Below the pieces are notes generated by a model. It was not told the origin of the DNA. It ran no database searches and saw only the letters and a program-made list of their open reading frames with translations. A program made the position numbers and the translations under genes. A stretch of 64,000 bases of DNA from Cyclobacteriaceae bacterium (GTDB lineage: Bacteria > Bacteroidota > Bacteroidia > Cytophagales > Cyclobacteriaceae), in assembly GCA_028284125.1 (NCBI GenBank), contig JANQSI010000001.1, positions 248,001-312,000 on the forward strand, in the 5' to 3' direction. Below are positions 1 through 64,000 of this stretch, piece by piece (positions within the stretch are counted from its first letter, which is position 1; the number at the start of each line of letters is the position of its first letter).

Positions 1-1802
1 AATCCAACAGTTGGATCAACCCATGGCTGTTCACCTACATAAAATTGGGAGAAGGAGTTAGTCAAAATGAATTTGAATCCAAACTACCAGAAATGGTTGA
101 AACGTACGGAATGGCTAGTATTTTGAGCCTTCTTAATATCAGCGCTGAAGACTATCCCGAATCTGGAAACGACTTTAAATACTTCCTCCAGCCAGTAGAA
201 GACATTCACTTGAAATCCAATCTTTCAGTAGAAATAAGACCAAACAGTGATATCACTTATGTCTATTTATTGATTGCGGTTGTTGGATTTATTCTAATCA
301 TTTCCTGTATCAATTTTATCAACCTTGCTACTGCACGCTCAGCAGAACGAGCCAAAGAAGTGGGTGTACGAAAAGTATTGGGGAGCAGACGCGCATTGTT
401 GATCAGGCAATTCCTGACAGAATCCAACTTAATTTCATTCATTGCTTTGGCGTTATCCATCGGCCTCACTATCCTGGTCTTACCAAAATTCAATGGGTTA
501 GTTGAAAAAGAGCTAAGTCTTCAGGTGATTACTGATCCTATGGTAGCGCTTGGGCTTTTGGCAGGCATCCTTTTCATCGGTACGCTTGCCGGTTTGTACC
601 CTGCATTAGTGATTTCCTCCATTAACTCTGCATTAGTGTTGAAAGGAAAATACAACACCAGTTCCAAGGGAGTGTGGCTAAGAAATTCACTAATTGTTTT
701 CCAATTTTTTATCTCCATAAGCATGATCTCTGGGATGTTAATGTTGAACAAACAAATGCGCTTCATGGAAAATAAACAGCTTGGTTTCAACAAGGAAAAT
801 GTGATCGCAATTGATCAAGCGCAGGAGTTGGGTCAACGTCAGCAAGCATTCAAAAATGAACTTCTAAATCTAGAAGGTGTGGAAAAAGTTAGCTACTCCT
901 TTGCACTTCCGGGAAATTTCATTGGGAACTTAATTGTAAATTCAGAGGATCCTGACATCCCACAGGTAAGGACTTTTACTGTTAGCGTAGATGATGATTA
1001 CATTCAAACGTTGGAAATGGAGATAGTGGCGGGAAGGGCATTTTCACCTGATTTTAGCGATTCGCTAAACGTAATCGTAAATGAAACTGCGGCTTTTTTG
1101 CTTGGATACGACGATCCTGTTGGCAGAAAAATATACAACCCAAGTCCAGGTTCTAATCAAAGCCCTGAACTTACTATCGTTGGTGTGGTTAAGGATTATC
1201 ACCATCAATCGCTTCATTCAGAGATACCACCAATGATCATGTTCAATGTACCTCAGCAGGCCACTTTGCCCAGGATTGGAATAAAGGTGAGTGGGAACAA
1301 TAATTTGTCCCTTCTAAAAAACATTGAAGATCGATGGAAAGCTTTTGACATTGAGCGACCTATTTCTTATGGCTTCCTGGAAGATCGATTAAGTGCACTT
1401 TATGAGTCTGATCAGCAAACTGGGAAAATATTCACGCTTTTCACAGCAGTAACTATTATCATGGCATGCGTCGGATTATTTGGATTAGCAGCTTACGTTA
1501 CTCAACAACGAACGAAAGAAATTGGTGTGAGAAAAGTACTTGGTGCTTCTATTGGAAATATCATCCTGCTTCTCTCGGTCAACTTTACCAAACTGATTCT
1601 GCTGTCATTCCTAATTTCAGTTCCACTTGTCTATTTCGGGATCGGTGAATGGCTGGGAAGTTTTGCTTATCACACCAACATTGATCCTTTGACCTTGCTC
1701 GGAGCTGGTATTCTAACCATCATCCTTGCCTGGCTTACGATCAGCTATTATTCCATTAAGATTGCGATGCTTAATCCTGTGAATAGCTTGAGAAGCGAAT
1801 AA
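1..1802 (+). CDS. ABC transporter permease, FtsX/MacB type (5' end outside window)
   Basis: This is the C-terminal ~600 residues of a membrane permease of the COG0577 (MacB/FtsX) family, which in Cytophagales is usually about 800 residues. The reading frame is open to the left edge (from base 3, encoding SNSWINPWLFTY), so the gene starts outside the window and the TTG at base 45 is not a real start. Two FtsX modules are visible. The first has a membrane segment near base 260-330 followed by the signature NLATARSAERAKEVGVRKVL. The second has QQRTKEIGVRKVLGAS near base 1500-1545. A periplasmic core domain lies between them and two or three hydrophobic helices close the protein. No ATP-binding subunit is visible beside it. 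The family normally works with a LolD/MacB-like ATPase; the substrate cannot be told. It resembles the permeases at 5.5, 14.5 and 53.8 kb. Confidence 0.93.
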   Translation, partial: SNSWINPWLFTYIKLGEGVSQNEFESKLPEMVETYGMASILSLLNISAEDYPESGNDFKYFLQPVEDIHLKSNLSVEIRPNSDITYVYLLIAVVGFILIISCINFINLATARSAERAKEVGVRKVLGSRRALLIRQFLTESNLISFIALALSIGLTILVLPKFNGLVEKELSLQVITDPMVALGLLAGILFIGTLAGLYPALVISSINSALVLKGKYNTSSKGVWLRNSLIVFQFFISISMISGMLMLNKQMRFMENKQLGFNKENVIAIDQAQELGQRQQAFKNELLNLEGVEKVSYSFALPGNFIGNLIVNSEDPDIPQVRTFTVSVDDDYIQTLEMEIVAGRAFSPDFSDSLNVIVNETAAFLLGYDDPVGRKIYNPSPGSNQSPELTIVGVVKDYHHQSLHSEIPPMIMFNVPQQATLPRIGIKVSGNNNLSLLKNIEDRWKAFDIERPISYGFLEDRLSALYESDQQTGKIFTLFTAVTIIMACVGLFGLAAYVTQQRTKEIGVRKVLGASIGNIILLLSVNFTKLILLSFLISVPLVYFGIGEWLGSFAYHTNIDPLTLLGAGILTIILAWLTISYYSIKIAMLNPVNSLRSE

Positions 1803-1853
1803 GGGAGATTTAAGATTTTTGGTTCTTGGATTAAGAGATTTCAGACTCAACTA

Positions 1854-2123
1854 CTACTTAAACATTGCCTCAAAAGCTCTCCGGATTTCTGTAGCAGCTT
1901 CGTTGAGATGAATTTTGGCGTGCTCCCATTTTTCGCCACTGCTTGAAGAATAGTCTTTGAAGTCCTCTTCGAGTTTATCCTTTTTCTTTTTTAGATCCTG
2001 AATCTTTTTTTCAGCCTCTTCAGAAACGTTGCTTCCGGCTCTCTTAGTCTCTTCTATTAGTTGATCCATTTTCTTGCCTAGCTCGGCAAGGATCTCTTCT
2101 ACTTTTCCTTTATCGTCATTCAT
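1854..2123 (-). CDS. Small charged coiled-coil protein, unknown function
   Basis: An 89-residue, highly charged (Lys/Glu-rich) protein without signal peptide or membrane segment. Residues 1-60 form a likely helical coiled coil with long runs of E/K and hydrophobic residues at heptad-like spacing. The C-terminal third (EKWEHAKIHLNEAATEIRRA) also looks helical. The overall style resembles small cytoplasmic helical-bundle or stress-type proteins, but I do not recognise a family. It converges on the permease to its left with a 51-bp gap and lies 25 bp downstream of the glycosidase gene on the same strand, so the two may be co-transcribed. The clear start codon and the protein-like composition make a real gene likely. 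Confidence 0.7.
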   Translation of the reverse strand: MNDDKGKVEEILAELGKKMDQLIEETKRAGSNVSEEAEKKIQDLKKKKDKLEEDFKDYSSSSGEKWEHAKIHLNEAATEIRRAFEAMFK

Positions 2124-2148
2124 ATGTTAGATCGGTTGAGATCACAAA

Positions 2149-3159
2149 TTAACTGCTTTTTCCGTACCATTTGGCAATGATCTTTTCCGCTGGTTTTCCC
2201 TGAGGCGTGAATCGTGTTTTGTTTCGCTCCGCACCGCGAGTGGTCAGATGCCATTTCCATAGAAAACCTCCTGCAAACCAGGACTCATTCCATATCGATT
2301 GAAACGTCGCTTCATAGGCTTTGCTCTGGATCTCCATGTCAGCATTTTCGTGTGCTTTATCAACTTCCCAATGCTTACCTGCTCCTCCTTTAACACTTTG
2401 AAAACCGTACTCAGTGAATAGGATTGGCTTCCTCCATTTTTTGGAAAAGGTTTCCAATTCTTCTCTTAGTGGATTCCAGCCAGCTTTAATTTCATCCAAG
2501 GAAGGACTATCTCCTTCAGCCAAAGGAAAATAGGAATCTATGCCGATATAATCGACCTCATCCCACCAAGTGATGTTCATGAAATTGTCCCAGTTGGATG
2601 CGTAAGTGATCTTTCCTGAATATTCTTTTTTGATCTTCTTGATCAAGCCGCGCCAGAATTCAGGACGCTCCTTAGCAGGAGTTCGATATTCCGTTCCGAT
2701 GCATAGCATTTCGACGTTTAATGAATCAGCTATCTGGGCATGGTGTAAAATGTAACTGGAAAAATCCTGCTCCCATTTTTTCCATTCTTCTTCAGTTGAA
2801 AGTTTGTAATCTCCGGTCCACCCCTCTCCCATCACCCAGACATGTGGTTTGAGCATTACCTTCAATCCATTTTTCCTGGAGCTTTTTATCAATTCACAAG
2901 TACCTTCTGTTTTTTCGCCCCACCATTGCCGATCATGATCGAATGTCACTTGTCCTTGTCCGGGTCTTGAAAAACCATAAGGAATGACCGAAACCCATCC
3001 GGCATTGATCCGCTTGACCTCACTCACTTTATCTGAAGGAATTTCTCGTGGTGGAGAAACCAGGCTCACACCATTGATCTTTTCTTCTGATTCAGACGGG
3101 ATAAATACTAAGGCAGAAATACCAATCAGAAGAACAAAACTTAAAGCGAAAAGGCGCAT
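2149..3159 (-). CDS. Secreted glycoside hydrolase, GH113-like TIM barrel
   Basis: A 336-residue exported protein. I place the start at the ATG ending at 3159 because it opens a good signal peptide (MRLFALSFVLLIGISALVF); a longer frame from 3264 would put 35 unsuitable residues before it. The mature part looks like a (beta/alpha)8 glycosidase of the GH113 mannanase-like group: INGVSLVSPP at the barrel start, KPHVWVMGEGWTG, LCIGTEY (candidate acid/base Glu), ASNWDNF, YIGIDSYFPL, and ILFTEYGF (candidate nucleophile Glu), then FLWKW near the end. GH113 enzymes cleave beta-mannans, but many Bacteroidota homologues are untested, so substrate is inference. No SusC/SusD pair or other polysaccharide genes are adjacent; it stands alone with the small coiled-coil gene downstream. 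Confidence 0.85.
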   Translation of the reverse strand: MRLFALSFVLLIGISALVFIPSESEEKINGVSLVSPPREIPSDKVSEVKRINAGWVSVIPYGFSRPGQGQVTFDHDRQWWGEKTEGTCELIKSSRKNGLKVMLKPHVWVMGEGWTGDYKLSTEEEWKKWEQDFSSYILHHAQIADSLNVEMLCIGTEYRTPAKERPEFWRGLIKKIKKEYSGKITYASNWDNFMNITWWDEVDYIGIDSYFPLAEGDSPSLDEIKAGWNPLREELETFSKKWRKPILFTEYGFQSVKGGAGKHWEVDKAHENADMEIQSKAYEATFQSIWNESWFAGGFLWKWHLTTRGAERNKTRFTPQGKPAEKIIAKWYGKSS

Positions 3160-3360
3160 GGGATAAAGATACGGGAAGTGCGGGGATTGGTTGGGTTGTA
3201 GATGACCTCCAATTATCTGACTAAAATAAGTAATTGCTATTATCTTACTATTATTTGAAAGCAAGTATCGATTTTCAGAAAAGAGCTTACGAGGGTTAAT
3301 AGCAAAGTATTTGATTTTGCTTTTATGTAATTGTCATTAGTAATAGAAAAATAAAAAGAG

Positions 3361-4386
3361 ATGATTAGCTCTAGATTACTTATAATTTTTGTCTATTCCA
3401 TTTCAGCACTATTTCTAAAACATAAACTAGTTGCTCAAGAGCAAGAACCTAAATTAAACAGAGAAGAAATCTCTATTGCTATTGACTCTATCAGCAACAA
3501 ACTTCAATTAAACTATGTGTTTCCAGATGTTGCGAATAAGATGGCGCAAGTTCTTAATGCAAATTTGAAAGAGGGAATATACGACTCGACAGTTCATCCA
3601 AAAGCATTTGCTAAGCAACTTACAGAGGACCTACAAACGGTGAGTAAGGACAAACATTTGAGGGTGATTTATAATCCGTCAATAATAGCCAGAGAAAATT
3701 CTATGACTGATGAGGATCGAGCGAATGAAGAAACTGAATGGATCAAAACATTAGTACAGCATTTAAAACGTGACAATTATGGATTTAGGGAAGTCAAAAT
3801 TTTAGAGGGCAATATTGGATATCTAGACTTACGTGAATTTGTAGATCCCAAATATGGAGGGGAAACGTTAACAGCAGCCATGTATGTCCTTAGTAATACT
3901 CAAGCATTGATCCTTGACTTGCGTCAGAATGATGGAGGTCATCCTGCCATGGTTCAGCTTCTTTCCAGCTACTTTTTTTCGTCCGAACCAGTGCATCTTT
4001 CGAATCATTACAACCGACCAAAAGATGAGCTAACCCAATCATGGACACTACCATTTGTACCCGGAAAAAGACTATCAGATGTGGATTTATATATCCTTAC
4101 TAGTAACGAGACTTTTTCAGCAGCTGAAGCATTTAGCTATCTTATGAAACACCTAGGAAGGGCAACTGTTGTTGGACAGCAAACTTCTGGTGGTGCGCAC
4201 CTAACTGGGTCAGTCATTGCTACTGACAAGTTTTATGTGAGAATACCCCAAGGTCGACCTACCAGTCCTGCAACTAATTCAAATTGGGAAGGCACTGGTG
4301 TATTTCCAGATATTGATATTGGGATAAATGATGCATTAGAGATCGCTTATGAAATTGCGCTTGAAAGATTGAAAAATAAAAAATAA
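3361..4386 (+). CDS. S41 family peptidase (tail-specific/IRBP-like), exported
   Basis: A 341-residue protein with an N-terminal hydrophobic export signal (LLIIFVYSISALFL, then KHKLVAQ). Residues ~30-110 look like the S41 N-terminal helical region (NREEISIAIDSISNKLQLNYVFP). The protease core follows: GNIGYLDLREFVDP, ALILDLRQNDGGHP, and the nucleophile region LTSNETFSAAEAF, with VVGQQTSGGAH after it. No PDZ domain is evident, as in the IRBP-like branch. It is short for the family but complete. It probably acts in the periplasm or on the surface, cleaving unstructured C-termini. It is one of three S41 peptidases in the window, and this one has no clear operon partner. Confidence 0.88.
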   Translation: MISSRLLIIFVYSISALFLKHKLVAQEQEPKLNREEISIAIDSISNKLQLNYVFPDVANKMAQVLNANLKEGIYDSTVHPKAFAKQLTEDLQTVSKDKHLRVIYNPSIIARENSMTDEDRANEETEWIKTLVQHLKRDNYGFREVKILEGNIGYLDLREFVDPKYGGETLTAAMYVLSNTQALILDLRQNDGGHPAMVQLLSSYFFSSEPVHLSNHYNRPKDELTQSWTLPFVPGKRLSDVDLYILTSNETFSAAEAFSYLMKHLGRATVVGQQTSGGAHLTGSVIATDKFYVRIPQGRPTSPATNSNWEGTGVFPDIDIGINDALEIAYEIALERLKNKK

Positions 4387-4479
4387 AGTAGATAACAGCA
4401 GATAACGGAATTAATTCACAAGAGAAGAGTCCCCTAAACATCCAATAGTTCCTTCACTGTAGTATTTAGTCCATTAGCT

Positions 4480-5064
4480 ATGATCGACGAACTAATAAAA
4501 TACTTTGAAAGCTATGTTCCTCTTGAAAATCAGGAAAAGGATTTTATTCGAGAAAATATTGAAGTCAGAGAGGTAGCTAAAAATGCTTTTCTTCTTCGTG
4601 AAGGTGAAATTTCAACCGAGTTCTTTTTTGTATTCAAAGGAGGAATCAGACTGTTTTACACCAACAATACAATTGAAAAAACGGCCTTTTTCTATTTTGA
4701 AAATACGTTTGTCAGTTCTTATGAAAGCTTTACAAAACAGCAACCAGCGAAACATAATTTGCAAGCCGTTGAAGATTCAACAGTAGCTGTCATCTCATTT
4801 CAAGTTGCTTATCGTATCATAGAACTGTTTCCAAAGTTCGAATTTCTTGCAAGAATGATGATGGAAGAAGAGTTAATCGTGTACCAGGAGATCATTTCCT
4901 CATTCGTTACACTATCAGTCGAAGAGCGTTACATAAAAATGCTGAAGTCAAATAATCAAATTCTCAATCGTATTCCACAACATCAATTGGCTACCTATTT
5001 GGGAGTTACTGCAGAGACTTTAAGCAGAATTAGAAAACGCATTATATCAAAAGATATTTCTTGA
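4480..5064 (+). CDS. Crp/Fnr family transcriptional regulator
   Basis: A 194-residue protein with the cNMP-binding beta-barrel fold in residues ~20-120 (FLLREGEISTEFFFVFKGGI, then SYESFTKQQPA). A long dimerisation helix follows, and a short C-terminal helix-turn-helix (IPQHQLATYLGVTAETLSRI). The phosphate-binding Arg-Ser signature of true cAMP receptors is not evident, which is usual for the Bacteroidota versions; ligand unknown. The next gene, a DUF2834 membrane protein, begins 59 bp later on the same strand and may be its target or partner. The gene lies about 93 bp after the S41 peptidase stop codon. Confidence 0.92.
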   Translation: MIDELIKYFESYVPLENQEKDFIRENIEVREVAKNAFLLREGEISTEFFFVFKGGIRLFYTNNTIEKTAFFYFENTFVSSYESFTKQQPAKHNLQAVEDSTVAVISFQVAYRIIELFPKFEFLARMMMEEELIVYQEIISSFVTLSVEERYIKMLKSNNQILNRIPQHQLATYLGVTAETLSRIRKRIISKDIS

Positions 5065-5123
5065 CAATCGTCAATGACTTAATTGTCTGAACCTTAGTTT
5101 TTTTGGCTAAAAAAGAAAGAGCC

Positions 5124-5453
5124 ATGAAACGCAAGTATCTATTTTTAACCATAATCGGAACCATTCTTCCCAACATATTCGTCACGCTGGAATCAATAAA
5201 TTCAGGAAACTACTTACTCTATGCTGATCCATTGGCCACATTCAGTGGAATGTTTGTCAATAACATATCTGCAGCGTTTGTAACAGATTTACTTTTTATT
5301 GTCGTTCTATTTTTAGTTTGGTCATATAAGGAGGCTCGAAAACACCAAATGAAAAATTGGGTTTGGACATGGGTGTACGCTTTTGCTTTCGGAATAGCAG
5401 GTGGGTTGCCACTATTCCTATACTTGAGAGAAAAAAGTATAAGCCCTAGCTAG
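5124..5453 (+). CDS. DUF2834 family small membrane protein
   Basis: A 109-residue protein with three predicted membrane helices: residues ~5-22 (LFLTIIGTILPNIFV), ~48-68 (AAFVTDLLFIVVLFLVW), and ~80-100 (WVYAFAFGIAGGLPLFLYL). The pattern and the ending GLPLFLYLRE match DUF2834 proteins. The start is taken at ATG 5124 (MKRKYLF); an upstream TTG at 5103 would add seven charged residues and is less likely. Function unknown. It sits directly behind the Crp/Fnr regulator and converges on the large permease gene with 19 bp between stop codons. Confidence 0.82.
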   Translation: MKRKYLFLTIIGTILPNIFVTLESINSGNYLLYADPLATFSGMFVNNISAAFVTDLLFIVVLFLVWSYKEARKHQMKNWVWTWVYAFAFGIAGGLPLFLYLREKSISPS

Positions 5454-5472
5454 TACTCATCATCTCATTGCA

Positions 5473-7923
5473 TCACTCATATTTCAACGCTTTCACCGGA
5501 TTAGAAGTGGAAGCTTTGGCCACTTGATAAGCGATAGCAGAAGCTGCTACCAAGACGATAATCACAAATGAAAGCAGGAATGGCCAGACGCTCATCTCAG
5601 TTCTAAAGGCAAAGCCATCCAACCAATCGGTAAACACATACCAGCAAATAGGCCAAGCAATCAGGTTGGCGATTAGAATCAATCCGAAGATGTCTTTACT
5701 CAAAAGCACAACGATACTTTGAATACTTGAACCAAGTACCTTTCTAATTCCCAATTCTTTTGTTCGTTGCTGAATTGAGTAAGATGATAATCCAACAAGT
5801 CCAAGGATTGCAACCAAAATCGTCAAGCCGGAGAAAAAAGAAAGTAACCGGCCAAATTCCAACTCAGTCTTGTACTGCGCATCAAAACTTTCTCGTAGAA
5901 AATGATAGTTGAATGGATTTCCCGGGAAGAAATTAAACCATTGATTTCTCACCAAGTCTATGGTATTGGAAAGTTCGCTCATTCCCATACCAATTGTGTT
6001 TAGTTGGATGGAATAGAAATTTGAAGCGTTTTCATTTCTGAACATGATCACCGGGCTGAAATCATTCTTAAGCGACTGCTGATTGAAATTTTTTAATACA
6101 CCGGCAATTCGCCATTTTCTTGATTCAGGATTACTCGGATCTCCGGAAGTGATGGACTTTCCGATGGCATGCTCTGCACTGTCAAATTCGAAAAGCTCAG
6201 CGGCTGCTTCATTGATCATTATTACGCCTTGATCGGTATCATTGAAGTTTCGTCCAGCAGCAAATTCCATCTCATAGTTCACAGCAAAATCATTATCAAA
6301 CGAATTAATGTAGCAGAACTTTCTATCCGCTTCAGGGTTGTCAACTCGCGTAAACCAGGTTGCTGAGTTATACTCTTTTCCCGGAATACTTTGTGTAGCA
6401 GTCACCCCTTTAATTGCTGGTAACTGTAGCAGTGAGTTTTTGAAAGCGTTGTATTTTGAGTTATAAGTGGAATCCGAAACCATCGGCCCTTTCAAGACCA
6501 GCTTATCATCTATGCTCATTCCAAGCTGTTGATTTCTCATATAGGTGATTTGTGTGTAGATGATGATCGTGCCAATGATCAAACATACAGAACTTGCAAA
6601 TTGAAAAATCACCAAGCCTTTTCTCAGGAAAATTCCTTTACGATTAGTAGCCAATTTTCCTTTCAAAACAGAAACCGGATGATAGGAAGAAAGTACCATT
6701 GCTGGGTAAAATCCGCTCAATAAGGATGAAGCAGCCCAAATGATTAAAACAGCCAACCAAAACCAGGGCTGTACAAAAACATTGACATTTTGAAGTTTAG
6801 TGGCCCCCAAATCATCTAGAAAAGGTTGGACGAGTAAAACAATCGCAAGGCTAAAAGCAATGGCGAAGAAATTAACAACAAATGATTCGGTCATGTACTG
6901 CGAAATCAGCCGTGACTTATTGGCACCAATAACTTTTCGAACTCCAATTTCTTTTGCCCGCTCCATCGCCCGAGCTGTGGCCAGATTGACATAATTTACC
7001 AAAGCAATCAAAAGGATCAGGAATCCGACAATGGACATGTAATCCACAATCTGGGCATCTCCATTGATTTCAGCCTCATGCTCAATATGTGAATGAAGAT
7101 GAATGTCATTCAGCGAAATCATCCCAAACTTCAATACCACATCCTGCTCAGCCAACCTTCTTCCACCAACAAACTCCATGACAAAATCAGGAAATTTTGC
7201 ACGTAAAAGATCTGGTTCGGTTCCTGGTGTGGTTCGAATGAATAGGTGCCCATGAAAAACCTGGAGGTTGTCCTCAGACCAATAGCTAGGCATAATCACT
7301 GAAAGCGTCGAATGGGACAGCAAAAGATTGATCTGCATGTGGGAATTTGGCGGAGTATCTTTCATCACTCCTGTAATCATGTAATTCTCATCCCTTCCCT
7401 TTCTTATTGTTTTTCCAATTGGGCTTTCATCACCAAAGTATTTCTTGGCCATACTTTCAGTGATAACTGCCGTGAACTGATCATTAAGTGCCGTACCTGG
7501 ATCACCTTCCAATAAATCATAGGTAAAAATCTCGAAAAAAGAAGGATCTGCGAAGTAAACATCTTCTTCCTCAAAGAAGTTATCCTCATATCTGATAAGC
7601 GCCCTGGAGGTGATCAAACTTGCCGGACGCATTCGAACGTAATCAATCACCTCTGGAAATTGTTCCACCATTAAAGGTCCAACACCCGAATACGTCAATA
7701 CTGTATTGAATGACTCTACACCTCCTTTTTCCTTGGAATAACTGATTCGATAAATGTCATCTCTGTTTTCATGGAAATCATTGTAGCTGGTTTCAAAAGT
7801 GACATATTGAAGAATGAGCAATGCACCCGCCATTCCTGTTGCCAACCCGAAAATATTTAAGGAAGAATGTAGCTTGTTTTTGACAGTGCTGCGAAATGCA
7901 CTTATAATGTAGTTTTTGAGCAT
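5473..7923 (-). CDS. ABC transporter permease, FtsX/MacB type, full length
   Basis: An 816-residue permease with the complete two-module layout. An N-terminal helix (SSLNIFGLATGMAGALLILQ) is followed by a periplasmic MacB core domain (~50-280). Three helices around residues 290-420 carry NLATARAMERAKEIGVRKVI. A second helix near 430-460 is followed by a second core domain and a last FtsX helical block with QQRTKELGIRKVLGSSI. It begins MLKNYIISAFRSTVKN and ends NPVKALKYE, both typical of this paralogous family. No ATPase gene is nearby; the likely energising partner is a separately encoded MacB/LolD-type ATPase. Substrate unknown (export of lipoprotein, peptide or antibiotic are possibilities). 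Confidence 0.95.
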   Translation of the reverse strand: MLKNYIISAFRSTVKNKLHSSLNIFGLATGMAGALLILQYVTFETSYNDFHENRDDIYRISYSKEKGGVESFNTVLTYSGVGPLMVEQFPEVIDYVRMRPASLITSRALIRYEDNFFEEEDVYFADPSFFEIFTYDLLEGDPGTALNDQFTAVITESMAKKYFGDESPIGKTIRKGRDENYMITGVMKDTPPNSHMQINLLLSHSTLSVIMPSYWSEDNLQVFHGHLFIRTTPGTEPDLLRAKFPDFVMEFVGGRRLAEQDVVLKFGMISLNDIHLHSHIEHEAEINGDAQIVDYMSIVGFLILLIALVNYVNLATARAMERAKEIGVRKVIGANKSRLISQYMTESFVVNFFAIAFSLAIVLLVQPFLDDLGATKLQNVNVFVQPWFWLAVLIIWAASSLLSGFYPAMVLSSYHPVSVLKGKLATNRKGIFLRKGLVIFQFASSVCLIIGTIIIYTQITYMRNQQLGMSIDDKLVLKGPMVSDSTYNSKYNAFKNSLLQLPAIKGVTATQSIPGKEYNSATWFTRVDNPEADRKFCYINSFDNDFAVNYEMEFAAGRNFNDTDQGVIMINEAAAELFEFDSAEHAIGKSITSGDPSNPESRKWRIAGVLKNFNQQSLKNDFSPVIMFRNENASNFYSIQLNTIGMGMSELSNTIDLVRNQWFNFFPGNPFNYHFLRESFDAQYKTELEFGRLLSFFSGLTILVAILGLVGLSSYSIQQRTKELGIRKVLGSSIQSIVVLLSKDIFGLILIANLIAWPICWYVFTDWLDGFAFRTEMSVWPFLLSFVIIVLVAASAIAYQVAKASTSNPVKALKYE

Positions 7924-8111
7924 GACCTTAGACCTTTATTTGATATATCAAAATAGATTCAGAACTTGTTAAGCCCAAGCTATTTTACTTGAACGGTTGT
8001 TGAAGGTCATACTCTGTATTTGATCAACAGTTACTCAAAGCTCTCTTTTTTCAAAAAGTGAATTAAAGGTACCTTTTGTACATTCACATAATACTCAACC
8101 AAGAACATGCC

Positions 8112-9215
8112 ATGAAAGAACGAATGCTTTCCATCGATGTACTTCGTGGAATGACCATTTTTTTAATGATTATCGTTAACACCCCTGGATCTTGGGCTTA
8201 CGTTTGGGCGCCATTAAAACATGCAAAGTGGCACGGAGCTACTCCAACGGATTTGGTTTTTCCAAGTTTCCTCTTCGTCATTGGACTATCTATGGCATTT
8301 TCCCTAAAAAGTTCTCTTGAAGAATCGTCCGTATCGAAAGATCTTTTGTTGAAAATCCTGAGGCGTGCAGCGCTCATCTTCTTGATTGGTTTATTGCTCA
8401 ATTGGTTTCCATTCTACTACAAGCACATTTCCAACCTCAGAATTTTTGGTGTTTTGCAACGAATCGCTTTAGCCTATTTATTGGCTGGCTTAGCGATTTC
8501 TTTTTTTAGAAAAAACCATCTTATTCACATCGCTGCTCTGGCATTTCTGATCCTTCATTGGTGGATATTGCTATTCTTTGGTGGAGCTGATCCTTACTCT
8601 TTGGAAGGAAACATAAGTGGGCCAATTGACCTTTACTTTTTCAGTGAATCTCACATCTATAAAGGATTTGGAATTCGTTTCGATCCTGAAGGCCTGTTGG
8701 GAACGCTGAGCAGTGGAGCACATATCATGATCGGTTTCTTGATAGCCAAAAAACTCATTTTAGGGAATGAAGCCAATCTTTCCATGGTGAGAAAACTGAT
8801 TCTCTATTCCGTGACCATGCTTCTTGTAGGTACGTTATGGAGTCCATACTACCCCATTAATAAGCCACTATGGACAGGTTCATACGTTTTGTACACCTGT
8901 GGGATTCTCGGGCTTTTTCTCGCCTTCTTAATTTGGCTGATTGATATTACTGGAATCAAAAAGTGGACACATCCTTTCAGAGTATTTGGTCTCAACCCAC
9001 TAGTAAGCTTTGTTTTTTCCATCCTTTTGGTAAAGGTATTTCTCTACATTTTCAGATTCGAAAATGGAAATCTATATGGTCTTGCTTATAAAGGCTTTTT
9101 CCAACCGGTTTTTGGCAACTATCTCGGAAGCTTCCTTTTTGCACTCGTGTTCACAGGAATCATTTGGTTCTTTTCATTCTTACTTTATCGAAAAGGGAAA
9201 GTTGTTAAAATATAG
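8112..9215 (+). CDS. Heparan-alpha-glucosaminide N-acetyltransferase-like membrane protein (DUF5009/COG4299)
   Basis: A 367-residue integral membrane protein with about ten helices. The diagnostic N-terminus is ERMLSIDVLRGMTIFLMIIV, followed by TDLVFPSFLFVIGLSMAFS. Both are hallmarks of the family that includes human HGSNAT, whose enzyme moves an acetyl group from cytoplasmic acetyl-CoA across the membrane onto a sugar. VFGLNPLVSFVFS near the C-terminus also fits. The start is placed at ATG 8112, so that the ERMLSIDVLRG block is at the N-terminus; an upstream ATG at 8076 adds 12 residues. In Bacteroidota this gene often lies with glycan-degradation loci, but here it is flanked by a permease and an S41 peptidase. 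The exact acceptor is unknown. Confidence 0.9.
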   Translation: MKERMLSIDVLRGMTIFLMIIVNTPGSWAYVWAPLKHAKWHGATPTDLVFPSFLFVIGLSMAFSLKSSLEESSVSKDLLLKILRRAALIFLIGLLLNWFPFYYKHISNLRIFGVLQRIALAYLLAGLAISFFRKNHLIHIAALAFLILHWWILLFFGGADPYSLEGNISGPIDLYFFSESHIYKGFGIRFDPEGLLGTLSSGAHIMIGFLIAKKLILGNEANLSMVRKLILYSVTMLLVGTLWSPYYPINKPLWTGSYVLYTCGILGLFLAFLIWLIDITGIKKWTHPFRVFGLNPLVSFVFSILLVKVFLYIFRFENGNLYGLAYKGFFQPVFGNYLGSFLFALVFTGIIWFFSFLLYRKGKVVKI

Positions 9216-9228
9216 GAAGAGATGACAT

Positions 9229-9245
9229 TTGACAGTTAATGTCAA
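9229..9245. promoter_or_regulatory. Small inverted repeat between acyltransferase and S41 peptidase genes
   Basis: TTGACA-GTTAA-TGTCAA is a perfect 6-bp palindrome with a 5-base loop, 44 bp ahead of the S41 start. It could be an operator or part of a weak hairpin; no T-run follows, so a terminator is unlikely. Arms this short can arise by chance. Confidence 0.25.
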
Positions 9246-9288
9246 TTCTTGCTGACTTAGTTTTAATCAAATTAGGTTACAAACGAAT

Positions 9289-10881
9289 ATGATTGCGAGC
9301 ACTTTTTCAAGCTGTAAAATTTATCAATGCGCTTTCAGAAAGACCCTTTCATTCTTTATAATCTTGTTGTCAATCGCAATTGAGGTTAGTGGCCAGGACA
9401 ACCAAAATCCCTATTTGGCTGATTTTGATGAATTAGTCCAAAAGTTAGTAACAGTACATCCCGATCCATATTCTAACTATGGCGGACAAATTGAGTTTTA
9501 TAGGAAAAAACAAGATTTCGAAAAACAAATTGAACGTGTCTCGAGTGAATTTGAATTAGCGCTCCGATTGAATAAATTCTTATCAATACTTGGCGATGGC
9601 CATACATTTATTAGCTATCCCAAGAATTCAGAGGAACAAAGGGAAAAACTTCCACTTGATCTTAAGGCTTCCAACAATCAGCTGTTTATTCAAAATGCAT
9701 CAAGTCTCTATGCCGATCATATTGGTAAAAGAGTTTTATCTATCAACGATGTACCACTTGCAGATTTGGTCAAAAAAACAAATGAACTGTATCCGTCCGA
9801 GAATATTTCCGGGTCCTATTTCAACCTTATAAGAACATTAAGATCGAGAGCTTCTTCCAAACTCCTGTTAGAACCATCCGAACAATTAACATTTGTCCTT
9901 GAGGACCAGGATGAGACTCACACTTTGGATGTTAAATATGAAAACAATCCAATGATAATTACGAGGGAATCTAAGCTGAACATTGAAAAGAGTAATGGGC
10001 TTCTAGATTGGGATATACTTGGAGAGCAGACGAAAGTCGGTTATTTATCATGGAATAGTGTTTTGAGCCGAGAAGTGTTGGAAGAAGCCTACCAAACAAC
10101 CCCTGAATCAGTAGGAAATTTTCTAGGTTGGGCCTACAGCTTTTTGAATAAGTCCCGACCCAAAGATCCTTCACAAGCAATTCAACTGGTACCTGTGCTT
10201 TATGAAGAATTCAGCCAATTGGCAAGTGCTATGCTAAAAGAAAAATCAGAGTACTTGATTATTGATCTCAGAAACAATTCCGGTGGATGGACGCCAATTA
10301 TAGACCCACTTCTTTACATGATCCATGGTGAAAAGTTTCTAAACTTCGATTTTGAAGCGCAATACATCAAACGAATTAGTGGTAATGATTCTTCAAATGC
10401 GTCTTTTCAGTACTCATTTGGAAGGTTAGGTGGCCTTGATCTGGAACTTCCTTTCGCCGAAAGAATGGCTCAAGTAAAAAATGGATATGCAGGATTTGGT
10501 AAAGCCTTCGTCAAAGATTTTCAAGCTGAAGGATTCGAACCAACCATTTTGGTACTAACCTCTCCTACCACTTTTAGTGCCGCTTATCATTTCACTTACT
10601 TTTTGAGAAAATTGGGAAAAGCACACATTGTTGGTGTAGCTTCTCGCCAGGCAGGTAATTCATTTATGGAAACCACTCCTATTGTGTTAACTGAATCGCA
10701 ACTCAAAGGAAGCATTTCGAATGCTAAACAAATTCTTTTCAAAAACGACCCAGAAATGGGTAAAACCTTAAAGCCAGATTATCCAATGAATTGGAAAGAC
10801 TACAAAGCATTCAACTTTGATCGGAATGCTGAAGTGTTAAAAGCACTGGAATTAATCAATAGTAGTTTTGTAAAAGAATAG
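9289..10881 (+). CDS. S41 family peptidase, exported, large form
   Basis: A 530-residue protein with an internal-looking signal (FFIILLSIAIEVSG, residues ~21-35) preceded by a long basic n-region. The N-terminal part (ADFDELVQKLVTVHPDPYSN) and LSILGDGHTFISYP are typical of large S41 peptidases. After a PDZ-like segment (ADHIGKRVLSINDVPLADLV) the catalytic core shows YLIIDLRNNSGGW, then VLTSPTTFSAAYHFTYFLRK with the candidate nucleophile serine, and HIVGVASRQAGNS. It probably processes periplasmic or surface proteins. It stands alone, 73 bp after the acyltransferase, with a small inverted repeat (TTGACA-5-TGTCAA) between them. Confidence 0.88.
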   Translation: MIASTFSSCKIYQCAFRKTLSFFIILLSIAIEVSGQDNQNPYLADFDELVQKLVTVHPDPYSNYGGQIEFYRKKQDFEKQIERVSSEFELALRLNKFLSILGDGHTFISYPKNSEEQREKLPLDLKASNNQLFIQNASSLYADHIGKRVLSINDVPLADLVKKTNELYPSENISGSYFNLIRTLRSRASSKLLLEPSEQLTFVLEDQDETHTLDVKYENNPMIITRESKLNIEKSNGLLDWDILGEQTKVGYLSWNSVLSREVLEEAYQTTPESVGNFLGWAYSFLNKSRPKDPSQAIQLVPVLYEEFSQLASAMLKEKSEYLIIDLRNNSGGWTPIIDPLLYMIHGEKFLNFDFEAQYIKRISGNDSSNASFQYSFGRLGGLDLELPFAERMAQVKNGYAGFGKAFVKDFQAEGFEPTILVLTSPTTFSAAYHFTYFLRKLGKAHIVGVASRQAGNSFMETTPIVLTESQLKGSISNAKQILFKNDPEMGKTLKPDYPMNWKDYKAFNFDRNAEVLKALELINSSFVKE

Positions 10882-10904
10882 CTTGCAATTCTAAATGAAA
10901 GATT

Positions 10905-11315
10905 CTAGTTACTTCTGACCAATTCTTCAATGATTTTTTTCGCGCCACTTGTCCCAGTCATTTTTAGCTCAATTCCTTCTTTATCAGGCCTTATCTTCAA
11001 ATCAAATTGGAAAAAGGGACAACATTCGACTTCAGCTAAAATGTAACCCATAAGCTTCTCCAAAAAGTCATCTTTGTCCTCAAAATGGAAGAGATATCCC
11101 ATTGGTAACTCTTCGTGTTGCATCACATTGGCAAAGATCTCTTCCTGCAGATCACTCTTTCTTTTTTGAAATTCAGGACCAGATAGCTTACATACTAATA
11201 AAGGAGAATTGAGAGTTGAGTCCATAAGATTTGTTTGGTTAGAATTCAGATTTTGGGCTTGAATCATATTCAAGGTTATACCAATGATCAAGGCTGAAAA
11301 TCCGTATTTTTTCAT
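10905..11315 (-). CDS. Exported Cys-Cys-Pro-Phe protein, likely metal-response partner of the adjacent MerR
   Basis: A 136-residue protein. Residues 1-21 look like a signal peptide (MKKYGFSALIIGITLNMIQA). The rest matches a small protein type I know from MerR-controlled metal loci: LLVCKLSGPEFQKRK near residue 42 and AEVECCPFFQFDLKIRPD near 94-111. Cysteines fall at 42, 98 and 99. Homologues I recall are cytoplasmic and about 90 residues, so an exported form is unusual. It is divergent from the MerR gene, and the 65-bp gap holds a perfect palindromic operator. The likely role is binding or sensing a soft metal or an organomercurial-like compound; this is inference from context and cysteines. 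Its closeness to true mercury-resistance proteins cannot be judged here. Confidence 0.75.
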   Translation of the reverse strand: MKKYGFSALIIGITLNMIQAQNLNSNQTNLMDSTLNSPLLVCKLSGPEFQKRKSDLQEEIFANVMQHEELPMGYLFHFEDKDDFLEKLMGYILAEVECCPFFQFDLKIRPDKEGIELKMTGTSGAKKIIEELVRSN

Positions 11316-11342
11316 TTTTTCTTTGTTTATCTTAACATACGA

Positions 11343-11360
11343 ATTGGAGTCAACTCCAAT
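11343..11360. promoter_or_regulatory. MerR-type operator palindrome
   Basis: ATTGGAGT-CA-ACTCCAAT is a perfect 8+2+8 palindrome between the divergent MerR and CCPF genes. Its core GGAGT-NN-ACTCC is the same as the dyad core of the E. coli ZntR operator. It ends 20 bp before the merR start codon and begins 27 bp before the start of the divergent gene, the position expected for a MerR-family regulator acting on one or both promoters. Confidence 0.75.
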
Positions 11361-11380
11361 GTTTCAAAAAATTTACATTT

Positions 11381-11755
11381 ATGTTGATAAGTGAAGTCTC
11401 CAACCAAACTGGTTTTTCAAGAGACACCATTAGATGGTACGAAAAAATCGGATTGATTAAGCTTGATAAAACGTCTAGGACAAAAAACAACTACCGGAAT
11501 TATGGTGCAGAAATAGTTCAACGTTTAATCCTAATCAGACAAATGAAATCGTTCGGATTTTCATTAGATGAAGTGAGAGAACTTTTGTTGTTGATCAGCA
11601 TTGATGATGTCAACTGTGACAATGTTTCAAAAGTTATAGATCCAAAAATTCTAGCTATCGAAAAGAAAATCATAGAATTGAAGCAGCTCAAATCCAAACT
11701 CGTTTTGGCAAAGGAAACGTGTTCTGGGAATTGCATAGAAATTTTTGAGAATTGA
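11381..11755 (+). CDS. MerR family metal-responsive transcriptional regulator (ZntR/CueR-like)
   Basis: A 124-residue regulator with the N-terminal winged helix (LISEVSNQTGFSRDTIRWYE, then KIGLIKLDK) and the long dimerisation helix near residues 80-110. Three cysteines lie at 79, 114 and 118 (CSGNC). Cys79 is the start-of-helix position that other metal-binding MerR proteins (ZntR, MerR) use, and the C-terminal pair falls in the metal-binding loop, so the protein probably senses a thiophilic divalent metal such as Zn, Cd, Pb or Hg. The family activates transcription by untwisting an overlong promoter spacer. The palindrome at 11343-11360 is its probable site. Confidence 0.92.
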   Translation: MLISEVSNQTGFSRDTIRWYEKIGLIKLDKTSRTKNNYRNYGAEIVQRLILIRQMKSFGFSLDEVRELLLLISIDDVNCDNVSKVIDPKILAIEKKIIELKQLKSKLVLAKETCSGNCIEIFEN

Positions 11756-11888
11756 CTAAACCCCAGAAAGACACAAAGGCAGAATAAGTTTTCTGTAATA
11801 AAAGGGGTTTATACAATTCATAAATGAATTTGATTCAAAAACCTCGTTACAATGGAATCAGTTTCCGATTTTAGTACTTAGCTATTTT

Positions 11889-12212
11889 ATGATGATGAAA
11901 AAGAAACACTTCTTAATCTATTTGTTACCCGCCTTTCTCTTGTTTTCTGGCTGCAGCGATGATGATTCAGTCACTCCCGATTCAATTACTACTGTGCTTC
12001 AGAGAATAATGAATGAAAATAGTGTGAATATTATCGAGCAATGCTCACAAAGTTTTGGGTGTGCAGGAGCACTTTACTTTCAAAATGAGTATGAATTCAT
12101 TGGTGAGAGCATGCTCAGACTGGATGAAAGATTTTTTGATCTAACACAGTTAAGAAGATATAGCATAGCCACGGTCGATGATGTCAGACGGATACAGTTG
12201 TTTTTTGAATAG
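11889..12212 (+). CDS. Small lipoprotein, unknown function
   Basis: A 107-residue lipoprotein. The signal peptide MMMKKKHFLIYLLPAFLLFS ends in the lipobox FSGC, and acidic residues (SDDDS) follow the cysteine, typical of Bacteroidota surface lipoproteins. The remainder (QRIMNENSVNIIEQCSQSFG) contains three more cysteines, perhaps forming a disulfide. No family is recognised. It lies alone between MerR and murA and converges on murA with 12 bp between stop codons. Any of three consecutive ATG codons could be the start. Confidence 0.7.
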   Translation: MMMKKKHFLIYLLPAFLLFSGCSDDDSVTPDSITTVLQRIMNENSVNIIEQCSQSFGCAGALYFQNEYEFIGESMLRLDERFFDLTQLRRYSIATVDDVRRIQLFFE

Positions 12213-12224
12213 GTAAAAGTTCGA

Positions 12225-13532
12225 CTAATCGATCCGCTCAATCTTTGCTCCTAAAGCGTTGAGCCGCTGATCTATGAATTGATATCCACGATCAATCTGT
12301 TCGATGTTATGGATCTCACTTACACCATTAGCAGAAAGTGCAGCAATAAGTAGTGAAACTCCCGCTCTAATATCTGGTGATGTCATAGTAATTCCTCTCA
12401 ACGAATGCTCGCGATTTAAACCAATCACTGTCGCTCGGTGTGGATCACACAAAATAATTTGAGCTCCCATGTCGATAAGTTTATCAACAAAAAACAACCG
12501 ACTTTCAAACATTTTCTGGTGAATGAGAACTGTGCCTTTGGCCTGAGTAGCTGTTACCAAAATCACACTCAAAAGGTCAGGAGTCAAACCTGGCCAAATA
12601 GCATCCGCAATGGTAAGAATGGAACCATCAATGAATGTTTCAATTTCGTAATTCGATTGTGAAGGCACGTGAATGTCATCACCTTTGAACTCCATCTCAA
12701 TCCCCAATCGTCTGAAGGTATCCGGAATGATTCCCAGCCGATCAATCTGGGCATTTTTTATGGTGATATCGGATTGAGTCATTGCAGCTAATCCGATGAA
12801 GCTCCCTACTTCAATCATGTCAGGAAGTAACGTGTGCTCCGTGCCAGATAACGAATCAACGCCTTGAATTCTTAACAAATTAGAGCCTATACCATCAATT
12901 CTAGCCCCCATTCTTGTGAGCATTTTACATAACTGCTGAATGTATGGTTCACAAGCGGCATTGTAAATGGTTGTTTCTCCAGAAGCCAAAACTGCAGCCA
13001 TGATGATATTGGCGGTACCAGTAACTGAGGCTTCATCCAGATGCATGTAAACTCCTTTAAGACTCGAGCCATCCACAGAATAAAAGGATGAATTAGCATC
13101 GTAATTGAACTTTGCTCCAAGCTTTTGAAAACCTACAAAATGTGTATCTACTCTTCTTCTGCCAATCTTATCTCCACCAGGACTAGGCATTTTTGCCGTA
13201 CCGAATCTTCCGAGCAAAGGCCCCAGGATCATGATCGATCCCCTCAGTTGAGCTGCTTTATTTTTGAAATCATCTGTCTCCAGAAAGTCCAGGTTTACAT
13301 TCGTGGCTTTGAATGAATACGACTCATTCCCAAGGTCTTGAGTCTCAACTCCAAGGTCTCCAAGTAGTTCTATAAGTTTTAGGACGTCCCGAATCTGCGG
13401 GATCTTGTGAATGATAACTTCCTGGTCTGTAAGTAAAACAGCAGAAATAATCTGAAGTGCTTCGTTTTTAGCACCTTGAGGAATGATCTCCCCACTTAAT
13501 CTGGTTCCACCTTCTACTTTGAAAGATGACAT
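12225..13532 (-). CDS. murA: UDP-N-acetylglucosamine 1-carboxyvinyltransferase MurA (Cys-to-Asp active site)
   Basis: A 435-residue enzyme of the EPT family that adds enolpyruvate to UDP-GlcNAc, the first committed step of peptidoglycan synthesis in the cytoplasm. Hallmarks are GAKNEALQI (Lys22/Asn23), LRGSIMILGPLLGRFG, the active-site loop SPGGDKIGRRRVDTH, and DIRAGVSLLIAALSA near the C-terminus. The residue normally Cys115, alkylated by fosfomycin, is Asp121 here. Such an Asp is known from fosfomycin-insensitive MurA enzymes (e.g. Mycobacterium). The gene lies 95 bp downstream of the DUF4290 gene on the same strand, an arrangement I recall as common in Bacteroidota. The start is the ATG at 13532. 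Confidence 0.97.
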   Translation of the reverse strand: MSSFKVEGGTRLSGEIIPQGAKNEALQIISAVLLTDQEVIIHKIPQIRDVLKLIELLGDLGVETQDLGNESYSFKATNVNLDFLETDDFKNKAAQLRGSIMILGPLLGRFGTAKMPSPGGDKIGRRRVDTHFVGFQKLGAKFNYDANSSFYSVDGSSLKGVYMHLDEASVTGTANIIMAAVLASGETTIYNAACEPYIQQLCKMLTRMGARIDGIGSNLLRIQGVDSLSGTEHTLLPDMIEVGSFIGLAAMTQSDITIKNAQIDRLGIIPDTFRRLGIEMEFKGDDIHVPSQSNYEIETFIDGSILTIADAIWPGLTPDLLSVILVTATQAKGTVLIHQKMFESRLFFVDKLIDMGAQIILCDPHRATVIGLNREHSLRGITMTSPDIRAGVSLLIAALSANGVSEIHNIEQIDRGYQFIDQRLNALGAKIERID

Positions 13533-13570
13533 TTTTTTAGTTTGGTGAATTAGAGGATTAGTGAATCGTT

Positions 13571-13633
13571 AATTAGTAGAAGAAAAATAAAGAATGGAAT
13601 TTACTAATCAACTATTCAACCATTCTACTAATT
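13571..13633. repeat. Inverted repeat between DUF4290 gene and murA
   Basis: The 11-bp arms AATTAGTAGAA (13571-13581) and TTCTACTAATT (13623-13633) are perfect inverted complements, separated by 41 bp and overlapping the end of the DUF4290 gene. A further AATGG...CCATT pair lies inside. The transcript could fold here between the two coding regions; the AT-rich sequence weakens the case. Confidence 0.3.
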
Positions 13634-14302
13634 GTGTCTTCTTCGGTTTTGTCCGCCGTTTTTTCCACCTTGACGTCTACCTTTCCCTTGATTTCGACGA
13701 CCACCTCCTTTACTGTTGCTTCTGAAATTGCGACTAGCAGGTTTTTTATCAGAGTCAAACAGGCCTAGTTCCTTTACCGTCTCGAGATTTATGTCCAGTT
13801 GATCCTTAGAAAGTTGTTTGATGTTCTTCAAAACTTGTTCATCCTCGATGGCATCCTTATTCCAGGTTAGATAAAATGATTTCATCAAACGTCCGATCGC
13901 TACAACAGCACCTTCTTTTTCTTTTGGATCTTCCATTGCCACGGCCTGTTCGATCAACATTTCAACACCACGACCATAGTGCTTGTACTTTATTTGGTTG
14001 GTACTGTATCCAACTCGATCTGGTTTTTTATCCAGGATCTCTGGTTTAGGTTTTTCAAATGGCCCTTCAAAGTCTAATTCGAAATTTGAAATGATATAGA
14101 GATCATCCCACACCTTTTGATCGTAATCACTTGAATCCTTATTTAAATCAGGATTAATCGACTTCATCAGCTCTACAAGTGTGGCTGCTTTCCTATTTCT
14201 TTCTTCCTTATTCTCGATGGTTTTAAGGTGCTCGACAAGATTCTGAACGTTTCTCCCGTATTCCCTTAGCTTCAGATGAGCTCTCTGCGTGTTATAGTCC
14301 AT
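13628..14302 (-). CDS. DUF4290 family protein
   Basis: A 224-residue cytoplasmic protein. It begins MDYNTQRAHLKLREYGRNVQ and contains NPDLNKDSSDYDQKVWDDLY and KHYGRGVEMLIEQAV, the conserved features of the Bacteroidota-specific DUF4290 family. It is largely helical, and the last 30 residues are very basic and rich in Gly, Arg, Asn and Gln (GGGRRNQGKGRRQGGKNGG), which suggests nucleic-acid binding by the tail. It lies upstream of murA on the same strand. Biochemical function is unknown. Confidence 0.92.
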   Translation of the reverse strand: MDYNTQRAHLKLREYGRNVQNLVEHLKTIENKEERNRKAATLVELMKSINPDLNKDSSDYDQKVWDDLYIISNFELDFEGPFEKPKPEILDKKPDRVGYSTNQIKYKHYGRGVEMLIEQAVAMEDPKEKEGAVVAIGRLMKSFYLTWNKDAIEDEQVLKNIKQLSKDQLDINLETVKELGLFDSDKKPASRNFRSNSKGGGRRNQGKGRRQGGKNGGQNRRRHN

Positions 14303-14323
14303 TTTTCAGTATTAGGCCTCAAA

Positions 14324-14349
14324 AATAACCCTTTTCAATAAAGGTTATT
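14324..14349. promoter_or_regulatory. Imperfect palindrome between divergent DUF4290 and permease genes
   Basis: AATAACC(C)TTT and AAAGGTTATT form an inverted repeat with one bulged base, in the 163-bp region between divergent genes and 22 bp ahead of the DUF4290 start. It is a possible operator. The rest of the intergenic region is AT-rich with no clear promoter consensus that I can defend. Confidence 0.25.
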
Positions 14350-14466
14350 CATATTTCCAGGTAAATGCAAATCAGGCATTTGTGTTAAAAAACCATAATT
14401 GTGATAAAGCGTTCATGTTCTAGCAAATCAATTACATAATTTTCTGCTAGTCAAACTCAAAATAAC

Positions 14467-16845
14467 GTGCTCAAGAATTACTTTCTGGTGGCGATTCGTC
14501 ACCTAAAACGCCAACCAGCGTACGCTTTTCTCAATATTTTCGGACTGACCATAGGTATCGTATCCGCACTTTTGATCACGCTTTACCTCAATCATGAACT
14601 CAGTTTTGATAAGTATCATGTGAATGGAAAAAACATTTACAGAATTTCAGCTGATATCACCGAACCCGACAATGCATTTCGTTGGGCAACAAGTCAGGCA
14701 CCATTAGGACGTACAGTCAAAGAAGAATTTTCAGAAGTTGAACAATATACCCGATTTGCAGGAGGTGGAAACACCCGATTACGCTTGAATGACATTAACT
14801 ACTTTGCTGAAAACCTTTACCTGGTTGATTCAACAGTCTTCAAAGTTTTCACTTTTGATTTTTTACAAGGAGACAAGGCTGCAGCTCTGAACGCCCCCAA
14901 CTCAATTGTATTGAGTAAATCATTTGCTGATCAAATATTCAAAGGCGAAAACCCAATGGGACAACTCCTTGAAACAGATAGGTTTAGCTATGAAGTAACC
15001 GGTGTTTATGAAGATATGCCCGATAACTCTCATCTGATTGCTGATGCGCTGGTTTCGTTTTCAACAAACCAGAACTTTTATAACTCACAAAACTGGGGTG
15101 GTTTTGGACTTTATACCTATGTGGTGCTGAATGAAAATGTGGATACAAAGGTCGTTACAGACAAATTGAACACGGATATCATGGAAAAATATGTTGCCAC
15201 CATATTTGACCAGTTTGACATCAAGATCAAATATGAGCTTATAAGCATCCAAGACATTCATCTGTTATCTACCTTCGAAGGGGAACCTACGGCCACTGGA
15301 AACATTGACTACATCTATATTTTTCTGGCAGTCGCAGTTTTCTTAATAGTTATTGCGTGTATTAATTACATGAACCTGGCTACCGCTAGGTCAATGAGAA
15401 GATCTTTAGAAGTTGGATTGAGAAAAGTGATGGGAGCTCAACGTAACTCTCTCGTTAGACAGTTCATAGTTGAATCCGTGCTTATTACTTTGGTTTCTTT
15501 TGTTTTAAGCATCACAATACTCTTATTAGCCGTTCCAGCTGTCAATAACCTGGTCGGAACAAATCTACTCTTAACTGATCTTTTATCAACAGAAATACTT
15601 CTGGCGTGCATTGGGATTCTAGTGGTAACAGGAATTTTAGGCGGATCTTACCCTGCGTTTTACCTGTCGGCCTTTAGTCCTGTTAATGCCATCAAAGGTG
15701 GTGGTACTAAGAGAACCGGAAACGTTTGGCTCAGAAGAATCCTGGTAGGGCTCCAATTTGCGATTTCAATTTTCATGCTAGCAGGTACCGTAATCATTTA
15801 CCAGCAAATGCAATTTGTAAGGAACGCTGATCTTGGCTTTGACAAAGAGCAAGTGGTGAATTTTAGCATGAATAGAAATGTAAGAGATCGGTGGCCTGTT
15901 CTCCAAAGCAAATTATTGGAAAGTCCAATCGTTACTAAAGCTGCTACTTCCAGCACTGCGCCAGGTTTTGGTTATGGTAAAAACATAATGAGTGTTGAAA
16001 CAAATGAGGGAGTCATGGAAACTTATGGTGTTGATTCATACAATATAGATTATGACTTTTTCAACACATTGGATGTTGAAATAGTAGCTGGTCGGGATAT
16101 ATCACCAAATTTCGCAAGTGATACGGCAACTGCAGTTTTGATCAATGAGGCTATGGTCGATAGAATGGGATGGGATGAGCCAGTTGGCAAAAGGTTTCAA
16201 TTTGATCAGGATAGCACTGTTTTCCACAAGGTGGTTGGTGTCGTTAAGAATTTTCATCAACAGTCAATGTACAATCCCATTGAAGCGCTATTATTCATTC
16301 CAAATTTGAGTAACTCTCAAGCCCTTGTTAAAATAGAAGGAGACTTTGAACAGGGAATCGCTCACGTCAATTCTTCTTGGGAAGAACTGTTCCCAAACAT
16401 TCCGCTTGAATACACACTTTTGGATCAAAATTTTATTGAACAATATGAGGAAGACCAACTCAGAGGTCAGCTTTTTCTCGGCTTCTCATTGATGATGATC
16501 ATAATTTCTGGCCTTGGATTATTGGGACTAGCATCTTTCACAGCGGAGCAACGAACCAAGGAGATCAGTATCAGAAAAGTACTCGGTGCGAGTGTAAATG
16601 GCCTAGTCAGACTGCTTGTAAGAGATTTTGTATGGCTGGTTTTGATTGGAGCACTTCCGGCATTCTGGATCAGCTACAATCTGATGAACAGGTGGCTGGA
16701 CAATTTTGAATACCACATTACCATTGGATTCTTTGTATTCGCAATTGTTCTGGTTGTAGTTGTAATACTAGTTATACTAACAACCGGATATCACGCGTAT
16801 AAAGCATCGACAAGTAATCCTTCCAAGAATCTGAAGTACGAGTAG
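14467..16845 (+). CDS. ABC transporter permease, FtsX/MacB type, full length
   Basis: A 792-residue permease with the complete paralogue layout: N-terminal helix (FLNIFGLTIGIVSALLITLY), first periplasmic core domain (~50-270), three helices with NLATARSMRRSLEVGLRKVM, second core domain, and last helical block with AEQRTKEISIRKVLGASV. It starts with a GTG (MLKNYFLVAIRHLKRQ) and ends NPSKNLKYE, matching its paralogue at 5.5 kb. No ATPase is adjacent. Compared with its paralogues, the first FtsX signature has Ser-Leu-Glu-Val-Gly-Leu in place of the usual Ala-Lys-Glu-Val-Gly-Val. Confidence 0.95.
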   Translation: MLKNYFLVAIRHLKRQPAYAFLNIFGLTIGIVSALLITLYLNHELSFDKYHVNGKNIYRISADITEPDNAFRWATSQAPLGRTVKEEFSEVEQYTRFAGGGNTRLRLNDINYFAENLYLVDSTVFKVFTFDFLQGDKAAALNAPNSIVLSKSFADQIFKGENPMGQLLETDRFSYEVTGVYEDMPDNSHLIADALVSFSTNQNFYNSQNWGGFGLYTYVVLNENVDTKVVTDKLNTDIMEKYVATIFDQFDIKIKYELISIQDIHLLSTFEGEPTATGNIDYIYIFLAVAVFLIVIACINYMNLATARSMRRSLEVGLRKVMGAQRNSLVRQFIVESVLITLVSFVLSITILLLAVPAVNNLVGTNLLLTDLLSTEILLACIGILVVTGILGGSYPAFYLSAFSPVNAIKGGGTKRTGNVWLRRILVGLQFAISIFMLAGTVIIYQQMQFVRNADLGFDKEQVVNFSMNRNVRDRWPVLQSKLLESPIVTKAATSSTAPGFGYGKNIMSVETNEGVMETYGVDSYNIDYDFFNTLDVEIVAGRDISPNFASDTATAVLINEAMVDRMGWDEPVGKRFQFDQDSTVFHKVVGVVKNFHQQSMYNPIEALLFIPNLSNSQALVKIEGDFEQGIAHVNSSWEELFPNIPLEYTLLDQNFIEQYEEDQLRGQLFLGFSLMMIIISGLGLLGLASFTAEQRTKEISIRKVLGASVNGLVRLLVRDFVWLVLIGALPAFWISYNLMNRWLDNFEYHITIGFFVFAIVLVVVVILVILTTGYHAYKASTSNPSKNLKYE

Positions 16846-16860
16846 CGAATTTCAAATAAT

Positions 16861-16932
16861 AAGTCATTCCGAATTTATTTCGGAATCTTCCTAAGACATG
16901 TGGAAGATTCTGAAACAAGTTCAGAATGACTT
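16861..16932. terminator. Long imperfect hairpin between convergent genes (REP-like, probable bidirectional terminator)
   Basis: Two 31-base arms (16861-16891 and 16902-16932) pair at 27 of 31 positions by my count, with a 10-base loop and a T-run (16931-16936) on the right. The arms contain CATTCCGAATTTATTTCGG and its near complement. It lies between the stops of the permease and glnN, so it probably ends transcription both ways. Hairpins of this GTCATTC type occur as scattered REP-like elements in Bacteroidota. Confidence 0.7.
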
Positions 16933-16951
16933 TTTTATTAGCGCGTGATTG

Positions 16952-19129
16952 CTACCTCAAGAACAACAATTCTCGATACTTCACCAACGGCCAATCTTCA
17001 TCATCAACTAACAATTCTAGCTTGTCAACGGCATAGCGAAGGTCATCAAAGTACTTGTTCCTGATGTTATCACAGTACTCAATTGCCCGATCCCTGGTAT
17101 CTTCAATTTTGTTAATTCGTTTTCTCTCTTCTGTCATTTCATTGGAGAGTTTTCTCACCGTATTGATGTAGCCAGAAACTTCCTCAATTGTTTTCTTGAT
17201 TTCGCTAGCATCAATCCCTAATTCAACAAGTCCTTTGGCATTCTCTATCAATTTGGTTTGATACTTTGTAGCTGTTGGAATGATATGATTTTGTCCAATA
17301 TCTGCCATCACTCTTGATTCTATCTGAACCTTCATGATGTAGTTTTCAAGCTTTATTTCGTGTCTGGCATCAATCTCTACTTTCGTAAGTACTTTATGTT
17401 TCTCATACAACTTCACAGCTTTGTCACTTACTGAAAAGTCAAGTGCTCTTGGAGTATCCTTTACATTTGAAAGACCTCTTTTCTCTGCTTCTTTCACCCA
17501 TTCCTCAGAATACCCATCACCTTCGAATCGAACCTTCTTGGAAGATTTTATGTAATCCCGCAACACGTCAATGACAGCTAATCTTCTGTCCTTTCCACCA
17601 TCAATCAACTTTGAAACCTTACTATAAAAGTCGGTTAATTGCTCAGCTACAATCAGATTCAAAACGGTCATTGGGAAAGAAACATTGGTGTCCGAGCCAA
17701 CTGCCCTGAACTCGAATTTATTTCCAGTAAAAGCAAACGGTGATGTTCGGTTTCTGTCTGTGTTGTCCAGAATGATTTCCGGGATTTGATCAATTCCCAA
17801 TTTCATGTACAGGTTATCACCTTTCTCGACCATGATATCTCCAGATTTTTCCAACTGATCCAATACATCAGATAACGTCGAGCCTATAAATACTGAAATG
17901 ATTGCCGGAGGAGCTTCATTCGCACCTAATCTGTGATCGTTACCTGCTGAAGCAATGCTTGCCCGCAACATATCTGCATGCTCATAGACCGCCTTAATCG
18001 TTGTAACAAAAAAGGTCAAGAAAAGCAGGTTATCCCTAGCGCTACTGCTTGGTTGAAAAAGGTTCACTCCAGTATCCGTGACTAGCGACCAGTTATTGTG
18101 CTTTCCACTTCCATTAAGACCAGCAAATGGTTTTTCATGGAACAAAACCTTGAGTCCATGTTTATTCGCCACCTTATCCATCACATCCTTTAGCAGCTGA
18201 TTTTGGTCTGTAGCTTCATTTACCGGACCATACATTGGTGCTGCTTCATATTGTGCTGGTGCTACTTCATTATGACGAGTCATGAGCGGAATTCCAAGCT
18301 TATGAGCTTCAATCTCATAATCTTTCATGTAATCATAAATCCGTGTTGGGATTGATCCAAAATAGTGATCATCTAATTGCTGTCCTCTTGCGGGATTGTG
18401 TCCAAAAACTGTTCTTCCACCCATGACCAAATCTGGCCTGGCAGCATACAAGGCTTTATCCACCAAAAAGTACTCCTGTTCCCAACCCAGCGAAGCATTC
18501 ACTTTGCTGATGTTTCGATCAAATAATTTGCAAACTTTCACTGCAGCCTTATCGACCGCATCAATCGATTTTAATAGTGGTGCTTTATAATCCAGCGCTT
18601 CTCCAGTGAACGCTACAAAGACAGTAGGGATACACAAAGTCTTTCCGTAAATAAATATCGGTGATCCCGGGTCCCATGCTGTGTATCCTCTTGCTTCAAA
18701 CGTGCTTCGAATTCCTCCATTTGGAAATGAGGAAGCATCGGGTTCTTGCTGAACAAGCGCTTCGGCTCTGAAATTTTCCAGTCCTTTATGTGGATCAAAA
18801 AATGAATCATGTTTCTCGGCGGTTGCACCCGTAAGCGGCTGAAACCAGTGCGTGTAGTGTGTAACTCCCCTTTCCAAAGCCCAGTTTTTAACGGCGGCTG
18901 CTACAGCGTCAGCCGTATCAAGGTCAATTTTCTTTCTATTCTTTATGGCATCAGCAATTCGTTTGTATACTTCAGGAGATAGCGTTGACCGCATTTGTTC
19001 CTGGCCAAATGCCATTTCTCCAAAGTAATCGGAAATCCGTTTCGAAGGGGCCTGAATGTCCACCTTCTTTCTGTTTTGAACTAAATTGAGTGCGTTAAAT
19101 CGTAAATGAGCCATGGTTTTAAGTTTCAA
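16952..19129 (-). CDS. glnN: Glutamine synthetase, type III
   Basis: A 725-residue glutamine synthetase of the large GSIII class, which makes glutamine from glutamate, ammonia and ATP in the cytoplasm as a dodecamer. It starts MKLKTMAHLRF (ATG at 19114 is an alternative). The N-terminus shows the GSIII motif FGEMAFGQEQMRSTLSPEVY. GVTHYTHWFQPLTG and ASLGWEQEYFLVD are part of the catalytic barrel, as are LMTRHNEVAPAQYE, LNGSGKHNNWSLVTDTG (ATP and glutamate binding) and NDHRLGANEAPPAI. The C-terminal ~200 residues are helical, as usual for GSIII. The 8-bp palindrome upstream (19191-19211) is a candidate operator for nitrogen control. Confidence 0.97.
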   Translation of the reverse strand: MKLKTMAHLRFNALNLVQNRKKVDIQAPSKRISDYFGEMAFGQEQMRSTLSPEVYKRIADAIKNRKKIDLDTADAVAAAVKNWALERGVTHYTHWFQPLTGATAEKHDSFFDPHKGLENFRAEALVQQEPDASSFPNGGIRSTFEARGYTAWDPGSPIFIYGKTLCIPTVFVAFTGEALDYKAPLLKSIDAVDKAAVKVCKLFDRNISKVNASLGWEQEYFLVDKALYAARPDLVMGGRTVFGHNPARGQQLDDHYFGSIPTRIYDYMKDYEIEAHKLGIPLMTRHNEVAPAQYEAAPMYGPVNEATDQNQLLKDVMDKVANKHGLKVLFHEKPFAGLNGSGKHNNWSLVTDTGVNLFQPSSSARDNLLFLTFFVTTIKAVYEHADMLRASIASAGNDHRLGANEAPPAIISVFIGSTLSDVLDQLEKSGDIMVEKGDNLYMKLGIDQIPEIILDNTDRNRTSPFAFTGNKFEFRAVGSDTNVSFPMTVLNLIVAEQLTDFYSKVSKLIDGGKDRRLAVIDVLRDYIKSSKKVRFEGDGYSEEWVKEAEKRGLSNVKDTPRALDFSVSDKAVKLYEKHKVLTKVEIDARHEIKLENYIMKVQIESRVMADIGQNHIIPTATKYQTKLIENAKGLVELGIDASEIKKTIEEVSGYINTVRKLSNEMTEERKRINKIEDTRDRAIEYCDNIRNKYFDDLRYAVDKLELLVDDEDWPLVKYRELLFLR

Positions 19130-19190
19130 GGTGTGTTTATAAACTCAAAAATAGATGAATTACGGAATTTTTTGTAATACTGGTTCATTT

Positions 19191-19211
19191 TTTATCTACT
19201 TGATAGATAAA
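19191..19211. promoter_or_regulatory. Palindrome between divergent glnN and rsmE
   Basis: TTTATCTA-CTTGA-TAGATAAA has perfect 8-bp arms and a 5-base spacer. It lies 61 bp upstream of the glnN start and 41 bp upstream of the rsmE start. It may be the binding site of an unidentified regulator of glutamine synthesis. Confidence 0.45.
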
Positions 19212-19252
19212 TGACGTAAAATTTGATTTATCAGGGTTAATTGATAATTAAA

Positions 19253-19951
19253 ATGGCTGTTTTTTACGAAAAAAGAATAAAGGAGGGTGTAAAAGTGCTT
19301 TCAGAGGAAGAATCCAGGCATTGCACACAAGTTTTACGGCATAATTCAGGTGATGAAATACTAATTTTTGACGGAAACGGTGGTAAACACCGTGCAAAAT
19401 TGAACGAGGTATCTAAGAAATCATGTTCATTTGAAATTATTGAGTCCGAAATTGAACCAAGGAAGAAATTTTACACTCATTTGGCCATTGCTCCCACAAA
19501 AAATGCAGATAGAATGGAATGGATGGTCGAGAAACTAGGCGAAATCGGTGTTGATGAATTGTCTTTCATCCAAACTCAGCATTCCGAAAGAAAGCATCTT
19601 AGAACAGATCGGCTTGAGAAGAAGACCATCAGTGCAATGAAACAGTCAGGAAATCCATTTAAGCTCCAAATCAACGAAATGATGGATTTCAATAAATTCA
19701 TAGATCAAACAACAGCTGATCAAAACTTCATTGCACACGTAAAACCCTCACATCCTTATTTTGGAGATGCCACAAACAACTCCAATAAGATCTGCATACT
19801 AATTGGTCCAGAAGGGGATTTCAGCGAACAAGAATTGAACCTTGCAATGGAAAAAGGATTTACTCCTATTTCACTTGGAAATAATACCCTAAGAACAGAA
19901 ACAGCAGGCTTTGCCGCCTGCTGCATCGTAAATGTCATCAATAAGTACTGA
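19253..19951 (+). CDS. rsmE: 16S rRNA (uracil-1498-N3)-methyltransferase RsmE
   Basis: A 232-residue SPOUT-class methyltransferase that methylates U1498 of 16S rRNA using S-adenosylmethionine. The N-terminal PUA-like part has RHCTQVLRHNSGDEILIFDG. The C-terminal knot has LAIAPTKNADRMEWMVEKLG, ELSFIQTQHSER, ILIGPEGDFSEQE, and ISLGNNTLRTETAGFAA, which are the SAM-binding motifs of RsmE. I take the start at ATG 19253 (MAVFYEKRI) over the in-frame TTG at 19241. It converges on the YHYH lipoprotein with 5 bp between stops. Confidence 0.96.
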   Translation: MAVFYEKRIKEGVKVLSEEESRHCTQVLRHNSGDEILIFDGNGGKHRAKLNEVSKKSCSFEIIESEIEPRKKFYTHLAIAPTKNADRMEWMVEKLGEIGVDELSFIQTQHSERKHLRTDRLEKKTISAMKQSGNPFKLQINEMMDFNKFIDQTTADQNFIAHVKPSHPYFGDATNNSNKICILIGPEGDFSEQELNLAMEKGFTPISLGNNTLRTETAGFAACCIVNVINKY

Positions 19952-19956
19952 GAGGA

Positions 19957-21759
19957 CTACTTTCCAATCTTCCAGTCATCATCTGGAGTTCCTTTGAAGC
20001 AATTTGGCGTCACTGGAAAATCAGTCGTGATCACATAATAATACGTGCCATCGGGAAATTCCGGAGTTATTCCTGATCTGCCATTGCATTCATCCAGATC
20101 TCCGAGCCCCTCCTCGTATTCATAATCTTGGATATAGGTTCCATCGTGCGTTCCATCCGGATAATCTTTTCCAGCAGTTCCTGTTCCGGTTCTTGAACCA
20201 GATTTCAGTTTATAACTTGATTTTAACTCTTTGATAGCACTTGAAGGATCATCTGAAATAGTATATCCAAACTTGTAATAGATTGGGAAACCATCACCCG
20301 CAAATCCATAAAGCAATGAATGCCTGCTTCCATCTTCGTCGGCTAGGCCAGTAATGTCTCCGTGATAATGGTAATTTCCCTGTGAAGTGACATGAGCCCC
20401 ATATTGATCCACATCTGTTTCGCCTTCAAATGCAACTTTAGCTTGCCATGCCCAATTTTCTTCTCCATCGTCTGGGTTGGTCCAGGGTTTAAGTCCCATT
20501 GGATGGAATTCTACACCATTCGTAGCAATACCAAATTGCCAGAAGTTATCATTCGATGGAGTTGGCGGACCGGTTTCGTCAAAGACATAAATAATGTTTC
20601 CTGTCAAAGCTGGAGTTAGATCCAGTTCTCGTGTAACCTGAATAGCTGTAGGATCAGCATTAGGGAAATTCCCTGTAGGATGATCAGCTAATTGATTTGA
20701 TGAAATGATCCTTAAATCACCATTAATCTCAAAGCAAACCTCACTTTCGGTTGTGCTTGTAGTTGAACAACTTGTGGTCATCGATTCTTGTTCTTCTCGA
20801 GAATTGTCGAAAACAAAATTTCCTATATAAGGGAAAACCTTGAAATAATAAGTTGTCTGATCTTGAAGTAAGGTTATTTCGAGCGTTTCAATGGAAGTCC
20901 CTTTATAAATTACTTGTTCTCCAGTACCAACATATGTCGTGCTGAACAAGGGTTCTTCGCCGTTCGTACGATCAGCAATATCGCTATTGTCACTGATTAC
21001 CAGCACATAACCATCTACAGATGTCAATGGAGACCAGCTGTTAATATCAATACTAGTACCTCCATTACTGCCAAATGTAATGGTTGCAGCACCTGTTGTG
21101 CTGGAAACGGTGACATCAAAATTCTCAACGACAGATCCACCATTTCCATCTTCAGCAATAATAGTAATATTGGAAGTTCCAATTCCAACTTCCGTAATGG
21201 TCAAAATGGTGCCATTCAAGCTGACAGTTACTACCCCCTCGTCCCCGCTTGTAGCCGAATACGTCAATACATCTCCATCAGGATCTGTAAAAACATTGGC
21301 AATATTGATTTGGATGCTGCCGAAACCTTCAGAAAGCTCTTGATCTGCAATAGCATTAGCAACACTTGGAATACCATTCATCGGTGTAGCATTTACAGTA
21401 ACCGTAAAAGTTGTACTCACTGTTCCCTCATTCCCATCATTTGCCGTTACGGTAATTGTCGCAGAACCAGCTCCTACTTCCGTGATGGTAAGATTGTTTC
21501 CATTAACGGCTACCGTGACAACATTTTCATTGCTACTGGATGCTGTAATCGTAAGTTGATCATTATCAGCATCGGTAAAGACATTAGAAACATTAATAGA
21601 GTTCGTGCCAAATCCTGCATCAAGGTTGACATTTGCAATTGAATTGGCGACTGTAGGAGCCGAATTTTCTGCATCAGGGGTTTCATCCCCATTGCAACTT
21701 GCAAATAGTAAAAGCGCTGCGGCAACTAATATTGAAAGGAAGTTAAGCTTGTTTTCCAT
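19957..21759 (-). CDS. Lipoprotein with two Ig/cadherin-like repeats and a YHYH domain
   Basis: A 600-residue lipoprotein: signal MENKLNFLSILVAAALLLFA with lipobox FASC (Cys22). Residues ~34-123 and ~134-226 are two tandem Ig/cadherin-like repeats sharing VANxIAxxxLxxGFG, NVFTDxDxDxLT, and LTITEVGxGxxxI. A fibronectin-III-like segment follows (~230-330). The C-terminal ~260 residues are a YHYH domain, named for the NYHYHGDITGL motif near residue 463, with GYTISDDPSSAIKELKSSYK and DLDECNGRSGITPEFPDGTY. YHYH proteins are extracellular and of unknown function; the His/Tyr clusters suggest metal binding. It lies 88 bp downstream of the giant repeat gene on the same strand, so the two are probably co-expressed at the cell surface. 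Confidence 0.9.
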   Translation of the reverse strand: MENKLNFLSILVAAALLLFASCNGDETPDAENSAPTVANSIANVNLDAGFGTNSINVSNVFTDADNDQLTITASSSNENVVTVAVNGNNLTITEVGAGSATITVTANDGNEGTVSTTFTVTVNATPMNGIPSVANAIADQELSEGFGSIQINIANVFTDPDGDVLTYSATSGDEGVVTVSLNGTILTITEVGIGTSNITIIAEDGNGGSVVENFDVTVSSTTGAATITFGSNGGTSIDINSWSPLTSVDGYVLVISDNSDIADRTNGEEPLFSTTYVGTGEQVIYKGTSIETLEITLLQDQTTYYFKVFPYIGNFVFDNSREEQESMTTSCSTTSTTESEVCFEINGDLRIISSNQLADHPTGNFPNADPTAIQVTRELDLTPALTGNIIYVFDETGPPTPSNDNFWQFGIATNGVEFHPMGLKPWTNPDDGEENWAWQAKVAFEGETDVDQYGAHVTSQGNYHYHGDITGLADEDGSRHSLLYGFAGDGFPIYYKFGYTISDDPSSAIKELKSSYKLKSGSRTGTGTAGKDYPDGTHDGTYIQDYEYEEGLGDLDECNGRSGITPEFPDGTYYYVITTDFPVTPNCFKGTPDDDWKIGK

Positions 21760-21847
21760 TGCTCGTTGGTTAGTTAATTAGTTTGAAGTTAAGTTATGTA
21801 TTTAGACGCCAATAATGCTAAGCTACTTGCGGCCTCTAGTTCTTTTT

Positions 21848-24800
21848 TTATCTAAAAAGCACCCGATGATGCGTAGTTTTTCCATCATAAGAGATAGAAA
21901 GAATGTATTGACCCCTGATGGAGTACGCAGGAAGCAAGATTTGCTCCTCGATCCTTCCATCTGTTCCCACAAAGACTTCTTTTCGGAAGACATCTTTTCC
22001 ATCCAAAGAATTAAGCCATATTTTGATTTGTGACCCAGGTGTTAAATTGTTCATCTCCAATGAGACCCCATCTTCAAGTTTGGAAGGAACCGGGTAGATT
22101 GAAAATTGAGGTTCATCCGTACTAAAGAAATCCAATTCAACTCTAACCGTAGGACTAAAAGAAACTGTCCCATCAAAATCCGTTTGCTTAATTCGGTAAT
22201 ATGAGATACCAGGATATGGAGAATGATCGGTATGTGAATACGTTAGAACACTACTAGAATTTCCGGCACCATCAATCGTGGCGATATCTTCAAAGCTCTC
22301 AAAATCAGCCGTTCGTTGTACAGTAAAGAAATCATTGTTAAGTTCCGTTGCAGTAGCCCATTCTATTAAAACATCTTTTTCAACTTCACTTGCTCTCACA
22401 TAGAGCAACTCTACTGGTAGCGGATTATTAGGGTCTTCTGAAGCGGTGATTTCACTAAATGAAGTGATACCTGTCCATGTAATCGTATTTGATCCGGTAT
22501 TTACAGATCCTCCACTTTCCCATGTAGCAGCACTGTATTTGGCCCCCGCATAATTTGATTCATTTCCAGAAACATCTGCATCCACATAGGTGAAACTGAT
22601 ATCATAATCGATGGATCCAGATATACCCGAAGGTACCACATTGTAAAATCTTGTTATGAAATCATCTACACCTGCTGGTAGATTCCCATTTTTAGCATCT
22701 CTTAAGTTTATCGAGATACTGGCGGATGCCAACGTGCCTCCTTGTAAAGTCAACGTAAATGGTGAGTATTCATCATTATCTCCGATAGGGAATGTGACAG
22801 CTGCAGCAGGAACAGCCGAGTAAGATTTTACAACAGATCCTACCCCATCCGCTTGAATGTATGTACCTGTTCCACCACCTGAAACAGCACCCGAAGTTCC
22901 CAAAGTAAGATTATTGGAACCTAGAATTATATTTCCTTGGGTCATAGTCAGCGTTCCATTCACTGTAGCTGCTGCATTAATTGTCAGGTCCGTACTGGCT
23001 GATTTGTTGATGGTCAGATTATTAAACGTCTGTGCGCCGCCTGTTGAAACTTGCTGAGCGCCAGTTCCATCAAAGATTACTGTTCCACCTTGACTAGTGA
23101 AAGTTCCATCGTTATTCCAATCTCCAGCGATGTTAATGCTATAATCCATTGCTCCGTCCACATCAAGTGTAACGCCAGCGTTGGCAATAAATAGATCATT
23201 ATCTACATCAATATTTCCACAAAGTGTTTTGGTGCCAGTACCACTCAGCGTCAGGTTATAATATGTTGTTCCACCTACACATTGAGCTCCAGAAGCTGCA
23301 AAATCCACTGTTCCGGTTCCATCATCAAACGTGCCTCCAGGATCGACAGTAAAGTCCCCATTATCAATAGTAAGTGTGCTCGAACCTAGAGTTAAGATTC
23401 CTCCATTTTCAATCGTGATTGATCCAATGGTTTGATCTGCAGTAACTGAAACGTTATCACCATTGGCAATCATAACCGCATCTCCAGAGCCAGGGACTAC
23501 ACCAGAAAGCCAAGTAGACGTGTTGTTGAATGGTCCATTTTGAGTTGAAACATTTTGAACAACTCCTAAAGCGACCCTATTATTATCCGCAACTCCAACC
23601 AAATCCACGAAGTAAGAATTGCCACTTTCTTGAGTCAACGGGTAGGCAGTAGGTGATCCAGTTGTGAAATCTCCATCTGTGTCGTTATCCACAAGCACTA
23701 CATAATTATCAAACCCTGATGGTAATGCTGGGAACGAAGTAATGTCAACAGTGAGTGTTACAGTTCCAACATCTCCAGTCTCATCGAGTAACCATTCTCT
23801 GGTTAACCGTTGGTATGCAGCGTTAGGAACATCTGATGCAGACCAGGCAGCAATGCTTCCATTGTCATGCCCAAACAGAAGGTAGTCCGTTGCATCCAAA
23901 CTGCTTGAGTTCCTCATTCCTAAAATACCACCTGATTGAGCTGTGTTATTTTCATCTGAAGCTCCCTCGCTTCCGATTCCTGCAACCTCATTTGGATAAG
24001 ACCCTTCGTTATATCGGTCGTTGGCGATTGTAATCGCGTATTTCGCAGACAAATAATTCTCAACGATGATTAATTCAGCTGCGTTAAGTGCACTTGTCCA
24101 AATAGAATATTCAGCAACATCTCCATTATATAAAGTCGTACCGACCCCTTGAGCTCCTAGTGTAAATGTTCCGGTATTTGTAGAAACACTTTGCATACCA
24201 TCTGTGTTACTGCCATATGAGGTGCCATCAATGAATAATTCCCGATTGGCATTATCAATGTGAACAATCAGGATATGTCCATTTCCGTCATTCCAGGTAT
24301 TGGTATTGTCGGTAATATATGTGTGTGCAGAATTTGCATCATTCCTTGCTAAAAATCCGGCATATCCACCAGTCGCTGTGCCAGCATTGGAATTAATATC
24401 GATAGAGACCAATGTACTATTGGCACCATCTCGTTTTAATGAAGACAAATATCCTCTCTGTGATGATGAAGTTTGATAGACCGTCACCAAAGTGATGTCT
24501 TCAATATTGCCTCCAATCAGCGCATTTGTTGCTGGACCAATGAGTAAATCATCTGCACCATCAAACCGTACTACCGGTAAACTATTCAAACCACTTGCTA
24601 TATAAGCTGGCTGATTCATCGCTGTACCCTGGCTAATATCATTTCCGTTTCCGGATTGATCAGCCCATGTGGTAACAGGCGTTGCACTCAAATCATTTCC
24701 CCTTACCCATAACACATTATTGGTGCTACTACCAACTCCACCTGGTCCTGTAAATCCATCGTCATCATTATCAGAAATAGTGAAAGTATTCACCGTATTT

Positions 24801-27800
24801 GAACCAAGCGTAGCATTTGTAGGAGCTGAAAGTGTAACAGTAAATGTCTCAGCCGATTCTAAGTCACTATCATCAATAATGACAGGGTCAATGGTGGCTG
24901 TGGTCATTCCCGCCGATATGTTCAATGTTCCGCTGGCTAACGTATAGTCTGTTCCTGAACCGGTAGCGGTAACATCTGCAACGGTATAGGTAACCGAAAC
25001 GATATTGCTTGAGGCTGCCGATAGTTCAACTTGAATATTTGCAGTCCCGACACTTTCAACTTCTGAAGAAGTGGTGTTGGTGAACTGAATAGTCGGTGCA
25101 TCATCATCGTCTGTAATCGTGAATGTGTAAACAGTATTGGTAACGTCTAGATTTCCATTAATTGGATTAGTCAACGTAATCTCAATGTCCTCATCTAACT
25201 CATCCTCAGAATCATCGACAATCGCAATATCAAAAGTAGTTGAGGTAGAAGTATTGTCTCCAGGAATGGTCGCTGTACCAGCAGCAAGAGTATAATCTGT
25301 TCCACTTCCTGTTGCTGTTCCACCAGTCACCGAATAGTCAACTGTGATATCTGAACTACTTGGAGAGGTACTTTGTACAGTCAGCGTAACTGGAGTTGTT
25401 CCTTCAGCTCCATTGGAACTGGAAGCAGTGAAGTTAATTTTTCTCGCATTGTCATCATCACTGATGGAAAATGTATGAGTGGTGTTCGAACCTAACGTAA
25501 TCCCAGAGGAAGGATTTGACAGGAGAAGTTCAATTGTTTCGCTCGATTCTAAGACAATATCGTCAATCAACGTAACGGCGATATTGGAACTGGTATTACC
25601 AGAAGTGATCGTTACCGTTCCATTGGACAGTACGTAATCTGTTCCACTTCCTGTTGCTGTCCCTCCTGTAATGGTATAATCAACAGTAGCATCAGAAGAC
25701 AAAGCAAGGTTCAAATCAACAGGAATAAGTGCTGGTCCATTTGGTTCAAATTCTTGGCTACTCGTAGCATTAAATTGGATGATTGGACGAATGACACCAA
25801 AGGCCAGATAATCATTATCTGTAATATCAATTCCGCTCACTTCGTACTCATTTCCGCTCAAAAGTGTCATTTCATGTGTCGTAGCTCCAGAGGTAAAATC
25901 TCCATCTGCATCGAGCATGACAATCAATTGAGAGTAGCCTGTTGGTAATGATGGTAAACTGGTAATATCTAGTCCGATTGAAACTGTGCCAACATCACCT
26001 GTTTCATCAAGTCTCCATTCTCTACCAATTCGTTGAATATCAGCACTGGAACCAGGAACGTCTGACCCAGACCATGCACTAATACTTCCATTATCATGTC
26101 CAAACAGTAGGAATTCATTATCACCAAGTCCACTTGGACTGCCTATTTTCAATAGGCCTCCTGACTGTGCAATGCTATGTGTATTACTTGCATCCACACG
26201 ACCAATTCCAACAACTTCATTTCCATGAGCAGCCTGATGTGCATATTGATCATTGGCAATCGTGAGGTCATATTTGGCGGCTAAATAGTTTTCAACAATG
26301 ATGCGCTGAGCACTATTCAATGCTGTAGTGTAGATCATGTACTCAGCAATGTCCCCATCGAAATCCAGTTGAGTACCATCAAAGCTTCCGAGTGTGAAAA
26401 CGCCTGTATTTCCACTGGCATCAAACATCCCATCCGTGTCACTTGCTTCCGATGTTCCGTTTATGAATAATTCTCTGTTGAGTTCATCAACCCAAGCTGT
26501 CATTAGGACTGGCGAGTCATCATTCCATGGACCGACATCAACGGCTCTTGAAAAGCCTGTATTCGCTTCATCCTGGGTTAGAAATCCGGTATAACCAGCA
26601 TTTGTCCCGGTACCGTCATAGTTAATTTCGAGTGACAACAATGAAGCAGCTCCAGTAGTACGTTTAAGAGACGAAATATACTGCCTGTCAGTACTAACGG
26701 TGTTGTACACAATAATAGTTGTAAGATCTTCCTGAGCATTTCCAATCAATGCGTTGGACGCAGGACCATCAAGAAAATCGTCAACGCCATCAAATCTTAC
26801 AATAGGTAATCCGTTGATTTGAGCATCCACCCAAGTAGGCTGGAAGCCTCCGGTTCCTTGTGAGACGTCATTTCCATTTCCAGATTGATCAGACCAAGTG
26901 CCGACTGGTGAGGCAGATAAATCATCTGCTCTCAGCCACATGACATTCGTCGTATTATCTCCTACTCCCCCAGGTCCTGAGAATCCTTCTGAATCATTAT
27001 CTCCAATAGTAAAGGTGTGTAGTGTATTGGATCCGAGGGTTGCTCCACTTGGAGAACTCAATGTGACCGTAAATGTCTCGCCACTTTCTATAATCGCGTC
27101 ATCCGTAATTGCAGGATTGATACTGGTGACTGTCTCCCCAGCACTGATGGTTGCCGTTCCGTTCGTTAATTCATAATCAATCGTTCCTCCAGTAGCCGTT
27201 CCATCTGCTACTGTATAATCAACCGTAACATCCTGACCAGAAAGCCCTGAAAGACTGACCTCAATGGAGGGACTCGAAGACTCGGATCCACTTCCAGTTG
27301 TACTGGTAAACTGAACTACAGGTGGATCATCATTGTCATTAATTGTGTAGGTATAAACCGTATTTGTTGATTCCAGATTACTATTGGTAGGGTTAGTTAG
27401 TGTGATTTCAATTGTCTCATTCGTTTCATCAATCACATCTTCATTAACCACAATATCTAAAGTGGTTGTCGTATTGGTAGCAGTGATCGTGGCTGTTCCT
27501 GCTGCTAATGTATAATCTGGGCCTCCACCAGTAGCCGTTCCTCCTGTTACTGAGTAATCAACTGTGGTAGGGTTTGTGGCATCCGCACTGTTGATTTGAA
27601 TGGTCAAAGAAACTGGAGTTGTCCCTTCGTCTCCGTCAGAACTTGAAGCCGTAAAATTTATTTTGCGAGAGTTATCATCGTCATTGATGGAAAAGGTATG
27701 CTGGGTATTTCCCTCCAAAGTAGCTCCTGAAGGGGAAGCCAAATCAATGATGATCGTTTCGTCTGTCTCAACTGCTATATCATTTGTTAACGGCACATTA

Positions 27801-30800
27801 ATATTCGCTGATGTATTTCCAGCTGTTATAGTTAAGGTACCTGCAGCGAGGGTGTAGTCTGTTCCGCTTCCAGTTGCGGTACTACTTCCATTAACTGAAT
27901 AATCAACAGTTACATCTGCGTTGAGAGAGAAATTGAGGTCCACTGCAATCGCAACGGGACCATTGGGTTCAAAATCCTGACTTGCGGTTGTGTTAAACTG
28001 CACCACAGGTCTTACAACTGCAAAAGAAACATATTGCCCATCTGAAATATCAAGAGTGCTAGCCTCGTACTCATTCCCACCTAGTGATGTCATTGGATAG
28101 GTAGTGGCACCAGAGCTAAAATCTCCATCGCTATCAAACATCACCACAAGGCTTGAATATTCGCTTGGTAAGGATGGTAATGAGGAAATATCCAAACCAA
28201 TCGAGACATTGCCTACATCACCCGTCTCGTCCAAGCGCCATTCTCGACCAATTCTCTGTATGTTTGATCCGGAACCTGGAGCTTCGGTGGTTGTCCATGA
28301 TGAAATATCTCCATTGTCATGTCCGAAAAGAAGGAATTCATTGTCACCTAATCCATCCGGGCTTCCAATTTTTAAAATACCCGAGGATTGAGCCGTCTGG
28401 TGAGTATTGGATGCATCAACACGGCCAATACCAGCCAATTCATTTCCATGTGAGATCTCAAATAAATAGCTGTCATTAGCAATGGTCAAACCATATTTAG
28501 CAGCCAGGTAATTTTCTACAATGATTCGCTGCGCACTGTTTAGTGGAATCGTGTAAATCATGTACTCGGCAATGTCTCCATCAAAATCCAACTGTGTTCC
28601 GTCGAAACCTCCCAATGTGAAGACTGATGTATTTCCACTCGCATCAAACATCCCATCGGTATCGCTTACCTCTGAAGTTCCGTTAATGAACAATTCCCTA
28701 TTCAGATCATCCACCCAGGCGGTCATTAGCACGGGAGAATCGTCGTTCCATGGACCCGCATCGGACATTCGTGAAAAACCCGTATTTGCCTCATCCTGCG
28801 TTAAAAAACCTGCATAACCGGCGTTCGTTCCGGTACCATCATAATTTACTTCCATTGATAAAAGGGAAGCGGCAGTTGCGGCTCGCTTAATGGAGGAAAT
28901 ATATTGATGGGTGGTACTGGCGGTATTGAAAACAACCAATGTTGTCAAATCCTCCTGTCCATTTCCAATTAATGCATTGGAGGCCGGGCCGTTCAATAGA
29001 TCATCGACACCATCAAATCTGACTATCGGTAAACCATTGACTTGGGCGTCAACCCAAGTAGGTTGTAAGCCACCTGTTCCTTGTGCAACATCGTTTCCAT
29101 TTCCTGACTGATCTGACCATGTACTGACTGGTGAAGCAGAAAGGTCATTGGCTCGTAACCACATGACATTGTTGTTACTATCGCCAACACCCCCAGGACC
29201 AGAAAATCCCTCTGAATCATTGTCGCTAATCGTAAATGTGTGAACTGTATTTGATCCCAAACTTGCACCTGACGGAGAACTAAGTGTAATTGTAAATGTC
29301 TCGCCACTTTCAATATCAGAATCATCTATTATCACGGGATTTACGAAAGTCAACGAGTTTCCTGCAGTTATGGTAGCCGTGCCATTGGCAAGTTCATAAT
29401 CAACAGTTCCTCCCGTCGCAGTACCATCTGCTACGGTGTAGTCAACAGTAATGTCCTGACCAGAAATACTTGACAAGCTTATTTCAATCGATGGACTGGA
29501 AGCCTCAGACGCACTCCCGGTGGCACTTGTAAATTGTACACTCGGTGGGAGATCATTATCTGTTATTGTGAAAGTGTAAACCGTGTTTGTTGACTCAAGA
29601 TTACTATTCGTTGGATTAGTTAATGTGATTTCTATGGTTTCATCCAACTCATCAATGATATCTTCATTGATGTTTATATCTAGTGTGGTTGTGGTTGTGG
29701 TCGCTGCAATTGTGGCCGTTCCTGCGGCCAACGTGTAGTCTATTCCTGAACCCGTTGCTGTTCCTCCCGTGACTGAATAATCGACTGTTGTTGGGTTGGT
29801 AGCGTCAACACTATTGATCTGAATTGTTAATGTAGCAGGTGAGGTTCCTTCATCGCCAGAAGAACTTGAGGCAGTGAAATTGATCTTTCTATTATTGTCG
29901 TCATCATTAATCGAAAAGGTGTGTTGAGTGTTACCTTCCAACGTTGCTCCTGAAGGTGAGGCTAGGTCGATAATTATTGTTTCATCAAGTTCAACACCGG
30001 TATCGTTCGTCAAAGGAATGTTTATATTGGCTGATGTGTTGCCAGCAGTAATTGTAAGCGTACCAGCTGCTAGCGTGTAATCTACACCACCTCCTACTGC
30101 AGTACTACTTCCATTTACCGAATAATCTACAGTTACATCCTGATTAAGAGAAAAGTTAAGGTCTACCGCAATCGAAACAGGTCCATTTGGTTCAAAATCC
30201 TGACTTGCAGTAGTGTTAAACTGAACAACAGGTCGCACTACAGCGAAAGACACATATTGTCCGTCACTAATATCGACAGAACTGGCTTCATATTCATTTC
30301 CACTCAACAAAGTCATCGGATAAGTGGTAGCACCAGAACTAAAGTCCCCGTCGCTATCCAGCATCACTACAAGACTCGTGTATTCACTTGGAAGCGATGG
30401 TAAGGAAGTGATATCTAGACCAATTGCTATGTTTCCAACATCACCCGTTTCATCCAAACGCCATTCTCGACCAATTCGCTGAATGTTAGAGCCTCCACTT
30501 GGAGCTTCTGTTGTGGTCCAAGAGGCTATACTTCCCCCATCATGGCCAAACAGCAAGTACTCTCCATTACCTAAGGCATCAGGACTCCCGATTTTGAAAA
30601 TCCCAGAAGATTGGGCTGTCTGGTGACTATTTGATGCATCAACACGGCCGATTCCTGCAAGTTCATTTCCATGTGCTATCTGGTAGGTGTAGTTGTCATT
30701 AGCTATTGTCAAATCGTACTTGGCAGCCAGATAGTTTTCAATAATGATCCGCTGAGCACTATTTAAGGCTGCTGTGAAGATCATGTATTCGGCTATGTCT

Positions 30801-33772
30801 CCTTCAAAATCCAATTGAGTGCCATCAAAACTACCCAGTGTGAAGACCGATGTATTACCACTCGCATCAAACATTCCATCAGTATCACTTACTTCGGAAG
30901 TTCCATTGATAAATAACTCTCTATTAAGATCGTCCACCCATGCGGTCATTAGCACAGGAGTATCATCATTCCACGGACCAGCATCAGACATTCGTGAAAA
31001 GCCAGTGTTTGCCTCATCTTGGGTTAAAAAACCAGCGTAACCTGCGTTCGTTCCGGTCCCGTCATAGTTTACTTCCATGGATAGAAGTGAAGCTGGTGTT
31101 GCTGCTCGCTTGATGGAAGAAATGTACTGATGAGTAGTACTATTTGTATTATATACCACCAGAGTGGTCAAATCCTCTTGTCCATCACCGATCAATGCGT
31201 TTGATGCAGGACCATTCAGAATATCATCAATACCATCAAATCGTACAATTGGCATTCCATTGATTTGTGCATCCACCCAAGTGGGCTGGGAAGCTCCGGT
31301 ACCTTGTGTAACATCATTTCCATTGCCAGATTGGTCTGACCAGGTGCTTACTGGTGAAGCTGAAAGATCATCCGCTCGCAACCACATCACATTATTGTTA
31401 CTATCTCCTACTCCTCCAGGACCTGAAAAGCCTTGTGAATCATTATCACTGATGGTAAATGTATGAACCGTGTTTGTGCCCAACGTGGCTTCTGAAGGCA
31501 TGCTTAATGTCACGGTAAAGGATTCTCCTCCTTCAATGCTAGCATCATCGGTAATTGATGGTGAAATAAAAGCCACAGCATCTCCGGCAGGGATTGTGAG
31601 TGTTCCATTGCTCAACGTATAGTCCGTTCCATTACCTGTAGCCGAAACATCTGCTGCAGTATAGTCCACCGTAACATCTTGACCAGAAATAGCCGATAGA
31701 CTTACTTCAATTGAGGGGCTAGAAGCTTCTGACGCACTTCCGGTAGTACTTGTAAATTCAACCGTGGGTTGGCTGTCATTATCATTGATGGTATAAGTGT
31801 GAATGGTGTTAGATCCGAGATTGGTATTTACACTCGGGTTTGAGAGAGTGATGATTATTGTTTCATTGACCTCATCAAGTATATCTTCATTAATGGCAAT
31901 ATCGAGCGTGGTACTAGTGCTACTTCCATCTCCTGTTATTGTGGCTGTTCCATTCGCCAATGTATAGTCGATTCCAGAACCGGTAGCTGTTCCACCGGTG
32001 ATGGTATAATCAACGGTAATATCCGACACATCAGCTGAACTTGATTCAATAGTAATGGAAGCCGGATTTGTTGCTTCTGACCCGTTTGATGAAGTAGCTT
32101 GAAACTGGATTGTTCGAGCTTCATCATTGTCATGTATCGTCAACGTGTGTTGGGTATTGCTCCCAAGGACTGCATTTGTAGGAGATGAAATATCAACTAT
32201 GACTGTTTCATCCGTTTCCATATCCCCATCATCATTGACTGTAACAACAATGTCATTGGTAGTTGAACCTGCGGAGATTGTCAGAGGAGAAGCCGTGACT
32301 GTATAGTCATCCCCACCACCTTGAGTGGCCGTGCTTCCACCATTAACAGCAAAAGTAACTTGTGCGGCAGATGAAATAGCAAAGTTTAAGTTGACTTCAA
32401 GGTTTACTGTCCCGGTGTTTTCAAATTCATTTGTTGACGTAGCGGTGAACTCAATGACAGGACGAACAACTGCAAACGTTACATAGTCACCATCTGAAAA
32501 ATCAACCAGTGTTGCTTGGTACTCATTGCCCCCAATAGAAGATAGTAAATGTGTCGTAGCTCCACTACTGAAATCACCATCATCATCAACCAAAAGGTAG
32601 TAGTCGGTATATTCAGAAGGAAGACTTGGAAGGGAAGTATTATCAAGCGTTACTGTAACGGTTCCAACGTCTCCTGTTTCATCCAGTCTCCATTCCCTTG
32701 CCACTCGCTGAATATTGCTAAGCGTTGAAGGAATTTCACTAGTGCTCCAGCTGGCGATTGCGCCTCCATCATGCCCGAACAGCATAGATTCATTATCTCC
32801 AAGAGCACTTGCCCCGCTTATGTTTAGCAAGCCAGCTGATTGGGCAGAAGTATGTTGGTTTGAAAAATCAACACGTCCTATACCTGCTAATTCATTCCCA
32901 TGTGCGCTTTCATAGGCAAATAAGTCGTTTGCTATTGTCAGGTTATATTTTGCTGCTAAGTAGTTTTCTACAATTCTTCGTTCAGCTGTATTGAGGGCAG
33001 CTGTAAAAATGATGTACTCTGCTATATCACCATCAAAGTCCAATTGAGTGCCATCGAAGCTTCCCAGTGTGAAAACTGCCGTGTTACCTGTAGCATCAAA
33101 CATCCCATCTGTGTCACTAGCCTCAGAAGTTCCGTTGATAAACAACTCCCTATTCAGGTCATCTACCCAAGCTGTCATTAAGATTGGAGAATCGTCATTC
33201 CATGGTCCCGGATCAACGGCTCTTGAAAACCCTGTATTTGCTTCATCTTGCGTCAAAAAACCCGCGTAACCTGCATTATCACCTGTCCCATCATAGTTTA
33301 GCTCAAGCGAGAGTAAAGAAGCTGCCGTTGTTGCACGTTTAATGGAAGAAATGTATTGCCGGCCAGTGCCAATGGTATTATACACAACCAGTATGGTCAA
33401 ATCTTCTTGACCATCACCAATAAGGGCATTGGACGCCGGTCCATCCAGAAAATCATCTGCTCCATCAAATCTTACTATTGGCAAACCATTCAACTGAATA
33501 TCGATCCAGGTTGGTTGTGAAGCTCCGGTACCTTGTGTAACGTTGTTTGCATTCCCAGACTGATCCGGCCAAGTGCTTACAGGTGAAGCTGAAAGGTCAT
33601 CTGCCCTTAGCCACATTACGTTGTTTGTTGATGATCCAACACCTCCCGGACCGGTTTGAGCGATGGCTAGATTCACAGTAGCCATACTGAAAATGGCAAC
33701 TAAAATCCGACTAGATACCATATTGAGTATCTCGCACATGATGCGGATCAATAGTGAGTGGTTGCGGTTCAT
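21848..33772 (-). CDS. Giant T9SS-secreted adhesin-like protein with LamG-like and Calx-beta repeats
   Basis: A 3974-residue exported protein. A signal peptide ends near AIAQ (residue ~39); ATG at 33721 is an alternative start giving a shorter n-region. Five modules begin with GPGGVG at residues 41, 784, 1525, 2266 and 3009. Each opens with a concanavalin/LamG-like jellyroll (MWLRADDLSASPVSTW, PIVRFDGxDDxL, ELFINGTSE) plus a conserved follow-on region (ENYLAAKY, LLFGHDxG, REWRLDETGDVG). In modules 1-4 three Calx-beta domains follow (DYTLAxGTxTI; DNDS/DNDD ends), which usually bind Ca2+. Module 5 lacks Calx-beta and passes into a beta-helix-like filler (~3410-3780), an Fn3-like domain (PVELLYVRASEVEKDVLIEW) and a C-terminal T9SS type A sorting domain (FSIYPVPS...YDGKTTHHRVLFR). 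Probable role: surface adhesin or glycan-binding protein for substrate attachment. Confidence 0.93.
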   Translation of the reverse strand: MNRNHSLLIRIMCEILNMVSSRILVAIFSMATVNLAIAQTGPGGVGSSTNNVMWLRADDLSASPVSTWPDQSGNANNVTQGTGASQPTWIDIQLNGLPIVRFDGADDFLDGPASNALIGDGQEDLTILVVYNTIGTGRQYISSIKRATTAASLLSLELNYDGTGDNAGYAGFLTQDEANTGFSRAVDPGPWNDDSPILMTAWVDDLNRELFINGTSEASDTDGMFDATGNTAVFTLGSFDGTQLDFDGDIAEYIIFTAALNTAERRIVENYLAAKYNLTIANDLFAYESAHGNELAGIGRVDFSNQHTSAQSAGLLNISGASALGDNESMLFGHDGGAIASWSTSEIPSTLSNIQRVAREWRLDETGDVGTVTVTLDNTSLPSLPSEYTDYYLLVDDDGDFSSGATTHLLSSIGGNEYQATLVDFSDGDYVTFAVVRPVIEFTATSTNEFENTGTVNLEVNLNFAISSAAQVTFAVNGGSTATQGGGDDYTVTASPLTISAGSTTNDIVVTVNDDGDMETDETVIVDISSPTNAVLGSNTQHTLTIHDNDEARTIQFQATSSNGSEATNPASITIESSSADVSDITVDYTITGGTATGSGIDYTLANGTATITGDGSSTSTTLDIAINEDILDEVNETIIITLSNPSVNTNLGSNTIHTYTINDNDSQPTVEFTSTTGSASEASSPSIEVSLSAISGQDVTVDYTAADVSATGNGTDYTLSNGTLTIPAGDAVAFISPSITDDASIEGGESFTVTLSMPSEATLGTNTVHTFTISDNDSQGFSGPGGVGDSNNNVMWLRADDLSASPVSTWSDQSGNGNDVTQGTGASQPTWVDAQINGMPIVRFDGIDDILNGPASNALIGDGQEDLTTLVVYNTNSTTHQYISSIKRAATPASLLSMEVNYDGTGTNAGYAGFLTQDEANTGFSRMSDAGPWNDDTPVLMTAWVDDLNRELFINGTSEVSDTDGMFDASGNTSVFTLGSFDGTQLDFEGDIAEYMIFTAALNSAQRIIIENYLAAKYDLTIANDNYTYQIAHGNELAGIGRVDASNSHQTAQSSGIFKIGSPDALGNGEYLLFGHDGGSIASWTTTEAPSGGSNIQRIGREWRLDETGDVGNIAIGLDITSLPSLPSEYTSLVVMLDSDGDFSSGATTYPMTLLSGNEYEASSVDISDGQYVSFAVVRPVVQFNTTASQDFEPNGPVSIAVDLNFSLNQDVTVDYSVNGSSTAVGGGVDYTLAAGTLTITAGNTSANINIPLTNDTGVELDETIIIDLASPSGATLEGNTQHTFSINDDDNNRKINFTASSSSGDEGTSPATLTIQINSVDATNPTTVDYSVTGGTATGSGIDYTLAAGTATIAATTTTTTLDININEDIIDELDETIEITLTNPTNSNLESTNTVYTFTITDNDLPPSVQFTSATGSASEASSPSIEISLSSISGQDITVDYTVADGTATGGTVDYELANGTATITAGNSLTFVNPVIIDDSDIESGETFTITLSSPSGASLGSNTVHTFTISDNDSEGFSGPGGVGDSNNNVMWLRANDLSASPVSTWSDQSGNGNDVAQGTGGLQPTWVDAQVNGLPIVRFDGVDDLLNGPASNALIGNGQEDLTTLVVFNTASTTHQYISSIKRAATAASLLSMEVNYDGTGTNAGYAGFLTQDEANTGFSRMSDAGPWNDDSPVLMTAWVDDLNRELFINGTSEVSDTDGMFDASGNTSVFTLGGFDGTQLDFDGDIAEYMIYTIPLNSAQRIIVENYLAAKYGLTIANDSYLFEISHGNELAGIGRVDASNTHQTAQSSGILKIGSPDGLGDNEFLLFGHDNGDISSWTTTEAPGSGSNIQRIGREWRLDETGDVGNVSIGLDISSLPSLPSEYSSLVVMFDSDGDFSSGATTYPMTSLGGNEYEASTLDISDGQYVSFAVVRPVVQFNTTASQDFEPNGPVAIAVDLNFSLNADVTVDYSVNGSSTATGSGTDYTLAAGTLTITAGNTSANINVPLTNDIAVETDETIIIDLASPSGATLEGNTQHTFSINDDDNSRKINFTASSSDGDEGTTPVSLTIQINSADATNPTTVDYSVTGGTATGGGPDYTLAAGTATITATNTTTTLDIVVNEDVIDETNETIEITLTNPTNSNLESTNTVYTYTINDNDDPPVVQFTSTTGSGSESSSPSIEVSLSGLSGQDVTVDYTVADGTATGGTIDYELTNGTATISAGETVTSINPAITDDAIIESGETFTVTLSSPSGATLGSNTLHTFTIGDNDSEGFSGPGGVGDNTTNVMWLRADDLSASPVGTWSDQSGNGNDVSQGTGGFQPTWVDAQINGLPIVRFDGVDDFLDGPASNALIGNAQEDLTTIIVYNTVSTDRQYISSLKRTTGAASLLSLEINYDGTGTNAGYTGFLTQDEANTGFSRAVDVGPWNDDSPVLMTAWVDELNRELFINGTSEASDTDGMFDASGNTGVFTLGSFDGTQLDFDGDIAEYMIYTTALNSAQRIIVENYLAAKYDLTIANDQYAHQAAHGNEVVGIGRVDASNTHSIAQSGGLLKIGSPSGLGDNEFLLFGHDNGSISAWSGSDVPGSSADIQRIGREWRLDETGDVGTVSIGLDITSLPSLPTGYSQLIVMLDADGDFTSGATTHEMTLLSGNEYEVSGIDITDNDYLAFGVIRPIIQFNATSSQEFEPNGPALIPVDLNLALSSDATVDYTITGGTATGSGTDYVLSNGTVTITSGNTSSNIAVTLIDDIVLESSETIELLLSNPSSGITLGSNTTHTFSISDDDNARKINFTASSSNGAEGTTPVTLTVQSTSPSSSDITVDYSVTGGTATGSGTDYTLAAGTATIPGDNTSTSTTFDIAIVDDSEDELDEDIEITLTNPINGNLDVTNTVYTFTITDDDDAPTIQFTNTTSSEVESVGTANIQVELSAASSNIVSVTYTVADVTATGSGTDYTLASGTLNISAGMTTATIDPVIIDDSDLESAETFTVTLSAPTNATLGSNTVNTFTISDNDDDGFTGPGGVGSSTNNVLWVRGNDLSATPVTTWADQSGNGNDISQGTAMNQPAYIASGLNSLPVVRFDGADDLLIGPATNALIGGNIEDITLVTVYQTSSSQRGYLSSLKRDGANSTLVSIDINSNAGTATGGYAGFLARNDANSAHTYITDNTNTWNDGNGHILIVHIDNANRELFIDGTSYGSNTDGMQSVSTNTGTFTLGAQGVGTTLYNGDVAEYSIWTSALNAAELIIVENYLSAKYAITIANDRYNEGSYPNEVAGIGSEGASDENNTAQSGGILGMRNSSSLDATDYLLFGHDNGSIAAWSASDVPNAAYQRLTREWLLDETGDVGTVTLTVDITSFPALPSGFDNYVVLVDNDTDGDFTTGSPTAYPLTQESGNSYFVDLVGVADNNRVALGVVQNVSTQNGPFNNTSTWLSGVVPGSGDAVMIANGDNVSVTADQTIGSITIENGGILTLGSSTLTIDNGDFTVDPGGTFDDGTGTVDFAASGAQCVGGTTYYNLTLSGTGTKTLCGNIDVDNDLFIANAGVTLDVDGAMDYSINIAGDWNNDGTFTSQGGTVIFDGTGAQQVSTGGAQTFNNLTINKSASTDLTINAAATVNGTLTMTQGNIILGSNNLTLGTSGAVSGGGTGTYIQADGVGSVVKSYSAVPAAAVTFPIGDNDEYSPFTLTLQGGTLASASISINLRDAKNGNLPAGVDDFITRFYNVVPSGISGSIDYDISFTYVDADVSGNESNYAGAKYSAATWESGGSVNTGSNTITWTGITSFSEITASEDPNNPLPVELLYVRASEVEKDVLIEWATATELNNDFFTVQRTADFESFEDIATIDGAGNSSSVLTYSHTDHSPYPGISYYRIKQTDFDGTVSFSPTVRVELDFFSTDEPQFSIYPVPSKLEDGVSLEMNNLTPGSQIKIWLNSLDGKDVFRKEVFVGTDGRIEEQILLPAYSIRGQYILSISYDGKTTHHRVLFR
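24749..33652 (-). repeat. Four tandem 2.2-kb coding repeat units inside the giant gene
   Basis: Unit boundaries, taken at the GPGGVG codons and written in the direction of transcription, are 33652-31424, 31423-29201, 29200-26978 and 26977-24749 (743, 741, 741 and 743 codons). A fifth, diverged half-unit follows from 24748 to about 23560. Protein identity between units is very high, but DNA differs mainly at third codon positions, so these are old in-frame duplications rather than recent amplification. Confidence 0.9.
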
Positions 33773-33873
33773 AAGGTTTGAAGGGCGTTCGCTAATGTAA
33801 TATTTAACAATAAATATTACTGATCAAATTTTTTCGTTGGATATTGAGATTTATAGGTTAAATCTCTAATGAT

Positions 33874-34299
33874 CTAGTCAAATTGCCAGTTTTCAGATTG
33901 ACTTTGTGTGGTTAAAGAGAGGGTTTTTGCTGTAATTTCATTGATTATCCAAATATCTCCTGAGGCAAAAATGATGGAATCAGTAAAAACCAGATCACCT
34001 GAAGCATTCGCATTGCCAAGGGTTTCTTCTGTAAATCCTGAACAATCTGCTGTAGGGGTGAGCCTAGAAATACTAATAGAATCCGTATCTGTAACAACAG
34101 CAATTTGAAGTCTCAATGTATCTGTACATATTGATGGTCTGGATACTACTCCTCCTCTACTTGTTGATACCAGCGTCCAGGTTTTTGAATCCCCTCCTGA
34201 GAGTAATCGTTCAACTTGATAATCGTAAAATCCAACTGGAACTTGATCGTCCTGACAGCCTAGAACGATTAAGACTAATAGCAGCCATTTACCTCGCAT
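33874..34299 (-). CDS. Lipoprotein of unknown function
   Basis: A 141-residue lipoprotein with a short signal MRGKWLLLVLIVLGC, whose cysteine (15) is followed by QDDQ. The mature region contains SGGDSKTWTLVSTSRGG, a feature of small Bacteroidota lipoproteins in which a 'KTW' strand starts a lipocalin-like beta-barrel, then alternating beta-strand-like stretches to SENWQFD. The start codon overlaps the end of the 601-aa gene upstream by 11 bp, which implies translational coupling. It is 101 bp ahead of the giant repeat gene on the same strand. Confidence 0.8.
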   Translation of the reverse strand: MRGKWLLLVLIVLGCQDDQVPVGFYDYQVERLLSGGDSKTWTLVSTSRGGVVSRPSICTDTLRLQIAVVTDTDSISISRLTPTADCSGFTEETLGNANASGDLVFTDSIIFASGDIWIINEITAKTLSLTTQSQSENWQFD

Positions 34300-36094
34300 T
34301 TCCCGTCCGATCGATCACGATATAACCTAATTCACCATCATCGAGTGGAAGTTCTTCTTCTGGATAAAGTAGAATAGTTAATTCTTGCGTAATGTCGTCA
34401 AATTTGAAATCAACAGGAGGTTTTGGAACAGTTACTACTGTGTTCCAATTGATGGTTCCTGCAGCATTAAAACTGACAAGCGCAAAATTGTTTTCTTCGA
34501 CCGCTTCATTTTTTAGGTAAAAACCGATAGAACCTTTGGCTGCCGGAATAGTATCCGCAGATAATTGAAAGGTCCCTTCGCCTGGTAAATCGAACTCCAG
34601 ATTCCATTTTGAGAAACGGCCCTCATCGAACCCGTAAACAAGTCCTTTTTTGTCTGTAAGATTTGCACCAAATACAATTACTTCCTCATTCGAGCTTATA
34701 GGCACTCCCAATGTGAAAAATTCCGTTTCCGGAGCTTCTTGTACTTCAAGTGGAATTCTTTTTTCAGCTTCTCCTTCTAGGGCTACAATTCCCCACCGAT
34801 TACGTTCTTTCCAATAATCAACAGAGTTAGATATCCAGTTAACCTGCCGATTGGCCCACGTTTTCATATCGGTCACATATTTACTCGCTGTTCCATAAGT
34901 CTGAAAAAAACTATTGATATAATCAGGGTAGTAATTCTTGGCAGAATTCAGATCATCAAGATTGATGGACTGCACCGTAGTATTCATTTCCTGCGCCTCT
35001 ACAAGGGCTCCTTCAAATAATTGTAACTGTGCTCCTACCAAGCTGGAGTCTTGCAATTCTTTATTAATGGAAAAATCAATCATCTTCATGATTCGGGCTT
35101 CTGAGGCTTCAGTCAACAAAAGGCTTTTCACGACAGACTCAGGGTCGTATTTATCAAAAAGCGTGATCAAATCTTGAGATAAGGTGTCAACTTCAACGTC
35201 AACACTTTTTTTTACTTGGCTCTTCTTTTCACGAATGGTTGCAGAATGGCTGCTAACCATTGATTTCAAAAGCCCAATAGAACCATTTATTTCTGAATTG
35301 GCGTCAATAGCCCAGTTTTCATAGTCCCATAGCTCGATAGTTCCGGAAAAAATATCTGAAGAAGTCATTCCGTCTGTTCCAAACGTTTTGATTTCCTTAA
35401 TAACAATATCTCCTGAGTACTTCTCAGTTTTTAGACTTGTAGCTACTTCCTTAACCTCATCTGCAAGCTTCATCGTCTCCGCTCCCCCACTTTTTAACTC
35501 CTGCAATAAAGTAATTGCTGCAGCGTCTGCTCCTAGCAAAAACTCATTATAACTCCCATATTGTGAGGCCAATTGCTTGTACTTCTCCTGAACATCTTTA
35601 TCATTTTTTTCGACTGATTTCACTTTTTTATCTAGATCTCGGACATTCGCCATTCTTTGCTCTATGGTTTCCACCTTCTTTTCTATGTCTAAGTGAACAT
35701 CAGACACTTTGATGCCAAATTTTCCTGTCCTTAAATCTCTTCGGAAAAATGGTTGATAATACGCATCATTCTTCTTTACCTCCTTATCCGTTATCAACGT
35801 TTTCGCCCTTTCTAAATAAAAGACGGCCGAATCTCCTGCGTTAAATAGCGCCACCGTGTCTTTTGCAGCATCTAGTTTTAAAAATTTATCCTCCATCATC
35901 AACCCCAACTGTAAATTAGCGTTGGGTTCTTCAGCGTTCTTTGGGTCAGACAAGAATGTAATCAGCTGAGGACCGCCTTCTGCCCAGTTTTTTGAATTCA
36001 ATGTAGGGAAAAGGTCCTTATACTTGATTTTTTGGGCAAAAGTTGAATGAATTAGAAATAGTGTGAATAAGATAACTAACGACCTGATTTTCAT
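34289..36094 (-). CDS. Exported protein of unknown function, helical with C-terminal beta domain
   Basis: A 601-residue protein with a clean signal peptide (MKIRSLVILFTLFLIHSTFA, then QKIKYKD). Residues ~20-110 resemble TPR-like helices with KYKDLFPTLNSKNWAEGGPQ. A long charged helical or coiled-coil region (~130-420; KKVETIEQRMANVRDLDKKV) follows. The last ~150 residues appear beta-rich (VIVFGANLTDKKGLVYGFDE; ILLYPEEELPLDDGELGYI). No family is recognised. It is the first gene of a minus-strand series of four exported proteins ending at the YHYH lipoprotein, with an overlapping lipoprotein gene next. It may be an outer-membrane or periplasmic helper of the giant protein; that is inference from order only. 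Confidence 0.85.
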   Translation of the reverse strand: MKIRSLVILFTLFLIHSTFAQKIKYKDLFPTLNSKNWAEGGPQLITFLSDPKNAEEPNANLQLGLMMEDKFLKLDAAKDTVALFNAGDSAVFYLERAKTLITDKEVKKNDAYYQPFFRRDLRTGKFGIKVSDVHLDIEKKVETIEQRMANVRDLDKKVKSVEKNDKDVQEKYKQLASQYGSYNEFLLGADAAAITLLQELKSGGAETMKLADEVKEVATSLKTEKYSGDIVIKEIKTFGTDGMTSSDIFSGTIELWDYENWAIDANSEINGSIGLLKSMVSSHSATIREKKSQVKKSVDVEVDTLSQDLITLFDKYDPESVVKSLLLTEASEARIMKMIDFSINKELQDSSLVGAQLQLFEGALVEAQEMNTTVQSINLDDLNSAKNYYPDYINSFFQTYGTASKYVTDMKTWANRQVNWISNSVDYWKERNRWGIVALEGEAEKRIPLEVQEAPETEFFTLGVPISSNEEVIVFGANLTDKKGLVYGFDEGRFSKWNLEFDLPGEGTFQLSADTIPAAKGSIGFYLKNEAVEENNFALVSFNAAGTINWNTVVTVPKPPVDFKFDDITQELTILLYPEEELPLDDGELGYIVIDRTGNAR

Positions 36095-36230
36095 GCTAAA
36101 CTGTGATTTTTACAAGTACGAATTTATAAAAATACTTAGAGCCATTATAAAATTATTGTGATTGTATAACGACATCTTTAGTGGAATCATTTCTTTTTTT
36201 TATGTGTATGGTTATTAGAAAGGGTCATTT

Positions 36231-36797
36231 ATGAGTGCCAAAATCAAAAAAGAGATCAGGGAATGGATCATACTGATTACTGTAGGAAGTTTCATTTATT
36301 TGATGGGTTGGCACACAGTAATCGCCAGCAAGCTGCAGCAGGCTGTACTCGCCACGGGAATTATGAGCCCTTCCGAACTGAAAGAAGAACGATTCGCTTC
36401 TTATGAGTTTGTACTGGAAGATGTGAATGGGAAACGAGTACATTTTTCTGACTTTAAGGAAAAAACCGTATTTATAAATTTTTGGGCCACCTGGTGTGCA
36501 CCGTGTGTAGCAGAAATGCCCGACATTCATAATTTGTATGAAGAAACAGGAGAAACGGTGAATTTCGTCATGATCTCTGTCGATCAGGATGAAAACAAGG
36601 CTAGGAAGTTTGTCAAGAAAAAAGAATTTGACTTTCCGATCTATTTTCTGAGGTCCGGACTGCCGAGAGGATACAACACGCACTCCATACCAACGACTTA
36701 CTTGATTGACAAAAACGGAAAAATTCGAGTAGAAAATAGCGGAATGGCCAAGTACAATTCATCTTCCTTCAAGGACCTGCTAGCAAGAATCCAATAA
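36231..36797 (+). CDS. TlpA-family thiol:disulfide oxidoreductase, membrane-anchored
   Basis: A 188-residue protein with an N-terminal membrane anchor (residues ~12-30, WIILITVGSFIYLMGW) and a periplasmic thioredoxin fold of the TlpA/ResA type. The active site is WATWCAPCVAEMPD with Cys89 and Cys92. FVMISVDQDENKARKFVKKK and the cis-proline segment SIPTTYLIDKNG also fit. It probably reduces or isomerises disulfides in periplasmic proteins, as ResA and TlpA do in cytochrome maturation. It lies 136 bp from the divergent 601-aa gene and converges on the agmatinase-family gene with one base between them. Confidence 0.93.
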   Translation: MSAKIKKEIREWIILITVGSFIYLMGWHTVIASKLQQAVLATGIMSPSELKEERFASYEFVLEDVNGKRVHFSDFKEKTVFINFWATWCAPCVAEMPDIHNLYEETGETVNFVMISVDQDENKARKFVKKKEFDFPIYFLRSGLPRGYNTHSIPTTYLIDKNGKIRVENSGMAKYNSSSFKDLLARIQ

Positions 36798-36798
36798 A

Positions 36799-37809
36799 CT
36801 ACTTTAGAGACAGTAGGCCTTGAGAAACTCCCATTGAAGCAGCCAGGCGATACAGAATTCTTGAACCGACATTTGCGTCCCATGTCGTACTTCCAACTTC
36901 ACTAAGATCGAATCCAATAATCTTTCTTCCGGATTTAGCCAACTCATTGAGTAAGTAAACAGCTTCATTGTATCTCAAACCACCAGGAACTGGAGTTCCA
37001 GTTGTCGGACACAATGCAGTATCAAGACCATCAATATCGAAGCTGACATAAACGCTTTCTGGTAAGGTTTGAATAATCTTCTTGGTTTGATCTGCCCAAG
37101 TCTCTCCATTCATTTTTTCTGTAAAACTCAGTTCATCATAAAAAGTGTGAATTTCTTTATTTGAATTTCTAATATATTCTTCCTCCTCTTCACAGAAATC
37201 TCGGATTCCAACTTGAGTTAAACTAGAAACTCCTTCCAAATTCATCGCATTGTGCATGATCGAGGCATGAGAATAGGTGAAACCTTCGTACGAATTTCTT
37301 AGATCCATATGGGCATCAATCTGAAGAATTCCAAATTGCTCCCTTTTGGCCAATGATTTCAACAAACCGAATGGTGATGAATGATCTCCACCCAGAACGC
37401 CGACTGTTTTTCCTTGATCCAGCAATTCGTCGCATACTCCTTCAACATTGGAGTGCACCCTTTCGCAAAAGCTGTTGACTTCATCAAGGTAACTCTCATT
37501 TGGATCTTTTCCATTTTCCAAAGCATCAATAACTACATTGGCTTTTTCTCTGAATGTCTCGTTTTCTTCTTCGCTAATAAGCTTTGGGTTCATTACCATT
37601 TTCAACTTCCAAGAATCTTTTATGAATGGAAGCGAAAGGTCTAACTGGCTTGATTCGTAAAGAACGAGCTGCGGTGCTTGTGCGGTCCCATCTCCATAAG
37701 AAGTTGTTACGTCAAGATTTACAGGAAGTATGATCAGGTCGGATTCTTGTTGAGAATAAGGAAGTCCAAATAGGGTTCCTCTTTTCCCAACATCACTTGG
37801 GTTGTACAT
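36799..37809 (-). CDS. Agmatinase/formimidoylglutamase family (ureohydrolase)
   Basis: A 336-residue enzyme of the arginase superfamily. The binuclear manganese site is visible as GVLGGDHSSPFG, LQIDAHMDLR, and VSFDIDGLD, with SHASIMHNAM and CPTTGTPVPGGL completing the pocket. Family members hydrolyse guanidino or formimino groups (agmatine, arginine, formimidoylglutamate); which one this is cannot be settled from sequence. The ATG at 37809 is chosen; a TTG one codon upstream exists. The start overlaps the sixA stop by one base (TGATG), so the two genes are translationally coupled. Confidence 0.92.
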   Translation of the reverse strand: MYNPSDVGKRGTLFGLPYSQQESDLIILPVNLDVTTSYGDGTAQAPQLVLYESSQLDLSLPFIKDSWKLKMVMNPKLISEEENETFREKANVVIDALENGKDPNESYLDEVNSFCERVHSNVEGVCDELLDQGKTVGVLGGDHSSPFGLLKSLAKREQFGILQIDAHMDLRNSYEGFTYSHASIMHNAMNLEGVSSLTQVGIRDFCEEEEEYIRNSNKEIHTFYDELSFTEKMNGETWADQTKKIIQTLPESVYVSFDIDGLDTALCPTTGTPVPGGLRYNEAVYLLNELAKSGRKIIGFDLSEVGSTTWDANVGSRILYRLAASMGVSQGLLSLK

Positions 37810-38294
37810 CAATGATTTGGATGATAGTAGGAAACAAAAGTACCTGACCCCTGTGTAATTTCATTCCAGGCTGATTCAAATTTGATGGTCAAAATTCCAC
37901 AAGGCTCCATGCCGGCAAATCCATTTCCTGTCAGGTATTCTCCGAAAAATGATAAGGTCGGATTATGCCCAATTAATACTGCCGATTTTACCTGATCTTC
38001 AAACTCATTGACAACTTCCAGCAATTCCCTAACTGAGGCTTCATAGATTTTTTCTTCATAGGTTATTAGCTGTTCACTGATTCCCAATTCCTCAGCAAGG
38101 TTTATTGCAGTGTCTTCTGCTCTAACCGCATTGCTACTGACTATTATGTCCGGATTGAAACCATCTTCACCAAGTTTTCTGCCAAGTGCTCGAACTGCGG
38201 ACAAGCCTTCCATTGTCAAGCCTCTACTGAAATCACTGCCATCACCTGGTGGATCAGCATACGAATGCCTTAGGAGGTAAAGTTTTCTTTTCAT
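37809..38294 (-). CDS. sixA: SixA-like phosphohistidine phosphatase
   Basis: A 161-residue histidine phosphatase. The phosphohistidine motif is LYLLRHSYAD at the N-terminus (RHS in place of the usual RHG), with the second catalytic histidine in VLIGHNPTLS. TMEGLSAVRALGRKL and DIIVSSNAVRAEDTA match SixA proteins, which remove phosphate from His residues of phosphorelay proteins. I use ATG 38294; an upstream in-frame start at 38345 would put non-homologous residues ahead of it. It is upstream of and overlaps the agmatinase-family gene. Confidence 0.9.
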   Translation of the reverse strand: MKRKLYLLRHSYADPPGDGSDFSRGLTMEGLSAVRALGRKLGEDGFNPDIIVSSNAVRAEDTAINLAEELGISEQLITYEEKIYEASVRELLEVVNEFEDQVKSAVLIGHNPTLSFFGEYLTGNGFAGMEPCGILTIKFESAWNEITQGSGTFVSYYHPNH

Positions 38295-38306
38295 TGTTAG
38301 GTTGGT

Positions 38307-38325
38307 GATTAAAATAAATTTAATC
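38307..38325. promoter_or_regulatory. Palindrome ahead of sixA
   Basis: GATTAAA-ATAAA-TTTAATC has perfect 7-bp arms with a 5-base spacer and ends 13 bp upstream of the sixA start codon. It could be an operator or a leader hairpin; the sequence is AT-rich, so chance is possible. Confidence 0.3.
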
Positions 38326-38428
38326 GTTAAAGTTTCGTGTTCCAATCATTAACAAATAAAGTTTTTTGTAAATCCATTGTCATTTCATTTCAAAAGTGGT
38401 GTTATGTTTACGACCGAAATTTCATCAC

Positions 38429-40753
38429 ATGAGTAAAAACCTGGTAATCGTTGAGTCGCCCGCAAAGGCAAAAACAATTGAAGGATATCTTGGAAAAGAT
38501 TTTGAGGTGAAGTCATCCTATGGACACGTGAGAGATTTGCCAAAGGACGATTCAGCAATCGATATTGAGAATGGGTTTGAGCCAACCTATGAAATTTCCA
38601 AGGACAAAAAGGATGTAGTAAAAGAGCTTAAAAAGCTTTCTAAGGATGCTGAAACTATCTACCTAGCATCGGATGATGACCGTGAAGGAGAAGCCATTTC
38701 CTGGCACCTCGCTGAAGCGTTGGAATTGAATGAGGCAAAAACGAGAAGGATTGTTTTTCGGGAAATCACAAAAAATGCAATCCAAAATGCAATCCAGAAT
38801 CCAAGAGGCATAGACATTGATCTGGTCAATGCACAGCAGGCAAGAAGGATTCTTGATCGCCTGGTAGGTTTCGAGCTCTCTCCTATTTTGTGGAAAAAAA
38901 TTAAAGGCGGACTCTCCGCTGGCCGAGTTCAGTCTGTAGCAGTGCGATTGGTTGTGGAGCGTGAAAGAGAGATAGGAAAATTTGTGCCAGAGTCTTCGTT
39001 CAAAGTAACAGCACTTTTTAATCTGGAAGGAGGAAAAGTTCTGAAAGCAGAATTACCTAAGAAGTTTTCAACGGAGAATGATGCAATGGCTTTTTTGGAA
39101 AAATGCAAAGGAGCGGAATTCTCAATCGAAAATCTTGAAACCAAGCCAGCCAAGAAATCTCCTGCGCCACCATTTACAACCTCCACACTACAACAAGAAG
39201 CTAGTCGTAAAATTGGATACTCTGTAGCTCGAACGATGCAAGTGGCCCAAAAGCTTTATGAAGCTGGAAAGATCTCTTATATGCGTACAGATTCGCTCAA
39301 CCTTTCCGAGGAAGCTATGCAAGGTGCCTCCCAGACCATATCTACGAGCTACGGTGACGATTATGCGAACCGACGAGTGTTCAAAACAAAAAGTAAAAGC
39401 GCTCAAGAAGCGCACGAAGCAATTAGGCCGACGAATTTTCAAGTGAAGGGCGCTGGAATGGGTGATGCTGAAAATAGGTTGTATGATTTGATTTGGAAGC
39501 GTGCCATTGCATCTCAGATGTCTGATGCACAGTTGGAGAAAACTACAGCAACCATTGGGATTTCAACAACCGATGAGAAATTAGTAGCGAAAGGTGAAGT
39601 AGTGAAGTTTGATGGATTCCTGAAAGTATATATTGAATCTACTGATGAGGAGAATGATGAAGAAAACGAAAGCATGCTTCCACCATTATCCATTGGACAA
39701 CAATTGGATTTGAGAAGCATATTGGCCAAGGAAGGCTTCACTCGACATCCGGCCAGATACACGGAAGCTAGCCTTGTGAAGAAATTGGAAGAAATGGGAA
39801 TTGGAAGACCATCCACTTATGCTCCAACCATTTCTACCATTCAGAAAAGAAATTACGTGGAGAAAGAGGCACGTGAAGGTCATGAGCGAATTTCTATAGA
39901 GTGTACGCTTGAAAACGGTGAAATAAAGAGAAATGAGGCTGTTGAAATAACAGGAGCCGAAAAGAACAAACTGTTCCCAACGAATACGGCAATGGTAGTG
40001 AACGATTTTCTTGTTGATCATTTTCCAAATGTGATCGACTACAATTTCACTGCTGATGTAGAACAACAATTTGACGAGATTGCCGAAGGAAAAACCGTTT
40101 GGAGCCAAATGATTGATTCCTTTTACGGTGGCTTCCATTCTACTGTAGAAAAATCTGCTGACCTTGATCGATCTACTGTGAATCAAGCAAGAGAAGTTGG
40201 CATTGATCCGAAGAGCGGAAAAATGATCTATGCCAAACATGGAAAATTTGGAGCCTACGTTCAGATTGGAGAATTAGTTGAAGGAGAAGAAAAGCCCAAA
40301 TATGCTAGTCTTAGACATGGACAATTCCTTGATAACGTTACACTAGAAGACGCGCTTGAGCTTTTCAAGTTACCAAGAGAAGTTGGTGAATTTGAAGGTC
40401 AACCCATGGTTGCGGCAATTGGAAGATTTGGACCATACATCAGACACGATGGGAAATTTGCTTCTATCAAAAAAGAGCAAGACCCTTTAACCATTACAGC
40501 CGATGAAGCGATTCAATTGATTCTAGAAAAACGTGAGGCTGATGCAAACAAATACATCAAAACGTTTGATGAAGATCCTGAGGCATTTGTGCTAAATGGT
40601 CGCTACGGACCTTATATCAAGTTTGGTAAGAAGAATGTCAAAATACCCAAAGACATGGTTCCTGAAGAACTTACCTATGAACAATGTAAGGAACTAGCTG
40701 AAAAAGCCCCTGAAAAAAAAGGAAGAGGGAGAAAAGCTGCAGCTAAAAAATAG
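38429..40753 (+). CDS. topA: DNA topoisomerase I (type IA)
   Basis: A 774-residue type IA topoisomerase that relaxes negative supercoils. The N-terminal TOPRIM domain begins NLVIVESPAKAKTIEGYLGK and includes YLASDDDREGEAISWHL (the DxD metal-binding motif). The core has VRLVVERERE, and the catalytic tyrosine lies in ISYMRTDSLNLSEEA. EEMGIGRPSTYAPTISTIQ follows. The C-terminus holds repeated topoisomerase C-terminal units (GKFGAYVQIG, GRFGPYIRHDG, GRYGPYIKFGKKN) and a Lys-rich tail; there are no Cys4 zinc fingers, as often in Bacteroidota. Start at ATG 38429 (MSKNLVIVESP). Confidence 0.97.
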   Translation: MSKNLVIVESPAKAKTIEGYLGKDFEVKSSYGHVRDLPKDDSAIDIENGFEPTYEISKDKKDVVKELKKLSKDAETIYLASDDDREGEAISWHLAEALELNEAKTRRIVFREITKNAIQNAIQNPRGIDIDLVNAQQARRILDRLVGFELSPILWKKIKGGLSAGRVQSVAVRLVVEREREIGKFVPESSFKVTALFNLEGGKVLKAELPKKFSTENDAMAFLEKCKGAEFSIENLETKPAKKSPAPPFTTSTLQQEASRKIGYSVARTMQVAQKLYEAGKISYMRTDSLNLSEEAMQGASQTISTSYGDDYANRRVFKTKSKSAQEAHEAIRPTNFQVKGAGMGDAENRLYDLIWKRAIASQMSDAQLEKTTATIGISTTDEKLVAKGEVVKFDGFLKVYIESTDEENDEENESMLPPLSIGQQLDLRSILAKEGFTRHPARYTEASLVKKLEEMGIGRPSTYAPTISTIQKRNYVEKEAREGHERISIECTLENGEIKRNEAVEITGAEKNKLFPTNTAMVVNDFLVDHFPNVIDYNFTADVEQQFDEIAEGKTVWSQMIDSFYGGFHSTVEKSADLDRSTVNQAREVGIDPKSGKMIYAKHGKFGAYVQIGELVEGEEKPKYASLRHGQFLDNVTLEDALELFKLPREVGEFEGQPMVAAIGRFGPYIRHDGKFASIKKEQDPLTITADEAIQLILEKREADANKYIKTFDEDPEAFVLNGRYGPYIKFGKKNVKIPKDMVPEELTYEQCKELAEKAPEKKGRGRKAAAKK

Positions 40754-40756
40754 GAC

Positions 40757-41464
40757 CTAAAAAAAAGTTCGAAGCAACAAGTCTTTGAACCAATCAATCG
40801 CGACTCTTTCCTTGCTTGTAAAGACAAGCGTAATTCCTATGATATCATAAAATCCATGGTAAAGAATACATGTGATTAATCCGTCTTTGTTTTTCCAGAA
40901 AACTAATCCCATCAAAAACCCTATCAGGCCAGTAGAAATCATTCCAGATAATCCCTGATACAAGTGGCCATATCCAAACAGAAAGGAAGACAATAGAAGT
41001 CCAATCAACCAAGCCTTATTATCGTTCCCTAACAGGATTGCGGTTTGCTTGATTAGAAATCCTCGATATACAAATTCTTCACCGAATCCTGCAATCACCC
41101 ACATTATCAAAATCATGATAAAGTAATTGATCCAACTTCCTCTTAGGTGATCAAACGAAGAGAGGTCCACTACATGATCAGTGCTAATTTCAACTATTGG
41201 CTGAATGATTACATCAGCAAGCAAATAGGTCAAAACAGAAAGGACAACTACATTCCACAATAGCTTTGGCCAGCTCCTTGGGCGTCTGAAATTTAAGAAA
41301 TGCCAATCCCAGCGAGAGGCCCAAAGCACAATAAGCACCCAGAAAATGCTAATGAAAAAGACCAAGTCATCAGCGAAAAAAGTGAAAACCGTGAAAGCAA
41401 CAATAGCCGCCATCATGACCAATCGATGGGTCAGAAAGGCATAGATTTTATCTCTAAAAGTCAT
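40757..41464 (-). CDS. CPBP family intramembrane metalloprotease
   Basis: A 235-residue membrane protein with about six helices. It carries the CPBP (CAAX protease and bacteriocin-processing) motifs: GFGEEFVYRGFL (paired glutamates plus Arg), FLFGYGHLYQG (histidine), and LYHGFYDIIG near the end. This family is related to Rce1 and often acts in bacteriocin immunity or protein processing. It is 21 bp downstream of the TetR gene on the same strand, so the two form an operon and the regulator probably controls it. It converges on topA with 3 bp between stops. Confidence 0.9.
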   Translation of the reverse strand: MTFRDKIYAFLTHRLVMMAAIVAFTVFTFFADDLVFFISIFWVLIVLWASRWDWHFLNFRRPRSWPKLLWNVVVLSVLTYLLADVIIQPIVEISTDHVVDLSSFDHLRGSWINYFIMILIMWVIAGFGEEFVYRGFLIKQTAILLGNDNKAWLIGLLLSSFLFGYGHLYQGLSGMISTGLIGFLMGLVFWKNKDGLITCILYHGFYDIIGITLVFTSKERVAIDWFKDLLLRTFF

Positions 41465-41485
41465 AGTGGTTTATTTTATCAATTA

Positions 41486-42091
41486 TTATTTCTTTATTAA
41501 GTCGAGGTATTGATCTAGTGAGGCCATTGCCATCGATCGGTCCTTGAAATGAGATTGGAGCATGAAATAACTTCGAAAAAGACCATTGATCAGGTTAATG
41601 AAATTCAAGGCGATGAGATTATAATCCATATCCTTTCTAATCTCATCCTGATCTTGCGCCTGCTTAATTAGCTTTAATATGACCTTATAAAACAGTTCTG
41701 TGATCTCAATTTTTGACTGGTATAAGGATTTATCTTGGGATTTTTCAACGTTGAACCAGGTTAACTCAATGTAATCACGAAACTCTTTTAGGTCATAGAG
41801 TGCAGTGACATTTATCCGTAGTATCTCATCAAGCTTATCCAAAGCCGATGAATCCTGTCCCTGAATTTCATTGATCTTTTCTGTCAATCTATTGAATTGT
41901 CCTTTACCCAAAATATCCAGGATCTCTTTTTTGTTCTTAAAGTGCCAATAAATAGCCCCTCTTGTGACCTTAGATCGCTTAGCAATCTGTTCAAGAGTCG
42001 TCTCAGAATATCCTTTAGCCAAAAAGACACTCAAGGATGACTTAAGGATTTTATTCCTGGTTTTTAATGCTTCTTCTTTTGTTTTTTTCAT
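41486..42091 (-). CDS. TetR/AcrR family transcriptional regulator
   Basis: A 201-residue regulator with an N-terminal helix-turn-helix: KTRNKILKSSLSVFLAKGYS, TLEQIAKRSKVTRGAIYWHF, KNKKEIL. It resembles AcrR more than other TetR proteins, and the C-terminal ligand domain has FRDYIELTWFNVEKSQDKSL. The start codon is inside a palindrome that looks like the AcrR operator, suggesting autoregulation. It precedes the CPBP protease gene by 21 bp. Confidence 0.93.
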   Translation of the reverse strand: MKKTKEEALKTRNKILKSSLSVFLAKGYSETTLEQIAKRSKVTRGAIYWHFKNKKEILDILGKGQFNRLTEKINEIQGQDSSALDKLDEILRINVTALYDLKEFRDYIELTWFNVEKSQDKSLYQSKIEITELFYKVILKLIKQAQDQDEIRKDMDYNLIALNFINLINGLFRSYFMLQSHFKDRSMAMASLDQYLDLIKK

Positions 42092-42106
42092 ACATTCATG
42101 TATGTA
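42087..42106. promoter_or_regulatory. Candidate TetR/AcrR operator over the regulator's start codon
   Basis: CATACAT-TC-ATGTATG is a perfect 7+2+7 palindrome (42089-42104), extendable to 9-bp arms with one mismatch. The half-site ACATACATT resembles that of the E. coli AcrR operator. It overlaps the ATG of the TetR gene, so repressor binding would block initiation of its own transcription. Confidence 0.6.
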
Positions 42107-42209
42107 TGTAAATTATTATAAACTTTTCAAAAAACAAGAATTATCTCGAAGAAATAAATAGAGAAAACAATAATGGGTAACTTTCAAGAGTATTAACCTA
42201 CTAACCACT

Positions 42210-43886
42210 ATGAAGTCACTGAAAGCATTTTTCTTACTAGCAATTTTTGTTTCAAGCTGTACCAGTTCAACAAATTATGACCTTGTCATTCGAAATGGAC
42301 TTTTGGTCGATGGGACTGGTGGTCCCTCCTACCAAGGTGATATCGCCATCTCCGGTGACACAATAGCGGCCATTGGAAACATTGGTGATGCCCGCGGTAA
42401 AAACGAAGTTGATGCCTCAGGCCAGGTCATTGCACCTGGATTCATCAATATGCTAAGTTGGGCAACTGTATCATTGATCCATGACGGAAATTCGGAAAGT
42501 GATATCAGACAAGGAGTCACATTGGAAATTATGGGCGAAGGAAGCTCAATGGGACCATGGAACGACGAAATGAAAGCCGAGCGACTTGCTTTTCAAAAAG
42601 ACATCAAATATGACATTGAATGGACCACTTTAGGCGAGTATCTACAATTCCTGGAGGACAAAGGAGTTTCCACTAACGTAGCTTCCTTCGTTGGTGCTGC
42701 TACCTTAAGAATTAACGAGTTAAAAGAAGAGGATCGGGAACCTACAGCTGAAGAGTTGGAAAGGATGAAAGACCTAGCAAGAGTTGCGATGGAAGAAGGT
42801 GCTATGGGTATTGGCTCTGCACTTATTTACGCTCCTGGCTTTTACGCTAAAACAGATGAGTTAATTGAACTCTGCAAAGTGGCTTCAGAGTATGACGGAA
42901 TGTATATTTCACATCTTCGCTCAGAAGGTGATAATTGGTTAGAAGCTATCGATGAATTACTCACCATAGCCAAAGAAGCGAATATTCGAGCAGAGATTTA
43001 CCATTTAAAAGCAGCTGGAAAACACAATTGGTACAAATATGAGCTTGCTATACAGAAAATTGATTCTGCAAGAAATGCCGGACTTGAAATTACCACAGAT
43101 ATGTACACCTACACCGCTGGAGCTACTGGTTTAGATGCTGCCATGCCTCCTTGGGTTCAAGAAGGTGGATACGGAGAATGGGCTCGAAGACTGCAAGATC
43201 CAGAAATCCGCGCTCGAGTTGAGAAGGAAATGAAAAACATTGGCGATGGATGGGAAAATTTGTATTTCTCTGCTGGAACGCCAGAAAATATCATTTTGAG
43301 TGGATTCAGAAATGACACACTCCGCTACTTGACAGGAAAAACATTGGGTGAAGTAGCAAAAATGCGCGGAACCTCCCCAGAAGTAACTGCAATGGATCTT
43401 GTCGTGCAGGACAGCAGTCGAGTTGGCACAGTGTACTTTTTGATGTCAGAGGATATTGTTAAGCAGCAAATCACCTTGCCTTACATGAGTTTTGGATCAG
43501 ATGCTGGATCGATGGCTCCGGTTGAACCGTTTACCAATTCAAATCCGCACCCTCGTGCTTATGGAAATTTTGCCCGACTCCTTGGGAAATATGTCAGAGA
43601 TGAAAAAGTGATTCCGTTGGAAGAAGCCATTTATAAACTAACCGGACTCTCTGCTTCCAAACTAAAAATTAAAAAAAGAGGCACACTCAAAGTTGGGAAC
43701 TACGCAGATATTGTGGTGTTTGATCCAAACACAATCATTGACAAAGCGACGTTCGCTGAACCCCATCAATTTGCTGAAGGCATGACTCACGTTTTTGTCA
43801 ATGGTGTTCAGGTGCTGAACAATGGAGAACATACCAACGCCAAACCCGGAAGATTCGTAAGAGGACCTGGCTGGAAAGGCGATTGA
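42210..43886 (+). CDS. D-aminoacylase-like amidohydrolase lipoprotein, metal HxH motif lost
   Basis: A 558-residue lipoprotein (lipobox FVSSC, Cys17) of the N-acyl-D-amino-acid deacylase / amidohydrolase superfamily. Barrel features are present: YDLVIRNGLLVDGTGG at the start, the second-metal histidines in YISHLRSEGDN and AEIYHLKAAGKH, TDMYTYTAGATGLDA, SFGSDAGSM (catalytic Asp region), and KRGTLKVGNYADIVVFDP. However, the strand-1 metal motif HxH, which normally follows GFID, is replaced: the segment reads APGFINMLSWATVSLIHDG. Such a subgroup seems to exist in Bacteroidota, so the change is probably real rather than error. Substrate uncertain; if active, it would act outside the cytoplasm on D-amino-acid or related compounds. 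Confidence 0.85.
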   Translation: MKSLKAFFLLAIFVSSCTSSTNYDLVIRNGLLVDGTGGPSYQGDIAISGDTIAAIGNIGDARGKNEVDASGQVIAPGFINMLSWATVSLIHDGNSESDIRQGVTLEIMGEGSSMGPWNDEMKAERLAFQKDIKYDIEWTTLGEYLQFLEDKGVSTNVASFVGAATLRINELKEEDREPTAEELERMKDLARVAMEEGAMGIGSALIYAPGFYAKTDELIELCKVASEYDGMYISHLRSEGDNWLEAIDELLTIAKEANIRAEIYHLKAAGKHNWYKYELAIQKIDSARNAGLEITTDMYTYTAGATGLDAAMPPWVQEGGYGEWARRLQDPEIRARVEKEMKNIGDGWENLYFSAGTPENIILSGFRNDTLRYLTGKTLGEVAKMRGTSPEVTAMDLVVQDSSRVGTVYFLMSEDIVKQQITLPYMSFGSDAGSMAPVEPFTNSNPHPRAYGNFARLLGKYVRDEKVIPLEEAIYKLTGLSASKLKIKKRGTLKVGNYADIVVFDPNTIIDKATFAEPHQFAEGMTHVFVNGVQVLNNGEHTNAKPGRFVRGPGWKGD

Positions 43887-43940
43887 TCACTCAACCATTC
43901 TATAGTTTTCGCGTTTTCAAGCCTAACAAACTAGGGCCAT

Positions 43941-44840
43941 ATGCGAATACTTTTACTATCTCTCCTACTTGTTTTATATTCATGCGGGAACAAGTCAAAC
44001 ATCCCTGAGATTGCAGAAATCTGGCAGCCTGAGATTATCTCTTCAAAACTTCCAGAATTTGCTACAACTGTTAATGCAGAACTGAACCAGGTTTACTTTA
44101 ATCGAACCAATCCAGATCGGTCTTCATTGCAAATAATGCAATCAGAATTGATTAATGGGAAATGGTCTAATCCTGTGCCGCTTTCTTTTTCTAACGGCAC
44201 ATATAGAGATGTTGACCCATTTCTTTCTCACGATGAGAACCGTCTATATTTCAGTTCTACACGGCCAAGAAATGATGGTGATGATCTAACAAATTGGGAT
44301 ACCTGGTACATAGAAAAAGTAGAAAACAAGTGGTCGGACCCAATTAATACTGGAATACCACTAAATTCTGATTCCACAGAAATATTTGTGACACTGGCAA
44401 AAAATCGTAATGCTTATTTTGTTTCAGAACGAGATGGTAATCGTGGAATTATGGTGAGTCGATTTGAAAATGGATCATATACTGAACCAGAAAAAGTGAG
44501 TCTCTTGTTAAGGGGAGAACCAATCTACGCTGGTAATCCTTGCATTTCATCTGACGAGAGTTTCTTGATCGTTGCTTTAAGAGATCCAGAAGGAAATCAA
44601 ACACCAGATCTCTTCATCTCATTCAAAAACAATGGCAATTGGTCTGATTTGAAAAATTTGGGAACGAAAGTAAATGATCCCGATTACGCTGACTTTGCGC
44701 CTGGACTAAGTAAAGATGATAATATCTTATTCTTCTCATCCGAACGGCCAGGAATTATTGGAAAACAAGCGGAAGATATACGACCTCCAGGCGATATCTA
44801 TTGGGTTGATCTAAAGAGAGTAATCGAAGAAATCAACTAG
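43941..44840 (+). CDS. PD40/TolB-like beta-propeller lipoprotein
   Basis: A 299-residue lipoprotein (MRILLLSLLLVLYSC, lipobox LYSC). The mature protein is built of WD40-like PD40 repeats, seen as DVDPFLSHDENRLYFSS, NPCISSDESFLIVALRD and FAPGLSKDDNILFFSS, with intervening NGxW S-D motifs. This forms a six-bladed propeller as in TolB. It follows the D-aminoacylase-like gene by 54 bp on the same strand. Its job may be protein or peptide binding at the outer membrane. It converges on dnaN with 3 bp between stops. Confidence 0.87.
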   Translation: MRILLLSLLLVLYSCGNKSNIPEIAEIWQPEIISSKLPEFATTVNAELNQVYFNRTNPDRSSLQIMQSELINGKWSNPVPLSFSNGTYRDVDPFLSHDENRLYFSSTRPRNDGDDLTNWDTWYIEKVENKWSDPINTGIPLNSDSTEIFVTLAKNRNAYFVSERDGNRGIMVSRFENGSYTEPEKVSLLLRGEPIYAGNPCISSDESFLIVALRDPEGNQTPDLFISFKNNGNWSDLKNLGTKVNDPDYADFAPGLSKDDNILFFSSERPGIIGKQAEDIRPPGDIYWVDLKRVIEEIN

Positions 44841-44843
44841 CTC

Positions 44844-45968
44844 TTATACCTGATTATTGAGCATTACAGGCATTACAAGCATCAGAATATCTTCTTCCTC
44901 GTCTTTTTCATTTGGAGTGATGATTCCAGCCTTGTTTGGCGCGCTGAGTTTTAATGTGATTTCATCCGAATCAATGTTCCCAAGCATTTCTACTAGGAAC
45001 TTCGCGTTGAATCCGATCTCGATATCTTCACCGTCATGTTCGCAAGCTAAACGCTCGTTCGCCTCATTCGAGAAATCCAAGTCTTCAGCAGAAACCATCA
45101 ATTCACTTCCTGTTACTTTCAATCGAACTTGATGAGTTGTTTTATTCGCATAGATCGCGATTCGTTTCAGAGAATTCAAAAACTCATCCTTTTTGATCAC
45201 AACTGAATTGTTGTTATCCAAAGGAATAACATTCTCATAATCCGGGAATCGTTCGTCAATCAACCTGCAGATCATCTTCACATTGTTGAAATTGAAGAAT
45301 GCATTAGAAGTATTGAATTCCAGATTCACATTCGTCAGCTCAGATGGAAGAGTCGCTTTCAAAAGTGTAAGTGCTTTTCTTGGGATAATCATCGAATGTC
45401 CCATATCAGCAGCAACATCCACTCTTCGGTATCTGATCAGTCGGTGACTGTCTGTTGCGACAAATGTTGCGTTTGTATCATCTAATTTCACATACACCCC
45501 AGTCATCGCTGGTCTAAGTTCATCATTTGATGTAGCGAAAATGGTATTGTTTATTGCCCTTCCAAGAACTTCCGAAGAAATGTTTACCGTGTAACCATCA
45601 GACACAGTTGGTATTTTCGGAAAATCGGTTGCATTCTCACCAGCCAATTTATATCGACCATTATCAGAATTGATTTCAATGCTGTAAGTGTTGCTGTCAA
45701 TTGAGAAAGTAACCGGTTGTTCTGGTAGATTTCTCAACGTCTCCAAAAGGATTCTTGCTGGGATAGCAATACTCCCATCCTCTTTTGCTTCGACCTGCAA
45801 TTCTGTGATCATGCTTGTTTGCAAATCAGAAGCTGTCACGGTGAGATTTCCATCACTGATCTCAAAAAGAAAATTCTCTAAAATGGGTACTACGGGATTA
45901 GTAGTTATCACACCATTGATGTCAGAAAGTTGTTTGAGAAGGTAAGAGGATGATACAATAAATTTCAT
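44844..45968 (-). CDS. dnaN: DNA polymerase III beta subunit (sliding clamp)
   Basis: A 374-residue clamp, the usual length. It starts MKFIVSSSYLLKQLSDINGV. Three repeated domains are recognisable, with PVVPILENFLFEISDGNLTV, DELRPAMTGVYVKLDD and SVVIKKDEFLNSLKRIAIYA, and the C-terminus ends in the typical LVMPVMLNN. It tethers polymerase and other replication proteins to DNA. It lies 83 bp downstream of the DUF4340 gene on the same strand, i.e. at the end of the gld cluster. Confidence 0.97.
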   Translation of the reverse strand: MKFIVSSSYLLKQLSDINGVITTNPVVPILENFLFEISDGNLTVTASDLQTSMITELQVEAKEDGSIAIPARILLETLRNLPEQPVTFSIDSNTYSIEINSDNGRYKLAGENATDFPKIPTVSDGYTVNISSEVLGRAINNTIFATSNDELRPAMTGVYVKLDDTNATFVATDSHRLIRYRRVDVAADMGHSMIIPRKALTLLKATLPSELTNVNLEFNTSNAFFNFNNVKMICRLIDERFPDYENVIPLDNNNSVVIKKDEFLNSLKRIAIYANKTTHQVRLKVTGSELMVSAEDLDFSNEANERLACEHDGEDIEIGFNAKFLVEMLGNIDSDEITLKLSAPNKAGIITPNEKDEEEDILMLVMPVMLNNQV

Positions 45969-45987
45969 AGAAGTTCTTTTACGTTCT

Positions 45988-46007
45988 TGAGGGAACCAGC
46001 CCTCAAT
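45988..46007 (-). promoter_or_regulatory. Hairpin in the dnaN leader
   Basis: TTGAGGG and CCCTCAA form a perfect 7-bp stem with a 6-base loop, 19 bp ahead of the dnaN ATG. A short direct repeat (GAAC-GTAAAA-GAAC) lies between it and the start. It may be a leader attenuator or protect the processed dnaN message. Confidence 0.4.
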
Positions 46008-46051
46008 TGGGTCGCAAATTTAATGACAAAAAGGGGATAAAACTAGGGAGT

Positions 46052-46948
46052 TTATTTAGCTACAAAATCTTGGTTTGACTTCAAGATTGATTGGATCCTT
46101 CTTTGATCAAATACCATCATGGACTGATCATTTTTTGTAACTAAATGATAAGGTTGACCATTCAGATTCGGATAGATCTGAAAGACAATTTGATCGGAGT
46201 TTTGAATGTCTTCAATTCTTAAAGTGGCTAATGGGTTTGTAGCTTTCAGGCTATCTAATTCAGGAAATCTTCCCTCAGAAAGCATCTCATTTGCCTGGAA
46301 AACCTGGAACTGATTGAGATAATCTACCACTCCAGAACTGTCAATCACAGCTACCCCCTCAACTTCAAAAAATTGATTATTAAATGTTATGGTAAGTTCA
46401 TTTTCCTTAGAGTCCAATGTGAGCTTTTGGATGGTTCGCCAACTGCCATCAAAAACCATTCGGTCACGCCATTGGTCTTCACTAAGCTGAAAGATGTTTA
46501 CCACGTTATCCCGATAGCCAGGAACTTCAACTTGGTAGGCTGTTCCATCTTTCACAAAATACGATCTGGTTCCCAATGGATCAGAAGCAAAATCAAAATA
46601 GAGTGCGCCATTCGTCGAAGTAATTTTAATAGTGCCAGCTACTTCCTGATCTAAGGTTCCAACTGACCGCTTTACTTTCACTTGACTCAGCAAAGAGAAC
46701 AAGACTTGCATGAAGTTTTGATCAGCTTCAAATCGGTCATTTAGTTGCCAACTATTTTCAGCTCTTGCAAGCTTTATGAGTTCACCATTTTTAGTGATCT
46801 CAATTGATTGTACAAGCTCGATATCTTGTATCGCGAATAATTCATCATCAAAAGATGATCGCGACAAAGAGCCTTTAGTAAAAACCAGTCCAAGGTTCAA
46901 GACCAGAAGAATAGCAACAATGATTGCGTATCGAATGGTTTTGGTCAT
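46052..46948 (-). CDS. DUF4340 protein, gld-cluster companion
   Basis: A 299-residue protein with one N-terminal membrane helix (MTKTIRYAIIVAILLVLNLG). The large periplasmic part carries DUF4340 features: DIELVQSIEITKNGELIKLA, then LLSQVKVKRSVGTLDQE, DPLGTRSYFVKDGTAYQVEV, and WRDRMVFDG. The start is the ATG at 46948, one base after the gldG stop codon, so translation is probably coupled. DUF4340 proteins often accompany GldG/GldF-type ABC systems. Its role in gliding or export is not established. Confidence 0.9.
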   Translation of the reverse strand: MTKTIRYAIIVAILLVLNLGLVFTKGSLSRSSFDDELFAIQDIELVQSIEITKNGELIKLARAENSWQLNDRFEADQNFMQVLFSLLSQVKVKRSVGTLDQEVAGTIKITSTNGALYFDFASDPLGTRSYFVKDGTAYQVEVPGYRDNVVNIFQLSEDQWRDRMVFDGSWRTIQKLTLDSKENELTITFNNQFFEVEGVAVIDSSGVVDYLNQFQVFQANEMLSEGRFPELDSLKATNPLATLRIEDIQNSDQIVFQIYPNLNGQPYHLVTKNDQSMMVFDQRRIQSILKSNQDFVAK

Positions 46949-46949
46949 G

Positions 46950-48623
46950 TCAATTCGCAAATTTTCGTTTCCTTAAATACCACTTCAAGACTCCTGCCAT
47001 GAGAATCAAAAGAACAGGTAATACCAAATTAATCACTTGCCATTTGGCTCGCTCTTGCTTCACTTTCACACGATCTAATGGCCGTATTTTCACTTCCCTG
47101 GATCTTGTTTCTATTAACCCAGAATCATCTACCATGTAATCAAGAATATTCAAAACCAGTTGTTCATTGGCGTAAGTCGTTTTTGTAAAAGCCTCCACTC
47201 CTAAAGCTAGCGGTTCGTTGCTCTCAGGGTCAAAATCATTGATGATCATATCACCATCAGCGAATACGATAACTTTTCCTTCTTCTCCCCTCTCCACAAA
47301 AGCTGACTTATCAATACCTCTTGGTACTAAACGATTGGCGTACAAAGAAGTGAATTTTCCTTCCAGCAAGTAGGCAATGTTCTGAACGCCACCATTGAAT
47401 CGTTCAGGATTAAGTTCATCTTGTAAATCATTGAGTGCTACACGAACCGGAGGGCCCAACACTTTAGAATATTGAGTAGTTGAAGCCAATGGAGTTTTTC
47501 TGATACCAACTGCCTTCACCGTATCAATTGTCGAAGTGAAACGAGTGAGAATCGCATCTAAGTTCCGAACGCTCGGATGTTTTGAATAATTGGTAACTAA
47601 TGGAAAAAATGGCCAGGGCAACATTTGAATCTGAGGCTGATCTCCGAAATTTCCTCGTACAATAGGGAGTTCTCCACTGTTGACATCCAATACAAAATTT
47701 CGATTTACGCGAGCACCATATTTGAATAAAAGGTCTTCCAGGTTTGTCTCATATGGAATTGCGACTGTTCCCTCACTCAAAGCGCTATCGATATTCACAC
47801 TCAAAGCATCAAGGAAAAAGATCAATCTTCCACCTCGCATCAGGTATTGATCAAGGAGATACTTTTCTGATTCAGTGAAGCGATCTCTTGGCTTGGCGAT
47901 AATAACTGCATCATAGCCTCTAAGCTCTTTTTTGTTTTCAAGACGAACATCAAACAAATCGTACTTGGTCAGGATTGCATTCTTTAATCCCGCCAATTGT
48001 TCAGCATCTGGAGAACCATGCCCCGTGATGAATCCCACCTTTTTCAAGCCTCCATCTCCTAATTGAGAAATGGCTGATGCCAATTCATACTCCAATCCTT
48101 CTATCGCTTGATTCAAAAATTCTTCATGACCAGAAGCTCTATTTCCTTTAAGCAAATTCACCGGAACTTCACTCATACCTTGAGAGACCAAAGCTGATGG
48201 GAAGATCAACTTCTGAAGGTTGTTGCCGTCTTGCACATAGTTCAAGTTGGTCGGTTGCAATCCTTTTTCCATCAGCAACTGGTAAAACTGATTTCTTGAT
48301 TGTGTCGACTGAGCCTGAGCCGGGTCGGTAAATTTGTATTGAACAAGATTTCCTGATTCCTCGCCGAACTGCTCCAGCATTTCCTGAATCGATCGTTGGA
48401 AGCGTTCAAAGTTTGGAGGAAGATCTCCTGCCAGATAAACTTCAAAAAACACTTCTTCTTCAAGCTCTCGTAACAAAGTCTTTGTTGATTCAGAAATGGT
48501 GTAGCGTTTCTCTTCAGTTAGATCAATTCGAACTTTAAATCGGTCAGCCAATTGATTAGCTAACCACACAGAAAGTATGACAATTGTGAGTTGTAGAACG
48601 GTATGTAGTTTGTTCTCATTCAT
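46950..48623 (-). CDS. gldG: Gliding motility ABC transporter accessory protein GldG
   Basis: A 557-residue protein with a membrane helix at the N-terminus (TVLQLTIVILSVWLANQLA) and another near the C-terminus (INLVLPVLLILMAGVLKWYL). The extracytoplasmic part has RIDLTEEKRYTISESTKTLL, KKVGFITGHGSPDAEQL, GYDAVIIAKPRDRFTESEKY, and YLLDQYLMRGGRLIFFLDAL, all typical of GldG/DUF4350 proteins. Together with GldA and GldF it forms the ABC complex required for gliding in Flavobacterium johnsoniae (established knowledge). It overlaps gldF by 4 bp (ATGA). Confidence 0.95.
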   Translation of the reverse strand: MNENKLHTVLQLTIVILSVWLANQLADRFKVRIDLTEEKRYTISESTKTLLRELEEEVFFEVYLAGDLPPNFERFQRSIQEMLEQFGEESGNLVQYKFTDPAQAQSTQSRNQFYQLLMEKGLQPTNLNYVQDGNNLQKLIFPSALVSQGMSEVPVNLLKGNRASGHEEFLNQAIEGLEYELASAISQLGDGGLKKVGFITGHGSPDAEQLAGLKNAILTKYDLFDVRLENKKELRGYDAVIIAKPRDRFTESEKYLLDQYLMRGGRLIFFLDALSVNIDSALSEGTVAIPYETNLEDLLFKYGARVNRNFVLDVNSGELPIVRGNFGDQPQIQMLPWPFFPLVTNYSKHPSVRNLDAILTRFTSTIDTVKAVGIRKTPLASTTQYSKVLGPPVRVALNDLQDELNPERFNGGVQNIAYLLEGKFTSLYANRLVPRGIDKSAFVERGEEGKVIVFADGDMIINDFDPESNEPLALGVEAFTKTTYANEQLVLNILDYMVDDSGLIETRSREVKIRPLDRVKVKQERAKWQVINLVLPVLLILMAGVLKWYLRKRKFAN

Positions 48624-49348
48624 CCTTTCTGTAGGTTTAAAACCAACTTCGTCACATACAAGAAAAGGACTGTCAAGGAAATCAGGTAAACTACCTTGCT
48701 AAAGTCTATCAGCCCTTTACTCAAAACTTCGTAATGCGCAAGAATCCCTATTTCTCTAATTATCGCTGAAGTGTCCGACCAAACATTGATACTTGCCAAT
48801 GATTCAAAACCGGTATAAAAAAAGAAGCATAAAAAGGCTGCGAGAATAAATGAAACGATTTGATTTCCGGTCAACGCAGAAGCCATGACCCCAATAGAAG
48901 TGAAAATTCCCCCTAACAAAATCAAGCCAATGTAAGATCCGATAATTCCTGCTGTATCAATATTTCCAACTGGATTTCCCAAATACGAAAGTGAAAAATA
49001 GTAAACCAAGGTTGGCAGAATAGAAAACAGGACAAGGAAAAATCCGGCAAGAAACTTCCCTCCTACGATATCTATTTCTTTAAATGGAAGTGTGTATAAA
49101 AGTTCAATCGTTCCATTTCGTTTTTCTTCGGCAAACGATTTCATTGTAATCGCTGGAACCAGAAACATGAAAACATAGGGTGCCAGTGAGAAAAGCGTTT
49201 CCATGCTGGAATAGCCGTAATCTAGAACGTTAGTCTCCGGAAAAACCCACATCAACAATCCCATTCCGATTAGGAAAATTCCAATCACTACGTAGGCGAT
49301 TAGCGAATCCAAAAATTCATGTATTTCTTTCTTTAGAATAGCAATCAT
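48620..49348 (-). CDS. gldF: Gliding motility ABC transporter permease GldF
   Basis: A 242-residue permease with six helices (ABC-2 family). It begins MIAILKKEIHEFLDSLIAYV and has APYVFMFLVPAITMKSFAEE with KRNGTIELLYTLPF, the signature of ABC-2-type GldF. Its ATG overlaps the stop of the inserted DUF559 gene by 4 bp. GldF is the membrane channel of the GldAFG complex. Confidence 0.96.
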   Translation of the reverse strand: MIAILKKEIHEFLDSLIAYVVIGIFLIGMGLLMWVFPETNVLDYGYSSMETLFSLAPYVFMFLVPAITMKSFAEEKRNGTIELLYTLPFKEIDIVGGKFLAGFFLVLFSILPTLVYYFSLSYLGNPVGNIDTAGIIGSYIGLILLGGIFTSIGVMASALTGNQIVSFILAAFLCFFFYTGFESLASINVWSDTSAIIREIGILAHYEVLSKGLIDFSKVVYLISLTVLFLYVTKLVLNLQKG

Positions 49349-49353
49349 TTTTC
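49345..49353. repeat. Right copy of 9-bp flanking direct repeat
   Basis: TCATTTTTC. The same nine bases occur at 49881-49889 on the other side of the DUF559 cassette. Read on the coding strand, GAAAAATGA contains the stop codon of one gene and the ATGA overlap with the next, at both ends. Confidence 0.6.
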
Positions 49354-49884
49354 TTGTTTTACACCCCTATAATCCCCTGAAGGGGATATTTGCTGACGAA
49401 TAAGATTTACCTTTTCAAGAATTGAATTCACAACCCATTTCATATTTTGTTTCACATCAAGATCATCAAATACGATGACTTTTATTCCTTGAGTTTCAAT
49501 TCTTTCCAAACGCCTCTTATCATAAGAAATTTTCCATTCATGACTGTTGCCATTGACCTCTATAGCCAGCATAAGTTCATGACAATAAAAATCGACAATA
49601 TAATCTAGTACGGGAACCTGTCTATGGAATTGAACCCCCAATTGCTTTTTTCTAATTTCCTGCCACAGAAGTACTTCCGATAATGTACTATCCTTTCTTA
49701 AGCTCCGTGCTTTTTCTTTCAAATCCTTTCGATATGGAACAATTCGATTCTTCAAGATATATGGAACACCCCTATAATCCCCTCCAAGGGGATATTTGCC
49801 AGGGAAATAAATTTTGAAAATTAGACTTAAAGTTTTTTCGGGAGTAAATCCCCCTTTGAAGGGGGTTAGGGGGATGTATTTCAT
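49345..49884 (-). CDS. DUF559 protein (very-short-patch-repair endonuclease-like) in gld operon
   Basis: A 179-residue protein. Residues ~55-165 form a DUF559 domain, a PD-(D/E)XK-type nuclease fold related to Vsr: RKDSTLSEVLLWQEIRKKQL, GVQFHRQVPVLDYIVDFYC (candidate Asp), LMLAIEVNGNSHEW (candidate Glu), and TQGIKVIVFDDLDV. The N-terminal 50 residues and the last ~14 residues are low-complexity and encoded by the palindromic repeats (YIPLTPFKGG, KYPLGGDYRGV, SPSGDYRGV). The start overlaps the gldA stop (ATGA) and the stop overlaps the gldF start (ATGA). It is thus read as part of the operon, although it has no known role in gliding. Confidence 0.88.
   Translation of the reverse strand: MKYIPLTPFKGGFTPEKTLSLIFKIYFPGKYPLGGDYRGVPYILKNRIVPYRKDLKEKARSLRKDSTLSEVLLWQEIRKKQLGVQFHRQVPVLDYIVDFYCHELMLAIEVNGNSHEWKISYDKRRLERIETQGIKVIVFDDLDVKQNMKWVVNSILEKVNLIRQQISPSGDYRGVKQEK
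49361..49393. repeat. REP-like palindrome, copy A (cassette right end)
   Basis: A hairpin-forming sequence with CCCCT-GA-AGGGG at its centre, preceded by ACACCCCTATAAT and followed by ATATTTGC. It matches copy B at 49766-49799 almost base for base in the same orientation, and copy C at 49846-49877 imperfectly in inverted orientation. Confidence 0.75.
49766..49799. repeat. REP-like palindrome, copy B (internal, same orientation as A)
   Basis: Identical to copy A except at the loop (CCCCT-CCA-AGGGG). It is translated as KYPLGGDYRGV within the DUF559 protein's N-terminal region. Copy A is translated as SPSGDYRGV at the C-terminus. Confidence 0.75.
49846..49877. repeat. REP-like palindrome, copy C (cassette left end, inverted)
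   Basis: The centre CCCCCTTT-GA-AGGGGG forms a hairpin, followed by TTAGGGGGATGT. Read on the minus strand, it begins ACATCCCCCTAACCCCC and aligns imperfectly with the plus-strand copy A, giving terminal inverted repeats. Confidence 0.7.
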
Positions 49885-49889
49885 TTTTC
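49881..49889. repeat. Left copy of 9-bp flanking direct repeat
   Basis: TCATTTTTC, identical to 49345-49353 and in the same orientation. It encodes the last codons and stop of gldA. Confidence 0.6.
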
Positions 49890-50780
49890 CTTCGTTAATT
49901 CCTGAAATACGCTTTCCAATGAGTGCTCATTCTTGGAGATGTTGACCAACGGAAGCGAGTGCTCACCAGCCACTTTCATGATGATTTTTCGAGGATCTCC
50001 ATCACCTTTAATCGTGTACGTACTTTCCTGAGCGAAGCTGATAGCTAATCCTTCTTTTTTGAAAAGATTCAAATCAATCTCTTCTTCAAATTCCACCGAA
50101 TAGCTTACTTCCTCTAGCTTGTCTTTTTTGAGGTTTTGGACTTTGTCGTCCGCTACAATTTTTCCCTTATCAATGATTACCACCTTGTCGCAAAGCGCTT
50201 CAACCTCTTGCATGATATGCGTTGAGAGAATAACCGTTTTTTCCCTGCTGGCAGATTTAATAACATCTCTAATCTCCACCAATTGATTGGGATCCAATCC
50301 GCTAGTTGGTTCGTCTAAAATCAAAACATCAGGATCATGGATCAACGCCTGCGCCAAACCCACTCTTTGTCGATATCCTTTTGATAAGGCGCTGATTTTC
50401 TTTGCCTGTTCTCTCTCCAGACCACACAGCGATATCATCTCTTCAATCCTGCGATTGACATTTTTTTGACCATACGCACCAGCAATGAAACTCAAATATT
50501 GCTTGACATACATATCCAAATAGAGTGGATTATGCTCGGGCAAATAACCGGTTATGTGCTTGACTTTTAGCGGCTCCTTACTCACATCTATTCCATCAAC
50601 CAACACAGTACCTGAAGTAGCGGAAATGTAACCGGTGGCAATTTTCATGGTTGTAGATTTTCCGGCTCCATTTGGTCCTAGAAAACCTGTAATTGTGCCT
50701 TTTTCAGCTTCAAATGAAATCTCGTCCAGAGCTTTTTGAGTATTGTAAACTTTTGTGAGTTTTTCTACTACGATTGACAT
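49881..50780 (-). CDS. gldA: Gliding motility ABC transporter ATP-binding protein GldA
   Basis: A 299-residue ATPase. Walker A is GPNGAGKST (Lys41), the signature is LSKGYRQRVGLAQAL (~135-149), Walker B is VLILDEPTSGLD (~154-165), followed by ILSTHIMQEVEALCD (H-loop). It energises the GldFG permease. The C-terminal ~80 residues form the usual extension. It starts 106 bp from a divergent FMN reductase gene and ends exactly at the border of the DUF559 cassette. Confidence 0.95.
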   Translation of the reverse strand: MSIVVEKLTKVYNTQKALDEISFEAEKGTITGFLGPNGAGKSTTMKIATGYISATSGTVLVDGIDVSKEPLKVKHITGYLPEHNPLYLDMYVKQYLSFIAGAYGQKNVNRRIEEMISLCGLEREQAKKISALSKGYRQRVGLAQALIHDPDVLILDEPTSGLDPNQLVEIRDVIKSASREKTVILSTHIMQEVEALCDKVVIIDKGKIVADDKVQNLKKDKLEEVSYSVEFEEEIDLNLFKKEGLAISFAQESTYTIKGDGDPRKIIMKVAGEHSLPLVNISKNEHSLESVFQELTKEK

Positions 50781-50886
50781 TGAACTTTTGAGGCCTTCTT
50801 TTGATTTATGAATAGTGCTTTTCTTTGCACCGTTCTTTCGAATTCAGGAAACGCAATATTCGTTTAATTATTTCTAATAATCACAA

Positions 50887-51411
50887 ATGATCACAATCGT
50901 ATGCGGTACGAATCGTAAAAATTCAATCACTCTGAAGGTGGTCAAATTTTACGAAAAGATATTGAAGTCTAAGGGTCAGGAAACGCGATTGATCAACTTA
51001 GAAGATCTTCCTCATGATTTTACGTTTTCTGCGCTTTATGAAAATGTTGGGAAAAATGAGACATTCAACCAACTACAACAACAAATAGATGAGTGTGAAA
51101 AATTCGTATTTATCACTCCGGAATACAATGGATCTTTCCCAGGTGTATTAAAGGCATTTATTGATGGAATGCGATTTCCAGGAACGTTTGAAGGTAAAAA
51201 ATGTGCTTTAGTTGGTATTTCTGCAGGAACACAAGGTGCAGCACTTGCCATGAGCCACTTGACTGATATCTTCAATTACCTCGGAATGAACGTTCTCGCT
51301 CTCAAACCACGATTGCCACTCCTGGATAGTAAAATGAATGGCGATCAAATCATGGATTCGGAATATATTCAGCTTCTTGAGGAACAAGCAGACCATTTCA
51401 TTGGTTTTTAA
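50887..51411 (+). CDS. NADPH-dependent FMN reductase family protein
   Basis: A 174-residue flavodoxin-like oxidoreductase. It begins MITIVCGTNRKNSITLKVVK, and FVFITPEYNGSFPGVLKAF is the FMN-binding loop of the family; the Gly-rich SAGTQGAALA segment follows. Members reduce quinones, azo dyes or flavin using NAD(P)H. It is directly followed by a pirin gene (3 bp gap), so both probably serve redox or stress functions. Confidence 0.93.
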   Translation: MITIVCGTNRKNSITLKVVKFYEKILKSKGQETRLINLEDLPHDFTFSALYENVGKNETFNQLQQQIDECEKFVFITPEYNGSFPGVLKAFIDGMRFPGTFEGKKCALVGISAGTQGAALAMSHLTDIFNYLGMNVLALKPRLPLLDSKMNGDQIMDSEYIQLLEEQADHFIGF

Positions 51412-51414
51412 CTC

Positions 51415-52260
51415 ATGATAAAACAAATCTTGTATGCTCACATGGTTGACATGGGTGGAATTCCTGTTCGTCAACCGCTTCCAACCAGCAATATTGAGCA
51501 AATCGATCCTTTTCTTCTCTTGCATCATCACATCGGAAATTTCAAGGAAAACACCGATCCAAAAAATGTTGGCGTAGGTCCACATCCACATCGAGGTTTT
51601 TCTCCTGTTACTTTTATTTACCAGGGTGATGTCCACCACAGAGATTCCAGAAGTAACAGTAGTGTTGTAAAAGCCGGCGGAGTTCAGTGGATGAATGCTG
51701 GGATGGGAATCATACACAGCGAACGTCCTTCGAAAGAATTGACCGAAAAAGGTGGCACACAAGAAATCATTCAACTTTGGATCAATACGCCGAAATCCGG
51801 CAAAATGGACCAACCAGAATATCAGGCATTTCAAAAAGAAGATCTTCCAAAACTTTTAGATGAACTTTCGATTGTAGCTGGAAGTCAAAATGAAATCTCC
51901 GGCCCTGCCAAATCAGAAATGCCAATTGTGGCTTTGATGGGAACAATTCAATCCGGAGAAAAGATTACTGTCCAAGCTCCTTTTGAACATTCCATGCTTT
52001 ATTTGTTGAACGAGTCAGTTAGAATCGTCGATCACGGACTTGTAGAAGAGCACAACTTGGTTGTTTTTGAAAATGAAACTAAAGAAATAGAACTCGAAGC
52101 TGAATCAAATGTGAAGATTTTATTTCTATCTGCTGATCCTTTAAATGAACCTCTGGCTACCTATGGCCCGTTTGTCATGAATAATCAGACGGAAATCATG
52201 GAAGCGATGCGTGATTATCAAATGGGGAAAATGGGTATTTTAATAGAGGAATTTGAATGA
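51415..52260 (+). CDS. Pirin family protein
   Basis: A 281-residue bicupin. The metal site motif is GPHPHRGFSPVTFIYQGDVH in the N-terminal cupin, with MNAGMGIIHSERPSKE after it. Pirins bind iron in the first cupin; some are quercetinases and others are redox sensors. The second half is a degenerate cupin. It shares an operon with the FMN reductase, separated by 3 bp. Confidence 0.95.
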   Translation: MIKQILYAHMVDMGGIPVRQPLPTSNIEQIDPFLLLHHHIGNFKENTDPKNVGVGPHPHRGFSPVTFIYQGDVHHRDSRSNSSVVKAGGVQWMNAGMGIIHSERPSKELTEKGGTQEIIQLWINTPKSGKMDQPEYQAFQKEDLPKLLDELSIVAGSQNEISGPAKSEMPIVALMGTIQSGEKITVQAPFEHSMLYLLNESVRIVDHGLVEEHNLVVFENETKEIELEAESNVKILFLSADPLNEPLATYGPFVMNNQTEIMEAMRDYQMGKMGILIEEFE

Positions 52261-52348
52261 TAAGCGTGCCACTCAACCCAAACATCAAACAACATCGTCC
52301 TTTAGGAGTTAGCATTCACATCACCATTTTTTTAAACGTTAGCACATA

Positions 52349-52891
52349 ATGATTGAAAGTATTCTCAAACTATTTCGCTATTACAAATCTTTAGGCGAAC
52401 GAACTTTCGAAGCATTATCTGATGAAGAATTACACCTTGAGCCGGCCCCAGGTGCAAATAGTATTTCCATAATCGTTAAACATCTCTGGGGAAATATGTT
52501 ATCGAGATGGACCAATTTTCTAACGGAAGACGGTGAAAAGGATTGGAGAAATCGAGATGAGGAATTTGAAGTAACGATCAAAACGAGAGAGGAGCTTTTG
52601 ACAAAATGGGAAGAAGGTTGGCAATGCCTGTTTAATGCTATAGGAAACTTATCAGAAGAAGATCTTGAGCGAACAATCTACATCAGAAATGAAGGTCATT
52701 CGGTTATTGATGCCATCCACCGACAGCTTGCTCATTACAGCTATCATGTTGGACAAATTGTATTTTTAGGCAAATTGATTAAAGGAGAAGGTTGGGAATC
52801 TCTTTCTATTCCAAAAGGGGGATCTAATGATTATAATTCTAACAAGTTCTCATCAGAAAAAGCAGATCGCCACTTCACGGATAAAGTTTAG
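52349..52891 (+). CDS. DUF1572 (DinB-like) family protein
   Basis: A 180-residue protein of the DinB/YfiT-like four-helix fold. It shows SIIVKHLWGNMLSRWTNFLT, DWRNRDEEFE and HRQLAHYSYHVGQIVFLGK. The histidines at KHLWGN and in the LAHYSYHVGQ helix form the usual metal triad. Proteins of this fold include thiol transferases; the actual reaction is unknown. It is preceded by an 88-bp gap after pirin. Confidence 0.92.
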   Translation: MIESILKLFRYYKSLGERTFEALSDEELHLEPAPGANSISIIVKHLWGNMLSRWTNFLTEDGEKDWRNRDEEFEVTIKTREELLTKWEEGWQCLFNAIGNLSEEDLERTIYIRNEGHSVIDAIHRQLAHYSYHVGQIVFLGKLIKGEGWESLSIPKGGSNDYNSNKFSSEKADRHFTDKV

Positions 52892-52940
52892 TAGGGTATT
52901 GTTTCGATTGGATGTATAAGCACCAATCAACAAGCCTCGA

Positions 52941-53375
52941 ATGAAACAGTACCTGATAATAATTGTAATTCTTGTAGCAGTTTTCCCCTCATGCGATGAA
53001 AAGAGTGTTGCCTCAGAAGATAACATTTCTCCGACAGACTTAGTAGGTGTATGGCAGCTATCAGAAACCTTGATGGACCCAGGAGATGGAAGTGGTGTTT
53101 TCCAAGCAGTAACAAGTAATAAGAAAATCAGATTTTTTTCAGACGGAAATTTATGGATGGATCAGGATTTGTTTTGCGCTGCTAGTTTAAAGCACTTTCA
53201 TAAATCGAATGGAACCTATGACATTTCACGAAGTGTCATTCTTTCTGAAGAATGCGCCACCGATGAAAACATTCCAGAGTACAATTACGAGCTTAATGAT
53301 AGAAACGAATTAATCGTTTACCTTTCGTGTATTGAGCCATGTGCTCATAAGTTTATCAAAATAGATTCCGAATAG
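52941..53375 (+). CDS. Lipocalin-like lipoprotein
   Basis: A 144-residue lipoprotein (signal MKQYLIIIVILVAVFPSC). The region after SPTDLVGVWQLSETLMDPGD resembles small lipocalin-like Bacteroidota proteins (LxGxW near the start, beta-strand stretches to HKFIKID). Additional cysteines (five after the lipobox cysteine) may form disulfides. Function unknown. It follows DUF1572 by 49 bp and precedes the PadR gene by 98 bp. Confidence 0.78.
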   Translation: MKQYLIIIVILVAVFPSCDEKSVASEDNISPTDLVGVWQLSETLMDPGDGSGVFQAVTSNKKIRFFSDGNLWMDQDLFCAASLKHFHKSNGTYDISRSVILSEECATDENIPEYNYELNDRNELIVYLSCIEPCAHKFIKIDSE

Positions 53376-53415
53376 ATTCCTCGTCCCCTTCAAAAAATAT
53401 CAACTTTTTTGAAAC

Positions 53416-53469
53416 TATTTATTCGACATTTACGAATATTATATTAATTTCGGTTTTGTCGAATAAATA
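53416..53469. promoter_or_regulatory. 13-bp inverted repeat in front of PadR regulator
   Basis: TATTTATTCGACA (53416-53428) and TGTCGAATAAATA (53457-53469) are perfect inverted complements, 28 bp apart. The right arm ends 4 bp before the ATG. It is a likely PadR operator, or two repressor half-sites flanking the promoter; the RNA could also form a hairpin hiding the start codon. Confidence 0.6.
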
Positions 53470-53473
53470 AATA

Positions 53474-53800
53474 ATGAAAGGAACACATTTAGGAGAGCTT
53501 GAGGAAATTGCCTTACTGGTTGTAGCAAACCTCTTTGACAATGCATATGGTGTCGCCATCAAACAAGAGATTGAGGATAAATGCAATCGATCCATTACCA
53601 TTAGCACCGTCCATAACGTGCTGCAGCGATTAAACGAAAAGAACTTCTTAGAATCCAGGTACAGCGAACCGACTAAGGAACGAGGTGGGAAAAGAAAATT
53701 GCTTTTTAGAGTCACCAAATCCGGACAAGCCGCGCTCAAAACCTCAAAATCACTGAGAGATAATTTATGGTCAGGAATTCCAAAAGTCGCGTTCGAATAA
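53474..53800 (+). CDS. PadR family transcriptional regulator
   Basis: A 108-residue winged-helix regulator. It begins MKGTHLGELEEIALLVVANL and has SITISTVHNVLQRLNEKNFL and ESRYSEPTKERGGKRKLLFR, the PadR wing. It ends immediately at the start of the permease gene (TAATG, one base shared). PadR proteins commonly repress membrane transporter genes; this one very likely controls the next gene. Confidence 0.94.
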   Translation: MKGTHLGELEEIALLVVANLFDNAYGVAIKQEIEDKCNRSITISTVHNVLQRLNEKNFLESRYSEPTKERGGKRKLLFRVTKSGQAALKTSKSLRDNLWSGIPKVAFE

Positions 53801-56463
53801 TGTCATCAACACCTCCAAATTGGATAAGCCGAATCTTGGCTAAGGTTTGTCGACCGGCATTATGGGAATCCATCGAAGGTGATCTTCATGAACTTTTCGA
53901 AAGTGATCTGGAAGAATTCGGCAACAGAAAGGCTAAAATCAACTACGTGTTCAATGCGCTTGCCTTTCTCCGTTATCACAGACTAAGAAAACACACAAAA
54001 ACTCAAAATAATATGGTCCTATTTAAAAACTACTTAAAGGTATCCGTACGTGACCTCAAACGGAATAAAACATTTGCCTCGATCAATCTAGTAGGCTTGG
54101 TAGCAGGAATGACTGTTTCATTGCTGATGCTCCAGTATGTACTTTTTGAAACAGGTTTCGATCGATTCAATAAAGATGCAGATCGTATTTATCGTGTAAT
54201 CAATGACCGATTTCAAAACGGTGAATTGATTCAACACGGAACGATCACTTATCCAACCATAGGTCCTACTATGGCAAAGGATTTTCCCGAAGTTGAATCG
54301 TATACGAGAATGTTACCCTACTTCCGCAACTATGCAAAAAGAAACAATGAGCAATATCTTATCAACAACGCGATTGTAGTTGATGAACATTTTCTCACTT
54401 TTTTCGACTACACACCCATTAAAGGAGATCTCCCAACAGGACTTGATGAAGTCAACGAACTTGTGATTACAAGATCGTTCGGGGAAAAACTTCTCAAAAA
54501 AAATGAGGAGCTGGTAGATCTTGTTGGTGAGCGAATTGATCTCTTCAAGCGTCCATTTTCCATTACAGCGGTTCTTGAAGATCCACCCAAGAATTCTCAC
54601 CTTCAATTTGATGCACTGATTTCCTACAAAACTTACATTGAGTCTTCGGGAGAAGATGCAGATAAAAGTTGGAACTGGTCGGATTTTTATCACTACGTCA
54701 AATTGAAAGACGGGGTGAAAGCCTCTGATCTGGATGAAAAAATAGCTGATTTTGGCGTTAGATATTTCAAAAAAGGAGAAGTCTCCGGTGGGGAAGAAAA
54801 ATTTTATCTACAGCCACTTTTAGAGGCTCATTTGGACAACACTATGGAATATGATTTTGCAGTTGTCACTAATGGGAAAATTGTATGGTTGATGCTCGCC
54901 ACTGCCATTTTTATCATTTTCATCGCATGGATCAATTACATCAATCTCAATACTGGAAGAGCAATTCAACGAGCAAAAGAAGTTGGTATCAGAAAATCAA
55001 TCGGCGCATTAAAAGGTCAAATTGTAAGTCAATTCTTTACTGAAACCATTTTTCTAAATGGAATTGCACTTTTTCTTTCCATCTTGATGGTTTTTATACT
55101 TCAACCTTACTTTAACCAACTTACCGGATTGGATCTTAGTCTTATGATACTCTTGACCGCTAAGGTTGGAAGCATTCCTTTTCTAATACTGTTAATGGCT
55201 TCCCTTTTGTTGTCATTTGCAATCATTTCATTATATCCTGCTTATCTGGTAACAAAGTTCAGCACACAAGACATCCTTAAGGGAAGTTTCAAATTAAATG
55301 GTGAAATTGTCTGGCTCAGAAAAGGATTAGTGATTTTTCAATTTTGTATTGCGGTCATTTTGATTTCTGCTTCGATCATTGTCTCTCGCCAGATCAATTA
55401 CATGGTCAATCAAGATTTGGGTTTTGACATGGAAAATACGATGGTCTTATACGGCCCATCACAAACTCGATTCGATAGTGCCTTCTTCAACACGATAGAT
55501 GTATTTAAACAAAAAGTCTCTCGGTTATCAGGAGTCAAGAAGGTGACCACTTCCAATCGCTCTTTTGGGAGCAAAATGGGCCGAATATTTCAAATCAAAT
55601 CCAGCAGCGATCCTGAAGCTAAAAATCTGACTTCTAATTTTATGTCTACTGATCATGAATTTTTGAATGTTTTCGGAATTGATGTAGTCGAGGGTAGATC
55701 TCTTAAAGCCTCAGATCATAATTTAGATGGCGAGAAGGTTAAAAACATCGTCATTAATCAAGCTGCGTTGGACTTGCTAAAATTTGATCAGGCATCAGAA
55801 GCTGTTGGCAGAACCATTGATTTTTGGGGCAAAACCTGGACGATCGTAGGAGTTGTCAAAAACTTTCATCAGCTGTCTTTGCACGAAAAAATAGAGCCTA
55901 TCATAATGATTCCATACTATTCTACTGGACATGGATTTTCTGTAAAGATGGAATCTGAGGCAAGTGAGGCATTGATTTCCACGATTCAAGGTGTCTATAA
56001 TGAAACTTTCCCTGACAATTACTTTGATTACTTTTTCCTGGAAGATCGATACAACCAACAATACACCGATGATTTCCGAGTCGGAAAGATTTCTAAAGTA
56101 TTTACTTTCCTCTCCATTTTAATTGCTGTTCTTGGTCTTTATGGATTGGTCGTCATGACTCTGGTGAAAAAGACAAAAGAGATTGGAATGCGAAAAGTAT
56201 TGGGAGCAAGCCTCAATCAATTGCTGATCCTTCTTAGCAAAGACTTCTTACCGCTTGTACTAATCGCAATCACTATCGGTGGACCACTTAGCTACTTCGC
56301 TCTAACAAAATGGAAATCCAATTTTGCATATGCTCCGGATGTAAGTATCGGATTGATTGTGGCTGCCTCACTTGTTTTGATTTTAATATCAGTTTTGACG
56401 ATTCTTTTTCAAACGAGAAAAATTTCAAGAAACAATCCAGTGGATTCCTTGCGATGTGAATAA
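53800..56463 (+). CDS. FtsX-type ABC transporter permease with N-terminal prefix domain
   Basis: An 887-residue permease. The first ~75 residues (PPNWISRILAKVCRPALWES, IEGDLHELFESDLEEFGNRK) form a permease prefix domain of the kind found behind PadR regulators. The remainder is a complete two-module FtsX protein: SINLVGLVAGMTVSLLMLQY, NLNTGRAIQRAKEVGIRKSI, VKKTKEIGMRKVLGASLNQL, and it ends NPVDSLRCE. The start at ATG 53800 shares a base with the PadR stop codon, so the two are translated together. No ATPase is beside it; the prefix region may link it to a regulatory or stress circuit. Confidence 0.95.
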   Translation: MSSTPPNWISRILAKVCRPALWESIEGDLHELFESDLEEFGNRKAKINYVFNALAFLRYHRLRKHTKTQNNMVLFKNYLKVSVRDLKRNKTFASINLVGLVAGMTVSLLMLQYVLFETGFDRFNKDADRIYRVINDRFQNGELIQHGTITYPTIGPTMAKDFPEVESYTRMLPYFRNYAKRNNEQYLINNAIVVDEHFLTFFDYTPIKGDLPTGLDEVNELVITRSFGEKLLKKNEELVDLVGERIDLFKRPFSITAVLEDPPKNSHLQFDALISYKTYIESSGEDADKSWNWSDFYHYVKLKDGVKASDLDEKIADFGVRYFKKGEVSGGEEKFYLQPLLEAHLDNTMEYDFAVVTNGKIVWLMLATAIFIIFIAWINYINLNTGRAIQRAKEVGIRKSIGALKGQIVSQFFTETIFLNGIALFLSILMVFILQPYFNQLTGLDLSLMILLTAKVGSIPFLILLMASLLLSFAIISLYPAYLVTKFSTQDILKGSFKLNGEIVWLRKGLVIFQFCIAVILISASIIVSRQINYMVNQDLGFDMENTMVLYGPSQTRFDSAFFNTIDVFKQKVSRLSGVKKVTTSNRSFGSKMGRIFQIKSSSDPEAKNLTSNFMSTDHEFLNVFGIDVVEGRSLKASDHNLDGEKVKNIVINQAALDLLKFDQASEAVGRTIDFWGKTWTIVGVVKNFHQLSLHEKIEPIIMIPYYSTGHGFSVKMESEASEALISTIQGVYNETFPDNYFDYFFLEDRYNQQYTDDFRVGKISKVFTFLSILIAVLGLYGLVVMTLVKKTKEIGMRKVLGASLNQLLILLSKDFLPLVLIAITIGGPLSYFALTKWKSNFAYAPDVSIGLIVAASLVLILISVLTILFQTRKISRNNPVDSLRCE

Positions 56464-56564
56464 TCTTATTCCTTCAACCCTTTCAAATAACCTGAGTTAA
56501 TAGAATGAGTGGATAAAACATAATTCGTCCATACCTTTAAAGGCAAACGTAGAAGTAAGAGTCA

Positions 56565-57752
56565 ATGAAAATTAGAATAGCTGTCTTCTTTCTCAACTTT
56601 GCCTTTTTAGCATCTTTCGCCCAACAAAAGCCCTTATTCAATGTGGATAAGAAGTATTCTGAAACAGGTGAAGAAACGTTCAAAGAGATTCGATCATTAA
56701 TATTAGATAACTACTACTATGATGGATTGACAGAAGACGATCTCTACTGGGCTTCCATTGATGGGATGTTGAGGCATATTTCTCCTCCAGAAAAGCCAGA
56801 CTTGGCCCAGTTGTGGACGGACGAAGAATATGAAAAAATTCTAAACTCCTTAAAGGGAGTTAAAGTTTCGCTTGGTTTTGGGAGCTCGTTCAATTCAAAT
56901 GATGGAAGCTTAACAATAACTAGTCTTACCGAAGGATCAGAAGCTGAACAAAAACTAAAAATCCAGGATAGGATTGTTCGAATAGATGGTGAGGTTTTAA
57001 GAGGAAAAAGTATCTCGGAAGTAAATCGACTTTTAGATGGAGAAACTGGTCAGTCTTCTACCTTGAAAGTGGTTCGAGACATCTCAATTTTTGACGTGGT
57101 TCTAACCAGAGACACACTCAAGAATAAAAACTTGATCATCACGAAGATTCCTAATCGAAACGTCGCTTTCATAGAAATCAAGTCCGTCTCATTAGGAATA
57201 GCAAAAGAGCTGGAAGAAGGATTGATCAAGCTGCGCAATGAGAGTGTTAGCGCACTTATCATTGATTTTAGAAACAATCTAGGTGGCGTCTTAAATGAAG
57301 GAATTAACATCGCCAGGCTCTTTATGAATAAAGGCGATATTGTTTTACGAACACAAGCAAGGTCTAAGGGAGTTCAAAATTTTATTGGAAACGAGAACAA
57401 ATTCACCAACTTCAAGATCAGTCTTCTTGCAAATGAAAATTCAGCTTCTGCAAGTGAAATTGTGATTGGAGCACTCAAAGATCATAACAGGGCATTTGTT
57501 GTAGGAAAAAAAACATTTGGAAAAGGAGTGATTGAAAACACCTACACTTTAGAAAATGATTATCGAGTAAAATTCATTACTAACGCAATGTATACACCAA
57601 AGGGAGTTTCTTGGCAATCAACTGGTTTACTTCCAGATTATTTTATTGATCAATCGCAAGCGAATTATAAAACCGTAGTACAATTACCAATTGAAGAGCG
57701 TCTACAAAAAGATTTGCATTTGAGCACTGCTTTAAAACTGTTACAAAACTAA
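56565..57752 (+). CDS. S41 C-terminal processing peptidase with PDZ domain (CtpA-like)
   Basis: A 395-residue exported protease. Signal MKIRIAVFFLNFAFLASFA, then the N-terminal region FKEIRSLILDNYYYDGLTED. A PDZ domain runs from ~110 (LKIQDRIVRIDGEVLRGKSI) and the protease core has NRNVAFIEIKSVSLGIAKEL, LIIDFRNNLGGVLNEG, and ANENSASASEIVIGALKDHN (nucleophile Ser, then Lys in VVGKKTFGKG). It processes C-termini of exported proteins. It is the third S41 enzyme of the window, the only one with a recognisable classical Ser/Lys core and PDZ. Confidence 0.93.
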   Translation: MKIRIAVFFLNFAFLASFAQQKPLFNVDKKYSETGEETFKEIRSLILDNYYYDGLTEDDLYWASIDGMLRHISPPEKPDLAQLWTDEEYEKILNSLKGVKVSLGFGSSFNSNDGSLTITSLTEGSEAEQKLKIQDRIVRIDGEVLRGKSISEVNRLLDGETGQSSTLKVVRDISIFDVVLTRDTLKNKNLIITKIPNRNVAFIEIKSVSLGIAKELEEGLIKLRNESVSALIIDFRNNLGGVLNEGINIARLFMNKGDIVLRTQARSKGVQNFIGNENKFTNFKISLLANENSASASEIVIGALKDHNRAFVVGKKTFGKGVIENTYTLENDYRVKFITNAMYTPKGVSWQSTGLLPDYFIDQSQANYKTVVQLPIEERLQKDLHLSTALKLLQN

Positions 57753-57930
57753 AATCTCCATTATTCGACCAATCCAAGTGTTCAGTCGACTCTCCTCTCC
57801 CATCAATCCACGAATGTCCCTTATGCCACTTTTTTAAAAAGCGATGAGCAAAAGAACTGTTGGGTAAAGAGATTATTTTAGGGAAACAATAGCCGCAGTA
57901 AGTGGTTATGGACCATCAGCTAATTACCTA

Positions 57931-60513
57931 ATGCGATTTCAATTGCAAAACAGACTTGTGCTCATTGCAATCTTAGCTGCTATGTATCAAGCAGCTTGCA
58001 GCCAAATCTATCCTGCCAGATTCTATTCCACGCTAGATGGCCTTCCTACAAATTCGGTTTTTGATATTACTCAAGATCATGAGGGCGTCATGTGGTTTGT
58101 GACTGCTAGAGGAGTTGTTTCTTATGATGGACAAAAATGGTCACAACCTCCGGATAGCTTGCGATTACCTAATTCTCCATACTCCTATATTAAATCAACA
58201 AAAGACAATTCCATTTGGGTTGCCGGTCAGAACAACACCTCATTTCAAATTTCAAGACTAAATAATGGAGCTTGGCAAGCGATAGACGTAACTGAAGAAA
58301 TTGAAAATATTGCTTTCGGCTTTCCTTTCGAAGTGAATGTCAATGGTGAAGAATTCAGCATATGGCTAGCCAACAACAATCAGGTTTTTGAATACGAAAG
58401 TATTAACAATGAATGGAAAGCTTACCCATTTCCAAACCAAATACACACACTAGTATACTTGGAAGAAAACCTTTACATCTGCTCCGATAATGGCCTTTTT
58501 CAAATAAAAGATGAATCGGTATCACCAGTTATTTTGGATGAAAACTTTCCGAATAATAACATCTTAAATATTGTCATTAAAGAAAAGAAAAAGTATGTAT
58601 TAGGTTATGATTGGCTAGCTATTCTCGATGGAGAAAATATCCAATATTGGGAAAGCCTTGGGATGAAAAATCACTCAAGGTTCAACAAGCACCCTCTAGT
58701 TGTTGACGATCGCGACAGAATATTCTATAACAACTTCTCACCTGTTCAGATTTTTGATCCGATGAAGGGTGTCAGCGAAACGATTGAAATCAAGGACAAA
58801 ATCCAAAATGCAAAAAGCATCGCCATCTATAAAGACTTAGAGAACAATATTTGGGTCGGTGATCATAGAGGATTATTCAGGTTCAATCTCTTACGATTTC
58901 TAAACTTTGATAGTAGCGTTGGTCTCTTAGAAGATGAGGTTAGTTCAATTATTCAACTGAAGAATGGAGAAATCATTCTTGCAAATCCTACCTCCATCAA
59001 TTTCTTAAAAAACAACAGGGTAACTCGACAGACAAAACTTCCAATTCGTGAGAATCAAATTGGTCGAGTTCTTGACCTTTTCGAAGACCAATCAGGAAGG
59101 TTAATTATGGCGCTAGGTCCAGCCGGACTTTATGTTTACGACAACAAAAATTTTGAAAGGATAATTTACCCATCCAAACCTGACCTTGACTTCACATCCA
59201 TCATTCAATGGAAAGGAAGACTATTGGTTTCCTCTCGAAAAGGAGGTCTGTTTGAATTCCACGAAAACGGACTTAGGAAAATCTCAGACCTACGTGGTGT
59301 TAGAAAACTGGACCTTTTGAATGAAAATGAAATTACCGCTAATACACAAAGAGGCTTTTACAAAATTTCACAAACGGATACTATTCAAATTTCAAGCGGT
59401 TTAAGAGACGTTGACAATGTTTTCTCAGTTATTGAATGGAACCAAGAGGTGTTCGTCGCTACGGATGCTGGATTGTATACGCTAATTGATGAGAAAATAA
59501 GTAATGTCCCATTTCTTGACATACGATTACCAGTTTATGCATTGATGAAGGATTTGAATAATAATCTATGGATAGGCACAGGTGATGGTGTTTTAAAATG
59601 GGACGGAAATGATTTGAAAAAATACAATAGATCACATGGCTTGATTGGTAGCGAAACGAACAGAAGGGCTTTAATTCAGGATCGTCAAGGAAAAGTATGG
59701 ATTGGGACCGAGTTGGGTGCGTCAGTCTACGAGGAGAAAGAAGATCTTACGCTCAATTTCTCGCCAATTGTCTCCATAACATCGATCGTAAATGGAGCTG
59801 GAGATGTGCTGGATCCTAACAAAACCAATCAAATCTCTTTCGGACAAAACACGGTGGAAATTTTCTTTAGAGGGGTTTCTTTCATAAACGAGAAACGAAT
59901 AGAATATCGATACAAGCTAGAAGGACTCGACACCAAATGGCTCCAACTTGACAATAAGTCGACAACTTCTGCAAGATATACGAATCTAAAAAGTGGAAAA
60001 TACACGTTTGTTGTCCAAAGTAAAATTGACCAAGGATACTGGAGTCCTCCGGCAAGGGCAGTCTTTAGTATAGATGTTCCATTTTATTTAGAATGGTGGT
60101 TCTTATCATCAATCTTTCTCATTGGCATAGCCATCTTGTACATTATTTATCGTTTAAGATTCTTGTACCTATTGAGAAGACAGCAAGAACTGAAGGATCT
60201 CATAGCAGCGAGAACAAGAGAAATCACCCAACTCAATGAATCATTGGAAGCAATCGTTAATGAAAGAACAAAAGAGCTGGAGGAAAAAAATCAACGTCTA
60301 TCTGATTACGCCTATATCAATGCTCATTTACTCAGAGGACCACTCACTAGAATTCAAAGTCTCACACTTCTTTTAGATTTTGATAAAAATGAAAAAATGA
60401 GTCAAGAATACCTTCAAATTCTCAAGGAGGCTACTGATGAATTGGATGAAGTTATTTTCTCCATTAACACAACATTGAGGGAGAAAAAAGAAGAATTCAA
60501 CTCAGTCAATTAA
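57931..60513 (+). CDS. Two-component-type propeller sensor ending in a phosphoacceptor helix, no ATPase
   Basis: An 860-residue protein. A signal sequence (residues ~10-24) is followed by two propeller regions (~30-330 and ~330-630) with LPTNSVFDITQDHEGVMWFV and NNLWIGTGDGVLKWDGNDLK. A Y_Y_Y domain follows (YRYKLEGLDTKWLQLDNKST; FVVQSKIDQGYWSPPARAVF) and a membrane helix (WWFLSSIFLIGIAILYIIY). A coiled coil leads to SDYAYINAHLLRGPLTRIQS, which looks like the His-containing dimerisation helix of a histidine kinase. The protein ends about 50 residues later without any HATPase domain. The gene ends normally and overlaps the convergent YeiH gene by 8 bp. It may work as a phosphoacceptor or adaptor rather than a kinase. 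Confidence 0.88.
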   Translation: MRFQLQNRLVLIAILAAMYQAACSQIYPARFYSTLDGLPTNSVFDITQDHEGVMWFVTARGVVSYDGQKWSQPPDSLRLPNSPYSYIKSTKDNSIWVAGQNNTSFQISRLNNGAWQAIDVTEEIENIAFGFPFEVNVNGEEFSIWLANNNQVFEYESINNEWKAYPFPNQIHTLVYLEENLYICSDNGLFQIKDESVSPVILDENFPNNNILNIVIKEKKKYVLGYDWLAILDGENIQYWESLGMKNHSRFNKHPLVVDDRDRIFYNNFSPVQIFDPMKGVSETIEIKDKIQNAKSIAIYKDLENNIWVGDHRGLFRFNLLRFLNFDSSVGLLEDEVSSIIQLKNGEIILANPTSINFLKNNRVTRQTKLPIRENQIGRVLDLFEDQSGRLIMALGPAGLYVYDNKNFERIIYPSKPDLDFTSIIQWKGRLLVSSRKGGLFEFHENGLRKISDLRGVRKLDLLNENEITANTQRGFYKISQTDTIQISSGLRDVDNVFSVIEWNQEVFVATDAGLYTLIDEKISNVPFLDIRLPVYALMKDLNNNLWIGTGDGVLKWDGNDLKKYNRSHGLIGSETNRRALIQDRQGKVWIGTELGASVYEEKEDLTLNFSPIVSITSIVNGAGDVLDPNKTNQISFGQNTVEIFFRGVSFINEKRIEYRYKLEGLDTKWLQLDNKSTTSARYTNLKSGKYTFVVQSKIDQGYWSPPARAVFSIDVPFYLEWWFLSSIFLIGIAILYIIYRLRFLYLLRRQQELKDLIAARTREITQLNESLEAIVNERTKELEEKNQRLSDYAYINAHLLRGPLTRIQSLTLLLDFDKNEKMSQEYLQILKEATDELDEVIFSINTTLREKKEEFNSVN

Positions 60514-61444
60514 GTTTCGCAATCATATCAAGTGCGACAATTGACGAAACGCCAATCAAAACCCACAAGGCTACTCCTAGAATAAAAGGTTTAGTACCTG
60601 CTTCTCTTACACTTGAATAGTTAAATGTACTTCCTATTAAAAAAAGTGCGATCACTAATCCTCGTCTTCCTGCTATGTTAAGAATTCTGTAAACGTCATT
60701 CCATTGCGGAAACAAATAGACGACTACCATTGCAAGGACAAAGAGCACAATAAACCAGGGGATTTTTGGCTTTACAATGCCTTCCTTATGGAAATAGCTA
60801 AGCAACAAGGTGACAGGTATAATCCACAAGGTTCTTGTAAGCTTGATAGTAGTTGCAACTTCCAGTGCTTCGGATCCATACGCACTTGCAGCACCTACAA
60901 CGGATGACGTGTCGTGAATTGCTACACCAGCCCACCTGCCAAATAACTCCTGATCCATTTCTACAAAATCACCTATAAATGGAAACAATAGAAGAGCGAT
61001 CGCATTAAGTAGAAATACGACTACCAAGGCAAACGACATTTGTTCACTCTTCGCTTGAATAACGGGTGAAGTTGCTGCAATTGCGCTTCCACCACAAATA
61101 GCTGTTCCAATGGAAATGAGAACGGTAGTATTCTTATCCATTTTCAATGCTTTTCCAATCAACAAACCGAATAGCAGAGTAAGACTGACTGTAAAAAAAG
61201 TAAGTCCAAAGCCAAAGGTTGATGTACTCAAAGCAGAGGTCAGGTTCATTCCAAAACCGATCAAAACGATCGAAGCTTTTAGAATTGTCCCGCTATGACC
61301 TTGAAAGTTTTCCTTTTCCTTGTTTCTGAAAATGAGAGCTAAAGCAATCCCAATCAACAGTGCAACTGAAGCATTTACAAAAGGAAACAGGCACACTAGT
61401 GCACCGAGAATTAAGGCTAGGCGAAAAGGTGTGAATTTCATCAT
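60506..61444 (-). CDS. YeiH family putative sulfate/anion exporter (UPF0324)
   Basis: A 312-residue membrane protein with about ten helices. Family motifs include ILKASIVLIGFGMNLTSALS, ISIGTAICGGSAIAATSPVI, GRWAGVAIHDTSSVVGAASA, and GLVIALFLIGSTFNYSSVRE. The YeiH family is described as putative sulfate exporters; E. coli yeiH neighbours the LysR gene yeiE. Here it lies 13 bp downstream of threonine synthase on the same strand and two genes after a LysR regulator. Confidence 0.9.
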   Translation of the reverse strand: MMKFTPFRLALILGALVCLFPFVNASVALLIGIALALIFRNKEKENFQGHSGTILKASIVLIGFGMNLTSALSTSTFGFGLTFFTVSLTLLFGLLIGKALKMDKNTTVLISIGTAICGGSAIAATSPVIQAKSEQMSFALVVVFLLNAIALLLFPFIGDFVEMDQELFGRWAGVAIHDTSSVVGAASAYGSEALEVATTIKLTRTLWIIPVTLLLSYFHKEGIVKPKIPWFIVLFVLAMVVVYLFPQWNDVYRILNIAGRRGLVIALFLIGSTFNYSSVREAGTKPFILGVALWVLIGVSSIVALDMIAKLN

Positions 61445-61457
61445 TCCCTAGCACAAG

Positions 61458-62630
61458 CTACAGAAAGTGATCCATATACTTTGAAGCGTTACCAGTATTG
61501 ATCAATAATATCTTTTCCTTCTTAGAGATAACTCCCAAAGCTGTAAGCTCTAATAGTCCGGCCATTGTTGCACCTCCTTCAGGTGAAAATGAGATGCCTT
61601 CGGCTCGTGACAACTCTTGAGCTGTTTTTAAAAGGTTTTCTTCTGAAACAGCGATAGCACTACCATTAGATTCCTGGACTACCTGTTTGATTAAGTCTTT
61701 TCCAAAAGCTTTGGGAACTGCCAATCCATTCGCTTTGGACTCTCCATATGACTCGTGAGCTTCGTTTCCATTGACATAATGGACCATAGGAGAGCAATTC
61801 AACGATTGAACTACAACCATACGTGGAAGGTGTGAACCATCAATCCAACCTAAGGCGATCATTTCCTGAAAGGCTTTCCAAATTCCAATAAGCCCAGTCC
61901 CACCTCCAGTTGGATACACAATAACATCAGGAAGCCCCCAGTTCATTTGTTCCGCAATCTCATAGCCCATCGTTTTCTTTCCCTCCAGACGATAAGGTTC
62001 TTTCAATGTACTCATATTGAAGGCTCCGGTTTCCTTTTGAATTGAAACGGCTAATTCACCACATTTATCAATTAATCCATCAACCAGAAGAAGCTCCGAT
62101 CCAAACAATCGGCATTCATCTTGAAATGGTTTTGGAGTATGCCTCGGCATGATCACCGTTGATTTCATTCCAGCTGCCGCGCAATAAGCACTCATGGCAC
62201 CACCAGCATTTCCAGCAGTCGGAACCACACATTCCGTTACACCATATTCTTTCGCTTTGGAAATTGCCATACTCATTCCCCGTGATTTAAACGACCCAGT
62301 TGGATTTAACCCCTCATCTTTCACAAACAATTGGTCAAAACCAAATTTTTGAGAATAGGAGTTGACAGGAAGAATAGGTGTCATTCCTTCACCAAGACTG
62401 ACCTTATTCTTTTCATCCATCAGCGGAAGCATTTCGGTATACCGCCACATCGATTGCTCTCTACCAATCAGCATCTTTTTATCAAAACCATTGTTCATGG
62501 AGTAGTTGACAACCAAAGGCTTTTCACAGCAAGCAGCATAATTATGAGGACTGTTTATTTCGTATTTTTCTCCACACCGAGAACAGGAAAGGTCAACAGC
62601 ATAAGAATGTAATTGAAGGGCGGATTCCAT
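61458..62630 (-). CDS. thrC: Threonine synthase
   Basis: A 390-residue PLP enzyme that converts O-phosphohomoserine to threonine. The N-terminus has four cysteines (16, 19, 34 and 35: LSCSRCGEK and YAACCEKP), a zinc-ribbon-like feature of some threonine synthases. The PLP-binding lysine is Lys115 in LNPTGSFKSRGMS. VVPTAGNAGGAMSAY and YPTGGGTGLIGIWKAF bind the cofactor phosphate. Closely related PLP enzymes with the same fold exist, so the substrate is likely but not proved. It is 59 bp downstream of the LysR gene. Confidence 0.88.
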   Translation of the reverse strand: MESALQLHSYAVDLSCSRCGEKYEINSPHNYAACCEKPLVVNYSMNNGFDKKMLIGREQSMWRYTEMLPLMDEKNKVSLGEGMTPILPVNSYSQKFGFDQLFVKDEGLNPTGSFKSRGMSMAISKAKEYGVTECVVPTAGNAGGAMSAYCAAAGMKSTVIMPRHTPKPFQDECRLFGSELLLVDGLIDKCGELAVSIQKETGAFNMSTLKEPYRLEGKKTMGYEIAEQMNWGLPDVIVYPTGGGTGLIGIWKAFQEMIALGWIDGSHLPRMVVVQSLNCSPMVHYVNGNEAHESYGESKANGLAVPKAFGKDLIKQVVQESNGSAIAVSEENLLKTAQELSRAEGISFSPEGGATMAGLLELTALGVISKKEKILLINTGNASKYMDHFL

Positions 62631-62668
62631 ACTTCAAAGCTGGATATTAAATCATAACCAGTCAAATG

Positions 62669-62687
62669 ATATAATTTCATACGATAT
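62669..62687. promoter_or_regulatory. LysR box between the LysR gene and thrC
   Basis: ATAT-N11-ATAT fits the T-N11-A consensus of LysR-family sites. It lies immediately after the LysR stop and about 40 bp before the threonine synthase start, so the regulator may control the downstream thrC-yeiH-like genes. Confidence 0.45.
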
Positions 62688-62689
62688 AA

Positions 62690-63589
62690 CTAATAATTAT
62701 AGAGAGATTTGGCTTCCTTTATGAAGGCTTTAGTTAGTCCAGCTACTTCTTCTCCTTTTCGCATGACGAATTCAAACTTACGATTGATCTTCAACGATTT
62801 AATCGAAACTTCTTGAAGCACTCCCGATTGGAGTTCATTTTTAACGGCTAAGCGAGATAAAAATCCGATTGAATTATCTTCAACCAGGTAATTCTTCAGC
62901 GCTTCTGTTCCTCCCAAACGAGCAGTGACATTGAGTTCTCCTAGCTTGATTTTATGAGATTCCAGGTTTTCCTTAAGTATCGCGTGAGTTCCTGATCCTC
63001 GCTCACGGAGGGAAATGGGAACGTCTTTTAAATCTTTTATCTTAAGTTCATTTTTCGCGTAGGGACTGTGCTTTGAACAAACGGGAATAATCTCATCCCT
63101 CATGAATGGTTGAAAATGAACTGCATTGATCTTATAGTGGGCTTCAATGATTGCAATGTCTATTTCCTGATTGATCAGTGCATTTAGAATATTTTCACTG
63201 TTTCTATTAACAAGTAATAATTTCACATCAGGAAATTTTCTCCTGAAAGAAGAAAGAATCTTCGGCATCACATAAAGTGAGATCGTAGTACTCGCTCCGA
63301 TCTTCAACTCCCCTTTCGCCGTTTTTTGATTTTTAATGATGTTTACATCCGACTGAATTTGTTTTTCAATCGCCTTAGCTTGACGCACATATTCCAACAG
63401 ATTTTCCCCGGATGAAGTAAGTTTTATTGTATTGCCCTGACGTTCAAACAACGCAATCCCAAGTTCTGATTCCAGTTTTTTGATCTGTTTGCTAACCGCA
63501 GGTTGAGATATGTAAAGGACTTCTGCCGCCTTTGAAAAACTCAGATGAGACGCCACCTCATAAAACACATCATAAGCTATTGCAAGCAT
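62690..63589 (-). CDS. LysR family transcriptional regulator
   Basis: A 299-residue regulator. The N-terminal winged helix is AIAYDVFYEVASHLSFSKAA, then EVLYISQPAVSKQIKKLESE. The C-terminal effector domain has KGELKIGASTTISLYVMPKI and ISLRERGSGTHAIL, typical of CysB/YeiE-like LysR proteins. It lies upstream of thrC and the YeiH-like gene, all on one strand. Confidence 0.94.
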   Translation of the reverse strand: MLAIAYDVFYEVASHLSFSKAAEVLYISQPAVSKQIKKLESELGIALFERQGNTIKLTSSGENLLEYVRQAKAIEKQIQSDVNIIKNQKTAKGELKIGASTTISLYVMPKILSSFRRKFPDVKLLLVNRNSENILNALINQEIDIAIIEAHYKINAVHFQPFMRDEIIPVCSKHSPYAKNELKIKDLKDVPISLRERGSGTHAILKENLESHKIKLGELNVTARLGGTEALKNYLVEDNSIGFLSRLAVKNELQSGVLQEVSIKSLKINRKFEFVMRKGEEVAGLTKAFIKEAKSLYNY

Positions 63590-63665
63590 AACGAATCGGG
63601 TTCTGAAGCTAAGTTAGGTAGTTTGACATTCATTAAATTACAAGAGTACACCAACCTATTGCCAT

Positions 63666-64000
63666 ATGTCAGCTTTAATAAAACCTCATTCCTTCTTTCA
63701 ATTTTTGCTGCTGGTATCCTTGAGTATTTTAATAGTCAGTTGTCAATCTAATTCTCAAGAACCATTTGATGTTGTGATCACAAACGGAAGAGTAATTGAT
63801 CCTGAAACTAAATTGGATGAAGTATTAGATGTAGCCATTAGAAAGGAGAAAGTAGTAGCCATCGGATCCAATTTAAGTGGTAATGCAGAGAAGGTAATTG
63901 ATGCTAGTGGACTTATTGTGTCACCAGGATTTATCGATATTCTCTCATCAGACAAACCAATCAAACATGCACACACACACAAGATTACTGATGGTGTAAC
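63666..64000 (+). CDS. D-aminoacylase-like amidohydrolase lipoprotein (3' end outside window)
   Basis: The open frame from ATG 63666 runs to the window edge (about 111 codons). It begins MSALIKPHSFFQFLLLVSLS and has a lipobox VSC (in ILIVSCQSN). FDVVITNGRVIDPETKLDEV is the amidohydrolase N-terminal strand. The segment SPGFIDILSSDKPIKHAHTH is where the HxH metal motif normally stands directly after GFID; here a run of different residues intervenes before a His-rich stretch. It resembles the protein at 42.2 kb in type but is not a close copy in the visible part. The opposite-strand frame over this area is a shadow. Confidence 0.75.
   Translation, partial: MSALIKPHSFFQFLLLVSLSILIVSCQSNSQEPFDVVITNGRVIDPETKLDEVLDVAIRKEKVVAIGSNLSGNAEKVIDASGLIVSPGFIDILSSDKPIKHAHTHKITDGV

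Follow-up and report, generated by a model that had tools for sequence, protein, structure and literature searches.

How does a nuclease gene come to lie between two genes joined by a stop-start overlap, with each of its own ends joined to the neighbouring gene in the same manner? This question is raised by a stretch of 64,000 nucleotides from a Cyclobacteriaceae bacterium (GCA_028284125.1, contig JANQSI010000001.1, positions 248,001 to 312,000), referred to in its whole length as the window. On the minus strand, a gldA-like ABC ATPase gene (49881..50780; PF00005), orthologues of which have empty sites, is followed by an ORF of 179 aa (49345..49884) that matches DUF559 (Pfam PF04480, E 8.3e-27, 93.7 bits against a cut-off of 20.6), by a gldF-like ABC-2 permease gene (48620..49348; PF12679) and by a gldG-like gene as the next in the operon (46950..48623; PF09822 and PF23357), which forms a further ATGA overlap with the gldF-like gene. 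The putative names gldA and gldF derive from gene order and not from the assignment of a tool. The nuclease domain comprises residues 54-159 (49408..49725, minus strand), as defined by Pfam and supported by an AlphaFold model with pLDDT mostly above 90 and by PDB matches. On balance, and with modest confidence, the insert is interpreted as a splicing-free, homing-like selfish nuclease cassette that is bounded by its own matched palindromes.

A prior sequence-only reading of this locus had described a flanking 9-bp repeat, ATGA overlaps at both borders and related palindromic ends in inverted orientation. The repeat TCATTTTTC is indeed present at 49345-49353 and again, after 527 intervening bp, at 49881-49889; on the minus strand, where it reads GAAAAATGA, the copy at 49881..49889 contains the end of gldA and the start of DUF559 and the copy at 49345..49353 the end of DUF559 and the start of gldF. 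The ORF coordinates confirm the ATGA overlaps at gldA/DUF559 and DUF559/gldF. The inverted ends were also recovered, but the palindromes number three instead of two. In the order of the coding strand, gldA is followed by P1 (49849..49877), an inverted repeat recognised by reading of the sequence, with the hairpin CCCCCTTTGAAGGGGG and an outward foot TTAGGGGGAT on the gldA side, by P2 (49766..49799) with its foot towards the nuclease domain, by the domain itself, by P3 (49361..49393) with its foot outward on the gldF side, and by gldF. P2 and P3 are direct copies of each other, whereas P1 is inverted relative to P3. All three are translated within the DUF559 ORF, which has extra residues both before and after the domain. 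Taken singly, their predicted folding lies barely above that of shuffled sequences (z -1.1 to -1.6), and the case for them is comparative. Two patterns made from these palindromes found no other copy in the genome at up to three mismatches, which by that test rules out an abundant REP family. A second DUF559 copy of the same genome (L001, G000:C5:158410-158739) has an internal stop codon and palindromes on both sides and is apparently a decaying cassette. The 9-mer occurs six times in the window against 3.0 expected and is not rare alone. At least five bases are shared just upstream of ATG in 4 of 741 pairs of ORF starts in the window, the cassette pair being among the four, and GAAAA precedes ATG at 3 of 39 ORF starts. 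A chance origin of the flanking repeat is unlikely (below 1%); the repeat by itself is no proof, and a preferred A-rich start context may contribute to it.

Comparison with relatives shows that the cassette was inserted at the gldA/gldF overlap. GldA was searched in 39 genomes and matched at the set limit in 38; 30 loci were taken, in 27 of which gldF was measurable. Seven of the ten genus genomes (G001, G002, G004, G005, G006, G008 and G009) present a clean 4-bp gldA/gldF overlap without any insert, and the nearest empty relatives, G004 and G001, carry a single GAAAAATGA, as had been anticipated for empty sites. With the overlap intact in these seven genomes, the counter-possibility that all close relatives carry DUF559 at this place falls away. 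In G007, the DUF559 ORF begins at the gldA stop and a palindrome doublet comes after it, the two together spanning 473 bp; G003 holds a palindrome doublet of 133 bp without the nuclease. Such nuclease-less doublets may have arisen when palindromes recombined and the nuclease was lost, or they may be a non-autonomous unit of their own. The flanks in G007 and G003 have little in common beyond ATGA, and the 9-bp copy is visible in the window only. Outside the genus, none of the 17 measured junctions is wider than 257 bp, which leaves no room for an intact DUF559 gene. An unrelated palindromic insert of 119 bp was observed at the gldA/gldF junction of a genome from another family of the order (L103, G036).

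DUF559 is widespread in Bacteroidota, being present in 140 of 247 genomes according to a Pfam search. The genus of the window contains 21 DUF559 places, with 0 to 5 matches per genome and about a dozen sites besides gldA/gldF. Two sets of loci were used for further analyses. The first comprises 86 loci that came from similarity searches or from the genus, including the window and 16 of the 21 genus places; L111, L115, L116, L120 and L121 were left out as partial or weak. The second comprises 80 of the best 85 Pfam places in Bacteroidota genomes, after skipping four near contig ends (G133:C35, G128:C89, G216:C2 and G235:C194) and one whose domain is interrupted by a stop (G266:C1:2049364); since lower-scoring places were left out, this sample leans to intact copies. 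Hairpins are about 24-fold denser close to the nuclease in the 80 places (2.82 per kb up to 300 bp from DUF559 against 0.118 per kb beyond 600 bp), and the 86 loci gave similar values (2.48 per kb within 300 bp against 0.11 per kb further out). They flank the domain on both sides at 40 places, on one side at 28 and on neither at 12; the respective numbers are 41, 28 and 14 for the 83 loci of the first set with full flanks. Among cassettes with two palindromic ends (97 of 166), the left and right palindromes match each other with a mean of 20.7, compared to 10.1 for shuffled pairs and a largest shuffled mean of 11.4. The orientation of the feet varies among cassettes and the ends are variable. 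To judge by record titles, loci with DUF559-associated hairpins come from several phyla. Taken together, these sequence comparisons indicate that the palindromes probably belong to the nuclease. Plasmids and phages were also considered and are unlikely carriers: matches were confined to 30 plasmid records out of 72,556 and 2 phage records out of 50,697, none of them reaching 60% identity.

The cassettes also reside in frame inside host genes. Defining residence inside a larger frame by at least 150 residues before and at least 100 after the domain, 25 of the 80 domains qualify and 50 stand alone, and five are intermediate, being extended at length on a single side or failing to reach these limits. 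Hairpins accompany the 25 on both sides in 12 cases, on one side in nine and on neither in four. NCBIfam models assigned the 24 fused proteins that were scanned to LeuRS (six, at two sites), MetH (three), PglX-like proteins (three), RecG (two), RecB/AddA-like helicases (two), HsdR (two), HsdM (two) and IcmF (one), in addition to a weak methylase match (L190) and two proteins without a host family (L189 and L245); L260 was left out of the scan and its HsdR label in the tree is a sequence reading. Host-family matches lie on both sides of the domain in 13 proteins (LeuRS six, MetH three, RecG two, IcmF one and the HsdR protein L195), and these are true in-frame insertions. In the remaining proteins such matches lie on one side or are not evident, and the reading frame that follows the domain in L190 and L192 is possibly not the host's. 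In the MetH protein L198, the cassette parts the two B12 domains, and in the RecG protein L263 it lies between the two helicase parts. By our own reading, further fusions involve a PLP enzyme in Winogradskyella and a relative (seven loci), QueG (two) and RnpA (one).

The LeuRS gene was surveyed within one family, where 197 of 199 genomes matched. At site 1, DUF559 is present in at least 14 genomes, namely at six of the 30 best loci and six of nine long ones, with G388 belonging to both sets, plus G066 and G090; in G369 the domain is degenerate. Empty alleles present a loop such as NVNDHDAVIDVFTTRPDT instead, and filled and empty alleles thus occur within one family. Since each of the 14 filled genomes has a single LeuRS match, the filled enzyme is presumably functional. 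In other genomes, different short, palindrome-like peptides are inserted in frame in this loop (VIASEAKQS..., LSAVEGS... and LNHQNTS...; L269-L298, e.g. L278, L280 and L283), and palindromic insertions may thus favour this place.

The encoded protein points to a nuclease of the Vsr/EDxHD type. In an alignment of 57 sequences, D98 and H115 never vary, and conservation reaches at least 90% at E109, D111 and G112, the window protein having N at position 111. The motif D..E.[DNE]G..H is found in all 80 of the 80 places; a first, stricter pattern matched 63 and was widened after the misses proved to differ in neighbouring residues. The AlphaFold model of the window protein matches the PDB entries 3hrl, a DUF559 protein, and 3r3p, the homing endonuclease I-Bth0305I (E 1.3e-4, probability 1.00), and more weakly 1vsr, Vsr (E 0.038, probability 0.98). 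A profile search also retrieved 3hrl and 3r3p, the latter with an E of 5e-7, and both the predicted fold and the profile thus match I-Bth0305I. No separate DNA-binding part was seen in the cassette protein. Work on Caulobacter describes VsrA, a DUF559 protein, as needed for the DNA damage response in a methylase mutant, which suggests that a member of the family acts on DNA in cells (PMC12907096).

In the proposed mechanism, which follows that of homing endonuclease genes, the nuclease would cut a cassette-free allele, and a filled copy would then serve as the repair template and pass the cassette on. On rarer occasions the cassette would insert ectopically via breaks, the repair of which may leave duplications of varying length, and insertions would persist when host translation is undamaged, i.e. 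at tight junctions, with duplicated gene starts, and within in-frame loops or between domains. What the comparisons show is insertion with empty sites, palindromic ends that match, residence in frame, conservation of catalytic-type residues, purifying selection and a patchy presence; cutting, homing and excision belong to the proposed part. Homing as such is supported indirectly, by the related fold, the conserved active-site residues, the clusters of same-site copies, the filled and empty alleles and the conserved genes that serve as hosts. The wider claim is that of a splicing-free homing element, in which a nuclease of some 120 residues, ending in palindromes that are coding, would enter conserved and essential genes as an additional in-frame domain or fit itself into stop-start overlaps, and would spread by the cutting of empty alleles. 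This is put forward tentatively, as a serious candidate that falls somewhat short of probable.

Several known systems share some of these features. The EDxHD/Vsr-like homing endonuclease I-Bth0305I resembles DUF559 in its nuclease fold and profile, and both occupy conserved genes that have empty as well as filled alleles. In contrast, DUF559 stays in the host protein or forms a small ORF, with no intron or intein in the copies tested: Rfam retrieved no intron but only a SAM riboswitch and Flavo-1 in 18 fused loci other than the window, and Pfam no intein domain in six fused proteins. Free-standing homing genes exist, and the lack of an intron or intein therefore does not exclude an element of the homing endonuclease kind. 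In fungal mitochondria, homing nuclease ORFs lie in or next to the coding gene rps3, the displaced end of which is duplicated; DUF559 cassettes share the position in or beside a coding gene and the duplication of displaced gene ends, but the rps3 nucleases are of the LAGLIDADG type and have no palindromic ends. DUF559 cassettes further differ from I-Bth0305I in their palindromic ends and in having no visible long DNA-binding tail of the kind described for that enzyme (PMC3943268). The Rickettsia palindromic elements are likewise in-frame palindromes within protein-coding genes (PMC10969869, PMC3733652); these elements comprise about 150 bp and encode a small peptide, whereas DUF559 cassettes hold a full nuclease between palindromes. 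Their CGTC tag was not noticed in the DUF559 copies read, in an unsystematic reading. The REPtrons of REPIN/RAYT systems and the TIRtrons also consist of a gene between hairpin-with-foot palindromes of its own and form solo doublets, but they encode an HUH tyrosine transposase instead of a Vsr-type nuclease, their feet read GTAG instead of the GGGG-rich feet of the DUF559 copies read, and they differ from DUF559 with its 0 to 5 matches per genome in the window genus. A Y1/HUH transposase, the hallmark of REPIN/RAYT and IS200/IS605, is absent within the element, the insert-filling ORF being DUF559.

The single parts are already known: DUF559 itself, Vsr-like homing nucleases (PMC3943268), in-frame palindromes in Rickettsia (PMC10969869) and REPtrons (PMC3733652). 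Among the literature matches listed, from sources that leave most subscription journals outside their coverage, none linked DUF559 to palindromes or in-frame insertion in its title or the opening of its abstract. Homing nucleases are described as able to persist in conserved genes owing to their association with self-splicing introns and inteins (PMC3943268). In place of splicing, the cassettes appear to rely on palindromes that can be translated and on fusions that the host tolerates; such fusions occur in RecG, in MetH and in a LeuRS that is the only one found in its genome. If this interpretation is correct, DUF559, a large family of unknown function, gains a role open to testing, the way in which many fused proteins of Bacteroidota are annotated is explained, and the creation of domain insertions by selfish DNA becomes experimentally accessible in laboratory flavobacteria. 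As homing elements that do without splicing, the cassettes would count among the smallest invasive elements that are autonomous, and for Bacteroidota proteins they would be a source of domain insertions that has gone unrecognised.

The gldA/gldF site alone could be explained by one ancestral insertion, followed by vertical descent and exact losses between the 9-bp copies, with the cassette now immobile. In a tree of 147 sequences, from which 24 loci of the 86-locus set were excluded due to a stop in the matched stretch, the window and G007 cassettes are sisters (support 0.992), and the GldA, GldF and HisC trees place their hosts in different groups, each with gldA/gldF-empty members; either one old insertion was lost exactly several times, or the same site was reached repeatedly. 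The sister cassettes from two host clades fit the ancestral insertion, as does a divergence of the cassettes (74% protein identity) like that of the host genes (GldA 74%, GldF 83%). This history would require separate exact losses in both clades and leaves the dozen or so other genus sites and the duplications of host sequence elsewhere unexplained; it is considered possible but doubtful, and for that one site it would be compatible with the selfish-nuclease reading. Throughout the tree, copies from the same site often cluster (HsdM 0.995, RecG 0.83), a pattern that would also fit old insertions with repeated loss. The copies at LeuRS site 1 (eight in a clade of 19, support 0.31), in AddA and in HsdR are not monophyletic, and one site is therefore not always held by one lineage.

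Less likely still, the mobile part would be REP-like palindromic units moved by another enzyme, such as a Y1 transposase of the RAYT or TIRYT kind, with DUF559 as a passenger. The DUF559-less doublet at gldA/gldF in G003, the remnant at hisD/hisC in G005, the palindrome-like peptides without DUF559 in the LeuRS loop and another palindromic insert at moxR/DUF58 in G001 agree with this, and RAYTs and TIRYTs with flanking palindromes are known (PMC3733652). Yet the hairpins accompany DUF559 in several phyla and are matched within each cassette, and the two window patterns found no further copy in the genome; movement of the cassettes by a trans-acting Y1 transposase is possible. A third explanation takes DUF559 as a domain useful to the host in defence, repair or regulation, gained at each site and lost in many lineages. 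DUF559 is probably under purifying selection, as the low dN/dS values suggest (0.203/2.36 for window and G007, and e.g. 0.065/1.59 for LeuRS-borne pairs, with dS saturated and one DUF559 pair undefined), which also fits such a domain, and the hosts HsdR, HsdM, RecG and AddA act on DNA. However, LeuRS, MetH, IcmF, gldA/gldF and hisD/hisC have no common function and presence is patchy among near relatives, and a host-useful domain is held to be rather improbable.

At other junctions of the genus, for which the names hisD/hisC and moxR/DUF58 are provisional readings, the cassette is fused in frame to hisD in G007 and a palindrome remnant alone is left in G005; hisD and hisC have no insert between them in G000, G001, G003, G004, G008 and G009, and the locus is incomplete in G002. 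A different insert with terminator-like hairpins occupies this place in G006 (L144). The genes moxR and DUF58 share a GTGA overlap in G000 and are separated by a cassette and a doublet in G003; the remaining genus genomes have distant MoxR relatives or no match, and G001 has a different palindromic insert (L308). No clear target duplication was seen at hisD/hisC and moxR/DUF58. Stop-start overlaps as the general target, a possibility that the sequence-only reading had raised for testing, were rejected, as few stand-alone cassettes overlap their neighbours: among the 50 of the wider sample, a simple ORF heuristic detected overlaps of 1-8 bp at 2 of 30 measurable upstream and 4 of 39 downstream borders. 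Duplications of 7-12 bp were not the rule elsewhere either, with lengths from none to more than 40 bp. A broader principle fits better, in which the cassette survives where host translation stays intact, be it at junctions, at gene starts or in frame.

With hairpins masked, the two flanks are more alike than mismatched pairs at many loci, 18 of 83 (of the 86) exceeding all 1,500 controls and 20 of 78 (of the 80) exceeding all 2,000. Many of these repeats hold palindromes or repeated units, so that flanking repeats were discarded as a general proof of target duplication and only those with a recognisable host gene start were counted. Such duplications occur at L110 (41 bp), L122 (33 bp), L061 (44 bp) and L033. 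In these cases the next gene's start codon is part of the repeat, so that an intact start is kept downstream. The L110 repeat is the conserved start of a downstream kinase, and homologues without the element in G006 and G007 have a similar start. Syntenic empty sites were not found for L110 and L122, and for L107/L112 the downstream gene was located in G001 and G003 only. With cases of 0, 9 and 33-44 bp, the length of the duplication is not fixed, which differs from the fixed-length duplication of a classical DDE insertion sequence. Direct repeats of more than 140 bp around DUF559 at L042, L199, L242 and L267, of which that at L199 is apparently coding, could be large tandem duplications instead of target duplications. 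At L203, the cassette lies between two truncated copies of one gene start (MNFNKF.I.SQEAVQ), which we take to be ClpB-like, as if repeated insertions had struck the same gene start.
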